Shown here: piece by piece, positions 1-42,445 of the stretch
How positions within the stretch are numbered: the stretch's first letter is position 1
How the letters are laid out: each line of letters opens with the position of its first letter
Notes under the pieces: generated by a model
Database searches by the model: none
What the model was told of the DNA's origin: nothing
What the model saw: the letters and a program-made list of their open reading frames with translations, nothing else
Program-made: the position numbers and the translations under genes
NCBI GenBank assembly: GCA_003241815.1
Contig: QBLV01000019.1
Coordinates: 1 to 42,445 of the forward strand
From: Hyphomicrobiales bacterium
GTDB taxonomy: Bacteria; Pseudomonadota; Alphaproteobacteria; Rhizobiales; Beijerinckiaceae
Reading direction: 5' to 3'
DNA length: 42,445 nucleotides

Positions 1-258
1 GCCGTGCTGGCAGGGCAGCAGCGCCGGCATCGCACGCATCGCGCTGGCAAGGGCCGGTTCGGCCAGCATCGGGATGACGGCGAGCAGGACCGGCAGCGCG
101 AAGCGCTCGCCGACATCCGCCAACCGGTCGAGCGCGGGGCTTGGCGCAACGGCATCGTCATCGCGCAACCAGAGACGGATTGTCAGGCCCGCCTCGCTCC
201 AGCGGTCGAGTTCGGCCTGGAGGGGCAGCCAGATGTCGTCGCTCGCGGTGCCGTTCAT
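1..258 (-). CDS. Polysaccharide deacetylase-like protein, N-terminal part (runs off the window edge)
   Basis: Reading the minus strand from ATG at 258 gives MNGTASDDIWLPLQAELDRWSEAGLTIRLWLRDDDAVAPSPALDRLADVGERFALPVLLAVIPMLAEPAL..LPCQHG, resembling NodB-like deacetylase N-termini; start overlaps the end of the upstream GT gene. Confidence 0.6.
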   Translation of the reverse strand, partial: MNGTASDDIWLPLQAELDRWSEAGLTIRLWLRDDDAVAPSPALDRLADVGERFALPVLLAVIPMLAEPALASAMRAMPALLPCQHG

Positions 259-1391
259 GGTGTTTCCGTCCGCATCGGTTTGGACCGCGCGGCGCGGTTG
301 GCGACGGCCAGAGCAAGACCGCGCTCCAGGATCGTCGCCGCCTGCGCCGGGTTGCGCTCACCGAGCGCGAAGTGGCGCGCGGCCCGGCCCATCCTGCCGC
401 GCAAGGCCGCGTCGTCGAGCAGGCGCGACAGTGCTGCCGCCAACGCGACCTCGTCGCCCTCCGGCGCGAGAAGGGCCGTCTCGCCACGGCGAACGGTGGC
501 GGAGACGCCGCCGCTGTCGAAGGCGACGATGGGCAGGCCCACGGCCTGCGCTTCCAGATAAACCAGCCCATAGGCCTCGCGGACACCGGGCCAGATGAAG
601 ATGTCGTGTTCGGCCATTTGCGCGACGACGCTGTCATGGGGAATGGCGCCGCGCCACTGGATCCGGCCGGCCGGCAGTCCGGCAAAGGCCTGCTCGATCT
701 CCGCGCGCTTGCGGCCGTCGCCGATGATCGTCAGCGTCCAGGGTCGGTCGGCGACATGGGCCAGCACGCGGGCGAGGGACAGATAGCTGTTTTGCTTGGT
801 CCCTTCGCGCATCATCGCGGTGGTGACGAGTCGGGGGGCGCCCGTCACGCCGGCCGGTCGCTGCGGCTCGGCTGCGAAAGCGATGAAGGGCGGCAGCTCC
901 ACCAACGCGGTCTGGGCGGAGCGCCAGGGTTCGAGGCCCTGCCGGTCGCGGTCGGTGAAATGCAGATGCAGGTCGGCGGCTGCCAGACCCTCACGGACAA
1001 TCCGGGTATGGGTGGCCCATTCGCCGCTGGCACGGCGCTGCGCATCGCTCGCCTCGGCGACGACGTAGGGGATGCCGAGTCGCGCGGCGATCGCCGGCCC
1101 CAGCAAATCGGGCGCCTTGTAGTAGTTGTGATAGGTGAACCAGAGTTCGGGCGCAGCAGCGCCGCCCTGCCAGCGCGCCAGCATCGCCTCGGTGTGGGCT
1201 GTGGCGGCAACCTGATGCCGGGCCAGCAGTCCGGCGTCGGAGGTCGGCATGAAGTCGCGAGCGGCCAGCACGGGCTCGACGCTGTGTCCGAGCCCTCTCA
1301 GCACCGCCACGAGCTGGCGCGCCATGCGCCGGTCGCCGGAGATGCCGCCGTCGTCATAGGCGTTGAGCGGGGTGTGGAAGGCGATGCGCAC
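255..1391 (-). CDS. Glycosyltransferase family 4 protein
   Basis: 378 aa ORF; GT4-like C-terminal half (AEHDIFIWPGVREAYGLVYLEAQAVGLPIVAFDSGG). Confidence 0.85.
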   Translation of the reverse strand: MRIAFHTPLNAYDDGGISGDRRMARQLVAVLRGLGHSVEPVLAARDFMPTSDAGLLARHQVAATAHTEAMLARWQGGAAAPELWFTYHNYYKAPDLLGPAIAARLGIPYVVAEASDAQRRASGEWATHTRIVREGLAAADLHLHFTDRDRQGLEPWRSAQTALVELPPFIAFAAEPQRPAGVTGAPRLVTTAMMREGTKQNSYLSLARVLAHVADRPWTLTIIGDGRKRAEIEQAFAGLPAGRIQWRGAIPHDSVVAQMAEHDIFIWPGVREAYGLVYLEAQAVGLPIVAFDSGGVSATVRRGETALLAPEGDEVALAAALSRLLDDAALRGRMGRAARHFALGERNPAQAATILERGLALAVANRAARSKPMRTETP

Positions 1392-1424
1392 CGGTCGTTG
1401 GGCTCAAAAACGTCTGCTGACGTC

Positions 1425-2627
1425 TCAGCGGTACGGATCGGCCGCGTCGCGCAGCCCGTCGCCGAGGAAGTTGAAGGCCAGAATGATCAGGATCACGGGC
1501 ACGACCGGATAAAGCAGCCACGGATAGAGCGCCACCACGTTGATGTTCTGCGCTTCGTTGAGCATCACGCCCCAACTCGTGATCGGCGGCCGCAGGCCCA
1601 GCCCCAGAAAGCTCAGCGCCGTCTCGCCGAGAATCGTCTTGGGGATGGTGATGGTCGCCGAGGCGATGAGATGGCTCATGAAGCCGGGCACCAGATGCAG
1701 GCCGATGATGCGGGCGGGTTTGGCTCCCATGAGCTGGGCGGCGACGACATAGTCCTCTTCGCGCAAGGAGAGCAGCTTCGAGCGCACGGCGCGGGCGAGC
1801 CCCGTCCAGTCCATCAGGCCGAGGATGACGGTGATGCCGAAATAGACCAGCAGCGGGCTCCACGAGGGCGGCATGATCGAGGCCAGCGCCAGCCAGAGTG
1901 GGATGTGCGGCAGGGACTGCACGATTTCGATCAGGCGCTGGACGACGAGATCGACCTTGCCGCCGTAATAGCCGGCGATACCGCCGATGATGACGCCGAG
2001 AACGAAAGACACGCCAACGCCGAGCAGGCCAATCGAGAGCGAGATTCGCCCACCATAGAGGATGCGCGAAAGCATGTCCCGGCCGAGGCGATCGGAGCCC
2101 AGGAGGAAGAGCGTCCCGCCTTCCGGTGCGCAGACGAGACGCAGATTGCCCGGAATCATGCCCCAGAAAAGATAGTCGTCGCCGCGGCAGAAGAAGCGCA
2201 GCTTCTGCGGCCTCGTCCGGTCGACATCGTATTCGCGCTTCAAATTCTCCATGTTGAGGCGCTGGACATACGGATAGACGAAGGGCCCGATCAGGCTGCC
2301 ATCATGGAAGAGATGAACCTCCTGACGCGGTGCGCGGATGAAGTCGGTGTTGCGCGTCGTGTAGTGATAGGGGGCGAGGAATTCGGCGAAGGCGGCCGTC
2401 GCGTAGATGATGAGGATGACGACGCCCGAGATCACCGCGAGCCTGTGGCGGCGGAACTTCCACCACATCAATTGCCATTGCGAGGCGAGATAGACGCGCT
2501 CCTGCTCGGGCGTCATCACCTCGACTGCGTTGGGCTCGAAGGGTGCGGTCGATGCCGTATGCGGCAGCGGTGCGCCTTCGGGCGGCAGCGTGATCGTGGA
2601 GGCCTGCGCTTGCAAGATCTGGCTCAC
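1425..2627 (-). CDS. Peptide/oligosaccharide-type ABC transporter permease (DppC/OppC-like)
   Basis: 400 aa; N-terminal OppC-like TM, LLGSDRLGRDMLSRILYGGRISLSIGLLGV and EAA-like loop; overlaps next permease gene by 4 nt. Confidence 0.9.
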   Translation of the reverse strand: MSQILQAQASTITLPPEGAPLPHTASTAPFEPNAVEVMTPEQERVYLASQWQLMWWKFRRHRLAVISGVVILIIYATAAFAEFLAPYHYTTRNTDFIRAPRQEVHLFHDGSLIGPFVYPYVQRLNMENLKREYDVDRTRPQKLRFFCRGDDYLFWGMIPGNLRLVCAPEGGTLFLLGSDRLGRDMLSRILYGGRISLSIGLLGVGVSFVLGVIIGGIAGYYGGKVDLVVQRLIEIVQSLPHIPLWLALASIMPPSWSPLLVYFGITVILGLMDWTGLARAVRSKLLSLREEDYVVAAQLMGAKPARIIGLHLVPGFMSHLIASATITIPKTILGETALSFLGLGLRPPITSWGVMLNEAQNINVVALYPWLLYPVVPVILIILAFNFLGDGLRDAADPYR

Positions 2628-3625
2628 TTGGTCGCCGCCCCCTGGAGACGGATGCGCGGATCCAGGATCGCAAGCGCGATGTCCGAGATCAGCACGCCGA
2701 TCACGGTCAGGAAGGACAGGAACATCAGGAAGGAGCCGGCGAGATACATGTCCTGGCTCTGCAGGGCGCGGATCAGCAGCGGCCCGGTCGTCTGCAACGA
2801 CAGCACGATCGCAACGATCTCAGCGCCCGACACGATCGAGGGCAGGATGTCGCCGATATCAGAGACGAAGAAGTTGAGCGACATGCGCAGCGGATATTTG
2901 CGTAGCGCCTTGCCGGGCGGCAGGCCCTTGGCGCGGGCGGTGACGTAATATTGCTTCTGGAGTTCGTCGAGCAGATTGGCCCGGACCGAGCGGATCATGC
3001 CGGCCGTGCCGCCGGCGCCGATGATGATCACAGGGATCCAGAGGTGCTCCAGCACCGAGGCCGCCTTGGCCCAGCTCATCGGCTGGTTGAGATATTGCGG
3101 GTCGACCAGCCCGCCGATCGACGTGCCGAACCAGACATTCGCCATGTACATGAAGACCAGCGCCAGCAGGAAATGCGGCACGGCGAGCCCGATCAGCCCG
3201 ACGAAGGTCAGGCCGTAATCGCCCCAGCTATACTGATGCGTCGCCGAATAGATCCCGATCGGAAAGGCGACGATCCAGGTGAAGATAATCGTGAAGAACG
3301 AGACGATCATGGTCAGCATCAGCCGGTCGCCGACGATCTCCCGCACCGGACGCTGATACTCGAAGGAGTAACCCATATCGCCCTGGAGCAGCCCGGTGAC
3401 CCACCAGAAATAGCGCTCGTGCACGGGCTTGTCGAAGCCGTACTCCTTCTTAAGGAACTCGATGCGCGACATATCGGCCTTCTCGCCCTGCGCCTGCATC
3501 TCGGCGGCGAGCGTCTCGAAATAATCGCCCTCGGGCAGGTTGATCACGGTGAAAATCAGCGCACTCGTGATGAGCAGCGTCGGGATCATCACCAGGATGC
3601 GCTTGAGGATATATTTCAGCAGCAC
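2624..3625 (-). CDS. Peptide/oligosaccharide-type ABC transporter permease (DppB/OppB-like)
   Basis: 333 aa; MLLKYILKRILVMIPTLLITSALIF N-terminus and VRANLLDELQKQYYVTARAKGL motif typical of DppB. Confidence 0.9.
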   Translation of the reverse strand: MLLKYILKRILVMIPTLLITSALIFTVINLPEGDYFETLAAEMQAQGEKADMSRIEFLKKEYGFDKPVHERYFWWVTGLLQGDMGYSFEYQRPVREIVGDRLMLTMIVSFFTIIFTWIVAFPIGIYSATHQYSWGDYGLTFVGLIGLAVPHFLLALVFMYMANVWFGTSIGGLVDPQYLNQPMSWAKAASVLEHLWIPVIIIGAGGTAGMIRSVRANLLDELQKQYYVTARAKGLPPGKALRKYPLRMSLNFFVSDIGDILPSIVSGAEIVAIVLSLQTTGPLLIRALQSQDMYLAGSFLMFLSFLTVIGVLISDIALAILDPRIRLQGAATK

Positions 3626-3628
3626 GGG

Positions 3629-5641
3629 TCAGCTCTTCGCCTTGTCTGGAGTAGCGGCGTCAGATCCGGCGGTCTTGGCCGTATCGAACCAGAAGGTGTC
3701 GGGCATGTAGCGGCCGAAGAAGGCGCCGGGCTCGAAACTGTAGAGCCCCTTCTGCGGCACATTGCGCAGGTTGCGCGAGACGACGACCGGTTGCAGCGTG
3801 CCGTTGACGACGCCGATCGCGAAAAGCTGCTCGGCATTGATCTGGAGCATGCGCTGCCAGATCTGCCGTCGCTGCTCATGCGTGGCGCTGGCCCGCCACT
3901 CTTTGTAAAGCGCGACGAGTTCGCGAACCTCCGGCACGTCCGGCTCCTCGCCCTCGCGGCCGCCGGTTTCGAGGAACTGCCCCCAGCGCGGCCAGTTGAA
4001 CTGCGCCGAACTGGTCGGCGCCAGCGCCTCAGGCTCCATATCCGCCGAGACCAGCCCGTTATCCATGCCCGCCCAGGCCGACATGATGGTCTGGCCGGCG
4101 ACGATGCGGCGGCGGAAGACGTCGCGCTGCGTCGAGCGCGGATAGATCTTGATGCCGACGGCGTAGAGATCCTGCTTGATCAGGTCGAGGATGTCGGTCT
4201 CCTCGGTACTCTCGCCGGCGGTCTCGATCGTGAATTCGAGCCTGCGTCCGTCAGGCAGCAGGCGGATCCCGTCGGTGTCGCGCTTGGTCAGGCCGGCCTC
4301 GTCGAGGAGTTTGGCGGCAAGCGCGGGATCGTGCTGCATCCACATCTGCGCATAATCGGCATTGTAGAGCGGGCTTTCTGGCAGGGCGGTGTTGCCGCTT
4401 TCCTTGGCGAGGCCGAAGAAGATGACCTTGTTGATGTCGTTGCGGTTGATCGCGACCGACAACGCCTTGCGATAGCGCAGATCGCGGTTGAGATCGCGCC
4501 AGACCGGGTCGATCGCGTTCATATTGGGCATCAGGGCGAAATAGGAGCCTTCCGCCCGCTTCCACAGCCGGACGTCGAAGTTCATCCGCTTCGAGGCATC
4601 CTTCAGGAACGTGTAGTTGTCGAAGCGCAGATAGCGCGCCTGGAGATCGGCCTCGCCGGCCGCAGCCTTGGCCGGAACGAGCGAGTTGGTGCCGACCGTC
4701 AGCGTGGTTTCGTCGACATAGGGCAACTGCCGGCCGTTCTGGTCGACGCGGTGGAAATAGGCATTGCGCTGGAAGGTGAACTGTTCGGCCGGCAGCGGCG
4801 TGGTGTTGCGCCAGGGATCCAGCGTCGGCAGATCTGGATTTTCGGGGCGATACATGCGCGAGAGCCGTTCGTGAAGCGCGCCCCAGTCTCGGACGCGGGC
4901 CTGCTTGACGCGCGAATGCAGGGTTACCGGATCGGCGTGGTCGATGTGGAACTGCTTCAGATAGCCCGACGGCATGCAGATATAGGTCGGTTGCGCGCCG
5001 GCGAGGGAGGGCAGGAAGATCGGGTTCGGCTTGGCCCAACTGTAGCGGATCTCGGTCTCGCTCAAGACCTCGAAGACCGGGGGTTCGCCACCGGCGAGCA
5101 GGGCCTGGGGCGGGCCGCCGGGAGACAGGCGCCTGTTGTTGGCGACACTGACCCACCAGTAGCGGAAATCCTCCGCCGTAAAGGGCGATCCGTCTGACCA
5201 GCGATGCCCGGGACGGAGCCGGAGCGTGAAGATGCGGCCGTCCTTCTCCTCGTAGCTTTCGAGCACGTCGGGCACGATGTCGAGGTTCTGATCGTAGCCG
5301 ACGAGGCGCGTATAGCCGTAGAGCGTCATCATGCGGATGTCGCGCTGGTCCCCCATCAGCATGCGCATCGTGCCGCCATGGCGGCCGGGCTCGCGCCCCT
5401 CGCCCGACACCTCGACGATGCGGGGCGTCGCCGGCAGGCGCTGGGCGATTGCCGGCAAGGTTCCCGCTGCGACCTGTTGCGCGAAGAAGGGACTGTCGAT
5501 CCATTCTGTCGGGCGGGCGGTGGCCGCTGGCGCGAGCCGCGGCAGGCCCAGCGAGGCGAGGGCGGCCGAGCCCAGCATCAGGGCATCGCGGCGGGTCGGA
5601 CGAGACGAGCGTCGCCGGGTCATCGCCCCTTCTCCCAGCAT
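3629..5641 (-). CDS. ABC transporter extracellular solute-binding protein, family 5 (SBP_bac_5-like), TAT-type signal
   Basis: ORF continues upstream to 5755, but ATG at 5641 (overlapping the stop of the upstream ATPase gene) or ATG at 5623 before TRRRSSRPTRRDALMLGSAALASLGL is more plausible; W(S)DGSPFTAEDFRYWW is a family 5 hallmark. Confidence 0.85.
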   Translation of the reverse strand: MLGEGAMTRRRSSRPTRRDALMLGSAALASLGLPRLAPAATARPTEWIDSPFFAQQVAAGTLPAIAQRLPATPRIVEVSGEGREPGRHGGTMRMLMGDQRDIRMMTLYGYTRLVGYDQNLDIVPDVLESYEEKDGRIFTLRLRPGHRWSDGSPFTAEDFRYWWVSVANNRRLSPGGPPQALLAGGEPPVFEVLSETEIRYSWAKPNPIFLPSLAGAQPTYICMPSGYLKQFHIDHADPVTLHSRVKQARVRDWGALHERLSRMYRPENPDLPTLDPWRNTTPLPAEQFTFQRNAYFHRVDQNGRQLPYVDETTLTVGTNSLVPAKAAAGEADLQARYLRFDNYTFLKDASKRMNFDVRLWKRAEGSYFALMPNMNAIDPVWRDLNRDLRYRKALSVAINRNDINKVIFFGLAKESGNTALPESPLYNADYAQMWMQHDPALAAKLLDEAGLTKRDTDGIRLLPDGRRLEFTIETAGESTEETDILDLIKQDLYAVGIKIYPRSTQRDVFRRRIVAGQTIMSAWAGMDNGLVSADMEPEALAPTSSAQFNWPRWGQFLETGGREGEEPDVPEVRELVALYKEWRASATHEQRRQIWQRMLQINAEQLFAIGVVNGTLQPVVVSRNLRNVPQKGLYSFEPGAFFGRYMPDTFWFDTAKTAGSDAATPDKAKS

Positions 5642-7524
5642 CACGCCATCTCCCGGACATCGGCGCCTGGGCGGGCGAGGACGAAATGCCCGTCGCCGAG
5701 CGGCAGATGCGTCAGCGCCTCGCCTTCGGGATCGCGCCTGAAGGCCGGCGCCCAATGCGTGGCGTCGGAGGCGCCGCCCGGCGCGGCGAGCTTGAAGTCG
5801 AGCTTGCGGTCGAGATCGGCGAAGGGCACCGATTTGAGCAGCGCCCGCGTGTAGGGGTGCATCGGCTTGGAGAACAGCGCGTGGCGCGGCGCGATCTCGA
5901 CGATCTTGCCGTTGGCCATGACCGCGATGCGGTCGGCCATGTAGTTCACCACGGCGAGGTTGTGCGAGATGAACAGGAAGGTCAGCCCGCGCTCGGCCTG
6001 CAGGTCCTTGAGCAGGTTGAGGATCTGCGCCTGGACCGAGACGTCGAGCGCCGAGACCGGCTCGTCGCAGATGATCAGATCGGGGTCGAGAGCGAGCGCC
6101 CGGGCGATGCCGATGCGCTGGCGCTGGCCGCCGGAGAAGGAGTGGGGGTAGCGGTTGAGGAAGCGGACATCGAGTCCGACATCCTCCATCAGCGCTTTCA
6201 CCCGCGCGGTCTGCTCGCTGCCGCTGCCCTTGCCGTGGACGACCAGGGGTTCGCGCAGGATGTTCATCACGGTCATGCGCGGCGAGAGCGAGGAGACCGG
6301 GTCCTGGAAGATCATCTGGACGCGGGGGCGGAAGGCGCGCAGCTCCTCGCCATCGAGACCGAGGACATCGATCTTGGCGCGGCCGTCATCGAAGCGGATC
6401 GTGCCCGCATCGGGGGTGACGGCGCGCATGATGATCTTGCTGACGGTCGTCTTGCCGCAGCCGCTTTCGCCGACGAGGCCAAGGCATTCGCCACGCCGGA
6501 TGTCGAAGCCGACATCGTCGACCGCCAGCACCGTCTGTTGCGTGCCCTTGCCGAAGAAACTGCGCGAGCCGGTGGTGTAGGCCTTGCGCAGGCCGCGCAC
6601 GCTGAGCAGCGGGGCGGCTTCGGCCGAGGTGCCCGGCGACGGGACGGGGCGAGGGACTGCGGCGGGGCGTGGCCTGGCTTCGCGCAGCGCCACCAGCCGC
6701 TCGCCCTCTGCCATGTCGAAATGCGGCGAAGCCTTGAGCAGGGCCTTGAGATAGGGGTGGCGCGGGCGGCGGAAGATGTCCTCGACCGGGCCGCTTTCCA
6801 TGATCTCGCCGTGATAGATGACCACGACCTCGTCGGCCATGTTGGCGACGACGCCAAGATCATGGGTGATCAGCAGGATCGCCATGCCCATCTCGGCCTG
6901 GAGGTCGCGCATCAGGTCGAGCACCTGGGCCTGGATGGTGACGTCGAGCGCGGTGGTCGGTTCGTCGGCGATCAGCAGCGCCGGCTGGCAGATCAGCGCC
7001 ATGGCCAGCATGGCGCGCTGGCGCAGGCCGCCTGACAGCTCGAAGGAATAGAGCCCGAAGGCGCGGGCCGGGTCCTTGAAGCCGACGCGGCCCAGCATCG
7101 CCTCGATCAGGCCGCGTGCTTCCGGCTTCGACATCGGCCGATGCAGCAGCAGCGCTTCCTCGATCTGGTTGCCGATGGTGTGGACCGGCGAAAGCGAGGA
7201 CATCGGCTCCTGGAAGATCATGCCGATGCGCCCGCCGCGTAGCGAACGGATCTCCTTGCCTTCCGCCGGCAGGCTCGCGATATCGATCGGGTTCTCGGGT
7301 GCCAGCGGGTCGCGGAACAGAATCTCGCCGCCGGTGATGGCGCCGGCGCGCGGCAGCAGCCCCATGATCGCCTGCGATATCACGGACTTTCCGGAGCCGG
7401 ACTCACCGACAAGCGCGACCGTCTTGCCGGCGGGAACGCGCAGGCTGACGCCCTTCACGACATCGCGAGCGAGCCCGTGAATGGTGAAGCCGAGATGCAA
7501 ATCGCTGATCCGCAGGATGTCCAT
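5641..7524 (-). CDS. Fused double-ATPase ABC transporter ATP-binding protein (DppD-DppF-like)
   Basis: 627 aa with two complete NBDs: GESGSGKS ... LSGGLRQR ... [12 protein letters not shown] and GESGCGKT ... FSGGQRQR ... [12 protein letters not shown]. Confidence 0.93.
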
Positions 7525-7819
7525 GAACCGCTGTCGCCGAATGGCCTCGTATACGCGTCTGAAGAAGACAACGTCACTAGACGTGGAAAGTGCCGTCTTG
7601 CCAATGGCTTTTGACCGATCGCATCACTCGTCCGGACATTGTCCCGTGCGGATGACATCGGTGCAACGATGACGCGGAGCGGACGCAGCCGTCGGGACGC
7701 TGCCCAACAGCCGCCGGGGCATGGCCGAGAGGGCGCGATGCAGGGCCGATCCGTGATGCCGCCCGCTCCGGCGATCATCTGCCCTGCCTCATTGCGCTCG
7801 ACGCCAAGCTGACACACAT

Positions 7820-10612
7820 ATGTTGATCCCAGGTCAGAAGACGGGCGCGCTGCTGGCGCGCCGGACAGGATATTCGTTGGAGACCAACCTCTTTCGTTAT
7901 GTCTGGGAGAAGAGCCGCGGCGACCAGATCATCGTCCTGCTGATCATCCTTGCCTCGATCCCGTTCTACTGGGCGTCGTTCGACGTCCCGAAGCGGATCG
8001 TCAACGATGCCATCCAGGGCGGCGCGTTCAAGGATGGCAAGACCAGCACGACACTGCTGGATTTCACGCTGCATCTGCCCTCCTTTCTCGGCGGCACCAG
8101 CTTCAAGCTGTTCGAGGGGTTCCAGGTCGGCCAACTCGGCCTGCTGCTGGGGCTGAGCTTCTATTTCCTCGTCCTGGTGCTGATCAACGGCGCCTTCAAA
8201 TACGTCATCAACCTGCGAAAGGGCATTCTCGGCGAGCGCATGCTCAGGCGCATGCGCTACGATCTGTTCGGCCAGCTCATGAGATTCCGGCCGGAGGATA
8301 TCCGCGCGGTCAAGCCGGCTGAGGTCGCCAGCATGATCAAGGACGAGGTCGAGCCGATCGGTGGCTTCGTCGGCGACGCCTTCATCCAGCCGGTTTTCCT
8401 GCTGAGCCAGGCCCTGACGGCGCTCGCCTTCATCATGGTGCAAAGCGTCTGGCTGGGGTCGATCGCGCTCATGATCGTGCTGGCTCAGGCGATCATCATC
8501 CCGATCCTGCGCCGGGAGCAGTTGCGCCTCGGGCGCGAGCGGCAGATCGCCTCGCGCCAGCTTGCGGGCCGCATCGGCGAGATCGTCGATGCTGGTCCCA
8601 CGATCCAGGCGCACGGCGCGACGAGCTATGTCCAGTCCGACATCGCCGGGCGGCTGGGGCGGCTCTTCGACATCCGCTACGCGCTCTACAAGCGCAAATT
8701 CGCCGTCAAGTTCCTGAACAATCTGCTGGCCCAGATCACGCCATTCTTCTTCTATGCGGTCGGCGGCTTTTTCGCGCTGCAGGGTCGGCTGGACATCGGC
8801 CAGCTCGTCGCCGTCATCGCCGCCTATCGGGACTTGCCGCCGCCGATCAAGGAACTCATCGACTGGGACCAGCAGCGCAACGACGTGACGATCAAATACG
8901 AACAGGTGATCGCCCAGTTCAACACCGACGAGACTCTCGATCTCAACGAGGCGGACGGCGTCACGCGCTTGGCCGAGACCGGAGAGATCAGGTTCGACGG
9001 CGTGCAGATGCTCGACAATCGTGGTCAGCCCCTGCTGACGCCGCTGTCTGTCCGGATCGCGCGACCCGGAACCGTCGCGGTGATCGGCCCTCATGGCGGG
9101 GCGCTTGAAGTGCTTGGCCGCATCCTGGGCCGGCAGTCGATGAGCTACTCCGGCCGCGTCATCATTGACGGCGCGCCCTTGTCGCGTATGTCGGTCGAGC
9201 GGGCGAGCCATCTGATCGGCTATGCCGGCAACGAGACCGAGATCATCGCGGGCACGATCCGCGACAATATTCTGCTGCCGCTGATGCGGCGCAGGCCGAG
9301 TATTCGGCCCAAAGGCAAGGTCACGACTGCCGAGCACTATCGCTTCGTCGAGGCGATCCGCTCCGGCAACACGCCGTTGCCGTTCGAGGCGGACTGGACC
9401 GATTACGAGGGCGCCGGCATCGCCGATGACGCCGCCCTGGCGGCTCGCGTCAGGTCCGTGCTCGACGTGCTCGGCTGCGCGGAGGATGTCTACGAGCTCG
9501 GCCTCGACGGGAAAGTCACCGCATCGCTGCGCGCCGAGGCCAAGGCGCAGATCGTCGAGGCGCGCCAGGCCGTTGCCCAGGAACTCGACCGTAGCAAGCT
9601 TGCGGGGCTGATCACGCCCTTTGATCCGGCCAGCTTCAATGCCAATGCCACGATCGCCGAGAACCTGATCTTCGGCGCCCGCATGGGGCCGCGCTTCGCC
9701 AACGAAACCCTGCTGTTCGAGCCCTATGCGTATGCAATTCTCGAGGCGGAGGCGCTGATCGAGCCCCTGGTCGAGGTCGGCTCACGCATCGCCGCGACCG
9801 TCGTCGAAATCTTCGCCGGGCTGCCGCAGGGCCATGCGCTGTTCGAGCGCTACTCGTTCGCCTCCGGGCTCGACCTCGACAGGCTCGGTGAACTCGCGAC
9901 GCTGCTCAACAAGCACGACATGCGCGCGCCCCTCGACGCCGGGGCGGAGCGCGATCTGGTCGCGCTGGCGCTGGGCTATATCGAGCCCAAGCATCGGCTC
10001 AACCTGCTGGACGAGCGCCTGCAGCGGAGGATTCTGCGGGCCCGCGGGAGCTTCAAGGCGCATCTCCCGGCGGACGCAGCCGAGGACGTCCACTTTTACG
10101 ACCCCGACACGGTCATGCTCGGGGCCAGCCTGCGCGATAATCTGATGTTCGGGCGCATCGGTTACGGCATCGCCGATGCCAACCGGAAGGTTGCGGCGAT
10201 CGTGCGCAAGGCGCTGGCGCGGGCGGGGCTCGACGGCGATCTCTATCGGATCGGCCTCAACACCGATTGCGGCATTCGGGGGCGCTTCCTGCCGACGAGG
10301 ATGAAGCTCGCGGTGCCGCTGGCGCAGGCCCTGATCAAGGCGCCGCAGATCGCCGTGCTGGATGTCGGCGCTTTCCTGGCGACGTCGGCGGAGCCCGACA
10401 AGGTTCTGGCCCGTCTGCGCGAACACTGCGCCGGCATGACACTGTTCCTTCTCGTCGGGGATGCTAGTCTTGTCGCTGACATGCCGATGCGGATCGTCTT
10501 CAACGGCCCGTCCGGAACGATCGAGAGCGAAGACGGGGAGGATGCCAGCGAAGCTGCCACCGCTCCTTCCCGACGGCGCAATGGCGTCCAACAGATGGAG
10601 GCGCGGCCATGA
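7820..10612 (+). CDS. ABC exporter-like membrane protein with degenerate nucleotide-binding domain(s)
   Basis: 930 aa; ABC transmembrane domain (about residues 1-350) followed by NBD-like region whose Walker A (GPHGGALE), Q-loop, signature (FLPTRM), Walker B (IAVLDVGAF) and H-loop are all non-canonical. Confidence 0.85.
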   Translation: MLIPGQKTGALLARRTGYSLETNLFRYVWEKSRGDQIIVLLIILASIPFYWASFDVPKRIVNDAIQGGAFKDGKTSTTLLDFTLHLPSFLGGTSFKLFEGFQVGQLGLLLGLSFYFLVLVLINGAFKYVINLRKGILGERMLRRMRYDLFGQLMRFRPEDIRAVKPAEVASMIKDEVEPIGGFVGDAFIQPVFLLSQALTALAFIMVQSVWLGSIALMIVLAQAIIIPILRREQLRLGRERQIASRQLAGRIGEIVDAGPTIQAHGATSYVQSDIAGRLGRLFDIRYALYKRKFAVKFLNNLLAQITPFFFYAVGGFFALQGRLDIGQLVAVIAAYRDLPPPIKELIDWDQQRNDVTIKYEQVIAQFNTDETLDLNEADGVTRLAETGEIRFDGVQMLDNRGQPLLTPLSVRIARPGTVAVIGPHGGALEVLGRILGRQSMSYSGRVIIDGAPLSRMSVERASHLIGYAGNETEIIAGTIRDNILLPLMRRRPSIRPKGKVTTAEHYRFVEAIRSGNTPLPFEADWTDYEGAGIADDAALAARVRSVLDVLGCAEDVYELGLDGKVTASLRAEAKAQIVEARQAVAQELDRSKLAGLITPFDPASFNANATIAENLIFGARMGPRFANETLLFEPYAYAILEAEALIEPLVEVGSRIAATVVEIFAGLPQGHALFERYSFASGLDLDRLGELATLLNKHDMRAPLDAGAERDLVALALGYIEPKHRLNLLDERLQRRILRARGSFKAHLPADAAEDVHFYDPDTVMLGASLRDNLMFGRIGYGIADANRKVAAIVRKALARAGLDGDLYRIGLNTDCGIRGRFLPTRMKLAVPLAQALIKAPQIAVLDVGAFLATSAEPDKVLARLREHCAGMTLFLLVGDASLVADMPMRIVFNGPSGTIESEDGEDASEAATAPSRRRNGVQQMEARP

Positions 10613-11058
10613 CACTCGAAGCCGATATAGCCTGCCTGGGCCGTCTTCCGCTATTCCGGTCGCTGCCGCCGCCGCGGCTGAAGCTCGTCGCACTGATGGG
10701 CGAGAAGCTACGCTTCGAAGCCGGCGCGCAGATCGTCGAGGAGGGCGAGAAGCCGGCGGGGGTCTATGTCGTCCTGCAGGGCGAGGTCGAGATTGGGCAT
10801 AAGCGCCCCAATGAAGAGGGTACGCGGTTGCAGCTCAACTCAGGCAGCCTGATCGGAGACGTGCCGCTCCTGTCCGGGCACAGCTATGTCGGCGCGGTCA
10901 CGGCCAAAAGCGCGGTCAGCGCGCTGCTCCTGCCGAAGGACCTGTTCTTCGAACTGCTCGAGACGATTCCCGATTTCAGCCTGGCGCTGTCGCGGGACCT
11001 TGCCTCGCGGCTGTACCGGCTGGCCGATTTCACGCTGCACGGGGAGAGGGTCCATTGA
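10609..11058 (+). CDS. Stand-alone cyclic nucleotide-binding-domain-like protein (Crp fold without HTH)
   Basis: 149 aa; LPLFRSLPPPRLKLVALMGEKLRFEAGAQIVEEGEKPAGVYVVLQGEVEI and LIGDVPLLSG; ATGA overlap with the upstream gene. Confidence 0.88.
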   Translation: MTLEADIACLGRLPLFRSLPPPRLKLVALMGEKLRFEAGAQIVEEGEKPAGVYVVLQGEVEIGHKRPNEEGTRLQLNSGSLIGDVPLLSGHSYVGAVTAKSAVSALLLPKDLFFELLETIPDFSLALSRDLASRLYRLADFTLHGERVH

Positions 11059-11074
11059 CGGCGCAGGTGTCGGC

Positions 11075-13039
11075 ATGAGCCTGCAGCAGACGGCCGGCGC
11101 GCGGCGTTCGGGCATGGGCATGGATCACGTCTCGTCGTGGAGCCGCGATATCCGCTTCGCGTCGGGCATGGTGCTGCTTTTCTTCGCGACGACGCATTTC
11201 CTCAACCATGCTGTGGGCATCGCCGGCGTCGCCGCCATGGAGCAGGCGCAGGAGTGGCGTTACTGGCTGTGGCATTCCTGGGCCGGAACGGTTGCGCTTT
11301 ACGGCTCGCTGGTGGTGCATCCGTTCTTCGCGCTCGTCCGTGTCGCGCAGCGCCGCACCTTCAAGATGCCGGCGCGTGAGATGCTGCAGATTGCGCTGGG
11401 CCTTGCGATCCCGCTGTTCCTGGTCGATCACATCGTCGGGACGCGGGTGATGGGCAGCTTCTTCGATTCAGATGAAAGCTATCGCGCCGTCCTGCGTCGG
11501 CTCTGGCCCGGCCTGGTGGCGGGCCAGACGATCCTGCTGTTGCTGGTCTGGGTGCATGGCATTATCGGTCTGCATTTCACGCTTCGCTCACGCGACGGCT
11601 ACCACCGCTGGCGTGATCCCTTCCTGCTCGCCGCGATCCTGATTCCCGTCCTGGCGCTGATCGGATTTGCAGTGGGAGGGCGCGAGGCCGGCCAGATGGC
11701 GATGGCGCCCGAGTTCACCACCGACGCGCAAATCGTGATGTTTAACCAGAACGTGACCTGGGCGAAGACCATCTTCTACGGTCTCGTTGGTGGCTTCGTC
11801 GCTTTCGTGGGCATCCGCGAGATCAGGGTCAGGACTACGCGGCAGATCACGGTGCGCTTCGTCGGCCATGGCGTGCGCAAACTCGCGCCGGGCCTGACCG
11901 TGCTGGAGATGTTCCGGCGCTTCGGCATTCCTCACGCCGCGCTCTGCGGCGGGCGGGCGCGCTGCGCCACCTGCCGCGTGCTGGTGCTGGACGGAGCTGA
12001 CAAGCTGCCGGCTCCCGGCGTGAACGAAGCCAGGCTGCTGCGCCGGATTTCGGCGCCCGAGCGGGTGCGCCTTGCCTGCCAGATCAGGCCGCGCGACGAG
12101 TTGCAGGTCCAGATCCTGCTCGCATCGAGGCTGCGGGTTGCGACGTCCGGCGAGGCCGAACTCGATGCCAGCGTCGGCAAGCGCGGCCTGACGGTCGTCG
12201 TGGCTGATCTGCGCGCCTTCTCCGCCTTGTCCGAACGCCAGCTTCCTCAGGAGTTGATCGGCCTGCTCAACCGGTTCTTCGACGAGATGGCGCAGGCGAT
12301 CTCGGCTCATGGCGGGCGCATAGACGCCTTCTATGGCGACGGCTTCATGGCCGTGTTCGGGTTGGACGGCACTCCGGCCCGGGGCGCGCAGGCGGCGATC
12401 GCTTCAGCCGGCGATATCGTGCGCGCGGTCGAGGCTCTGAACCGGGAATTCGGCGCGGCCCTGCCATTGCCGCTGCGCATCGGTATCGGCATCCATAGCG
12501 GCCAGGCGATCACCGGCGCCGTCGAGAACGACAGTCTCGGCCGCCGCGAGATCACGGTTGGCCAAACCGTGGCGGTGGCAGGCCAGCTCGAGTTGGCAAC
12601 GCGGCGGGTGCTGGCCGATATCCTCGTGTCGGAAGAGACGATTCGGACGAGCGGACGCCGCTATCGCGGCACGACGCAGCTCAAGATTGCGATCCGGGGG
12701 CGCGAGAAGCCCCTCAATGCGGTCGGTTTCGCCAGCGCGCCAGAGATCGCCGACGTCGAGGGCGGGGAAGAAGCCGCTGATGCACATGATGCGCCGATCA
12801 CGGCAGACCTCGTCGACGCAGACCTCGTTGCAGCAGGCCCGGACGAGGCAGATCCGGGGGTCGTCGAGGGCGCCGATGGCGTCACGCGGGTCGCCGGGCC
12901 GCAGGAGGATGTCCTGTCGGTCGTGGCGCGCGGGCAGGCCGCGTCGCCTGACGACCTCCCTCCGGCGAAGGCTCGAAGGTCACCGCGCAGGAAGGCTGTG
13001 GCGATGAAGACCGATGTCCCTGGTCAAGACGGACCTTGA
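11075..13039 (+). CDS. Membrane-anchored 2Fe-2S ferredoxin / class III adenylate-guanylate cyclase-like protein
   Basis: ORF opens at 10886 but ATG at 11075 follows the previous stop; multiple His-containing TM helices, then CGGRARCATC-x34-C ferredoxin-type cysteines, then VVVADLRAFSAL...RIDAFYGDGFMAVFG cyclase domain. Confidence 0.88.
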   Translation: MSLQQTAGARRSGMGMDHVSSWSRDIRFASGMVLLFFATTHFLNHAVGIAGVAAMEQAQEWRYWLWHSWAGTVALYGSLVVHPFFALVRVAQRRTFKMPAREMLQIALGLAIPLFLVDHIVGTRVMGSFFDSDESYRAVLRRLWPGLVAGQTILLLLVWVHGIIGLHFTLRSRDGYHRWRDPFLLAAILIPVLALIGFAVGGREAGQMAMAPEFTTDAQIVMFNQNVTWAKTIFYGLVGGFVAFVGIREIRVRTTRQITVRFVGHGVRKLAPGLTVLEMFRRFGIPHAALCGGRARCATCRVLVLDGADKLPAPGVNEARLLRRISAPERVRLACQIRPRDELQVQILLASRLRVATSGEAELDASVGKRGLTVVVADLRAFSALSERQLPQELIGLLNRFFDEMAQAISAHGGRIDAFYGDGFMAVFGLDGTPARGAQAAIASAGDIVRAVEALNREFGAALPLPLRIGIGIHSGQAITGAVENDSLGRREITVGQTVAVAGQLELATRRVLADILVSEETIRTSGRRYRGTTQLKIAIRGREKPLNAVGFASAPEIADVEGGEEAADAHDAPITADLVDADLVAAGPDEADPGVVEGADGVTRVAGPQEDVLSVVARGQAASPDDLPPAKARRSPRRKAVAMKTDVPGQDGP

Positions 13040-13042
13040 AGC

Positions 13043-13642
13043 TCATGCCGGGGCGAAGACCAGGTGGCGCCGGCGGTCGAAGCCGGCTGCCCGCAGGGCT
13101 TCGTCGTTGATCGTCAGTGCGAGATCGATGACCGGGGGCGCTGGCCGTGTCGCAGTCAGCGCACCGATCTGCCCCTGCGCCCGCTCCAGATCGAGCGCGT
13201 AATCGATCACCAGGACCCTGGCGCCAGCCGCGAGCCCCAGCAGTTCCGGCGGGGTTGCGCCGCGCCGTCCAAAGGGTTTGAGCGACAGTCCCAGCAGGAT
13301 CAGGGCATAGGGGCCGGCAGGGGCGATCTCGACGTCCTGGAGCTTGGCCGCAAGATGGCGCACCCGGCAGGGTGTATCATTGAGCATGGCCGCGGAGAAG
13401 TCCGGGATCTTCGGATCGATCACCGTCACCGAGTCGGGCTGGTGGGTCAGGAACCCCGTGATCGGCAGGCCGGCACCACCGATTTCGACGATATGGGGGC
13501 AATCCCGCACCGCATGGGCCGCCAGGACTTGCCGCAGGGCCGCCGCGGGGCTGGCAAGATGCGGCAAACGAATACCTGATGGCGCGGTCGCGGCGTCGCT
13601 GGCCTTTGCTGCGGCGCTTGCATATGGTCCCGCCACTTTCAT
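13043..13642 (-). CDS. Class I SAM methyltransferase-like / Rossmann-like protein
   Basis: 199 aa from M(KVAGPYASAAAKASDA); IVEIGGAGLPITGFLTHQPDSVTVIDP resembles a SAM-binding motif; the longer ORF (to 14218) is antisense to the next gene. Confidence 0.6.
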   Translation of the reverse strand: MKVAGPYASAAAKASDAATAPSGIRLPHLASPAAALRQVLAAHAVRDCPHIVEIGGAGLPITGFLTHQPDSVTVIDPKIPDFSAAMLNDTPCRVRHLAAKLQDVEIAPAGPYALILLGLSLKPFGRRGATPPELLGLAAGARVLVIDYALDLERAQGQIGALTATRPAPPVIDLALTINDEALRAAGFDRRRHLVFAPA

Positions 13643-13675
13643 TCTGCCTTTTTCATCCCGCCACCCCGACACGGC

Positions 13676-14338
13676 ATGACACGCGCCACGCCTCCCGACG
13701 CCTTCTATGACATTCTGCGCGGCGTCGCAGCCCTCACCGGCAACGGCGTGGTGGCCGATCTCGCGCGCCTCGTCGCGGACGACATGCCGCCGGATCTCTG
13801 GATCGCGTTCAACCACAAGCAGATCGGCTCGAAGCGCTGGCTGGTCGATGCACTCGCGCAGGTGATGCCGCAACCTCATGGGCCGGTCTGGGTTCTCGGC
13901 GCCTGGTATGGCGTGCTCGGCGCGCTGCTGCTCGACGATAAGAGGCTGGCGATCCCTGCGGTCGTCAGTGTCGATCTCGATCCGGCTTGCGCTGATGTGG
14001 CCGAGCGTCTGAACCGCCGGCATGTCGCGGCCGGGCGCTTTTCTGCCGTCACCGCCGATATGATGACGCTGGATTTCGCCGCCGGGGACCCGGCGCCGGG
14101 CCTCGTCATCAACACGAGCTGCGAGCATCTCGCGGACGTTCCGGGCTGGCTTGCGACGCTGCCGCGCGGCATGCCCGTGCTGCTGCAATCGAACGACTAT
14201 GTCCGCGAGCCCGACCATCGCAGCTGCGTGGCCTCGCTCGAGGCCTTCAAGGATCAGGCAGGTCTGTCGGAGACGCTGTTTGCCGGCGCGCTTCCCACGA
14301 AGAACTACACGCGCTTCATGCTGATCGGCCGGCGATGA
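13676..14338 (+). CDS. Class I SAM methyltransferase-like protein
   Basis: 220 aa; VWVLGAWYGVLGALL ... VVSVDLDPACADVAERLN ... LVINTSCEHLADVPGW. Confidence 0.65.
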   Translation: MTRATPPDAFYDILRGVAALTGNGVVADLARLVADDMPPDLWIAFNHKQIGSKRWLVDALAQVMPQPHGPVWVLGAWYGVLGALLLDDKRLAIPAVVSVDLDPACADVAERLNRRHVAAGRFSAVTADMMTLDFAAGDPAPGLVINTSCEHLADVPGWLATLPRGMPVLLQSNDYVREPDHRSCVASLEAFKDQAGLSETLFAGALPTKNYTRFMLIGRR

Positions 14339-15597
14339 GTGCGTCGCCTCGGCCCGGAAACGAACCGCGCATCGCGATTGCGATGAAGGGCTATCCGCGT
14401 CTGTCGGAGACCTTCATCGCGCAGGAGCTGCTCGGCCTGCAGCAGCGCGGCCTGCCTTTCGCGATCTGGTCGCTGCGCCGGCCCACCGACGTGGCGCGGC
14501 ATCTGATGCACAACCAGATCACGGCGCCTGTGAGCTATCTGCCGGAATATCTGCATGAGGAGCCGGTGCGGGTGTTGCGTGGCGTGCTGCGGGCGTTGCT
14601 GCGGCCGGGTTTCGCGCGGTTGCTGCCGGCTTTCCTGCGCGATCTTGCCCGCGACGCGACGCGCAACCGTTTGCGCCGCTTCGGCCAGGCCTGCGTCATG
14701 GGGCGCGAGCTGCCGGCGGAGATCACGCATCTGCATGTGCATTATCTGCATACGCCGGCCTCGGTGATCCGTTATGCGGCGCTGCTGCGCGGTCTGAGCT
14801 GGTCGTTCTCGGCCCATGCCAAGGACATCTGGACGACGCCGGATTGGGAAAAGCGCGAAAAGATCGCGGGCGCACAATGGGGTGTAACCTGCACGCAGGA
14901 CGGCCATCGCGAGCTCGAGCGCCTCGCCGACCGGGCGGACAAGGTCAATCTCGTCTACCACGGGCTCGATCTGGAACGCTTTCCGGCGCCGCCCCTGCGC
15001 CCGGCGCGCGACGGCACTGACGCCGCCGATCCGGTGCGCTTCGTCACGGTCGGCCGCGCGGTCGAGAAAAAGGGCTTCGACGATCTGCTGGCGGCGCTGG
15101 CGAAGCTGCCCTCCGGCCTGCATTGGCGCCTGACCCATATCGGTGGCGGCGAGAGGCTGAAGGCCTTGCAGGCTCAAGCTGAAACTCTGGATCTTGCCGA
15201 GCGCGTCACCTGGGCGGGACCGAAGGCGCAGGGCGAGGTCATAGCCGCGTTGCGCGCGGCCGATCTGTTCGTGCTGCCCTCCCGGCAGGCCGGAGACGGC
15301 GACCGCGACGGCCTGCCCAATGTGGTGATGGAGGCGGCGAGCCAGAGCCTGCCGATCGTCGCGACCGATTTTGCCGGCATTCCCGAATTCGTGCGGGAGG
15401 GGATCGAGGGGGTGCTGGTTGCGCCCGGCGACGTCGATGCGTTGGCCGCCGCGCTGGCCGATCTCGCACGGGCCCCCGATCGGCGGGAGAGCCTGGGACG
15501 GTCGGCCCATCAGCGGCTGACCGACACATTCGCGGCCGCCGCCGGGCTCGACGCGATCGCGGCCCGTTTGCGTGCCTCCGCCGGGCTGGCGCCATGA
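14335..15597 (+). CDS. Glycosyltransferase family 4 protein (colanic-acid-type)
   Basis: 420 aa; YPRLSETFIAQELLGLQQRG, HLHVHYLHTPASVIRYAALL, FVTVGRAVEKKGFDDLLAAL, RDGLPNVVMEAASQSLPIVATDFAGIPE. Confidence 0.92.
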   Translation: MSASPRPGNEPRIAIAMKGYPRLSETFIAQELLGLQQRGLPFAIWSLRRPTDVARHLMHNQITAPVSYLPEYLHEEPVRVLRGVLRALLRPGFARLLPAFLRDLARDATRNRLRRFGQACVMGRELPAEITHLHVHYLHTPASVIRYAALLRGLSWSFSAHAKDIWTTPDWEKREKIAGAQWGVTCTQDGHRELERLADRADKVNLVYHGLDLERFPAPPLRPARDGTDAADPVRFVTVGRAVEKKGFDDLLAALAKLPSGLHWRLTHIGGGERLKALQAQAETLDLAERVTWAGPKAQGEVIAALRAADLFVLPSRQAGDGDRDGLPNVVMEAASQSLPIVATDFAGIPEFVREGIEGVLVAPGDVDALAAALADLARAPDRRESLGRSAHQRLTDTFAAAAGLDAIAARLRASAGLAP

Positions 15598-16814
15598 ACG
15601 CGACCGCCATGAGCGCGACCGCGCTGATAGCCGTCACCCATCTGCTCGGCAGTGGGCATCTGGTGCGGGCCATGCATCTGGCCCGGGCGTTGGCGGAGGA
15701 TGGCTTTCGCGTCACGCTCGCCAGCGGCGGCATGCCGTTGCGGGCCACCGCGGACGAGCCCTTCGCCTTCGTGCAACTGCCGCCGGTCAAGGTCGAGGGC
15801 GTCGATTTCCGCAACCTTCTCGACGAGGAGGGGATGCCGATCGAGGCCTCGCGGCGGGAGGCCCGGCAGGGCCTGCTTCGCGAACTGGCGGCCTCGATCG
15901 TGCCGGACGTTGTCGTCACCGAACATTTTCCGTTCGGGCGCCGGCAACTGGCCGATGAATTCCTCGGGTTGATCGCCGCCGCGCGGGCTGCCAATCCGCA
16001 CGCGCTGGTGCTGTCATCCGTGCGGGACGTGCTGGTGACGCCGCGTCTTGACCGAATCGCTGAGGCCGAGCGGCGGCTGGCCGAGCTGTTCGAGGGCGTG
16101 CTGGTCCATGGCGACCGCGCTTTCCTGCCGCTGGATGCGTCATGGCCCGTCTCGCCTGCGCTTGCGGCGCGGCTGCATTACACGGGGTATCTGGCTCCTT
16201 CGTCATTGCGAGCGGAACGGAGCAATCCAGAAGGTCTTGCTCTACGTCCCCCTGGATTGCTTCGCTCCGCTCGCAATGACGGATCGGGCGAGATCCTCGT
16301 CTCCGGCGGCGGGTCGGGAGCGGCGCTGCCGTTGTTTCAGCTCTGCCTCGAGGCGGCGCGGCTTGGCGATCCCTCCTGGCGCTGGCGGATTCTCGCCGGG
16401 CGCGGTCTCTCCGAGCGCGATTTCGCCGCACTGCGGCAATCGGCCTCGCCAAACGTCACCGTCGAGCGAGCGCGCTCTGATTTTCCGGAGCTGCTGTCGC
16501 GCTGCGTACTGTCGATCAGCCAGGCCGGCTACAACACGGTGCTCGATCTCGTCGAGGCGCGCTGTCGCGCCATCGTCGTGCCTTTCGACGAGGGCGCCGA
16601 AACCGAGCAGGGGATACGCGCGGAGGCGCTGGAGCGGGCCGGATTGGCGCGTTGCATGCGGCTTTCGGGGCCGCAAGCCGCTTCGTCGGCGTCCTTCGCG
16701 GCCGCGGTCGCCACGGCTTTGGCCGATGACGCTCCGGCCTGCGCGGCGATCGATCGTGATGGCGCGGGACAGGTCTGCGCCCTCGTGAAGCGGTTGCTGG
16801 AGCAGCGCGGCTGA
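15594..16814 (+). CDS. MurG/GT28-like glycosyltransferase, interrupted in frame by a palindromic repeat
   Basis: 406 aa; THLLGSGHLVRAMHLARALAEDGFRVTLASGG and C-terminal SISQAGYNTVLDLVEARCRAIVVPF typical of GT28 C-terminal domain; ATGA-type overlap with the previous gene. Confidence 0.82.
   Translation: MNATAMSATALIAVTHLLGSGHLVRAMHLARALAEDGFRVTLASGGMPLRATADEPFAFVQLPPVKVEGVDFRNLLDEEGMPIEASRREARQGLLRELAASIVPDVVVTEHFPFGRRQLADEFLGLIAAARAANPHALVLSSVRDVLVTPRLDRIAEAERRLAELFEGVLVHGDRAFLPLDASWPVSPALAARLHYTGYLAPSSLRAERSNPEGLALRPPGLLRSARNDGSGEILVSGGGSGAALPLFQLCLEAARLGDPSWRWRILAGRGLSERDFAALRQSASPNVTVERARSDFPELLSRCVLSISQAGYNTVLDLVEARCRAIVVPFDEGAETEQGIRAEALERAGLARCMRLSGPQAASSASFAAAVATALADDAPACAAIDRDGAGQVCALVKRLLEQRG
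16201..16281. repeat. 81-bp palindromic repeat (cgtcattgcgagcgg..ctggattgcttcgctccgctcgcaatgacg) inside a CDS
   Basis: 30-nt arms 16201-16230 and 16252-16281 are inverted repeats with 28/30 identity; total length divisible by 3. Confidence 0.92.
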
Positions 16815-16981
16815 AGGCTGCGGCGAGAATTCCGGCATGTCTTCCGCGAACGCCCGACCCGGCGCTTTGCGAATTGCCGATGCCCGGCTTTCGCTCTAGT
16901 TAAGTAGTCATTGCCTCCCTCCTCGGTCGGCGTCGGGACAACCGGTCAATTCCCGGCCACGCTCCCACGCCCGGAGACTTG

Positions 16982-17968
16982 ATGATGACAACGACGCCTG
17001 CCGCCGGCCTGCCCGACATGAAGCTGTCGGTGCGCCAGACCTTCGGGATCGATTCGGATCTGGAGGTGCCGGCCTATTCGACGACCGAGGCGCATGTGCC
17101 CGATCTCGATCCGGATTACCGTTTCGACCACGACACCACGATCGCGATTCTCGCCGGCTTTGCCCATAACCGTCGCGTGATGATCTCGGGCTATCACGGC
17201 ACCGGCAAGTCGACCCATATCGAGCAGGTCGCGGCCCGCCTCAACTGGCCCTGCGTGCGCGTCAACCTCGACAGCCACGTTTCGCGGCTCGACCTCGTCG
17301 GCAAGGACGCGATCGTGCTGAAGGAAGGCAAGCAGATCACGCAGTTCCAGGACGGCATCCTGCCCTGGGCGCTGCAGAACAACATCGCGCTGGTCTTCGA
17401 CGAGTACGATGCCGGCCGGCCGGACGTGATGTTCGTGATCCAGCGCGTGCTCGAACAGTCCGGAAAGCTGACGCTGCTCGACCAGAAGCGCGTCATCCGC
17501 CCGCACCCCGCCTTCCGGCTGTTCGCCACCGCCAATACGGTGGGATTGGGCGACACCTCGGGCCTGTATCACGGCACGCAGCAGATCAACCAGGGTCAGA
17601 TGGACCGCTGGTCGATCGTGACCACACTAAACTATCTGCCCCACGACAACGAGGTCGAGATCGTGCTGGCGAAGTCCAAGCACTTCCAGGGCACGCCGGA
17701 AGGCCGCGGCGTCATCGACAAGATGGTCCGCGTCGCCGACCTCACCCGAAACGCCTTCATGAACGGCGATCTCTCCACCGTGATGAGCCCGCGCACCGTC
17801 ATCACCTGGGCCGAGAACGCCGCGATCTTCGGTGATATCGGCTTCTCCTTCCGCGTCACCTTCCTGAACAAGTGCGACGAGATGGAGCGCACGCTGGTGG
17901 CCGAGTTCTACCAGCGCTCCTTCGGCAAGGAACTGCCGGAGAGCGCGGCCAATGTGGTCCTGAGCTGA
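16982..17968 (+). CDS. cobS: Cobaltochelatase subunit CobS (AAA+ ATPase)
   Basis: [76 protein letters not shown]. Confidence 0.96.
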
Positions 17969-17982
17969 CGGGCGTTCCCGCC

Positions 17983-18399
17983 ATGGCGACCCTCCAGCGC
18001 GAAACCGATGTCGCGGCGACGAGGGACGCCGTGGTGGCGGGTCTCAGCGCCTACAACGCCTCGGTCGTCGGGTCGCGTAACAGCGTCCCGCTGGCGCTCA
18101 GCCTGCGCGACGATGATGGCGTCATCGTCGGCGGGTTGATCGGCGAGCTGAAGTGGCAATGGCTCCATGTCGATCTCCTTTGGATCGACGATGCCCATCG
18201 CGGAAAAGGCCATGGCGAGGCTTTGGTCGCCATGGCTGAGAATACCGCGCGCGATCATGGTGCGCGGGGCGTCTATCTGAGCACGATGAGCCTGCAGGCG
18301 CCCGATTTCTATCCGAAGCTGGGCTATCGGCAATATGGCGTGATGGAGGATTATCCCGTCGTCGGCCACCGGATTCACCATTTCGCGAAGGCGCTATGA
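17983..18399 (+). CDS. GNAT family N-acetyltransferase
   Basis: 138 aa; [55 protein letters not shown]. Confidence 0.88.
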
Positions 18400-20312
18400 G
18401 CATCTCCAACCGCAAGCCCGGCCAGTCCAAGGAAGCGCCATCGGAGCCGCTGAAGCGCGCGATTTCCTCGACGATGAAGGCTATCGCCCGCAAGCCGGAG
18501 ATGGAGATCGTCTTCGCGGCCGACAAACCCTCTCTCGTCGGCGACCGTGCCCGCCTGCCCGAGCCGCCGCGCAAGCTGACGGTGCAGGACGTCGCGATTC
18601 TGCGCGGCCATTCCGATTCGATGGCGCTGCGGCTCGCCTGCCATGATGCCAGCGTGCATCGTCGTGCCGCGCCCGAGGGCGATGCGGCGCGCGCCGTGTT
18701 CGATGCGGTGGAACAGGCTCGCGTCGAATGCGTCGGCTCGCGGCGGATGGCCGGCATGGCCGGCAACATCACCGCCATGCTGGAGGACCGCTACCATCGT
18801 GGCGGGCGCTATGAGGAGATCACCGACCGCGCCGATGCGCCGCTGGAGGATGCGCTCGCTTTGATGGTGCGCGAGCGGCTGACCGGCCTGAAGCCGCCCA
18901 AGGCCGCTGAAAAGCTGGTCGATCTCTGGCGCGAGCAGATCGAGGCCAAGGCGGGAGCCGATCTCGACCGGTTGGGCAAGGCGGTCGAGGACCAGCGCGC
19001 TTTTGCCCGCACGGTGCGCGACATGCTGGCTTCGCTCGACATGGCGGAGCAGACCTCGCAGGGCGAGGATTCGGAAGAGGACGAGGACAACAAGGACCAG
19101 TCCTCCGACGAGCAGCAGCAGCAGGATGGCGAGGCCGAACAGGAAAGCGCCGGCGAGCGCTCCGAGGTCGAGGTTTCAGACGATGCCACCGAGGAATTGC
19201 AGGAGGGGGCGAGCGAGGCCTCCGACGCACCCTCGGGCGACTGGGACGACGAGGATGAGAATTCGGAGGCCGACGAGGCCGGCGAGGCGCCGCGCCCGCG
19301 CGAAGGCAAGCCCAACGACCGGCCGCAGACCGACTACAAGCCTTATACGGTCAAGTTTGACGAGGTCGTCACGGCCGAAGACCTATGCGACGCCGAGGAG
19401 CTGACGCGGCTGCGCGCCTATCTCGACAAGCAGCTCGCGAATCTGCAAGGCGTCGTGGCCAGGCTCGCCAATCGGTTGCAGCGGCGGCTGATGGCGCAGC
19501 AGAACCGCTCCTGGCAGTTCGACCTGGAGGAGGGTGCGCTCGACCCGGCTCGCCTGCCGCGCATCATCATCGATCCCTATCAGCCGCTCTCCTTCCGGCA
19601 GGAATCGGACGTCAATTTCCGCGACACGGTGGTGACGCTGCTGATCGACAATTCCGGCTCGATGCGCGGCCGGCCGATCACGGTCGCGGCGACCTGCGCC
19701 GACATCCTGGCCCGGACGCTCGAGCGCTGCGGCGTCAAGGTCGAGCTGCTCGGCTTCACGACGCGGGCCTGGAAGGGCGGGCTCTCGCGAGAGAGTTGGC
19801 TGCAATCGGGCAAGCCGGCCAATCCCGGCCGCCTGAACGACCTTCGCCACATCATCTACAAGGCGGCCGACGCGCCCTGGCGGCGCGCCCGCAAGAATCT
19901 CGGGCTGATGATGCGCGAGGGGCTGCTCAAGGAAAACATCGACGGCGAGGCGCTCGACTGGGCCCATAAGCGCATCCTGGCCCGTCCGGAGCAGCGCAAG
20001 ATCCTGATGGTGATCTCGGATGGCGCGCCGGTCGACGACTCCACCCTGTCGGTCAATGCCGGCAACTATCTCGAGCGGCATCTGCGCCACATCATCGCCG
20101 AGATCGAGACGCGCTCGCCGGTCGAGCTGATCGCCATCGGCATCGGCCATGACGTGACGCGCTATTATCGCCGCGCGGTCACCATCGTCGACGCCGAGGA
20201 GCTCGGCGGCGTAATGACCGAAAAGCTCGCCGAGCTGTTCGAGGAGGATGCCGGGCTGAACGCCAGGTCCTCGGGTGGAAAGTCGTCTGGCGGATCCCGG
20301 CGCCGGCAGTGA
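18396..20312 (+). CDS. cobT: Cobaltochelatase subunit CobT
   Basis: 638 aa; acidic central region and C-terminal VWA domain ([20 protein letters not shown]); syntenic with cobS. Confidence 0.96.
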
Positions 20313-20360
20313 GGACGGCGATACCCTGCCCGCTTCGCGCTGAATCAACCGGGTTTTGCT

Positions 20361-20472
20361 CCTCCCTCCCCGCTTGTGGGGAAGGGTATGGGGATGGGGG
20401 TGGCTCCGCTTGGCGACCGCTCACCAGGCGGCGCGATCTCCATCCCTGCCCCTCCCCACAGGGGGGAGGGGT
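20361..20472. repeat. Intergenic inverted-repeat element (cctccctccccgcttgtggggaagg ... cctccccacaggggggaggggt)
   Basis: Imperfect inverted repeat ends located between cobT and the next CDS. Confidence 0.7.
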
Positions 20473-20508
20473 TCCCTGCGTTTCGTCGAGATATGAAGGC
20501 GCTGGCTC

Positions 20509-21507
20509 ATGCGTCTGACCCGTCGCTCGGCGCTCGGCGGGCTCGGTGCGCTGGCCGTCGCGCCTGCCTTCGCACGGGCTCCTGAATCCGGCCGCACCTC
20601 CGTCACCGTCTCGGCCAGGACGATTCCCGCCTTTGAGCCACGCAGCCCCGAGAAGACGCGCTTCGGCAAGCTCGTCTTTCGGAGCGGGCTCGTGCTCAGC
20701 GGCGACCATGAGCGATTCGGCGGGTTCTCGGGCCTGTGGCGTGGGACGAGCGGGGCGGACATCATCGCGGTGACCGATAACGGCTTCTGGCTGACGGCCA
20801 AGGTCGTCTCGCGAGACGGCAGGCTGACGGGGCTCGATCAAGCGGAGCTGGCGCCGATCCTCGGCGTATCGGGCAGGCCGCTGCATCGCTCGCGCTATTA
20901 CGACACCGAAAGCCTCTGCATCAGTGAGGGCGTGGCCTATATGGGCGTCGAGCGGACGCATGACGTGCTGCGCTTCGACTGGGCGGGCGAGGGCGTGATG
21001 GCGCGGGCGCGGATCGTTCCTGTGCCCCGCGAGGTTAAGCGCCTGCCCAATAATCGCGGGCTGGAGGCGATCGGCGTCGTGCCTGCCGGGCAGCCGCTCG
21101 CGGGTGCGATCGTCGCCATCTCGGAGCGCTCGGGCGCCGATGACGAGCCGACGCTCGGCGTGATCCTCGGCCGGCAGCCCGGCCTTTTCCAGGTGGCGCG
21201 CCATGACGGCTACGACATCACCGATCTCGCCTTCCTGCCCGATGGCGACATGCTGCTGCTGGAACGCTGGTATCGCACGCTGCGCGGCGTCGGCATGCGG
21301 ATCCGGCGCGTGCCGGCCGCGAGCCTGAAGGCCGGGGCCTTGCTTGATGGCCCGGCTCTGATTCAGGCCGATTTCGGCCAAGAAATCGACAACATGGAAG
21401 GTCTCGCGGTCCATCAGGAGGGCGCCAAAACCATCCTGACGCTGATCTCTGACGATAATTTCTCGTTCCTGCAGCGGACGGTGCTGCTGGAGTACGAGCT
21501 CGCCTGA
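20509..21507 (+). CDS. Esterase-like activity of phytase family protein (TAT signal)
   Basis: 332 aa; MRLTRRSALGGLGALAVAPAFA, FGGFSGLWRG..ADIIAVTDNGFWL, NRGLEAIGVVP. Confidence 0.85.
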   Translation: MRLTRRSALGGLGALAVAPAFARAPESGRTSVTVSARTIPAFEPRSPEKTRFGKLVFRSGLVLSGDHERFGGFSGLWRGTSGADIIAVTDNGFWLTAKVVSRDGRLTGLDQAELAPILGVSGRPLHRSRYYDTESLCISEGVAYMGVERTHDVLRFDWAGEGVMARARIVPVPREVKRLPNNRGLEAIGVVPAGQPLAGAIVAISERSGADDEPTLGVILGRQPGLFQVARHDGYDITDLAFLPDGDMLLLERWYRTLRGVGMRIRRVPAASLKAGALLDGPALIQADFGQEIDNMEGLAVHQEGAKTILTLISDDNFSFLQRTVLLEYELA

Positions 21508-21514
21508 CGAAAAC

Positions 21515-21596
21515 CGTCCTTGCGATCGTTAGCGAAGCAATCCAGGCGGTCGTAGAGCGCGTCCTTCTGGGTGCGTCGCTAACGCTGGCAATGACG
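21515..21596. repeat. Degenerate copy of the cgtcattgcgagc..gcaatgacg palindromic repeat
   Basis: cgtccttgcgatcgttagcgaagcaatccagg ... gctaacgctggcaatgacg; related to the 16201-16281 element. Confidence 0.65.
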
Positions 21597-21617
21597 CTGA
21601 GCTGTCGTCCCGCCAAC

Positions 21618-21645
21618 GAAAAAAAGCGGCCTTGCGGCCGCTTCG
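21618..21645 (-). terminator. Rho-independent terminator of rpmB
   Basis: Minus strand reads AAGCGGCCGCAAGGCCGCTTTTTTT: GC-rich stem with TTGC loop followed by T-run, just downstream of rpmB. Confidence 0.85.
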
Positions 21646-21670
21646 TTTCGTTCAGAAAAAGCGCAACCGC

Positions 21671-21958
21671 TCAGGCGGTGGCGAGCTTCTTCTCGATGTC
21701 GCGCTTCAGCGTCAGGGCGCCGGTCGACAGGTCGGCGGCCGGGGCCTTGACCAGGAAGGCGTCGAGACCGCCGCGGTGATCGACCGTGCGCAGCGCGTTG
21801 GCCGAGATGCGCAGGCGCACGGAGCGGCCCAGCGCATCGGACTGCAACGTGACGTTCACGAGGTTGGGACGGAACACCGTCTTCGTCTTGTGGTTCGAGT
21901 GGCTGACGAGGTGGCCGGTCTGGGTGGCTTTCCCGGTCAGTTCGCAACGGCGCGCCAT
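21671..21958 (-). CDS. rpmB: 50S ribosomal protein L28
   Basis: [60 protein letters not shown]. Confidence 0.97.
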
Positions 21959-22253
21959 GGTATCGTTCCCTAAATCCAACCGGCTGGCTCAAACAAAAAT
22001 GCCGACACGCGACGTGCCGGACATGAGCACCGGAAGTCAAATTGAAGTCGCGGTTGCATAGCCAAGCCGGGAGGGCGCGTCAAGGAAAACTCATGCAGTC
22101 GATGCCGGCATCGCTTTCGTGATGCGGTACGAGAAGCGCCGAATGCTTTGCCGCTCGCCAAGACCGCCGAAAGAGGTCACGATTCGGACCGAATCGCAGT
22201 GCAGGTCCTGACCTCGGCATGTCCCGATCATCGCGTAATCCCGGAGAGTATGG

Positions 22254-23081
22254 ATGAAGCCCGCCATTGCATCGTCCCTGGCCGGGCTGGTTCTCACCCT
22301 CGGCACGGTTGCCGTCTTGAGTGGGCCGGCGTCCGCTGCCTCGCTCGATGCGCGCTATGACGTGTCGCTGCTCGGTTTGACGCTGGGAACCGCCAGTCTC
22401 AGCGGCGGCATCGACGGTTCCTCCTACAAGCTCGATGTCGCGGCGAAGCTGACCGGTCTCGCGGGCGGCTTCACCGGCGGGCGCGGCTCGGGCGCGGCCA
22501 GCGGCAGCTTCGCGGGCGGCAAGCTCTCCCCGGCGAGCTTCGCGGTCAGTTCCGCCAGTTCCAGCGAAAGCCGCACCGTGCGGATGGCGCTCGACAGCAA
22601 CAATGTGGCGGCCGTCGAGATCGAACCGCCGATCGACGCGAAGCCCGATCGCGTTCCGCTGAACGATGGCCACCGTCGCAACATCGTCGATCCGCTGAGC
22701 GCGTTCCTGATGCCGGTCTCCGGCAAAAACCTGGCGACGGCCTGCAACCGTACGCTCCCGATCTTCGATGGGGCTGCGCGCTACGACATCAAACTGAGTG
22801 CGGCCGGCACCCGTGAGGTCAAGCTCGAGGGCTATAGCGGGCCGGTCGCGATCTGCCAGGTGCGCTATGTGCCGATCGCCGGCCATCGAGCGATGCGGCC
22901 CAGCACCAAGTTCATGATCGAGAACAAGGACATCACGACCTGGCTGGCGCCAGTGGCGGGCACCAACATGATGGTGCCCGTGCGCGTCTCCGTGAAGACG
23001 ATGATCGGCACGGCCGTGCTCGAAGCCTCGAGCTTCAAGGTCGATCCGGGCGTGACCGCGAGCCCCGCGAAGTCGAACTGA
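22254..23081 (+). CDS. DUF3108-type periplasmic protein with signal peptide
   Basis: 275 aa; signal peptide MKPAIASSLAGLVLTLGTVAVLSGPASA, YDVSLLGLTLGTASLSGGIDGSSYKL, DPLSAFLMPVSG; adjacent to rpmB as in relatives. Confidence 0.82.
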   Translation: MKPAIASSLAGLVLTLGTVAVLSGPASAASLDARYDVSLLGLTLGTASLSGGIDGSSYKLDVAAKLTGLAGGFTGGRGSGAASGSFAGGKLSPASFAVSSASSSESRTVRMALDSNNVAAVEIEPPIDAKPDRVPLNDGHRRNIVDPLSAFLMPVSGKNLATACNRTLPIFDGAARYDIKLSAAGTREVKLEGYSGPVAICQVRYVPIAGHRAMRPSTKFMIENKDITTWLAPVAGTNMMVPVRVSVKTMIGTAVLEASSFKVDPGVTASPAKSN

Positions 23082-23120
23082 GCGGTCTCCCCGGCCAAAA
23101 CCTCGCAAGCGCGGCGGCCG

Positions 23121-23453
23121 TCAGGGTGCGCGCCTGGTGCCTTGGTCGTCGTCGAAGACCGGGCGGAAGAAGGAGCGCTCATAGCTGAGAATGAAGCGGT
23201 CTTTCTCGTTCATGGCCATCGCGGCCTGGCATTCGGGATCGTCGAAGGATCGCTTGCGATAATCCTCATAGGCCGCGAGCGAGGGGAAGCTGAACATGGC
23301 CAGCGCCACGTTGGACGTGCCCTCCGACGGCATGAAGTAGCCGTGATGCTTGCCGCCGAACGTCTCGACCAGCCGGATCCAGAGCTTGCCATAGGTTTCA
23401 AACGCCGCGAGCTGATAGGGATCGATGACATAGCGCAGATAGCAGGTAATCAT
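23121..23453 (-). CDS. NIPSNAP family protein
   Basis: 110 aa; ITCYLRYVIDPYQLAAFETYGKLWIRLVETFGGKHHGYFMPSEGTSNVALAMFSFPSLAAYEDYR. Confidence 0.88.
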   Translation of the reverse strand: MITCYLRYVIDPYQLAAFETYGKLWIRLVETFGGKHHGYFMPSEGTSNVALAMFSFPSLAAYEDYRKRSFDDPECQAAMAMNEKDRFILSYERSFFRPVFDDDQGTRRAP

Positions 23454-24640
23454 TTTCTAACCGCCTTCGCATTTTTGAGAAACGTGCCCATGCGCTCCAG
23501 CGCCCGCTGGATGTTTTCAAGCGAATTGGCATAGGAGAGGCGGATATAGCCCTCGCCATGAACGCCGAAATCCGGCCCGCCAATGGTCGCGACGCCGGCA
23601 TCCTCCAAAAGGGCCGACGCCAGCTTCTTGGCTTTCCATCCTGTCTGAGAGACGTTCGGGAAGGCGTAGAACGCACCCTTCGGGACGATGCAGGAGATGC
23701 CGGGCAGGGCGTTCAGCCCCTTGACCACGGCCTGCCGGCGCCGGTCGAATTCAGCCAGCATCATCGCGACGGCATCCTGCGGCCCGGTCAGCGCGGCCAG
23801 GCCCGCCCATTGGGCCGGGGCGTTCACGCAGGAATGCGAGTTCACCGCGAGCTTGCGGGCATTGTCGTAAAGAGGTTTGGGCCAGATCGACCAGCCCATG
23901 CGCCAGCCGGTCATGGCATAGGTCTTGGACCAGCCATTGAGCAGGATCAGCCGGTCGCGGATCTCCGGGTACGAGAGCAGGCAGACATGCTCTTCGCCGT
24001 CATAGAGCATCTGGTCGTAGATCTCGTCGGACATGATCGCGACGTCGGGGTAGCGCGCGAGACCTGCGACGAGCTTGTCGACCTCGGCCTTGGGCGTGAC
24101 GCCGCCGGTCGGGTTCGCCGGCGAATTGATGATGAGAAGCCGGGTCTTCGGGGTGATCAGCGCCAGCGTCTCCTCCGCCGAGAAGGCAAAGCCGTTCTCC
24201 TCGCGGATTGGCACCGGGACTGGCGTCGCGCCGGTGTATTCGATCATCGAGCGGTAGATCGGGAAGCCGGGGTCGGGATAGAGGATCTCGGCGCCGGGCT
24301 CGCCGAACATCAGGATCGCCATGAACATGGTGACCTTGCCGCCGGGCACGATCATCACGCTTTCGGGCGAGACCTCGACGTTGAAACGCTTGTGCAGATC
24401 GGCCGCGACCGCCTCGCGCAGCGGCAGGATGCCATTGGCCGGCGTATAGCCATGGTGGCCGTCGCGCAGCGCCTTCACCGCGGCCTCGACGATGTGATCT
24501 GGCGTCGGGAAATCCGGCTGGCCGATGCCGAGATTGATGATGTCCTTGCCCTGGCGCTGCAATTCCGTTGCGCGCGCCAGCACCGCGAAGGCATTCTCCT
24601 CGCCAATGCGGGCAAAGGACGGGACGACATGCAGCGTCAT
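23450..24640 (-). CDS. Pyridoxal phosphate-dependent aminotransferase (class I/II)
   Basis: 396 aa from MTLHVVPSFARIGEENAF; INLGIGQPDFPTPDHI, INSPANPTGGVT, LNGWSKTYAMTGWRMGW. Confidence 0.93.
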   Translation of the reverse strand: MTLHVVPSFARIGEENAFAVLARATELQRQGKDIINLGIGQPDFPTPDHIVEAAVKALRDGHHGYTPANGILPLREAVAADLHKRFNVEVSPESVMIVPGGKVTMFMAILMFGEPGAEILYPDPGFPIYRSMIEYTGATPVPVPIREENGFAFSAEETLALITPKTRLLIINSPANPTGGVTPKAEVDKLVAGLARYPDVAIMSDEIYDQMLYDGEEHVCLLSYPEIRDRLILLNGWSKTYAMTGWRMGWSIWPKPLYDNARKLAVNSHSCVNAPAQWAGLAALTGPQDAVAMMLAEFDRRRQAVVKGLNALPGISCIVPKGAFYAFPNVSQTGWKAKKLASALLEDAGVATIGGPDFGVHGEGYIRLSYANSLENIQRALERMGTFLKNAKAVRK

Positions 24641-24925
24641 GGCGGTGTTTCCTTGGGACGTTTCCTGGGGCGGAGCGGGGTCGAGACGCCTGTTTTTCGG
24701 CACTGTCGCTGTCTTGGCCGCAAAGCCTGCGCCGATGCAAGAGGCGGTTCGGGGCATCCGACTCGCACCTGTCGGGGCCGCCATGCATTTTTAATAGTAT
24801 GACTATCTGCGAGAAGCCCCTTGCCGGCCCGACGGCGATCGGCAAAGTTGACGGTCTCAAATCGTTTTAAAGAGACCAAGAAAGCGGCCCCTGAGCCGCC
24901 CCGCTGCGCGAGAGGAAAGACCAGG

Positions 24926-26788
24926 ATGGCCAAGGCTCCAGAAAGCAACGTGCCGCGTGGCGAGCGGCCCACAGCCGTGACGAAACGCAAGGCGCCGCGC
25001 CGCATCAAGCCCGAGCAGCTGCGCTCCAAGGCCTGGTTCGACAACCCCGCCAATGCCGACATGACCGCGCTCTACATCGAGCGCACCATGAATTTCGGGC
25101 TGTCGCGTGACGAGCTTCAATCGGGCCGGCCGATCATCGGCATCGCCCAGACCGGCTCCGACATCGCTCCCTGCAACCGCCATCATATCGAGCTGGCGCA
25201 CCGCGTCCGCGACGGCATCCGCGAGCGTGGCGGCGTGCCCTTCGAGTTCCCGATCCACCCGATCCAGGAAACCTGCAAGCGCCCGACCGCGAGCCTCGAC
25301 CGCAATCTGCAATATCTCTCGCTCGTCGAGATCCTCTACGGCTATCCGCTCGACGGCGTGGTGCTGACGACGGGCTGCGACAAGACCACGCCGGCCCAGT
25401 TGATGGCGGCGGCGACCGTCGACATCCCCGCGATCGCGCTGCCGGGCGGGCCGATGCTCAACGGCAATTTCCGGGGCGAGCGCACGGGCTCGGGCACGAT
25501 CGTCTGGAAGGCGCGCCAGATGATGGCGGCCGGCGAGATCGACTATAAGGGCTTCGTCGATCTGGCGGCGTCCTCGGCCCCCTCTGCCGGTCACTGCAAC
25601 ACCATGGGCACCGCGACGACGATGAACTCGATCGCCGAGGCGCTGGGCATGACGCTGCCGGGCGCGGCCGCGATTCCTGCGCCCTATCGCGACCGCTACG
25701 AGATGGCCTATCTCACCGGGCTTCGCATCGTCGACATGGTCTGGGAGAACCTGATCCCGTCCAAGATCATGACGCGCGAAGCCTTCGAGAACGCGATCGT
25801 GGTCAATTCTGCCATCGGCGGCTCGACCAACGCGCCGATCTCGGTCAACGCCATCGCCAAGCATATCGGCGTGCCCCTCGACAACGAGGACTGGACGAAT
25901 GTCGGCTACGACATTCCCCTGCTGGTCAATCTGCAGCCGGCCGGCGAGTATCTCGGCGAGGATTACTACCGGGCCGGTGGCGTGCCCGCCGTGGTCGCCG
26001 AACTCGTCGCCAAGGGCAAGATCAAGCCGGCGATCACCGCCAATGGCCGGACTCTCGCCGAGAATTGCGAGGGCTTCTTCGCCGAGGACCGCAACGTCAT
26101 CAAGGCCTATGACGCGCCGATGAAGGCGCAGTCGGGCTTCCTGAACCTGCGCGGCAACCTGTTCGATTCCGCGATCATGAAGACCAGCGTGATCACGCCT
26201 GAGTTCCGCAAGCGCTATCTGGAGAATCCGAAGGATCCCAACGCTTTCGAGGGCAAGGCGATCGTCTTCGACGGGCCGGAGGACTACCACCACCGCATCG
26301 ACGATCCCGCGCTGGCGATCGACGAGCACTCGATCCTGTTCATTCGCGGCGTCGGCCCGGTCGGCTATCCCGGCGCGGCTGAGGTGGTGAACATGCGGCC
26401 GCCGGATTACCTGATCAAGAAGGGCGTCACGGCGCTCGCCTGCATCGGCGATGGCCGCCAGTCGGGCACCTCGGGTTCACCCTCGATCCTGAACGCGTCC
26501 CCGGAAGCGGCGACCGGCGGGAATCTCGCCATTCTCGTGACCGGGGACAAGGTCCGCATCGACCTGAACAAGCGCTCGGCCGACATTCTGATCTCGGATG
26601 AGGAACTGGAGCAGCGTCGCGCGGCGCTGAAGGCGGCGGGCGGCTACAAATACCCCAAGAGCCAGACGCCCTGGCAGGAGATCCAGCGCAAGATCGTTGG
26701 CGAACTCTCCGAGGGCATGGTGCTGAAGCCGGCGGTCAAGTATCAGAAAATTCACAAGAAGTTCGGCATTCCGCGCGACAATCACTGA
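24926..26788 (+). CDS. IlvD/Edd family dehydratase (sugar-acid, e.g. arabinonate/xylonate, dehydratase type)
   Basis: 620 aa; [78 protein letters not shown]. Confidence 0.92.
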
Positions 26789-26798
26789 GGCGCTGCCT

Positions 26799-26864
26799 CG
26801 TCATGCTCGGGCTTGACCCGAGCATCTCCGGCAAGAGATTCTCGGGTCAAGCCCGAGCATGACG
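26799..26864. repeat. Intergenic inverted repeat (cgtcatgctcgggcttgacccgag ... ctcgggtcaagcccgagcatgacg)
   Basis: Perfect-looking 24-nt inverted arms downstream of the dehydratase gene; a second copy lies at 31097. Confidence 0.9.
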
Positions 26865-26990
26865 CTACCCGACGCCATTCCACCCGTGCATTGGCGTCGA
26901 TCCTGCCGCGCGCGCCTGCGGGGCTGACAAAACGGCGCCGGGCGGACACTATGACGCTCGCTGCCGCCGGCTCGTTTGAAACGATTTAAA

Positions 26991-27830
26991 ATGGCATTCT
27001 CTCCCCAGGTCGAAGCCTTTCGGGCCCTTCACGAAGCCGGCTGCTTCGTCATGCCGAACCCGTGGGATGTCGGCTCTGCCCGCTGGCTGCGCGGGCAGGG
27101 GTTTAAGGCGCTGGCCTCGACCAGCGCGGGCTTCGCCTTCACGCAAGGACGCGCCGACCAGGACGTGCCGCGCGACATGATGCTCGCGCATCTCGCGGAA
27201 CTGGTGAAGGCGGTTCCGGATTTGCCCGTCAACGCCGATTTCGAGAACGGCTATGCCGATACGCCGGATGGTGTCGCCGCCAATGTGAAGCTCTGCATCG
27301 CGACCGGCGTGGCTGGCCTGTCGATCGAGGATGCATCCGGGCGCCCCGAGGATCCGCTCTACCCGTTCGAGCTTGCCGTGGAACGGATCAGGGCGGCGCG
27401 CAAGGCCATCGACGAGACGGGCTCGGGTGTCATGCTGACGGCGCGGGCGGAATGTTTCCTGACCGGGCATCCGGATGCGCTGGTCGAGTCGGCCCGTCGC
27501 ATCGAGGCCTATGCGCGGGCCGGTGCCGATGTGCTCTATGCACCCGGCCCGAAGACGCCAGGGCAGATCGCCACCATCGTTGAGGCCGCCGAGGGCAAGC
27601 CCGTCAACGCGCTGGTGTATGGCGATTTCGGCCTCTCGGTCTCCGACATCGCCGGGCTCGGGGTGCGCCGGATTTCGATCGGCGGGGCGCTGGCGCGGGC
27701 GGCCTGGGCCGCTTTCATCGAAGCGACGCGGCTGATCAGCGAGGAGGGCAGCTTTGCAGGCTTCGCCGGCAATGGCCCGTCCTCGCCGTTGAACCCGTTC
27801 TTCACCGAAGACCTGAAGGCGCGCTCGTGA
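26991..27830 (+). CDS. Isocitrate lyase/phosphoenolpyruvate mutase family protein
   Basis: 279 aa; NPWDVGSARWLRGQGFKALASTSAGFAF, NADFENGY, GLSIEDASGRPEDPLYPFELAVERIRAAR. Confidence 0.9.
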   Translation: MAFSPQVEAFRALHEAGCFVMPNPWDVGSARWLRGQGFKALASTSAGFAFTQGRADQDVPRDMMLAHLAELVKAVPDLPVNADFENGYADTPDGVAANVKLCIATGVAGLSIEDASGRPEDPLYPFELAVERIRAARKAIDETGSGVMLTARAECFLTGHPDALVESARRIEAYARAGADVLYAPGPKTPGQIATIVEAAEGKPVNALVYGDFGLSVSDIAGLGVRRISIGGALARAAWAAFIEATRLISEEGSFAGFAGNGPSSPLNPFFTEDLKARS

Positions 27831-28153
27831 GCGGGACGTTGCTGATCGCGCCGGCCTGGCTCGGCCTGAGCGGGCTGTGGACGCTCGACGCCAAGGGCCG
27901 GCGGAAAGCCGTCGACGCCGAGGATATCGACCTGTCGGAGGAACTGGCGGATCGGCTGGAAGCCTGGATGGACGCCTTCGACGCGATCTACGAAGAGGAG
28001 CAGGAGGCGCGCTCGCGCTTTCCCAGCGAGGCCGAGCAGCGCGCCTGGGAGCGTGAGGGACAGGCGATCGCCCATGCCGTCGCGGCAGAACTCGGCCCGG
28101 ACTGGACGGTTTCGACCGATCTGGCGGGCTGGCAGGACATGACCAAGCCATGA
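27827..28153 (+). CDS. Hypothetical protein (108 aa)
   Basis: Overlaps flanking genes by 4 nt on both sides, consistent with translational coupling. Confidence 0.7.
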   Translation: MSGTLLIAPAWLGLSGLWTLDAKGRRKAVDAEDIDLSEELADRLEAWMDAFDAIYEEEQEARSRFPSEAEQRAWEREGQAIAHAVAAELGPDWTVSTDLAGWQDMTKP

Positions 28154-29313
28154 CGACCCAGACAGCGACAGACGCCAATCCCGTGCTCGAAGGCTGGACG
28201 GTGCCGCCTTTTCCGCCCGCGCGCGTGCTCGAGGGGCGCTATTGCCGGCTGGAGCCGGTCGATCCGGCGCGCCATCTCGATGACATCTGGGCCGTGAATG
28301 GGGGTCACGACCATATATGGCAGTGGATGCCGGCCCATCCGCCGCAAACGCGCGAGGCCTATGGCGAATTGCTGGCGATGATGGCGGCCAAGCCCGGCAT
28401 CGTGCCGTTTGCGATCATCGATAAGGCCGACGGCAAGGCCAAGGGCCATCTCTGGCTGATGGAGATCAGGCCCGAGCACGGCGTCTTTGAGGTCGGCTAC
28501 ATCACCTATTCGCCGGTGCTGCAGAAGACGCGGGTCGCGACCGAGGCGATTTATCTGTGCGGCGACTACGGCTTCTCGCTCGGCTATCGCCGCTTCGAGT
28601 GGAAGTGCAACAACCTCAACGAGCCCTCCAAGCGTGCGGCGTTGCGGTTTGGCTTCCAGTATGAGGGTCTGTTCCGCCAGCATCAGGTGGTGAAAGGGCG
28701 CAATCGGGATACCGCCTGGTTCTCGATCCTCGACAGCGAATGGCCGGTGCGGGCGCAGGGTTTTCAACGCTGGTTGGCGCCCGGGAACTTCGATGCGGAC
28801 GGCGTCCAGAAGCGCTCGCTTGCCGCCTTCAACCGGCCGTTCGCAACAGCCGGAGCGACTGCGCTCCGGCGTGCTTCGCTGGCGGATGTCTCGGCGATCC
28901 TGGCCCTGAAGACCGCAGCCTATTTGCCCAATGAGAGCATCATCGGCGTGCCGTCGCTGCCCCGCATCGCGGACTATGCCCGGGTGGTGGCCGAGCATGA
29001 GGTCTGGCTGGCCGAGGGCGAGCATGGGCTGGAGGCGGCGCTTGTGCTCGATGTCGCACCGGACAAATTCACCCTGTGGAGCATCGCCGTTGCGCCGGAA
29101 GCGGCAGGCCGTCGGCTGGCGACAGCGCTGATGGCCTTCACCGAGACACGGGCAGGCGAACTCGGCCATGACGCTGTGCATCTTTTCACGCATGCGAAAC
29201 TCACCGAGCGCATCGGCTGGTATGAGCGCCTCGGCTACGTGACCACACACCATGAGGAAATGGCCGATCGGCGGGCCACTCATATGCGCAAATTACTGAC
29301 AACAACCGGCTGA
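28150..29313 (+). CDS. Tandem (double) GNAT N-acetyltransferase
   Basis: 387 aa; RimJ/RimL-like N-half (GYITYSPVLQKTRVATEAIYL...NNLNEPSKRAALRFGFQYEGLFR) and second GNAT half (LWSIAVAPEAAGRRLATALMAF...RIGWYERLGYVT). Confidence 0.88.
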   Translation: MTTQTATDANPVLEGWTVPPFPPARVLEGRYCRLEPVDPARHLDDIWAVNGGHDHIWQWMPAHPPQTREAYGELLAMMAAKPGIVPFAIIDKADGKAKGHLWLMEIRPEHGVFEVGYITYSPVLQKTRVATEAIYLCGDYGFSLGYRRFEWKCNNLNEPSKRAALRFGFQYEGLFRQHQVVKGRNRDTAWFSILDSEWPVRAQGFQRWLAPGNFDADGVQKRSLAAFNRPFATAGATALRRASLADVSAILALKTAAYLPNESIIGVPSLPRIADYARVVAEHEVWLAEGEHGLEAALVLDVAPDKFTLWSIAVAPEAAGRRLATALMAFTETRAGELGHDAVHLFTHAKLTERIGWYERLGYVTTHHEEMADRRATHMRKLLTTTG

Positions 29314-29329
29314 GCAGGGGCGAGACATC

Positions 29330-30076
29330 ATGGCAGGACGTTTGAAGGGCAAGGTCGCGGTCGTCACCGCAGCCGGGCAGGGCATCGGGCGCGCAATCGC
29401 GGAGGCGTTCGTCGCCGAGGGCGCGACGGTCTGGGCGACCGACAAGGATGTCGCGCTGCTGGAAGGCATTCCCAAGGCGAAGAAGCGCAAGCTCGACGTT
29501 CTCTCGAACAAAGCGGTCGAGAGCTTCGCGGAGAAGGTCGGTCCGATCGACATCCTGGTGAACGCAGCCGGCTACGTCCATCACGGCACGGTGCTCGACA
29601 CCGACGACAAGGCCTGGGATTTCTCCTTCGATCTCAACGTCACCTCGATGCACCGCACGATCAAGGCGTTCCTGCCGGGCATGCTGGCGAAGGGCGCGGG
29701 CTCGATCGTCAACATCGCCTCGGGCGCCGGCTCGGTTCGCGGCATCCCCAACCGCTACGCCTATGGCACCACCAAGGCTGCCGTCATCGGCCTGACCAAG
29801 GCGGTCGCCGCCGACTTCATCAAAAAGGGCGTCCGCGCCAACGCGATCTGCCCCGGTACGATCCAGTCGCCCTCGCTCGACCAGCGCATCAAGGATCTGG
29901 CCACGGCGTCCAAGACCACGGAAGCCGCCGCGCGGCAGGCCTTCATCGACCGCCAGCCGATGGGCCGGCTCGGCACGGCCGAAGAGATCGCCTGGCTGGC
30001 GGTCTATCTCGGTTCCGACGAGGCGAGCTACACGACGGGACAGATCCATCTCGCCGATGGCGGTTTTGCTCTCTGA
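29330..30076 (+). CDS. SDR family oxidoreductase
   Basis: 248 aa; TAAGQGIGRAIAEAF, NAAGYVHHG, YAYGTTKAAVIGLTKAVA, CPGTIQSPSL. Confidence 0.92.
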   Translation: MAGRLKGKVAVVTAAGQGIGRAIAEAFVAEGATVWATDKDVALLEGIPKAKKRKLDVLSNKAVESFAEKVGPIDILVNAAGYVHHGTVLDTDDKAWDFSFDLNVTSMHRTIKAFLPGMLAKGAGSIVNIASGAGSVRGIPNRYAYGTTKAAVIGLTKAVAADFIKKGVRANAICPGTIQSPSLDQRIKDLATASKTTEAAARQAFIDRQPMGRLGTAEEIAWLAVYLGSDEASYTTGQIHLADGGFAL

Positions 30077-30103
30077 GCACAAGAAAATAAGGGAGGAAGC
30101 CCA

Positions 30104-31087
30104 ATGCATATTCTCGTTCTCGGCGGCGCCGGCATGGCCGGTCGCAAATTCATCGAGCGGCTGGCCAAGGACGGCCATCTCGGTGCTAAAACCATCGCCA
30201 AGGTCACGGCGCAGGACGTCGTCGCGGCCCAGGCTCCCGCCGGCGCGCCCTCCGCCCTCGAGGCGGCGGTCTCGGATCTCTCCGTGCCGGGCCAGGCCGA
30301 GGCGCTGATCGCCTCGCGTCCGGAACTCATCGTGCATCTCGCGGCGATCGTCTCGGGCGAGGCCGAGGCCGATTTCGAGAAGGGCTACACGATCAATCTC
30401 GATGGCACGCGCTATTTGTTCGAGGCGATCCGCAAGGCCGGCGAGGCCTACAAGCCCCGCCTGGTCTTCACCTCCTCGATCGCGGTCTTCGGCGCGCCGT
30501 TCCACGACAAGATCGAGGACGAGTTCTTCACGACGCCGCTGACCAGCTACGGCACGCAGAAGGCGATCAGCGAGTTGCTGCTCTCCGACTACACCCGGCG
30601 CGGCTTCTTCGACGGCATCAGCATCCGCTTCCCGACGATCTGCGTGCGGCCGGGTTCGCCCAACAAGGCGGCGTCGGGCTTCTTCTCCAACATCATCCGC
30701 GAGCCGCTGAACGGCATCGAGGCGGTGCTGCCGGTGTCCGACCAGGTGCGCCATTGGCACGCCTCGCCGCGCTCGGCGGTCAACTTCCTGATCCATGCGG
30801 CGACGATCGACACCAACAGGATCGGCGCGCGCCGGACGCTGACGATGCCGGGCCTGTCCTGCACGGTGGCCGAGCAGATCGAGGCGCTGCGCAAGGTCGC
30901 GGGCGAGGGCGTCGTCGCCCGCATCAAGCGCGTGCCGGATGCGACGATCAACGGAATCGTCGCGGGCTGGCCGCAGAATTTCAATGCCGCGCGCGCGACG
31001 TCGCTCGGCTTCACCTCGGAAGCGAGCTTCGAGGAGATCATCCGCGTCCATATCGAGGATGAGCTGGGCGGGAATTTCGTGAAGTAG
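30104..31087 (+). CDS. denD: D-erythronate dehydrogenase-like NAD-dependent epimerase/dehydratase
   Basis: 327 aa; MHILVLGGAGMAGRKFIERL, HLAAIVSGEAEADFEKGYTINLDGTRYLFEAIR, YGTQKAISELLLSDYTRRGF. Confidence 0.85.
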   Translation: MHILVLGGAGMAGRKFIERLAKDGHLGAKTIAKVTAQDVVAAQAPAGAPSALEAAVSDLSVPGQAEALIASRPELIVHLAAIVSGEAEADFEKGYTINLDGTRYLFEAIRKAGEAYKPRLVFTSSIAVFGAPFHDKIEDEFFTTPLTSYGTQKAISELLLSDYTRRGFFDGISIRFPTICVRPGSPNKAASGFFSNIIREPLNGIEAVLPVSDQVRHWHASPRSAVNFLIHAATIDTNRIGARRTLTMPGLSCTVAEQIEALRKVAGEGVVARIKRVPDATINGIVAGWPQNFNAARATSLGFTSEASFEEIIRVHIEDELGGNFVK

Positions 31088-31096
31088 ATTTGGGCT

Positions 31097-31190
31097 CGTC
31101 ATGCTCGGGCTTGACCCGAGCATCTCCAACAAGAGCTTCTCTCTGGATAGAGATTCTCGGGTCGGCGCAAGCGCCGCCCGAGAATGATGC
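31097..31190. repeat. Second copy (diverged right arm) of the cgtcatgctcgggcttgacccgagcatctc inverted repeat
   Basis: Left arm identical to that at 26799; right arm ctcgggtcggcgcaagcgccgcccgagaatgatg. Confidence 0.8.
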
Positions 31191-31194
31191 ATGA

Positions 31195-31860
31195 TCACGC
31201 CGGGCAGGGTTCGCCCGGCGTGTCCATCAGATCGGCGGCCTCGATCTCGGGGGCCATCTCTGGCGCATGGGCCCAGCCGCTCGCGCCCCAGCTCTTCAGG
31301 GCCGACCAGGTCGAGCGGTCGAGCCGGAACTGCTCGCAGGGGAAGAGCCCGCCGCGCGCCGGCAGCGACTTCAGGAACGAGCCCTCGGCGCGGAAGCCCG
31401 ACTTCTCCAGCACGCGCCGGGAGGCCGGGTTGATGACGCGCGTGTCGGCCTCGATCGCCGGCATCTCGACGAGCGAGAACAGCGTGTCGATCAGCGACTG
31501 GACCGCCTCCGTCGCATAGCCCTTGCCCCAGTGCGGCGTGCCGAGCCAATAGCCGATGAAGGGCACTCCCGTAGCCTGCCGATGCGCGCCGATCATGCCG
31601 ATCAGCTCGTTGGGCTTGGAACGCGGCGTGATCCCCAGCACGAGATGCTCGCCCAGCGCATTGCCCTTGCGCATCGCGAAGATGAAGGGCTCGACCGCAT
31701 CCACCGGATAGGGGTGCGGGATCGAGGCCGTCATCTCGGCCACGGCTTTCTCCCCGGCCTGGCGCAGGATGGCGGACGCATCCGCCATGCGGGGCCAGCG
31801 CAGCCAGAGACGACGCGTCTCGAGCCGGAAGACATCGTCGCGGGTCAATTCGGGGAACAT
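31195..31860 (-). CDS. GNAT family N-acetyltransferase (RimJ/RimL-like)
   Basis: 221 aa; LETRRLWLRWPRMADASAI, IGYWLGTPHWGKGYATEAVQSLIDTLF, NPASRRVLEKSGFRAEG. Confidence 0.9.
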   Translation of the reverse strand: MFPELTRDDVFRLETRRLWLRWPRMADASAILRQAGEKAVAEMTASIPHPYPVDAVEPFIFAMRKGNALGEHLVLGITPRSKPNELIGMIGAHRQATGVPFIGYWLGTPHWGKGYATEAVQSLIDTLFSLVEMPAIEADTRVINPASRRVLEKSGFRAEGSFLKSLPARGGLFPCEQFRLDRSTWSALKSWGASGWAHAPEMAPEIEAADLMDTPGEPCPA

Positions 31861-31884
31861 CTGAGTCTCTCCGTCGGCGCAAAC

Positions 31885-31925
31885 GAAAAAAGGGAGCTGG
31901 GATTTTGTCCCATCTCCCTTTCGCT
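31885..31925 (-). terminator. Rho-independent terminator downstream of rpmA
   Basis: Minus strand: aaagggagatgggacaaaatcccagctcccttttttcg, stem-loop followed by T-run. Confidence 0.75.
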
Positions 31926-32015
31926 GACCTTGGGTGACCCCTGAGAGGGACTTGACCCCTGATCCGTTCCGGTTCGATGGAACCGGCGGATCGAGGACTG
32001 TCCCTATCCGCCGTC

Positions 32016-32282
32016 TTACTCTGCGGCCTCTTGGGCCGGGACTACGTTCACGAAAGCTCGGCCGAGTTTCGTCGTGAATCGGACGCGACCGTCCGTCAGC
32101 GCGAACAGCGTATGGTCTTTGCCCATGCCGACATTGGCGCCGGGATGCCAGGTGGTCCCACGCTGCCGAATAATGATGTTGCCCGGAATCACGGCCTGGT
32201 CGCCGAACTTCTTGACCCCGAGGCGCCTGCCTGCGGAGTCACGACCGTTGCGGGATGAACCGCCTGCCTTTTTGTGAGCCAT
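32016..32282 (-). CDS. rpmA: 50S ribosomal protein L27
   Basis: [48 protein letters not shown]. Confidence 0.97.
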
Positions 32283-32382
32283 AACGCCCTACCTCAAAAC
32301 TGATATGTGGTCTCTAACCCGAATCGGCGGCAAAAGCCAGCCGGTCCGGGCGCGAAAGACGAAGACGGACTGACGGGGTGCG

Positions 32383-33072
32383 TCAGTAGTCCTCGCCGGA
32401 AGCCTGCTCGGCCTGATCGGCCTTCGCCCGGGGGGGCTTGCCGGCCAGGAGTTCCTTGGCCTGCTCGACCCATTCCTCGCGGGTGGCGCGGCCGCGAAGC
32501 TTGAGCTCCTCGTCCCACTTCGCGACATCGGCCTCGCTCCAGGACGCGATGTCGTTCCAGGAGGTGATGCCAGCCGCGCGCAGCTTCTTCTCGATGGTCG
32601 GGCCGACGCCCGAGATCAGCGAGAGGTTGGACGCGTCGAGGGCTTCAGAGGTCACCGCAGCCTTGGCAGCCTTCGGAGCGGTCTTGCCCTTGGCTTCGGT
32701 CGAGCCCGCCTGCAACGCGACGGCCGAGGCCTCGCCCTTCTTCATCTCCGGCTTCTTGCCGCCGGTGAGAATGTCGGTGATGCGAATGACGGTCAGCTCG
32801 GCACGGAAGCCGCGCTTGCGCTTCGAATTCTGGCGGCGACGCTTCTTGAAGGCGATGACCTTCTCGCCACGAGCCTGCTCGACGATCTCGGCGGCGACCG
32901 TGATCTCGGAGAGGGCCTTGGCGTCGAGCGTGGTCTTCTCGCCATCCGTCAGCATCAGCACGGTCCCGAAGGCGACGGTGTCGCCCGGGTTGCCTTCGAT
33001 CTTGGCGGTGGTAATGCGGTCGTTGGCGGCAACGCGGAATTGCTTTCCGCCGGTCTTGATGACTGCGAACAT
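32383..33072 (-). CDS. rplU: 50S ribosomal protein L21 with C-terminal helix-hairpin-helix-like extension
   Basis: [53 protein letters not shown] then long extension with [46 protein letters not shown]. Confidence 0.95.
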
Positions 33073-33388
33073 TTTATCCTCCATGTTCGGCCCTGCCCTG
33101 TCATGGTCTCCGGAGAGGCCGATGCGGGACAGCTTTTTGGCAGTCGTTACGGGTCGGGTTCGCTCTTGCCGGCCCAGGCGCGCAATCTGCGACAGCATGA
33201 GGCCAAAAGAGATCGGGCGCGGGTTTCCCCACGCCGGATGAGGCTCGATAGTCGCATGAACGGTGCAGGTCAAGGGAAAGCGTCCGCCCTTGCCTGAAAT
33301 ATGACAGGCACGAGACTTGTTCGACGGGAGACTTGTTTTGGCCGGACGCCGCGTGTAGTACGAGCCCGCTTCGACCGAAGGCGACCGC

Positions 33389-33478
33389 GGACAGGTGGCA
33401 GAGTGGTTGAATGCACCGCACTCGAAATGCGGCATACCCGCAAGGGTATCGGGGGTTCAAATCCCTCCCTGTCCGCCA
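33389..33478 (+). tRNA. tRNA-Ser (anticodon CGA), CCA encoded
   Basis: GGACAGG...CCTGTCC acceptor pairing, anticodon loop ACTCGAAAT, long variable arm (tacccgcaagggta), GGTTCAAATCC T-arm, GCCA 3' end. Confidence 0.96.
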
Positions 33479-33705
33479 CGTCTTTGATCTCACGCCAGTT
33501 CGCTTCGCTGACGGCTCCGATGGGGCGGCCTGGCTGGCCGGCGGGCCGCCGCCCTTGCGAATGGTGCGCGTTCGAAATCCCTCTCGAACTCTCCGCCACT
33601 TCGCTCTCCATCGCCCAAAGAAGGCTGGAAAGTCCGGGCTGGCTCCGACCGTCGATTTCGCGGCTCCTGAAAGCGCGCGTGTCGGGACGGCCAGCGGTCA
33701 GCGGC

Positions 33706-34842
33706 TCAACGAGATCCGTTGTATTGCGGCATTGTCGGCTTGGTGCCGAATATCAGTTGCTGTGGGTCCTGCTCCACCTGCCGCAACGTTCGGCCCACCC
33801 CTGTCAGCGCACGCCGGCCACTGTCGACGAAGGGTTGGATGCCGCGCAGGCCGGTGGCCGTGAAACGCACGATTTCAGCGGTGATGACTGCCGAACTCTT
33901 GTCGAGGTTCTCGGCCAGCGTACGAAGATTCCTGGCCGCCTCGCTGACGTCGGAAAAGGCATTGCTGCCCTCCTCGCCAGCGGCATTGTTCAGGAAGACC
34001 TGCGCGCCCTTCAGCACGCCCTCCATCTGGTCGGCTGCCCTGTTGAGCTTTCCGGACATGGAGACCGTGTCCTTCAACGCCTTGCTGACCTCGCCGCTGG
34101 CGCCGCCGAGCGTCGCAGCGAGCTTGCTGGCATCCTCGACCGTCGCAACGATGTAATCTCGATCGATCGCGCGGATCGCCTGGGTCATGTCCTCGCTGAA
34201 GGCGCCCAGCTTCTGCGTGACAGGGGTGACGACATCAGCGACCGTGCCGATGCCCTGCATCATTCTGGCGACGCCATCGGCGCTGTCGCCGAGCGCGGCC
34301 GAGAACTGTTCCACGCCGCGGATCCCTTCGGCGATCGGGCCGGCATTCTGCTTGACCATCGCCTCGATGCCGCCCAGTGCGTCCTCGGCGGACTTGGCCG
34401 CGGCACGCACCGTCTCGATCAGCCCTTCCGTGGGCTCGGCCGTGATGGTCAGGAGGCGATGGCCTTGTTGCGCCGTCAGGGGCGCAGCATCAGGAGAGCC
34501 ACCGAGAAGCTGTACGGCAACGACACCGGCGATGCCCTGCGCCTCGATGCGGGCGCGGGTGTCGACACGCAGCGGCGTCGATTGTTCGACCTTGATCACC
34601 GCATCGATCTGGCCGGGATCGCCAGGGTGGAAGGCGATCTGCGTCACCTCGCCAACGCGCAGCCCGTTGAACAAAACGCTGGAGCCGGGCCCCAGGCCCG
34701 TCACCTTGTCGTTGAAAATCAGCAGGACTTCGGTTGTGGCGGCGCGGCCGCCGCTGTTGAGCCAATAGACGAAACCGAACAGCACAGCCACGATCGCCAG
34801 CGTGAAGAGTCCGACCAGCGCATGGCTCGCTCGCGATTCCAT
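33706..34842 (-). CDS. MCE/MlaD family protein (membrane-anchored lipid-transport component)
   Basis: 378 aa; single N-terminal TM (MESRASHALVGLFTLAIVAVLFGFVYWL), VLFNGLRVGEVTQIAFHPGDPGQIDAVIKVEQSTPLRVDTRARIEAQGIAGVVAVQLLGG. Confidence 0.9.
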   Translation of the reverse strand: MESRASHALVGLFTLAIVAVLFGFVYWLNSGGRAATTEVLLIFNDKVTGLGPGSSVLFNGLRVGEVTQIAFHPGDPGQIDAVIKVEQSTPLRVDTRARIEAQGIAGVVAVQLLGGSPDAAPLTAQQGHRLLTITAEPTEGLIETVRAAAKSAEDALGGIEAMVKQNAGPIAEGIRGVEQFSAALGDSADGVARMMQGIGTVADVVTPVTQKLGAFSEDMTQAIRAIDRDYIVATVEDASKLAATLGGASGEVSKALKDTVSMSGKLNRAADQMEGVLKGAQVFLNNAAGEEGSNAFSDVSEAARNLRTLAENLDKSSAVITAEIVRFTATGLRGIQPFVDSGRRALTGVGRTLRQVEQDPQQLIFGTKPTMPQYNGSR

Positions 34843-35128
34843 CGGTCAGAATGCATCCATTTCTCAACCGGGCAGGCAGGCCCCGTCTCACGTTATTCAG
34901 TGGCGACCGCAGAGGGTTATCGCCGATGCGCAGGAATTGCCATTTTATTTGCACGAGACCATGTCCACCAGGGCGCTTGGCGATCACCGCGGCGTTCGGG
35001 TGGATTTGGCCGCGGCTCCATCAGCGCGAAGGTTTTCTCTTTCGGCTTCGTCACCCGTGTCGCGCCTCGGTTGCGAACAGCAGGCGTCTTCCTTGACAGG
35101 GCGGCGTGCGGCCCGTCATGCTGACGGC

Positions 35129-35238
35129 TGTTCCCAGGGGGGCCTCGCTAGGAGGCTGAGATTCCGCCCGTCCGAGCTCTCGTCCGGACAACGCGGTGAC
35201 CCTCCGAACCTGATCCGGGTCATGCCGGCGTAGGGATG
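35129..35238 (+). promoter_or_regulatory. TPP (thiamine pyrophosphate) riboswitch, THI element
   Basis: ttcccaggggggcc ... gaggctgagattccgccc ... gaccctccgaacctgatccgggtcatgccggcgtaggga: conserved GCTGAGA, ACCC..GAACCTGATC.GG.T.ATgCC.GCGTAGGGA blocks in the correct order. Confidence 0.95.
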
Positions 35239-35303
35239 CGGGACATCGGGCGGACAGCCGCCCCTTTTCCAAACTCGCGCCGTTGGTCCGGTTTCGCTGT
35301 CGC

Positions 35304-36434
35304 ATGCAGGGCATTCGCCCGACCATGCGGGCTTTTGGGAAGGCGTGGCTGGACGTGACGGAAGCGCAGATCATCGAGGCGTTGCTCGCCTTCATCGACC
35401 GGGGTGAGGCAACTGAAGCCGCATTCGAAGAGATGGCGCTGGCGGTCTTCGCCTATCAGTTCGCCCACAACCAGCCTTATCGGCGTTTCGCGATCCAGCG
35501 CGGGCGAACCACGCTGACGGTTCGCAACTGGCGCGATATTCCCGCCGTGCCGATCACCGCTTTCAAGGATCTGACGTTGAGCTGCACCCCGCCGGAGCAG
35601 GTCGAGCGCGTTTTCATGACCAGCGGCACGACGCAGGGCGGGGTCAGGGGCAAGAGCTATCACCCGACGCTGGCGGTGTGGGACCGCTCGATGTTGGTGA
35701 ATTTCCGCCAGCGCTTCATGCAAGGGCGCGACCGCATCGCGATGGGCATTCTCTTTCCCGATGAGGAGGCGATGCCGAACTCGTCGCTGGCGCATTACCT
35801 GTCCCTGGCGAAGCGCGAATGCGGGTCGGCCGATAGCGAGGGCTTCATCGGGCCCGATGGCCTCGACTTGGGCCGGCTGATCGCGGGGCTGGAGCGGGCG
35901 GAGACGTCGGGCGAACCTTTCGCCCTGCTGGGCGCGAGCTATTCCTTCGTTCATCTGCTCGATGCGCTGGCGGCGGCGGGGCGGCGTTTTGCTTTGCCGG
36001 AAGGCAGCCGGATTCTCGACACCGGCGGCTTCAAGGGCCAGTCGCGCGAGATGGGTGCCGATGCGTTCTACGATGCACTTTCGGCCGCGCTCGGCGTGCC
36101 GCGCCGTGCGTGCATCAACATGTACGGGATGACCGAGCTCAGCACGCAGTTCTACGACGACGGCAACGCGTTCTGCCCGCCGGTGAAATCGGGGCCGCAC
36201 TGGATCCGCAGCCGCGTCGTCGATCCCGTCACCGGGCGCGACGTGCCAGAGGGCACGACCGGGGTGCTGGCGCATCACGACCTCGCCCATTTCAACTGCG
36301 TCTCGGCGATCCTCACGGAGGATGCCGGCATCATGGTCGATGCAGGGTTCAAGCTGCTGGGTCGCGTGGACGGGGCCGATTCGAAGGGCTGCTCGCTCGC
36401 CGTCGCGGAATTCCTGAAGGCGGCGCGAGGTTAG
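35304..36434 (+). CDS. LuxE-like acyl-protein synthetase (acyl-activating enzyme)
   Basis: Start uncertain (35283 TTG, 35304 or 35325 ATG). VFMTSGTTQGGVRGKSYHP AMP-forming-like motif, INMYGMTELSTQFYDD, C-terminal GCSLAVAEFLKAARG with a Cys about 13 residues from the end as for the LuxE acyl-acceptor Cys. Confidence 0.87.
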   Translation: MQGIRPTMRAFGKAWLDVTEAQIIEALLAFIDRGEATEAAFEEMALAVFAYQFAHNQPYRRFAIQRGRTTLTVRNWRDIPAVPITAFKDLTLSCTPPEQVERVFMTSGTTQGGVRGKSYHPTLAVWDRSMLVNFRQRFMQGRDRIAMGILFPDEEAMPNSSLAHYLSLAKRECGSADSEGFIGPDGLDLGRLIAGLERAETSGEPFALLGASYSFVHLLDALAAAGRRFALPEGSRILDTGGFKGQSREMGADAFYDALSAALGVPRRACINMYGMTELSTQFYDDGNAFCPPVKSGPHWIRSRVVDPVTGRDVPEGTTGVLAHHDLAHFNCVSAILTEDAGIMVDAGFKLLGRVDGADSKGCSLAVAEFLKAARG

Positions 36435-36436
36435 CC

Positions 36437-37888
36437 GTGGTCGAGTTCGCGGGGCATCTGCCTGGATTAGCGGCCGCGGAGGTCGAATGGCGCATGCTGG
36501 ATTTCGCCGCCTGGGGCGAGAGCGTGCAGGTTTCCGTGCCGGTGCTCAGCGAGGCGCAAGCGCTCGCGCTGGCCGCCCGCGTCCGCGAGAATGCGCGGAG
36601 CTATCTGAAGACGCTGTCCGTCGCGCAGATCGTCGTGACCATCGACAAGGCGGTGGCGCGGCTGCTCGATCGTGACGATCCCCTGCGGCAAAAGCTGGAG
36701 GCGATCCTGCCCATCGTCACCGGCTATGACCGGGAGACGGTACGGCTGGGCCTGTCCGGCTATCTCAGGACATTCCGGGCTCCCCAACTGCAGCGCTTCC
36801 TCACTGAGGATTTCGCCAATCCCGGCATGCTCGATGCCTTCCAGCCGGCGATAAAGGGCGGTTTCACGCGGGCCTACGGGCCGGAACTGCTGCTGCACAT
36901 CTGGGCGGGAAACGTGCCTGGACTGCCGCTGTGGAGCATGATCTCGGGGTTGCTGGTGAAGGCGGGGACCATCGGCAAGGTCGCCAGCGGCGAGCCGCTG
37001 CTGGCCGGCTGGTTCGCGCAGATCCTGGCTGAGATCGATCCGAAGCTCGGGGAATGCCTGGCGATCGTCTGGTGGAAAGGCGGCGACGAGGCAAGCGAAC
37101 GCATCTGGCTGGGCGAGGCGGACACCATCGTCGCCTATGGCGGCAATGACGCGCTGGCGGCCATCCGTAACCGCGTCCCGATCACGGCGCGCTTCCTGCC
37201 ACACGGCCATAAGATCGGCTTCGGGTTGGTTTCGGGCGCGGTGCTCGACACGCGCAATGCCGGGCCGCTCGCCCGTCTCGTGGCCCATGATGTCATGCGC
37301 TATGAGCAGCAGGGCTGCTACTCGCCGCAGATGCTGTTCGTCGAGCGTGGCGGCAAGGTCTCGCCGCGCGAATTCGCCGCGTTGGTCTCGGGCGAACTGG
37401 CGAGCTTTGCGCGCACGCATCCGCGTCGGGCACTGTCGGTCGCGGAGGCTGCCGGTGTGGCCGCCTGGCGCAGCGCCGAGGAAATGCGCGCCTTCGACGA
37501 GACCGGACGCGCGGTGCTCGGCGATGCCGGCGATCCCTGGAGCGTCGTCTGCGTTGAGGCGGCTGAGGGACTGGCGCCGAGTGGGCTGAACCGTACGCTC
37601 AAGATCGTGGCGGTGGACAGTCTTGATGCGGTCGTGCCGCTGGTGGCGTCTCACCGGGCGTTCCTGCAGAGCGTGGCGGTTGCTGCCGCCCCCGAGGAAC
37701 TGTTCCGGGTCGCGGCGTTGCTGGGTGAGGCCGGCGTGACCCGGATCTGCGCTTGCGGGCGGATGACGGCGCCGGAGGCCGGCTGGCACAATGACGGGCG
37801 CTTCAACCTGCTCGACCTCGTCACCATCACCGAGATCGAGCAATCGGCCGAACTCGCCGCTGAAGGCTTCGCGCCCTATGTCGACTGA
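36437..37888 (+). CDS. LuxC-like acyl reductase (aldehyde dehydrogenase superfamily)
   Basis: GTG start 2 nt after the previous stop; IWAGNVPGLPLWSMISGLLVKAGTIGKVASGEPLLAGWFAQIL, YEQQGCYSPQMLFVERGG containing a candidate catalytic Cys. Confidence 0.87.
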   Translation: MVEFAGHLPGLAAAEVEWRMLDFAAWGESVQVSVPVLSEAQALALAARVRENARSYLKTLSVAQIVVTIDKAVARLLDRDDPLRQKLEAILPIVTGYDRETVRLGLSGYLRTFRAPQLQRFLTEDFANPGMLDAFQPAIKGGFTRAYGPELLLHIWAGNVPGLPLWSMISGLLVKAGTIGKVASGEPLLAGWFAQILAEIDPKLGECLAIVWWKGGDEASERIWLGEADTIVAYGGNDALAAIRNRVPITARFLPHGHKIGFGLVSGAVLDTRNAGPLARLVAHDVMRYEQQGCYSPQMLFVERGGKVSPREFAALVSGELASFARTHPRRALSVAEAAGVAAWRSAEEMRAFDETGRAVLGDAGDPWSVVCVEAAEGLAPSGLNRTLKIVAVDSLDAVVPLVASHRAFLQSVAVAAAPEELFRVAALLGEAGVTRICACGRMTAPEAGWHNDGRFNLLDLVTITEIEQSAELAAEGFAPYVD

Positions 37889-38642
37889 GCGGCACGGCGA
37901 AGGCTTCGTCGCGATCGAGCAGGCGAGCTACCGCTATGGCGCGGAAGCCCCCATCGTCGATCGCGTCGATTGGGCGATCCCGCGCGGGGCCTTCCATTGC
38001 CTCATTGGGCGCAGCGGCAGCGGCAAGACGACGCTGCTGAAGCTGGCGGCAGGGCTGCTTGCGCCAGATGAGGGCTGCGTACGCATCGACGGCGCCGCGC
38101 TGGAAGGGCCAGGTACCCGGATCGGTTTCGTCTTTCAGCAGCCGACGCTGCTCGACTGGCTCAGCGTCATCGACAATGTGCTGCTGCCGCTCTCGCTGAA
38201 GCGCAGCCTGCGGGCGGAGGACCGGGAGAAGGCGCGGGAGCTCTTGGACCTCGTTTCGCTCGGGGATTACGCACACAGGCATCCGGCGCAGCTTTCGGGG
38301 GGCCAGCAGAGCCGGGTCGCGGTCGCCCGGGCGCTGATCGCGGAACCGGATCTGCTGCTGCTCGATGAGCCTTTCGCCGCGCTCGATGCGCTGACGCGGG
38401 AGGAACTTCAGGACGACCTGCTGGCGCTGTGTGCGATGCAGGCGACGACCGTGCTCTTCGTCACTCATGACATCACGGAGGCTGTCTATCTTGCCGACCG
38501 CGTCGCGATTATGGCGGCGGGCCGGCTGCATCATGAGTTGGCGGTGGACCTGCCGCGTCCGCGCAACCGGGCGATGCGCTATGGCCAAGCCTTCAACACG
38601 CTCTGCCTGGAGTTGAGGCAGGCGATGGATGGCGCACCATGA
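37878..38642 (+). CDS. ABC transporter ATP-binding protein, nitrate/taurine/HMP type (ThiZ-like)
   Basis: GRSGSGKTTLLKLAAGLL, LSGGQQSRVAVARALIAEPDLLLLDEPFAALDALTREELQ; overlaps the LuxC gene. Confidence 0.9.
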   Translation: MSTERHGEGFVAIEQASYRYGAEAPIVDRVDWAIPRGAFHCLIGRSGSGKTTLLKLAAGLLAPDEGCVRIDGAALEGPGTRIGFVFQQPTLLDWLSVIDNVLLPLSLKRSLRAEDREKARELLDLVSLGDYAHRHPAQLSGGQQSRVAVARALIAEPDLLLLDEPFAALDALTREELQDDLLALCAMQATTVLFVTHDITEAVYLADRVAIMAAGRLHHELAVDLPRPRNRAMRYGQAFNTLCLELRQAMDGAP

Positions 38643-39388
38643 CCGTTCGCATCGCATCGGCCCTGTTGCTGCTTGCCCTGCTCGGCGGCTGGGAGGCCTG
38701 GTGCCGGCTCGGCAATGTGCCGGCGCTGATCGTGCCGGCACCGTCCTCCGTTTTCGCAACGCTCTGGAGCGAGATCGTCAGCGGGCGGCTGCTTCCGCAT
38801 CTGGCGATCACGGCGACCGAGATGGCGCTGGGCCTGGCGCTCGGCTGCGTGGTCGGGCTCGGCACCGGCATCCTGCTGGACGAAGCCAGCTTTCTGCGCC
38901 GGCTTCTGCACCCCTACATCGTCGCCAGCCAGGTGGTGCCGAAGCTTGCCTTGGGCCCGCTCTTCATCATCTGGTTCGGCTTCGGCATGGCGCCTACGGT
39001 GGTGATCACCGCGCTGATCTGCTTTTTCCCGCTGATGGAGAATACGCTGACTGGCTTGGCTCAGGTCGATCCGGCCCGGCGCGAACTGTTCCGCATGCTG
39101 GGCGCCAGCCCGCTCCAGACGCTGCTGCGGCTGAAGCTGCCGAGCGCCCTGCCGGTGATCCTCGCCGGGCTTCGCGTCGCGGTCGTGCTGTCGCTGGTCG
39201 GGGCGGTCGTCGGCGAGTTCATCGGCGGCCGGGCGGGGCTCGGCGCCTCGATCATCGCCGCTCAGAGCGTGATGGATTCCAGCCTGATGTTCGCGCTCTT
39301 CATCGTGATCACGCTGCTGGGCATGGTTTTCTATCAGGCGGCGCTCCTGACCGAGCGACTGCTGCTGCGCCACCATCTGAAAGGGTAA
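38639..39388 (+). CDS. ABC transporter permease (ThiX/SsuC/TauC-like)
   Basis: 249 aa; GVDPARRELFRMLGASPLQTLLRLKLPSALPVILAGLRVA-type EAA loop; overlaps ATPase gene. Confidence 0.9.
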   Translation: MTVRIASALLLLALLGGWEAWCRLGNVPALIVPAPSSVFATLWSEIVSGRLLPHLAITATEMALGLALGCVVGLGTGILLDEASFLRRLLHPYIVASQVVPKLALGPLFIIWFGFGMAPTVVITALICFFPLMENTLTGLAQVDPARRELFRMLGASPLQTLLRLKLPSALPVILAGLRVAVVLSLVGAVVGEFIGGRAGLGASIIAAQSVMDSSLMFALFIVITLLGMVFYQAALLTERLLLRHHLKG

Positions 39389-39441
39389 GTCATGATTGCC
39401 GCGAACCGCTTCGATCTTTCGCATGTCCTCCGAATGGGGCT

Positions 39442-39544
39442 CGTCATCCTGGCCGGAGCGAAGCGGAGCGCCGGGATCCATCATAGGGCGGCGACAGTGC
39501 CCTACGATGGATCCCGGGACGCCCTGCGGGCGCCCAGGATGACG
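39442..39544. repeat. Inverted-repeat element (cgtcatcctggccggagcgaagcggagcgccgggatcca ... tggatcccgggacgccctgcgggcgcccaggatgacg)
   Basis: Complementary termini; lies between permease stop and the signal-peptide-encoding start of the SBP gene. Confidence 0.85.
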
Positions 39545-40513
39545 GGGAGGGTGGTGATCGCGGCCCTGACAATGTTCATCGGCCTCTCTTCCGTCGCCCA
39601 CGCCCAACCCCTCGACAAGGTCACGGTCGCGGGCTGGAGCCAGCCGATCAGCGAGATCACCAATCTGCTGGCCGAGCCGGACAAGGGCTTCTTCAAGGCC
39701 AAGGGCATCGATCTCGGCTATGTGCCGGGCAGCGGCGGCGGCTCGGCGATCCAGAACATGCTGACGGGCCAGGCCGACATTGCCTTCACAGATCCCGCTG
39801 CGCTCTATCTCGCGCTCGACAAGGGCGAAAAGCTGGTCGCGATCTACAACATCTATCCGCAGAACGTCTTCAACGTGGTCGCGCCCAAGTCCAAGGGCAT
39901 CAAGGGTCCGGCCGATCTCAAGGGCAAGCGCATCGGCGTCTACTCCCTGTCGAGCGGCACGCGGCAGAACCTGCAGGTGCTGCTGCATCAGGTCGGGCTG
40001 ACGGAGAAAGACGTGACGATCGAGGTCACCGGCCTGCTCAACTTCGCGCCGCTGATCCAGGATCAGGTCGATGCGACGGCTGCGACCGATACCGGACTCC
40101 TGGTCGCGAAGATGAGGGGGCTGCCCGAGGTCGACGTCATCGAGGTCAAGGACCATCTCAATCTGCCCAGCGACATTTTCGTCGTGACGCAGGCGACCTA
40201 TGAGGCGAAAAAGCCGCTGCTCAAGCGCTTCCTCGCAGCCTATCGCGACAGCGCCGCCTGGATGATCGCCAAGCCTGAAGATGCGGCCAAGGTTGCCGTG
40301 ACGCGGGCGATCAACGGCCGCGACGAGGCGCTCAACCTCGAGATCATCAAACTGCGCAACATCTCGACGGTGTCACCGACGACCCATGCCAAGGGGCTCG
40401 GCCATTTTGACCCGGAGCTCATGCAGAAAGGCGCCGATACGTTTCATCAGCTCGGGCTGATCTCAAAGCCGCTCGACATGGCCACGGTGGTGAAGTCGGA
40501 TTTGATCCCGTGA
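39539..40513 (+). CDS. ABC transporter substrate-binding protein, NMT1/THI5-like (ThiY-like)
   Basis: From MTGRVVIAALTMFIGLSSVAHA signal peptide; VAGWSQPISEITNLLAEPDKGFFKAKGIDLGYVPGSGGGSAIQNMLTGQADIAFTDPAALYLAL. ORF extends upstream to 39392 through the repeat. Confidence 0.87.
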   Translation: MTGRVVIAALTMFIGLSSVAHAQPLDKVTVAGWSQPISEITNLLAEPDKGFFKAKGIDLGYVPGSGGGSAIQNMLTGQADIAFTDPAALYLALDKGEKLVAIYNIYPQNVFNVVAPKSKGIKGPADLKGKRIGVYSLSSGTRQNLQVLLHQVGLTEKDVTIEVTGLLNFAPLIQDQVDATAATDTGLLVAKMRGLPEVDVIEVKDHLNLPSDIFVVTQATYEAKKPLLKRFLAAYRDSAAWMIAKPEDAAKVAVTRAINGRDEALNLEIIKLRNISTVSPTTHAKGLGHFDPELMQKGADTFHQLGLISKPLDMATVVKSDLIP

Positions 40514-40565
40514 GCTTCACCGTTATCGCGAGCGCAATCCCGGCTTATCGGACGAGGCCATCGCC

Positions 40566-41333
40566 ATGAAGTTTCGCGACAGGACAATCCTCGTCACCGG
40601 CGCAAGCCGGGGCATCGGCGCTGCCATCGCCAAGGCTTTTGCCGCCGAGGGCGGGCTGGTGATCGTGAACTACCGCCGCAGCGAGGCGGCGGCACTGGCC
40701 GTCGTCGAGACCTGTCGCGCGGCCGGCGGGCAGGCGCTGGCGATCGCGGCCGACGTCACGGTGGCAGCCGAGGTCGAGGCGATGGTCGCGCGCATCGCGC
40801 AGGAGGCCGGCCGCCTCGACGTCGTCGTCAACAATGCTTTCGCGCCTTATGTGTTCGACGCGGACAACCGGGCACGCTTCTGGGAGACGCCGTGGTCGGC
40901 CTATCAGGCGCAGGTCGATGGCGCGCTGAAGGCCACCTACAACGTCTGTCAGGCTGTGCTGCCGTTGATGCGGCAGCGGGGCAGGGGCTCGATCGTCAAC
41001 ATGGCGACCGATCTCGTGGCGCGGCCGAGCATCGCCTATCACGACTACACCACCGGCAAGGCGGCCCTGATCGGCTTCAGCCGCAATCTCGCGACCGAGC
41101 TCGGGCCGCTCGGCATCCGGGTGAATTGCGTCGCGCCGGGGCTGGTCTGGCCGACGGATGCGAGCCGGGGGACGCGCGAGGCGGTCAAGGACATGCTGAT
41201 TGCCCAGACGCCGCTGGGTCGCATCGCCACGCCGGAGGATGTCACCGGGCCGGTGCTCTTCCTCGCCTGCGACTGGAGCGGCTTCGTCACCGGCCAAACC
41301 CTGCATGTCGATGGCGGGCTGGTGATGAGCTGA
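40566..41333 (+). CDS. SDR family oxidoreductase (FabG-like)
   Basis: 255 aa; LVTGASRGIGAAIAKAFAAEGG, YHDYTTGKAALIGFSRNLATELGPLGIRVNCVAPG. Confidence 0.93.
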   Translation: MKFRDRTILVTGASRGIGAAIAKAFAAEGGLVIVNYRRSEAAALAVVETCRAAGGQALAIAADVTVAAEVEAMVARIAQEAGRLDVVVNNAFAPYVFDADNRARFWETPWSAYQAQVDGALKATYNVCQAVLPLMRQRGRGSIVNMATDLVARPSIAYHDYTTGKAALIGFSRNLATELGPLGIRVNCVAPGLVWPTDASRGTREAVKDMLIAQTPLGRIATPEDVTGPVLFLACDWSGFVTGQTLHVDGGLVMS

Positions 41334-41766
41334 GACGTGGCGCGCATCAGGAAATTTGAGCGGTCTTGTGAAGCTACGTTATGAGGTCGGCGCTCGGTCC
41401 GCACGAAGTTCCGTGCCCGGGGCATCGCGCCGCACAACTGGGCCGGCATCTGAAATTTTCACCGTGAATGCGTGAACAGCGCAAGGACTATGCTTGCGAC
41501 TTCGGCGGCGCGCGCTTTTTGCCGCCAGGTAGCAATCTGGAAGGCCATAGACGGCGAAATGGGTGGGTGCGGGTCGATGGCTTAGGGCGCGGGCGAGGCC
41601 GGCTGGGTCGGGCTGATGGCGTTAGGGCGGTGCGCGGGGGCGTCGCCCGGCGCGATCTCCATCCTTAAAATAATAATTGATATTATCTCTTGATCCGTCA
41701 TTATTAATTTAGTATCAAGCACCTCAGCCGGACGAACGGCCCCAACCTCGAAGGAAGGAAGTCGCC

Positions 41767-42279
41767 ATGTCTGCCCTGCTCTACACTCAGTACGTCGCCG
41801 CTAAGTCGGATCGCCACGTCGGTACTCTAACCGTTGTCGAGGGCCGTATCGAACACGCTTTGGAAGATTTGCCGATGGACGAAGACACACTCGTGTTTGT
41901 TGATCGCAAGACGAACGAAGTAATCTACGCCGGGACATCGTCTCTCAACGTCAACCACCTTGGACGTATGTCGAACCACACCGTCCGTGACACCTCGCAT
42001 GATTGGCTTTCGTGGTACATTCGACTGGCTTGCACGCATGTCGATGTCTACATGGTTTTCGACGGGCGCTATGCAGATCTCACGGCTCGGTCGGCCAACA
42101 AAAAGGCGCAGATCAGGGTTGCGGTAAATAAGCTAGAAGGTAAGGTGGATACTAATTCCCTGCGTAACAAGCTTAATGAAATCGATCAGGAGATCGGTGA
42201 CCTGTTAAAGCGTCTAACTGCCCTTCACGCCGAACGGTCCGCGATTGTTGGTAGTCTTTTTTTGTCGAAGAAGGCGTGA
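41767..42279 (+). CDS. Hypothetical protein (170 aa) with C-terminal coiled-coil-like segment
   Basis: ATG preceded by aaggaaggaagtcgcc (RBS-like); NKLNEIDQEIGDLLKRLTALHAERSAI; AT-richer, atypical composition. Confidence 0.7.
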   Translation: MSALLYTQYVAAKSDRHVGTLTVVEGRIEHALEDLPMDEDTLVFVDRKTNEVIYAGTSSLNVNHLGRMSNHTVRDTSHDWLSWYIRLACTHVDVYMVFDGRYADLTARSANKKAQIRVAVNKLEGKVDTNSLRNKLNEIDQEIGDLLKRLTALHAERSAIVGSLFLSKKA

Positions 42280-42445
42280 GTGAGCTTGCGCTTACCGTTC
42301 CGCCTTTCACCATCTAATCCAATCGAAATCTAACTAGCCCGCTTGATGCACGTCGATCGTCCTTTGGTGGGCTGAGCCAGTGATCTGGTCATCTGGTGGT
42401 GCGTTTTCACAACGTTGATCGGGCGCCGGCGGTGATCCGTCGTGA

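Follow-up and report, generated by a model that had tools for sequence, protein, structure and literature searches.

Can three proteins from nucleotide-handling families, each with substitutions at residues that its canonical activity needs, still form a working signalling system? The question is raised by an operon of an ABC-exporter-like protein, a cNMP-binding-fold (CNB) protein and a membrane cyclase in a 42,445-nucleotide stretch of DNA (the window, contig QBLV01000019.1) from a genome of the type of Bosea, a genus of soil bacteria. An earlier note had read this trio as a repurposed, conserved complex in which a membrane redox sensor is coupled to the ABC-type protein through a Crp-like adaptor.

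Here, we compare the trio with its counterparts in Bosea and other Alphaproteobacteria and conclude, at a probability of roughly 0.5, that it evolved from a cAMP relay into a conserved membrane redox-signalling module in which protein contact has taken the place of the cAMP step.

Layout and conservation of the operon

The three open reading frames lie on one shared strand of the window (Table 1), and Pfam assigns ABC_membrane to the first, cNMP_binding to the second, and Fer2 plus Guanylate_cyc to the third. This bears out the view that all three come from nucleotide-handling families with recognizable folds, as do the AlphaFold2 (AF2) models of the ABC and cyclase proteins. Our ORF check also recovered the coupling previously described at the same coordinates: the ABC frame, called from 7820 to 10612, overlaps the CNB gene in an ATGA at 10609–10612, and a 16-nt gap (11059–11074) leads on to the cyclase gene.

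Table 1. Features of the trio and its surroundings, in window coordinates.
Feature	Coordinates	Strand	Remarks
Dual-ATPase protein, oligopeptide/Yej-type ABC importer	5641..7524	-	PF00005 x2 + oligo_HPY; divergent from the trio
Promoter-like element, conserved	7791..7822	+	ATTGCG...CACATATG; precedes the ABC gene; includes the ATG of the naive ORF call
ABC-exporter-like protein, probable pseudo-ATPase	7874..10612	+	912 aa from TTG 7874; 930 aa from ATG 7820
CNB-fold protein, stand-alone	10609..11058	+	149 aa; PF00027
CyaC-type protein	11075..13039	+	654 aa; PF00111 + PF00211
Protein without Pfam match	13676-14338	+	220 aa; Pfam search
GT4 glycosyltransferase	14335-15597	+	Pfam
GT28-like glycosyltransferase	15594-16814	+	Pfam

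The true start of the ABC gene is most likely TTG 7874 rather than ATG 7820, because codon 7874 is conserved as a start (nearly all Bosea have TTG there, one has GTG, and several relatives have ATG), stop codons interrupt the preceding frame in some Bosea, and ATG 7820 falls at the end of the promoter-like element, where some Bosea species do not have it. This element is the top-conserved intergenic block across 41 Bosea loci and presumably acts as a promoter.

The ABC gene was found in 45 of the 51 sampled Bosea genomes, that of the window included, and at each of the 40 other Bosea loci that we took out the trio is contiguous and in the same gene order. All ORFs are intact in 40 of the 41 Bosea loci; in the exception, L190, the cyclase ORF is split over two frames, through either an assembly error or a mutation.

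All three Bosea proteins are under purifying selection. By pairwise Nei-Gojobori comparison, a simple method applied here to non-independent pairs but sufficient to exclude values near 1, median dN/dS was 0.21 in the transmembrane domain (TMD) and 0.36 in the nucleotide-binding-domain-like (NBD-like) part of the ABC protein, 0.40 in the CNB protein, and 0.32, 0.18 and 0.22 in the six-helix transmembrane (6TM), Fer2 and pseudo-cyclase domains of the third protein. Canonical cyclase domains gave 0.14 in Microvirga and 0.18 in Stappia, and the pseudo-cyclase domain elsewhere gave 0.03 in Labrys and 0.32 in Ancylobacter.

An ABC exporter fold with substituted ATPase motifs

In the first protein, ABC_membrane (PF00664) is the sole Pfam match, and no ABC_tran match appeared even at E<=1. 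A profile of 48 relatives matched PDB structures of ABC exporters, its NBD aligning as two separate halves, and a segment of ~290 residues is therefore inserted in the NBD, leaving a TMD at residues ~24-367, an N-terminal NBD part at ~373-492 and a C-terminal part at ~786-913. The AF2 model (mean pLDDT 83.8) likewise has an ABC exporter fold, with Foldseek matches to Atm1, TmrAB and P-gp. At residues ~480, 612 and 772 the window protein carries three Q-loop-like segments ending [DE]N[IL][LIM][LF].., and their repetition suggests partial NBD duplications within the insert.

Walker A, signature, Walker B and H-loop are all degenerate in the window protein. Where GxxGxGK[ST] would be expected, Walker A reads GPHGGALE, without K and without S/T; the signature is LPTRM instead of LSGGQ, Walker B is VLDV without the Glu of the Asp-Glu pair, and no H-loop His occurs at 876-880. 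In eleven of the 41 Bosea proteins the Walker A Lys is present, but the next residue is always D or G, never S/T. Across 181 aligned members of the ABC family, the Walker A Lys is present in 39, the Walker B Asp-Glu pair in 4, LSGGQ in 1 and GK[ST] in none, while 47 columns, mostly in the TMD, are invariant over 48 diverse members. Sampling of 298 genomes from the order and 289 from the class gave matches to this family in 99 and 98 of them, respectively. Judged from these alignments, the degeneracy of the ABC protein is old and class-wide in Alphaproteobacteria. The family-wide loss of Walker A, signature and Walker B makes ATP hydrolysis improbable for the whole family, and the ATPase of the window protein is very probably dead; since the Walker A Lys persists in part of Bosea, the ABC protein may still bind nucleotide.

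A putative redox sensor joined to half of a cyclase site

The third protein comprises a 6TM haem-b type domain (residues ~20-250), a Fer2 domain (~265-350), a pseudo-cyclase domain (~365-558) and a disordered C-terminal tail. The haem ligands H41, H82, H119 and H161 and the [2Fe-2S] ligands C291, C297, C300 and C335 are invariant in 87 of 87 homologues, and the helices of the haem domain are present in the AF2 model. Both hallmarks of CyaC-type proteins, the 6TM four-His domain and the four-Cys ferredoxin domain, are therefore in place and support a putative haem b/[2Fe-2S] redox sensor. The membrane redox sensor of the earlier note has a precedent in CyaC of Sinorhizobium meliloti, which holds two haem b, responds to quinone and carries a [2Fe-2S] cluster (PMC10463352). 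Labrys loci encode, near the trio, an extra protein that combines 6TM and Fer2 regions but gives no match to a cyclase domain (L064:647-1849, L066:837-2330).

The cyclase domain retains its fold, with pLDDT >90 over most folded parts of the model and a class III architecture (TMt ~0.8 to 1wc1/2w01, the closest structures). A competent homodimeric cyclase needs two Asp, Lys/Thr and Asn/Arg; the window protein has D378 and D422, with K418->A, T493->I, N500->A and R504->Q. Position 493, by alignment to 2w01, is the substrate-specifying residue and is T in canonical relatives. All 40 intact Bosea copies are substituted at K, T, N and R, with Ala/Ser at the Lys, Ile at the substrate Thr, Met/Ala/Thr at the Asn and Gln at the Arg. 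The metal-binding Asp, by contrast, are kept in 52 of 52 and 51 of 52 degenerate cyclases, the sole exception being the frame-broken L190. With both metal Asp intact, one half only of the cyclase active site has been lost. The cAMP-making domain of Bosea is very probably dead by these residues; the earlier claim that all three proteins are substituted at the residues they need thus stands for the motifs as a whole and fails for the two cyclase Asp and for the Walker A Lys of eleven Bosea proteins.

The retained metal half makes a C1-like half-cyclase the main rival to a contact relay. Mammalian C1 and C2 domains build a heterodimeric cyclase site, and in the same manner the Bosea Asp half could join the Lys/Thr/Asn/Arg half of another class III cyclase in one heterodimeric, redox-controlled site. 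Such a role would explain why the Asp persist where the complementary residues are gone and why the domain is under purifying selection, and the genome of the window does encode one further Guanylate_cyc protein, whose K, N and R are canonical. However, that protein lacks a 6TM/Fer2 region and is encoded on another contig, D378 sits within a wholly invariant DxRxF motif and may be structural, and the CNB protein of the trio is an unlikely reader of cAMP made in this way in Bosea. We consider a C1-like half less likely than the contact relay, though its most serious competitor.

It is also doubtful that the proteins are active enzymes of an unorthodox kind, with the cyclase, the ABC ATPase or both working despite the substitutions and the CNB protein binding another ligand. 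Some natural class III cyclases tolerate substitutions, and this reading can draw on that tolerance, on the intact AF2 folds, on the metal Asp, and on the Walker A Lys of 11 Bosea proteins and of many members class-wide. It has to contend with the joint replacement of K, T, N and R in Bosea, with the absence of GK[ST] and near absence of LSGGQ from the entire ABC family, and with the lack of any conserved replacement resembling a known alternative catalytic set.

The CNB protein and its partnership with the ABC family

The only Pfam match of the second protein is PF00027 (E 4.9e-14), in keeping with a cNMP-binding fold; Pfam found no HTH DNA-binding domain in its 149 residues, so it does not qualify as a CRP-like transcription factor. 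Its phosphate-binding cassette has also diverged. The window cassette, IGDVPLLSGHSYVGAV, has no Arg, with Tyr93 at the Arg site, and in the Bosea trio proteins GE has become GD, so that GE...R reads GD...Y/F (GD...Y in the window). The phosphate-binding Arg is absent from all 40 Bosea trio CNBs and present in 85 of 89 outside Bosea.

A second ABC-CNB paralogue, in which a degenerate ABC protein and a canonical CNB domain form one chain of 1023-1103 aa, is found in Bosea and Labrys (loci L330-L337, L074-L076 and L079), sometimes with a further cyclase gene nearby. In 8 of 8 Bosea genomes examined by blastp, these fusion paralogues keep the canonical cassette (e.g. GEMGIVTGEPRSATI). A loss of the Arg across Bosea CNBs generally is thereby ruled out, and the change is limited to the trio copy.

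The CNB gene directly follows the ABC gene in nearly all full loci examined, and it is fused to the ABC C-terminus in L074, L075, L116 and Ruegeria L248, Labrys being among the lineages with fusions. Gene order and fusions in several lineages identify the CNB protein as a standing partner of the degenerate ABC family, upholding the link between the two drawn in the earlier note. In many distant loci the CNB gene is separated from a gene for a soluble cyclase by one of the metallo-beta-lactamase fold (a cluster in 44 loci; L123:5630-6964).

Order of the losses

Contrary to the joint degeneration supposed in the earlier note, the three losses did not occur together. A tree of 61 cyclase proteins places all 26 degenerate copies in one clade, requiring one change, with support of 100/97. 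The same clade was recovered in a quick search on the sensor columns only (89 SH-aLRT), which rules out an artefact of the catalytic columns. It unites Bosea, Labrys, Ancylobacter, uncultured Hyphomicrobiales and several members of the family to which Bosea belongs; the Ancylobacter rows were assigned by motif, outside the 61-protein tree. Of its 26 rows, 25 come from ABC-linked loci and the remaining one, L039, from a 7-kb contig. The pattern recurs across a set of 80 named loci, where degenerate copies of this kind are nearly all ABC-linked and canonical copies mostly unlinked. The tree left out L285, L298, L318 and L297, which are unlinked and carry other substitutions, and L282, which is ABC-linked and partly degenerate. 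Among these, L282 has V/L substitutions in its CyaC-type cyclase, and L285, L298 and L318, from Rokuibacteriota/Betaproteobacteria MAGs, have Q/H at the Lys/Asn positions. On this phylogeny, the Lys and the transition-state Asn of the cyclase disappeared in one event, in one clade linked to the ABC gene, and the metal Asp stayed.

Within the trio loci, loss of the CNB Arg accompanies a degenerate cyclase only, being seen in Bosea and in one related locus, L225, and in 0 of the 13 trio loci whose cyclase is canonical. Several sister lineages have a degenerate cyclase yet a canonical CNB protein, which may therefore still receive cAMP there. The class-wide ABC loss, the single-clade cyclase loss and the nested CNB loss together point to a stepwise order, likely the ABC protein first and anciently, the cyclase second and the CNB protein third.

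Canonical homologues, which the earlier note had said would mark the state as local decay, do exist for the cyclase (35 of 46 non-Bosea sequences have the canonical Lys, Asn and Arg) and for the CNB protein, as counted above; for the ABC protein all 181 members lack GK[ST]. Because the Bosea state is common to some 40 species, it is not a local decay, which the 40 further loci and the dN/dS values rule out. A broader relaxation of selection, or decay following the loss of cAMP signalling at this locus, would fit the missing catalytic residues and the variation among Met, Ala and Thr at position 500, but is very improbable given that dN/dS is well under 1 for every domain across many pairs of species, the intact ORFs, and the fixation of the replacements themselves (Q504, I493 and T494 each in 40/40 Bosea cyclases; the signature residue P825 in 41/41 ABC proteins). 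Two checks proposed in the earlier note, a search for the trio in other genomes and a test of dN/dS and of conservation of the substitutions, thus both favour a repurposed conserved complex over decay: the trio is contiguous at 40 further loci, the medians span 0.18-0.40, and R504->Q and the CNB Arg loss are found in 40/40.

Genomic neighbourhood

The gene at 5641..7524 begins an oligopeptide/Yej-type importer operon that continues to ~255, and importer homologues lie beside the module in L067-L069, L230, L232, R. etli pA and Phyllobacterium. Homologues of the genes at 13676-16814, on the other side of the trio, adjoin the ABC gene in distant Hyphomicrobiales (L067, L103, L116, L247, L249), with redA/redB of R. 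etli among them. On R. etli plasmid pA the order is oligopeptide ABC operon, redA, redB glycosyltransferase, second glycosyltransferase, ABC, CNB; Phyllobacterium has the same arrangement, and an S. meliloti pSymB copy, probably the SMb20813-type 'MsbA homologue', has similar genes around it. Since these neighbours recur beside ABC and CNB genes far outside Bosea, the output of the module is likely an envelope function that concerns a glycan or the transport of peptides.

The same neighbourhood could be read with the ABC and CNB proteins as the functional core, a cAMP- or ligand-gated transporter or scaffold of a glycan/peptide locus, to which the CyaC-like gene was recruited as a lineage-specific redox receptor with its pseudo-cyclase as a mere dimerization handle. 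Many loci have no adjacent CyaC gene, the two core proteins are fused in some, and the glycosyltransferase and oligopeptide ABC neighbours suit such a core. We nonetheless find it improbable, as in Bosea the pseudo-cyclase evolves under tighter constraint than the membrane domain (0.22 vs 0.32) and retains its metal Asp.

Proposed relay and its implications

In the contact relay that we favour, the redox state of quinone and the respiratory chain would alter the state of the sensor haem and Fe-S cluster, and the pseudo-cyclase, perhaps with ATP/Mg bound and uncyclized, would transmit the conformational change to the CNB protein by protein-protein contact. The Arg-less CNB protein would then set the conformation of the ABC-like protein, which may serve the neighbouring glycan/peptide-transport locus as a gated scaffold or channel and not as an ATP-driven pump. 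At ancestral-type loci with canonical cyclase and CNB, the same chain would run via locally made cAMP. The step from pseudo-cyclase to CNB is inferred by analogy, and we prefer contact because physical contact has been described in S. meliloti between CyaC and Clr, a CNB protein of the CRP-like kind (PMC10463352).

Conserved gene order, low dN/dS, invariant sensor ligands, the ABC-linked loss of the cyclase, the loss of the CNB Arg nested within it, the ABC-CNB fusions and the intact AF2 folds support this relay. Against it, the retention of the metal Asp exceeds what a pure scaffold needs and fits a C1-like half, and the canonical CNB proteins of sister lineages and the Walker A Lys of some Bosea sit uneasily with it. 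The fullest form of the contact relay, in which a complete second-messenger relay was turned stepwise and under selection into a messenger-free contact relay of former enzyme, receptor and transporter, is more tentative, and we would give it less than even odds.

Searches of the open-access literature on bacterial pseudo-cyclases, the trio operon, redA/redB and degenerate ABC-CNB proteins returned nothing relevant; the families of the parts are known, and we did not find the module, the class-wide degenerate ABC family or the stepwise loss of cAMP chemistry described there. The loci would represent an undescribed alphaproteobacterial signalling module in which an ABC-fold protein, with ATP hydrolysis very probably abandoned, is joined by a cAMP-receptor domain and, in a number of genera, also by a redox sensor of the haem/Fe-S type. 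The stages seem to be preserved among living relatives (canonical cyclase with canonical CNB, pseudo-cyclase with canonical CNB, pseudo-cyclase with Arg-less CNB), which makes the evolution from second messenger to contact, with the sensor kept, directly testable. The module would also give a function to genes of rhizobia and relatives annotated 'ABC transporter ATP-binding protein' (MsbA-like), probably a wrong name for this degenerate family.

Comparison with known systems

The ABC protein shares its TMD family and overall fold with type IV (MsbA/Atm1/TmrAB-like) exporters, but its NBD is split by the insert, the Walker A of its family is never GK[ST], the signature, Walker B Glu and H-loop are gone, and a CNB protein is its partner or fusion. 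With CRP/FNR-type cNMP receptors the Bosea CNB protein has the cNMP-binding fold in common, whereas it shows no DNA-binding domain match and both the Glu and the Arg of its cassette are replaced. Like mammalian membrane adenylyl cyclase C1 domains, the Bosea cyclase domain has the metal Asp and lacks the complementary half; unlike them, it has no C2 partner in its chain or operon, and the homology is at class III level only.

The rhizobial SMb20813-type loci (R. etli pA RHECIAT_PA0000037) combine Bosea's ABC family with a CNB protein, glycosyltransferases and an oligopeptide ABC operon; the R. etli locus differs in having no adjacent CyaC-type gene. The closest likeness for the sensor is S. 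meliloti CyaC (SMc01818), whose domain order of 6TM His tetrad, Fer2 and class III cyclase is that of the Bosea protein. CyaC, however, is an active cyclase whose gene reportedly neighbours a TetR gene, cycR (PMC10463352), whereas its Bosea counterpart is without the Lys/Thr/Asn/Arg half of the site and resides in an operon with the ABC and CNB genes.

Follow-up and report, generated by a model that had tools for sequence, protein, structure and literature searches.

A Bosea genome encodes an ABC exporter-like protein of 930 amino acids (positions 7820-10612, + strand), hereafter called pseudo-ABC, in which all five ATP-site motifs of the nucleotide-binding domain (NBD) are altered. All positions refer to the window, i.e. 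the whole stretch of 42,445 nucleotides that was analysed. The fold of the protein, its loss of catalytic residues, the selection acting on it, its internal repeats, and its genetic linkage and fusion to a cyclic-nucleotide-binding (CNB) partner were established by computation. The ATP sites in Bosea are very probably non-functional, and pseudo-ABC is most likely no pump; the lost catalytic residues do not strictly exclude residual activity. With slightly better than even confidence, we lean towards a receptor or gate that works independently of ATP, with the pseudo-NBD coupling the membrane domain to the CNB partner.

The first-pass annotation had described an intact exporter-like protein with a recognisable ABC membrane domain and with all NBD motifs degenerate. 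The reading frame is indeed uninterrupted from the ATG at 7820 to the stop at 10612, and its third-position GC content is 86%. The membrane domain was recognised by Pfam (PF00664, 2.4e-12) as the only Pfam domain of the chain. PF00005 was absent even at E<=1, and Pfam detected neither a CNB nor a C39 peptidase domain on this chain. All motif strings quoted by the annotation were found where it had placed them, and an alignment with BmrA pairs them with its five ATP-site motifs (Walker A, Q-loop, signature, Walker B and H-loop). In the Walker A motif (GPHGGALE, amino acids 423-430; 9086-9109, +), the reported replacement of Lys by Leu429 was accompanied by a further one, of Ser/Thr by Glu430. 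The Q-loop (GYAGNETEI, amino acids 467-475; 9218-9244, +) carries Asn471 instead of Gln, and the LSGGQ signature has become LPTRM (FLPTRM, amino acids 823-828; 10286-10303, +). The catalytic Glu of Walker B (IAVLDVGAF, amino acids 844-852; 10349-10375, +) is replaced by Val849, and the His of the H-loop (FLLVGDASL, amino acids 876-884; 10445-10471, +) by Gly880. Only the word 'all' was slightly too strong, in that every motif is altered but the Walker B Asp (Asp848) is retained. The PF00664 match, the fold matches and the loss of catalytic residues both here and throughout the family support the general picture of a degenerate NBD in an exporter-like protein.

Only one other segment of the protein matched a Walker A pattern (GAFKDGKT, amino acids 68-75). 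This segment belongs to the loop that follows transmembrane helix 1, outside the NBD, and relatives do not conserve its Lys; the claim of a degenerate Walker A therefore stands. Chance or assembly error was rejected as an explanation of the losses, because they are shared by 47 unique Bosea orthologs with partial exceptions for the Walker A Lys, kept in 13 of the 47, and the Q-loop Gln, kept in three. Both Pro825 at the signature Ser position and the Walker B Asp are found in 47/47, while the catalytic Glu and the H-loop His are both missing from all of them.

Full-length relatives of pseudo-ABC share 68-92% identity within Bosea and 29-50% elsewhere in the Alphaproteobacteria. Of 289 Alphaproteobacteria genomes sampled, 98 contained the family according to a profile search, and in a sample of the phylum (n = 299) all 25 matches fell within that class and none outside it. 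A viral origin was rejected, as viral contigs yielded no match. The complete eight-residue ATP site was present in none of the 158 unique relatives. Retention was 53 for the Walker A Lys, 14 for Ser/Thr, 19 for the Q-loop Gln, 49 for the signature Ser, 11 for the signature Gly, 89 for the Walker B Asp, 27 for the catalytic Glu and 17 for the H-loop His. Mapped onto a tree built from the membrane domain alone, the catalytic residues change state 8-20 times each (Lys 12, signature Ser 20, Walker B Asp 16, Glu 13, His 10, Gln 10); this was a quick tree with 28 of its 87 inner branches weakly supported, so these counts are approximate. Judged from so many changes, the loss of residues is repeated, independent and graded; it is also family-wide. 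Some members may still bind nucleotide weakly, given that about one third of the relatives keep the Lys and that the best-preserved member (L118) keeps six of the eight residues.

Several observations on individual members of the family are added here. Bosea genomes often contain a second pseudo-ABC paralog (L045-L055), which has a C-terminally fused CNB domain with the Arg kept. Proteins from genomes of a related genus (L185-L188, L193) match the profile of the family chiefly in the NBD and in the insertion described below, and their membrane part has diverged. The copy of S. meliloti 1021 (L002) matches in two pieces with an open frame of 805 codons, and is maybe frameshifted in that record. 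In the literature searched, which left subscription papers outside its coverage, we found no description of the family, of its gene cluster or of pseudo-ABC exporters.

Structure prediction recovered both the exporter fold and the NBD fold. The AlphaFold model of pseudo-ABC, based on an alignment of 70 sequences, had a mean pLDDT of 79.7 and a pTM of 0.72, and it places a strand-rich loop (amino acids ~66-104) after the first transmembrane helix. In a structure search, the model matched ABC exporters with Z about 24, and SUR2 was among the matches. The pseudo-NBD (amino acids 381-911) matched the ComA NBD with Z 23.9 over 230 residues at 3.4 A. BmrA and other exporters align to amino acids 96-490 and, separately, to amino acids ~760-890, which implies that the NBD of pseudo-ABC is split. 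Its halves are separated by an insertion of ~265 amino acids (491-755; 9290-10084, +) that the first-pass annotation did not mention. Profile comparisons revealed repeats of the NBD helical subdomain in this insertion and distinguished three segments related to one another, R1, R2 and R3. The profiles of R2 and R3 matched with a score of 68.7 (column-shuffled maximum 21.3), those of R1 and R3 with 47.2 (column-shuffled maximum 18.3), and the canonical NBD was matched by R3 with 73.0 and by R1 with 41.3. The direct match of R2 to the canonical NBD was weak (19.9 versus a shuffled maximum of 17.8), and the kinship of R2 to the NBD hence rests on R3. This kinship among the profiles indicates that the insertion arose, at least partly, when the N-terminal portion of the helical subdomain in the NBD was repeated.

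The retained NBD fold, the invariant Walker B Asp in Bosea and the presence of the Walker A Lys in part of the family are compatible with an NBD that binds ATP or another nucleotide without hydrolysis, and thereby regulates pseudo-ABC in the manner of the sulfonylurea receptor (SUR). The latter, itself an ABC protein, serves as the regulator of a Kir channel and binds nucleotide at each of its two sites (PMC9700523). The use of an ABC exporter architecture for a non-pumping job, as in SUR1/SUR2 and CFTR, would be shared by pseudo-ABC, and we treat this likeness as a working analogy only. Unlike SUR1/SUR2, however, which retain nucleotide binding at both sites, pseudo-ABC has lost both the Lys and the Ser/Thr of Walker A. 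The Leu and Glu at the positions of Lys and Ser/Thr put an acid at the place of the phosphate, and an acid at the Ser/Thr position (Asp or Glu) is the family norm (121 of the 158 unique relatives). We consider regulation by bound nucleotide rather unlikely.

The next alternative is that pseudo-ABC forms the degenerate half of a heterodimeric exporter and supports transport, while an active half encoded elsewhere hydrolyses ATP. Ordinary exporters are present in the same Bosea genome, and it is common for heterodimeric exporters to have one degenerate site (PMC7756269). TM287/288, TAP and BmrCD resemble pseudo-ABC in that some NBD residues are non-canonical although the exporter is otherwise intact. 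Yet exporters of this kind retain one competent site, and a site is complete only with the signature contributed by the opposite subunit (PMC7756269). In contrast, pseudo-ABC has lost the Walker A/B side as well as the signature, with Pro in every Bosea ortholog, so any partner would be left without a complete site. Furthermore, no exporter-type open reading frame recurred beside pseudo-ABC in a neighbourhood survey that covered 41 diverse loci, each spanning about 14-24 kb, and an adjacent heterodimer partner was rejected on this ground. We consider the heterodimer improbable.

The survey of the 41 loci revealed a recurrent set of other neighbours. Three glycosyltransferases are encoded in the window: a GT4 enzyme (14335-15597, +), a GT28_C enzyme (15594-16814, +) and a second GT4-type enzyme, GTa (255-1391, - strand); their genes occurred in 29, 26 and 25 of the 41 loci, respectively. 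An Opp-type importer (1425-7524, -) consists of OppC (1425-2627, -), OppB (2624-3625, -), SBP_bac_5 (3629-5755, -) and OppDF (5641-7524, -), the last of which occurred in 22 of the 41 loci. In Rhizobium sp. NLR16a, the genes lie on one strand in the order cyclase, OppDF, SBP, OppB, OppC, three glycosyltransferases, pseudo-ABC and CNB. The recurrence of glycosyltransferases, together with the conservation of the membrane domain, could mean that pseudo-ABC acts passively, as a flippase or channel through which a glycolipid or oligosaccharide produced by these enzymes would pass. This proposal is, however, no less improbable than a heterodimer, as several loci, including loci with a fused CNB, have no glycosyltransferases nearby. 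We found no description of a cluster composed of an Opp importer, glycosyltransferases, pseudo-ABC and CNB (255-7524 and 13676-16814 in the window; loci L194-L234). A further gene downstream of the cyclase in Bosea (13676-14338) gave a weak methyltransferase match (0.11), and has relatives in L002, L223 and L058.

Comparison with eight Bosea orthologs yielded dN/dS ratios of 0.12-0.22 for pseudo-ABC overall, 0.07-0.13 for the membrane domain and 0.08-0.27 for the parts of the NBD. These ratios indicate that the gene is under purifying selection. The membrane domain (amino acids 20-370; 7877-8929, +) is the most conserved part of the family, and invariant residues are concentrated there. Family alignment A1 contained 3.00 bits per column in the membrane domain, 2.11 in NBD-N, 2.09 in the insertion and 1.94 in NBD-C. 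Identities were compared in genomes that also encode a canonical exporter, which was used as a control. In the control, the membrane domain (90.3% identity) and the NBD (90.4%) were equally well conserved, whereas in pseudo-ABC the membrane domain (90.0%) is far better conserved than NBD-N, the insertion and NBD-C (75.5%, 71.3% and 71.4%, respectively). By these measures, the NBD has come under weaker constraint but has not escaped it. A decaying relic heading to a pseudogene, as the graded loss of residues and occasional members with a stop (e.g. L100) might suggest, is extremely improbable and was ruled out by the low dN/dS, the 185 full-length open frames among the relatives and the clustering of invariant residues in the membrane domain.

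Pseudo-ABC resembles the homodimeric type I (type IV fold) exporters BmrA, MsbA and ComA/PCAT1 in its six-helix membrane domain and its NBD fold, and has a sequence match to BmrA. It differs from these exporters in the lost catalytic residues, in the repeat insertion within its NBD, and in the stronger conservation of the membrane domain than of the NBD.

The start of a gene encoding a CNB protein of 149 amino acids (10609-11058, +; PF00027, 4.9e-14) overlaps the stop of pseudo-ABC by 4 nt. A CNB was found in 40 of the 41 diverse loci; 36 of them have a gene of its own for it, and in the other four it is fused to the C terminus of pseudo-ABC. The link between the CNB partner and pseudo-ABC is thus supported by gene linkage and fusion, which are indirect evidence for a physical complex of the two proteins. 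In the CNB protein of the window, the phosphate-binding Arg is replaced by Tyr and the Glu by Asp. Alignments showed that the phosphate-contacting Arg is missing from all 71 Bosea rows (Tyr in 36, Phe in 27, others in the remainder) and that the Glu is Asp in all 71, near-identical genomes being included among these rows. Outside Bosea, the Arg was kept in 55 of 57 rows, and the Glu likewise in 55 of 57. An ABC exporter tied to a CNB domain has a precedent in HetC of Nostoc, a CNB-containing peptidase ABC exporter whose CNB domain is required for function and whose ATPase is essential (PMC10986499). CNB control of an ABC exporter would therefore not be new, but HetC has an N-terminal CNB and a C39 peptidase, whereas in pseudo-ABC the CNB is separate or fused C-terminally, the peptidase is absent and the ATPase is probably dead.

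The cyclase gene starts 16 nt after the CNB gene in the window, and a cyclase gene was found near pseudo-ABC in 11 of the 41 loci. It encodes a predicted membrane-anchored heme/2Fe-2S class III cyclase-like protein of 654 amino acids (11075-13039, +; PF00111, PF00211). His 41, 82, 119 and 161 and Cys 291, 297 and 300 are invariant (61/61), and Cys 335 is nearly so (60/61). Its match to SdhC-b558 was weak (2.3e-4) and below the cut-off of that model, and a structure search gave a match over the cyclase domain only. In Bosea, the metal Asp residues of the cyclase are kept, and the Lys, Asn and Arg are lost in the rows that cover them; the cyclases of L109 and L110 keep all catalytic residues. 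The invariance of His and Cys and the loss of catalytic residues indicate that in Bosea the predicted redox sensor is likely intact and the output chemistry likely not. By description rather than by alignment, the protein is comparable to CyaC, a quinone-responsive cyclase (PMC10463352), in having a predicted membrane anchor with conserved His and a class III cyclase domain. Unlike CyaC, it also has a 2Fe-2S domain, and in Bosea it has lost the catalytic Asn, Arg and Lys.

For the receptor or gate that we favour, we infer CNB binding, a ligand, gating, signalling and the absence of ATP turnover, which might be combined as follows. The membrane domain would bind a ligand, perhaps a glycan or a lipid-linked product of the neighbouring glycosyltransferases, or would form a gated path. 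Docking and transmission would fall to the pseudo-NBD and its repeated helical subdomain, and the CNB protein would bind the pseudo-NBD and set or read its conformation. Since most members of the family have a CNB that keeps its cyclic-nucleotide residues, the controlling ligand there would be cAMP or a related nucleotide instead of ATP. In Bosea, where both CNB and cyclase have lost key residues but the heme-type His and the Cys of the 2Fe-2S domain remain, the assembly would instead work by protein contacts and redox state. Only tentatively do we extend this to a widespread alphaproteobacterial ATP-free sensor or gate, in which the NBD has become a repeat-expanded CNB adaptor and which in Bosea forms a redox-controlled trio of pseudo-proteins.

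ABC exporters are defined by ATP-driven cycling, and known exceptions such as SUR and CFTR still bind nucleotide. A family that occurs in about one third of the sampled Alphaproteobacteria without complete ATP sites, yet under purifying selection, would allow a test of what role an ABC scaffold can have without ATP. Members of this family are misleadingly labelled by annotations like 'ABC transporter ATP-binding protein', and pseudo-ABC would hint at what a conserved gene cluster that has no name does.

Follow-up and report, generated by a model that had tools for sequence, protein, structure and literature searches.

Probable pseudocyclase in a CyaC-type redox-sensor protein of Bosea: a class III cyclase domain that keeps only its metal site

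Class III nucleotidyl cyclases work as dimers in which the metal-binding Asp residues are provided by one chain and the substrate and transition-state residues by the other, a division along which the mammalian C1 and C2 domains have become specialised (PMC4174876). Some class III cyclases are active without the transition-state Asn, a position occupied by His in Rv1900c (PMC4886424). In the CyaC protein of Sinorhizobium meliloti, electron exchange between heme and quinone alters cyclase activity (PMC10463352). The 6TM-ferredoxin-cyclase architecture is already known, both from CyaC and from cluster 1 of a previous classification (PMC4821796). In the literature searched, no 6TM-ferredoxin cyclase lineage devoid of catalytic half-sites was found; a search of limited breadth uncovered no described bacterial lineage of class III pseudocyclases, and nothing relevant on ABC-CNBD-cyclase operons or on Bosea cyclases.

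The window analysed here, that is, the whole stretch of 42,445 nucleotides, is part of a Bosea genome; the named close matches come from Bosea, and the remaining ones from MAGs or isolates labelled by family or order alone. The 654-aa protein under study is encoded within an open reading frame at 10886-13039 on the plus strand, with its likely start at the ATG at 11075. It was compared with 96 usable homologues (52 canonical, 33 from Bosea and 11 other degenerate ones) obtained by surveying about 400 genomes of the order and 199 of the family, a survey that yielded in addition four sequences with a separate Lys-to-Gln change. The gene, its domains and the two genes upstream are arranged as follows:

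7820..10612, + strand: ABC-like membrane protein with degenerate nucleotide-binding regions, in ATGA overlap with the next gene
10609..11058, + strand: cyclic-nucleotide-binding-domain (CNBD) protein (Pfam, 52.5 bits), with Tyr93 (codon 10885) at the phosphate-binding Arg position
11075..13039, + strand: CyaC-like gene, composed of a 6TM diheme-type anchor, a [2Fe-2S] ferredoxin, a class III cyclase domain and a disordered tail
11132..11839, + strand: 6TM anchor with a tetra-His set (H41, H82, H119 and H161; codons 11195, 11318, 11429 and 11555), invariant in 96/96 homologues
11888..12094, + strand: [2Fe-2S] ferredoxin domain (Pfam Fer2, 28.3 bits, above the cut-off), residues 272-340
12188..12709, + strand: degenerate class III cyclase domain (PF00211, Guanylate_cyc), residues 372-545

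At the sensor end of the protein, the N-terminal membrane domain gives a weak match to succinate dehydrogenase (SDH) cytochrome b558, and its four His are putative heme ligands. The ferredoxin residues Cys291, Cys297, Cys300 and Cys335 are likewise invariant in all 96 homologues. The cyclase domain scores 45 bits against PF00211, for which the cut-off is 21.9, and its low-confidence model matches solved cyclases in Foldseek with TM scores (target) of 0.73-0.77; with pLDDT values of 57 and 54, the structure models are too weak for site geometry and were used for the class III fold only. Full-length alignment to canonical members (33-46% identity), together with the tree described below, indicates common descent with the canonical 6TM-ferredoxin cyclases.

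The six catalytic contacts of the cyclase domain were located at the following positions:

12206..12208, + strand: metal Asp378, retained, as in 44/44 members of the degenerate clade
12326..12328, + strand: Ala418 at the substrate Lys position (DKxxGD); Lys in 0/44 degenerate and 52/52 canonical sequences
12338..12340, + strand: metal Asp422, retained, as in 44/44 members of the degenerate clade
12551..12553, + strand: Ile493 at the substrate Thr/Asp position; Thr kept in 1/44
12572..12574, + strand: Ala500 at the transition-state Asn position (VNxAxR); Asn kept in 0/44
12584..12586, + strand: Gln504 at the transition-state Arg position (VNxAxR); Gln in 33/33 Bosea sequences, Arg kept in 6/44

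Four of the six contacts have been lost in Bosea and only the two metal Asp remain. Among the features of an active cyclase, the metal pair is present, the Lys plus Asp/Thr pair is replaced by A418 and I493, and the Asn plus Arg pair by A500 and Q504. The first-pass annotation had already read the metal Asp as retained, the DKxxGD Lys as Ala at codon 12326, and the Asn and Arg of the VNxAxR motif as Ala and Gln. All these readings hold in alignments with PF00211 and with the PDB sequences of P. aeruginosa CyaB (3r5g), Cya2 (2w01) and A. platensis CyaC (1wc1), whose columns agree and show no shift onto canonical residues. A frame or alignment artefact is ruled out by the agreement of three independent alignments. 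The loss at I493 is a fourth one that had escaped that annotation, which covered the cyclase domain; the redox-sensor architecture, the operon and the parallel loss in the CNBD are added here.

These losses are a property of a whole clade. In its 44 members the Lys and the Asn are gone without exception, the Thr in 43 and the Arg in 38, whereas the Lys, Asn, Arg and both Asp are kept in 52/52 canonical homologues. The same 44 sequences keep both Asp, the four transmembrane His and the four ferredoxin Cys. Of the thirty cyclase columns that the canonical set conserves with no or one exception, those of K418 and N500 are the only two in which none of the 44 degenerate sequences keeps the canonical residue. 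Since Lys and Asn are absent from every member of the clade and present in every canonical homologue, the losses lie far beyond chance. All 33 Bosea sequences examined share them: in the orthologues with an intact region the Lys is replaced by Ala (Ser once), the Asn by Met, Ala or Thr, and the Arg always by Gln. In the wider clade the replacements are numerous and unrelated to one another, mostly small or hydrophobic, with A/S/I/Q/T/N/M at the Lys position and A/M/T/S/V at the Asn position. Relatives of the same order and architecture carry canonical DKxxGD and GDTVNxASR motifs. In a tree built without the motif columns the degenerate sequences form one clade (support 97/91), sister to the canonical homologue L216 (100/98). 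On this tree the Asn was lost once, the Arg four times and the Lys twice overall, the second time in a separate group. A single origin of the degenerate clade is suggested and should be held loosely given its long branches. A separate 6TM-ferredoxin cyclase group (L158, L159, L160 and L150) has the Lys changed to Gln (NQFVGDG), displays the motif FVDMRGST and keeps the Asn and Arg; an altered substrate preference is possible for it.

Evidence that the Bosea gene is maintained comes from pairwise comparison of 16 orthologues (median dS of about 0.6 across the three domains), in which dN/dS reaches 0.19 in the cyclase domain, 0.18 in Fer2, 0.30 in the 6TM anchor and 0.68 in the linker. These values indicate that the cyclase domain is under purifying selection. 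Together with the invariant His and Cys, the low dN/dS points to maintenance of the sensor and of the metal-binding half of the active site, the loss being confined to the remaining half. A lone pseudogene or a sequencing error is ruled out by the clade-wide distribution of the losses and by this selection. In the Bosea MAG 12-68-7 / G032 (loci L054 and L067, at about 5170), around 61 cyclase codons are deleted (around residues 409-469) with a change of frame, a lesion that may mean that the domain is dispensable or the gene disrupted, or may be an assembly error.

The gene lies in an operon: the ABC-like and CNBD genes overlap at ATGA, and the CNBD and cyclase genes are 16 bases apart. Bosea loci of sufficient length all have the order ABC-CNBD-cyclase, and so do loci of many other families. 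In CRP- and PKA-type domains the CNBD Arg contacts the cyclic phosphate. This Arg is always present in loci with a canonical cyclase (GEIAILCDVPRTATVRA) and is replaced in all Bosea loci, by Tyr or Phe (Asn once), so that the neighbouring CNBD lacks the phosphate-binding Arg of a functional cAMP-binding domain. The Arg has also been lost in the degenerate locus L204, and the other degenerate loci retain it. This distribution within the cyclase-loss clade fits an order of events in which the writer would have been lost first and the reader later. Because only two independent CNBD losses have occurred, no statistical link between the CNBD and cyclase losses can be drawn. A GE-to-GD change in the CNBD means little, as it occurs in two canonical loci too. 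Across the order, about 30 loci of the ABC-like family were examined: the Walker A Lys is absent from all of them, whether or not a cyclase is present, and the Walker B resembles LIVNR. The ABC-like gene is found with the CNBD gene and is fused to it in L157. The cobaltochelatase genes cobS and cobT (16982-20312 in the window) are located 4 kb downstream of the operon.

The cyclase complement of the genus was also surveyed. When 61 Bosea genomes were searched with PF00211, many yielded a single match. A second profile, built from varied Bosea cyclases, is sensitive enough to pick up the CHASE2 cyclase encoded in the window's genome (6e-56). In 15 near-complete Bosea genomes, including one that is a single contig, it detects no class III cyclase but the degenerate gene, and no class I cyclase that could serve as an alternative source of cAMP was found in these 15. 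The window's own genome (L001) carries a second class III cyclase with canonical motifs (DKLVGD and GDAVNTAARLE), whose CHASE2-type label was assigned by eye and not by profile.

Signalling relays are known among pseudoenzymes, pseudokinases included. The Bosea protein is probably a CyaC-type redox sensor with a 'C1-like' pseudocyclase reduced to its metal site, which would act as a redox-responsive relay that does not use cAMP, being catalytically inactive and signalling by contact. Head-to-tail dimerisation of the class III type is probably preserved in the cyclase domain, and D378 and D422 probably still bind a divalent metal, possibly with nucleotide. In neither chain is there a Lys, Thr, Asn or Arg at these positions to orient the base and the ribose or to stabilise the transition state; because these residues are missing on both sides, no physiological production of cAMP or cGMP is expected. 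The hemes and [2Fe-2S] cluster would sense the redox state of quinone or oxygen and thereby alter the conformation of the dimer, and this change would be passed by contact, instead of by cAMP, to the CNBD protein and the ABC-like protein. It can be proposed more tentatively, as a possible but rather doubtful extension, that cAMP signalling has been dismantled at both writer and reader, the chain surviving as direct protein-to-protein signalling in which the state of quinone, heme and Fe-S cluster reaches the ABC-like protein by way of a pseudocyclase dimer that binds metal and of a pseudo cNMP-binding protein. The domain had been proposed earlier to be a pseudocyclase or to have altered chemistry or substrate. 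The first half of that proposal is backed by the loss of four of six contacts, its genus-wide extent, the purifying selection and the presence of a sole class III chain in 15 genomes; the second half is less likely.

It is unlikely that the domain has kept a nucleotidyl cyclase activity, be it slow or on another substrate, with Gln504 and its neighbours standing in for the missing contacts and the metal Asp remaining catalytic. Such an enzyme would account for the retention of both Asp throughout the clade, the invariance of Gln504 in the 33 Bosea sequences and the selection acting on the domain. Single losses do not prove inactivity, since Asn-less class III cyclases can be active and the substrate-pair residues vary (PMC4886424), and six clade members still carry the Arg. 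However, the four contacts have been lost together and in both chains of the homodimer, the adjoining CNBD reader has no phosphate Arg in Bosea, and the replacements vary without pattern in the clade, which speaks against a shared new substrate pocket. It is quite improbable, too, that the domain serves purely as a scaffold on which a diheme/[2Fe-2S] electron-transfer protein dimerises, with a pocket that binds nothing. The invariant heme-ligand His and ferredoxin Cys and the modelled class III fold are compatible with this idea, but in a scaffold the metal Asp could drift freely, as mammalian C2 shows them to be dispensable for the fold (PMC4174876), and yet they are invariant across a deep clade in which adjoining catalytic positions vary. 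A heterodimer in which the metal Asp come from the Bosea chain, as in mammalian C1, and the Lys, Thr, Asn and Arg from another cyclase chain, as in C2, is very improbable, even though the kept and lost residues follow the C1 pattern and a canonical CHASE2-type cyclase is available in the window's own genome: it is excluded in the 15 Bosea genomes, unless a partner has diverged beyond the reach of a profile sensitive enough to find the CHASE2 cyclase, and no cyclase gene lies between the CNBD and cyclase genes in three distant loci with inserted genes (L128-L130), where the inserted ORFs resemble, by eye, an aminotransferase/desulfurase or an epimerase plus regulator.

The clade offers canonical, intermediate and fully degenerate versions of one three-gene locus, and the Bosea genomes in which this is the sole class III cyclase would show cleanly whether signalling by a cyclase domain can persist without the production of cyclic nucleotides. 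Among described systems, the redox-regulated class III adenylate cyclase CyaC of S. meliloti (SMc01818) shares the 6TM diheme-B tetra-His anchor, the binuclear Fe-S domain and the C-terminal class III cyclase. CyaC reportedly makes cAMP and acts with Clr and CycR (PMC10463352), whereas the Bosea protein is devoid of four catalytic contacts and, unlike CyaC, sits in an ABC-CNBD operon. The same domain order characterises the alpha- and beta-proteobacterial cluster 1 of class IIIb 6TM/ferredoxin proteins, which are described as cyclases (PMC4821796). In Rv1900c and in Bacteroidetes and mycobacterial sets the Asn is likewise lost or replaced, sometimes with Gln among the transition-state residues (PMC4886424); these proteins retain the substrate-specifying pair, while the Bosea protein has lost the Lys and Thr too. 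The C1 domain of mammalian transmembrane adenylyl cyclases likewise keeps two metal Asp and misses the substrate-specifying and transition-state residues, but C1 pairs with C2, and no such partner was found in the 15 Bosea genomes.
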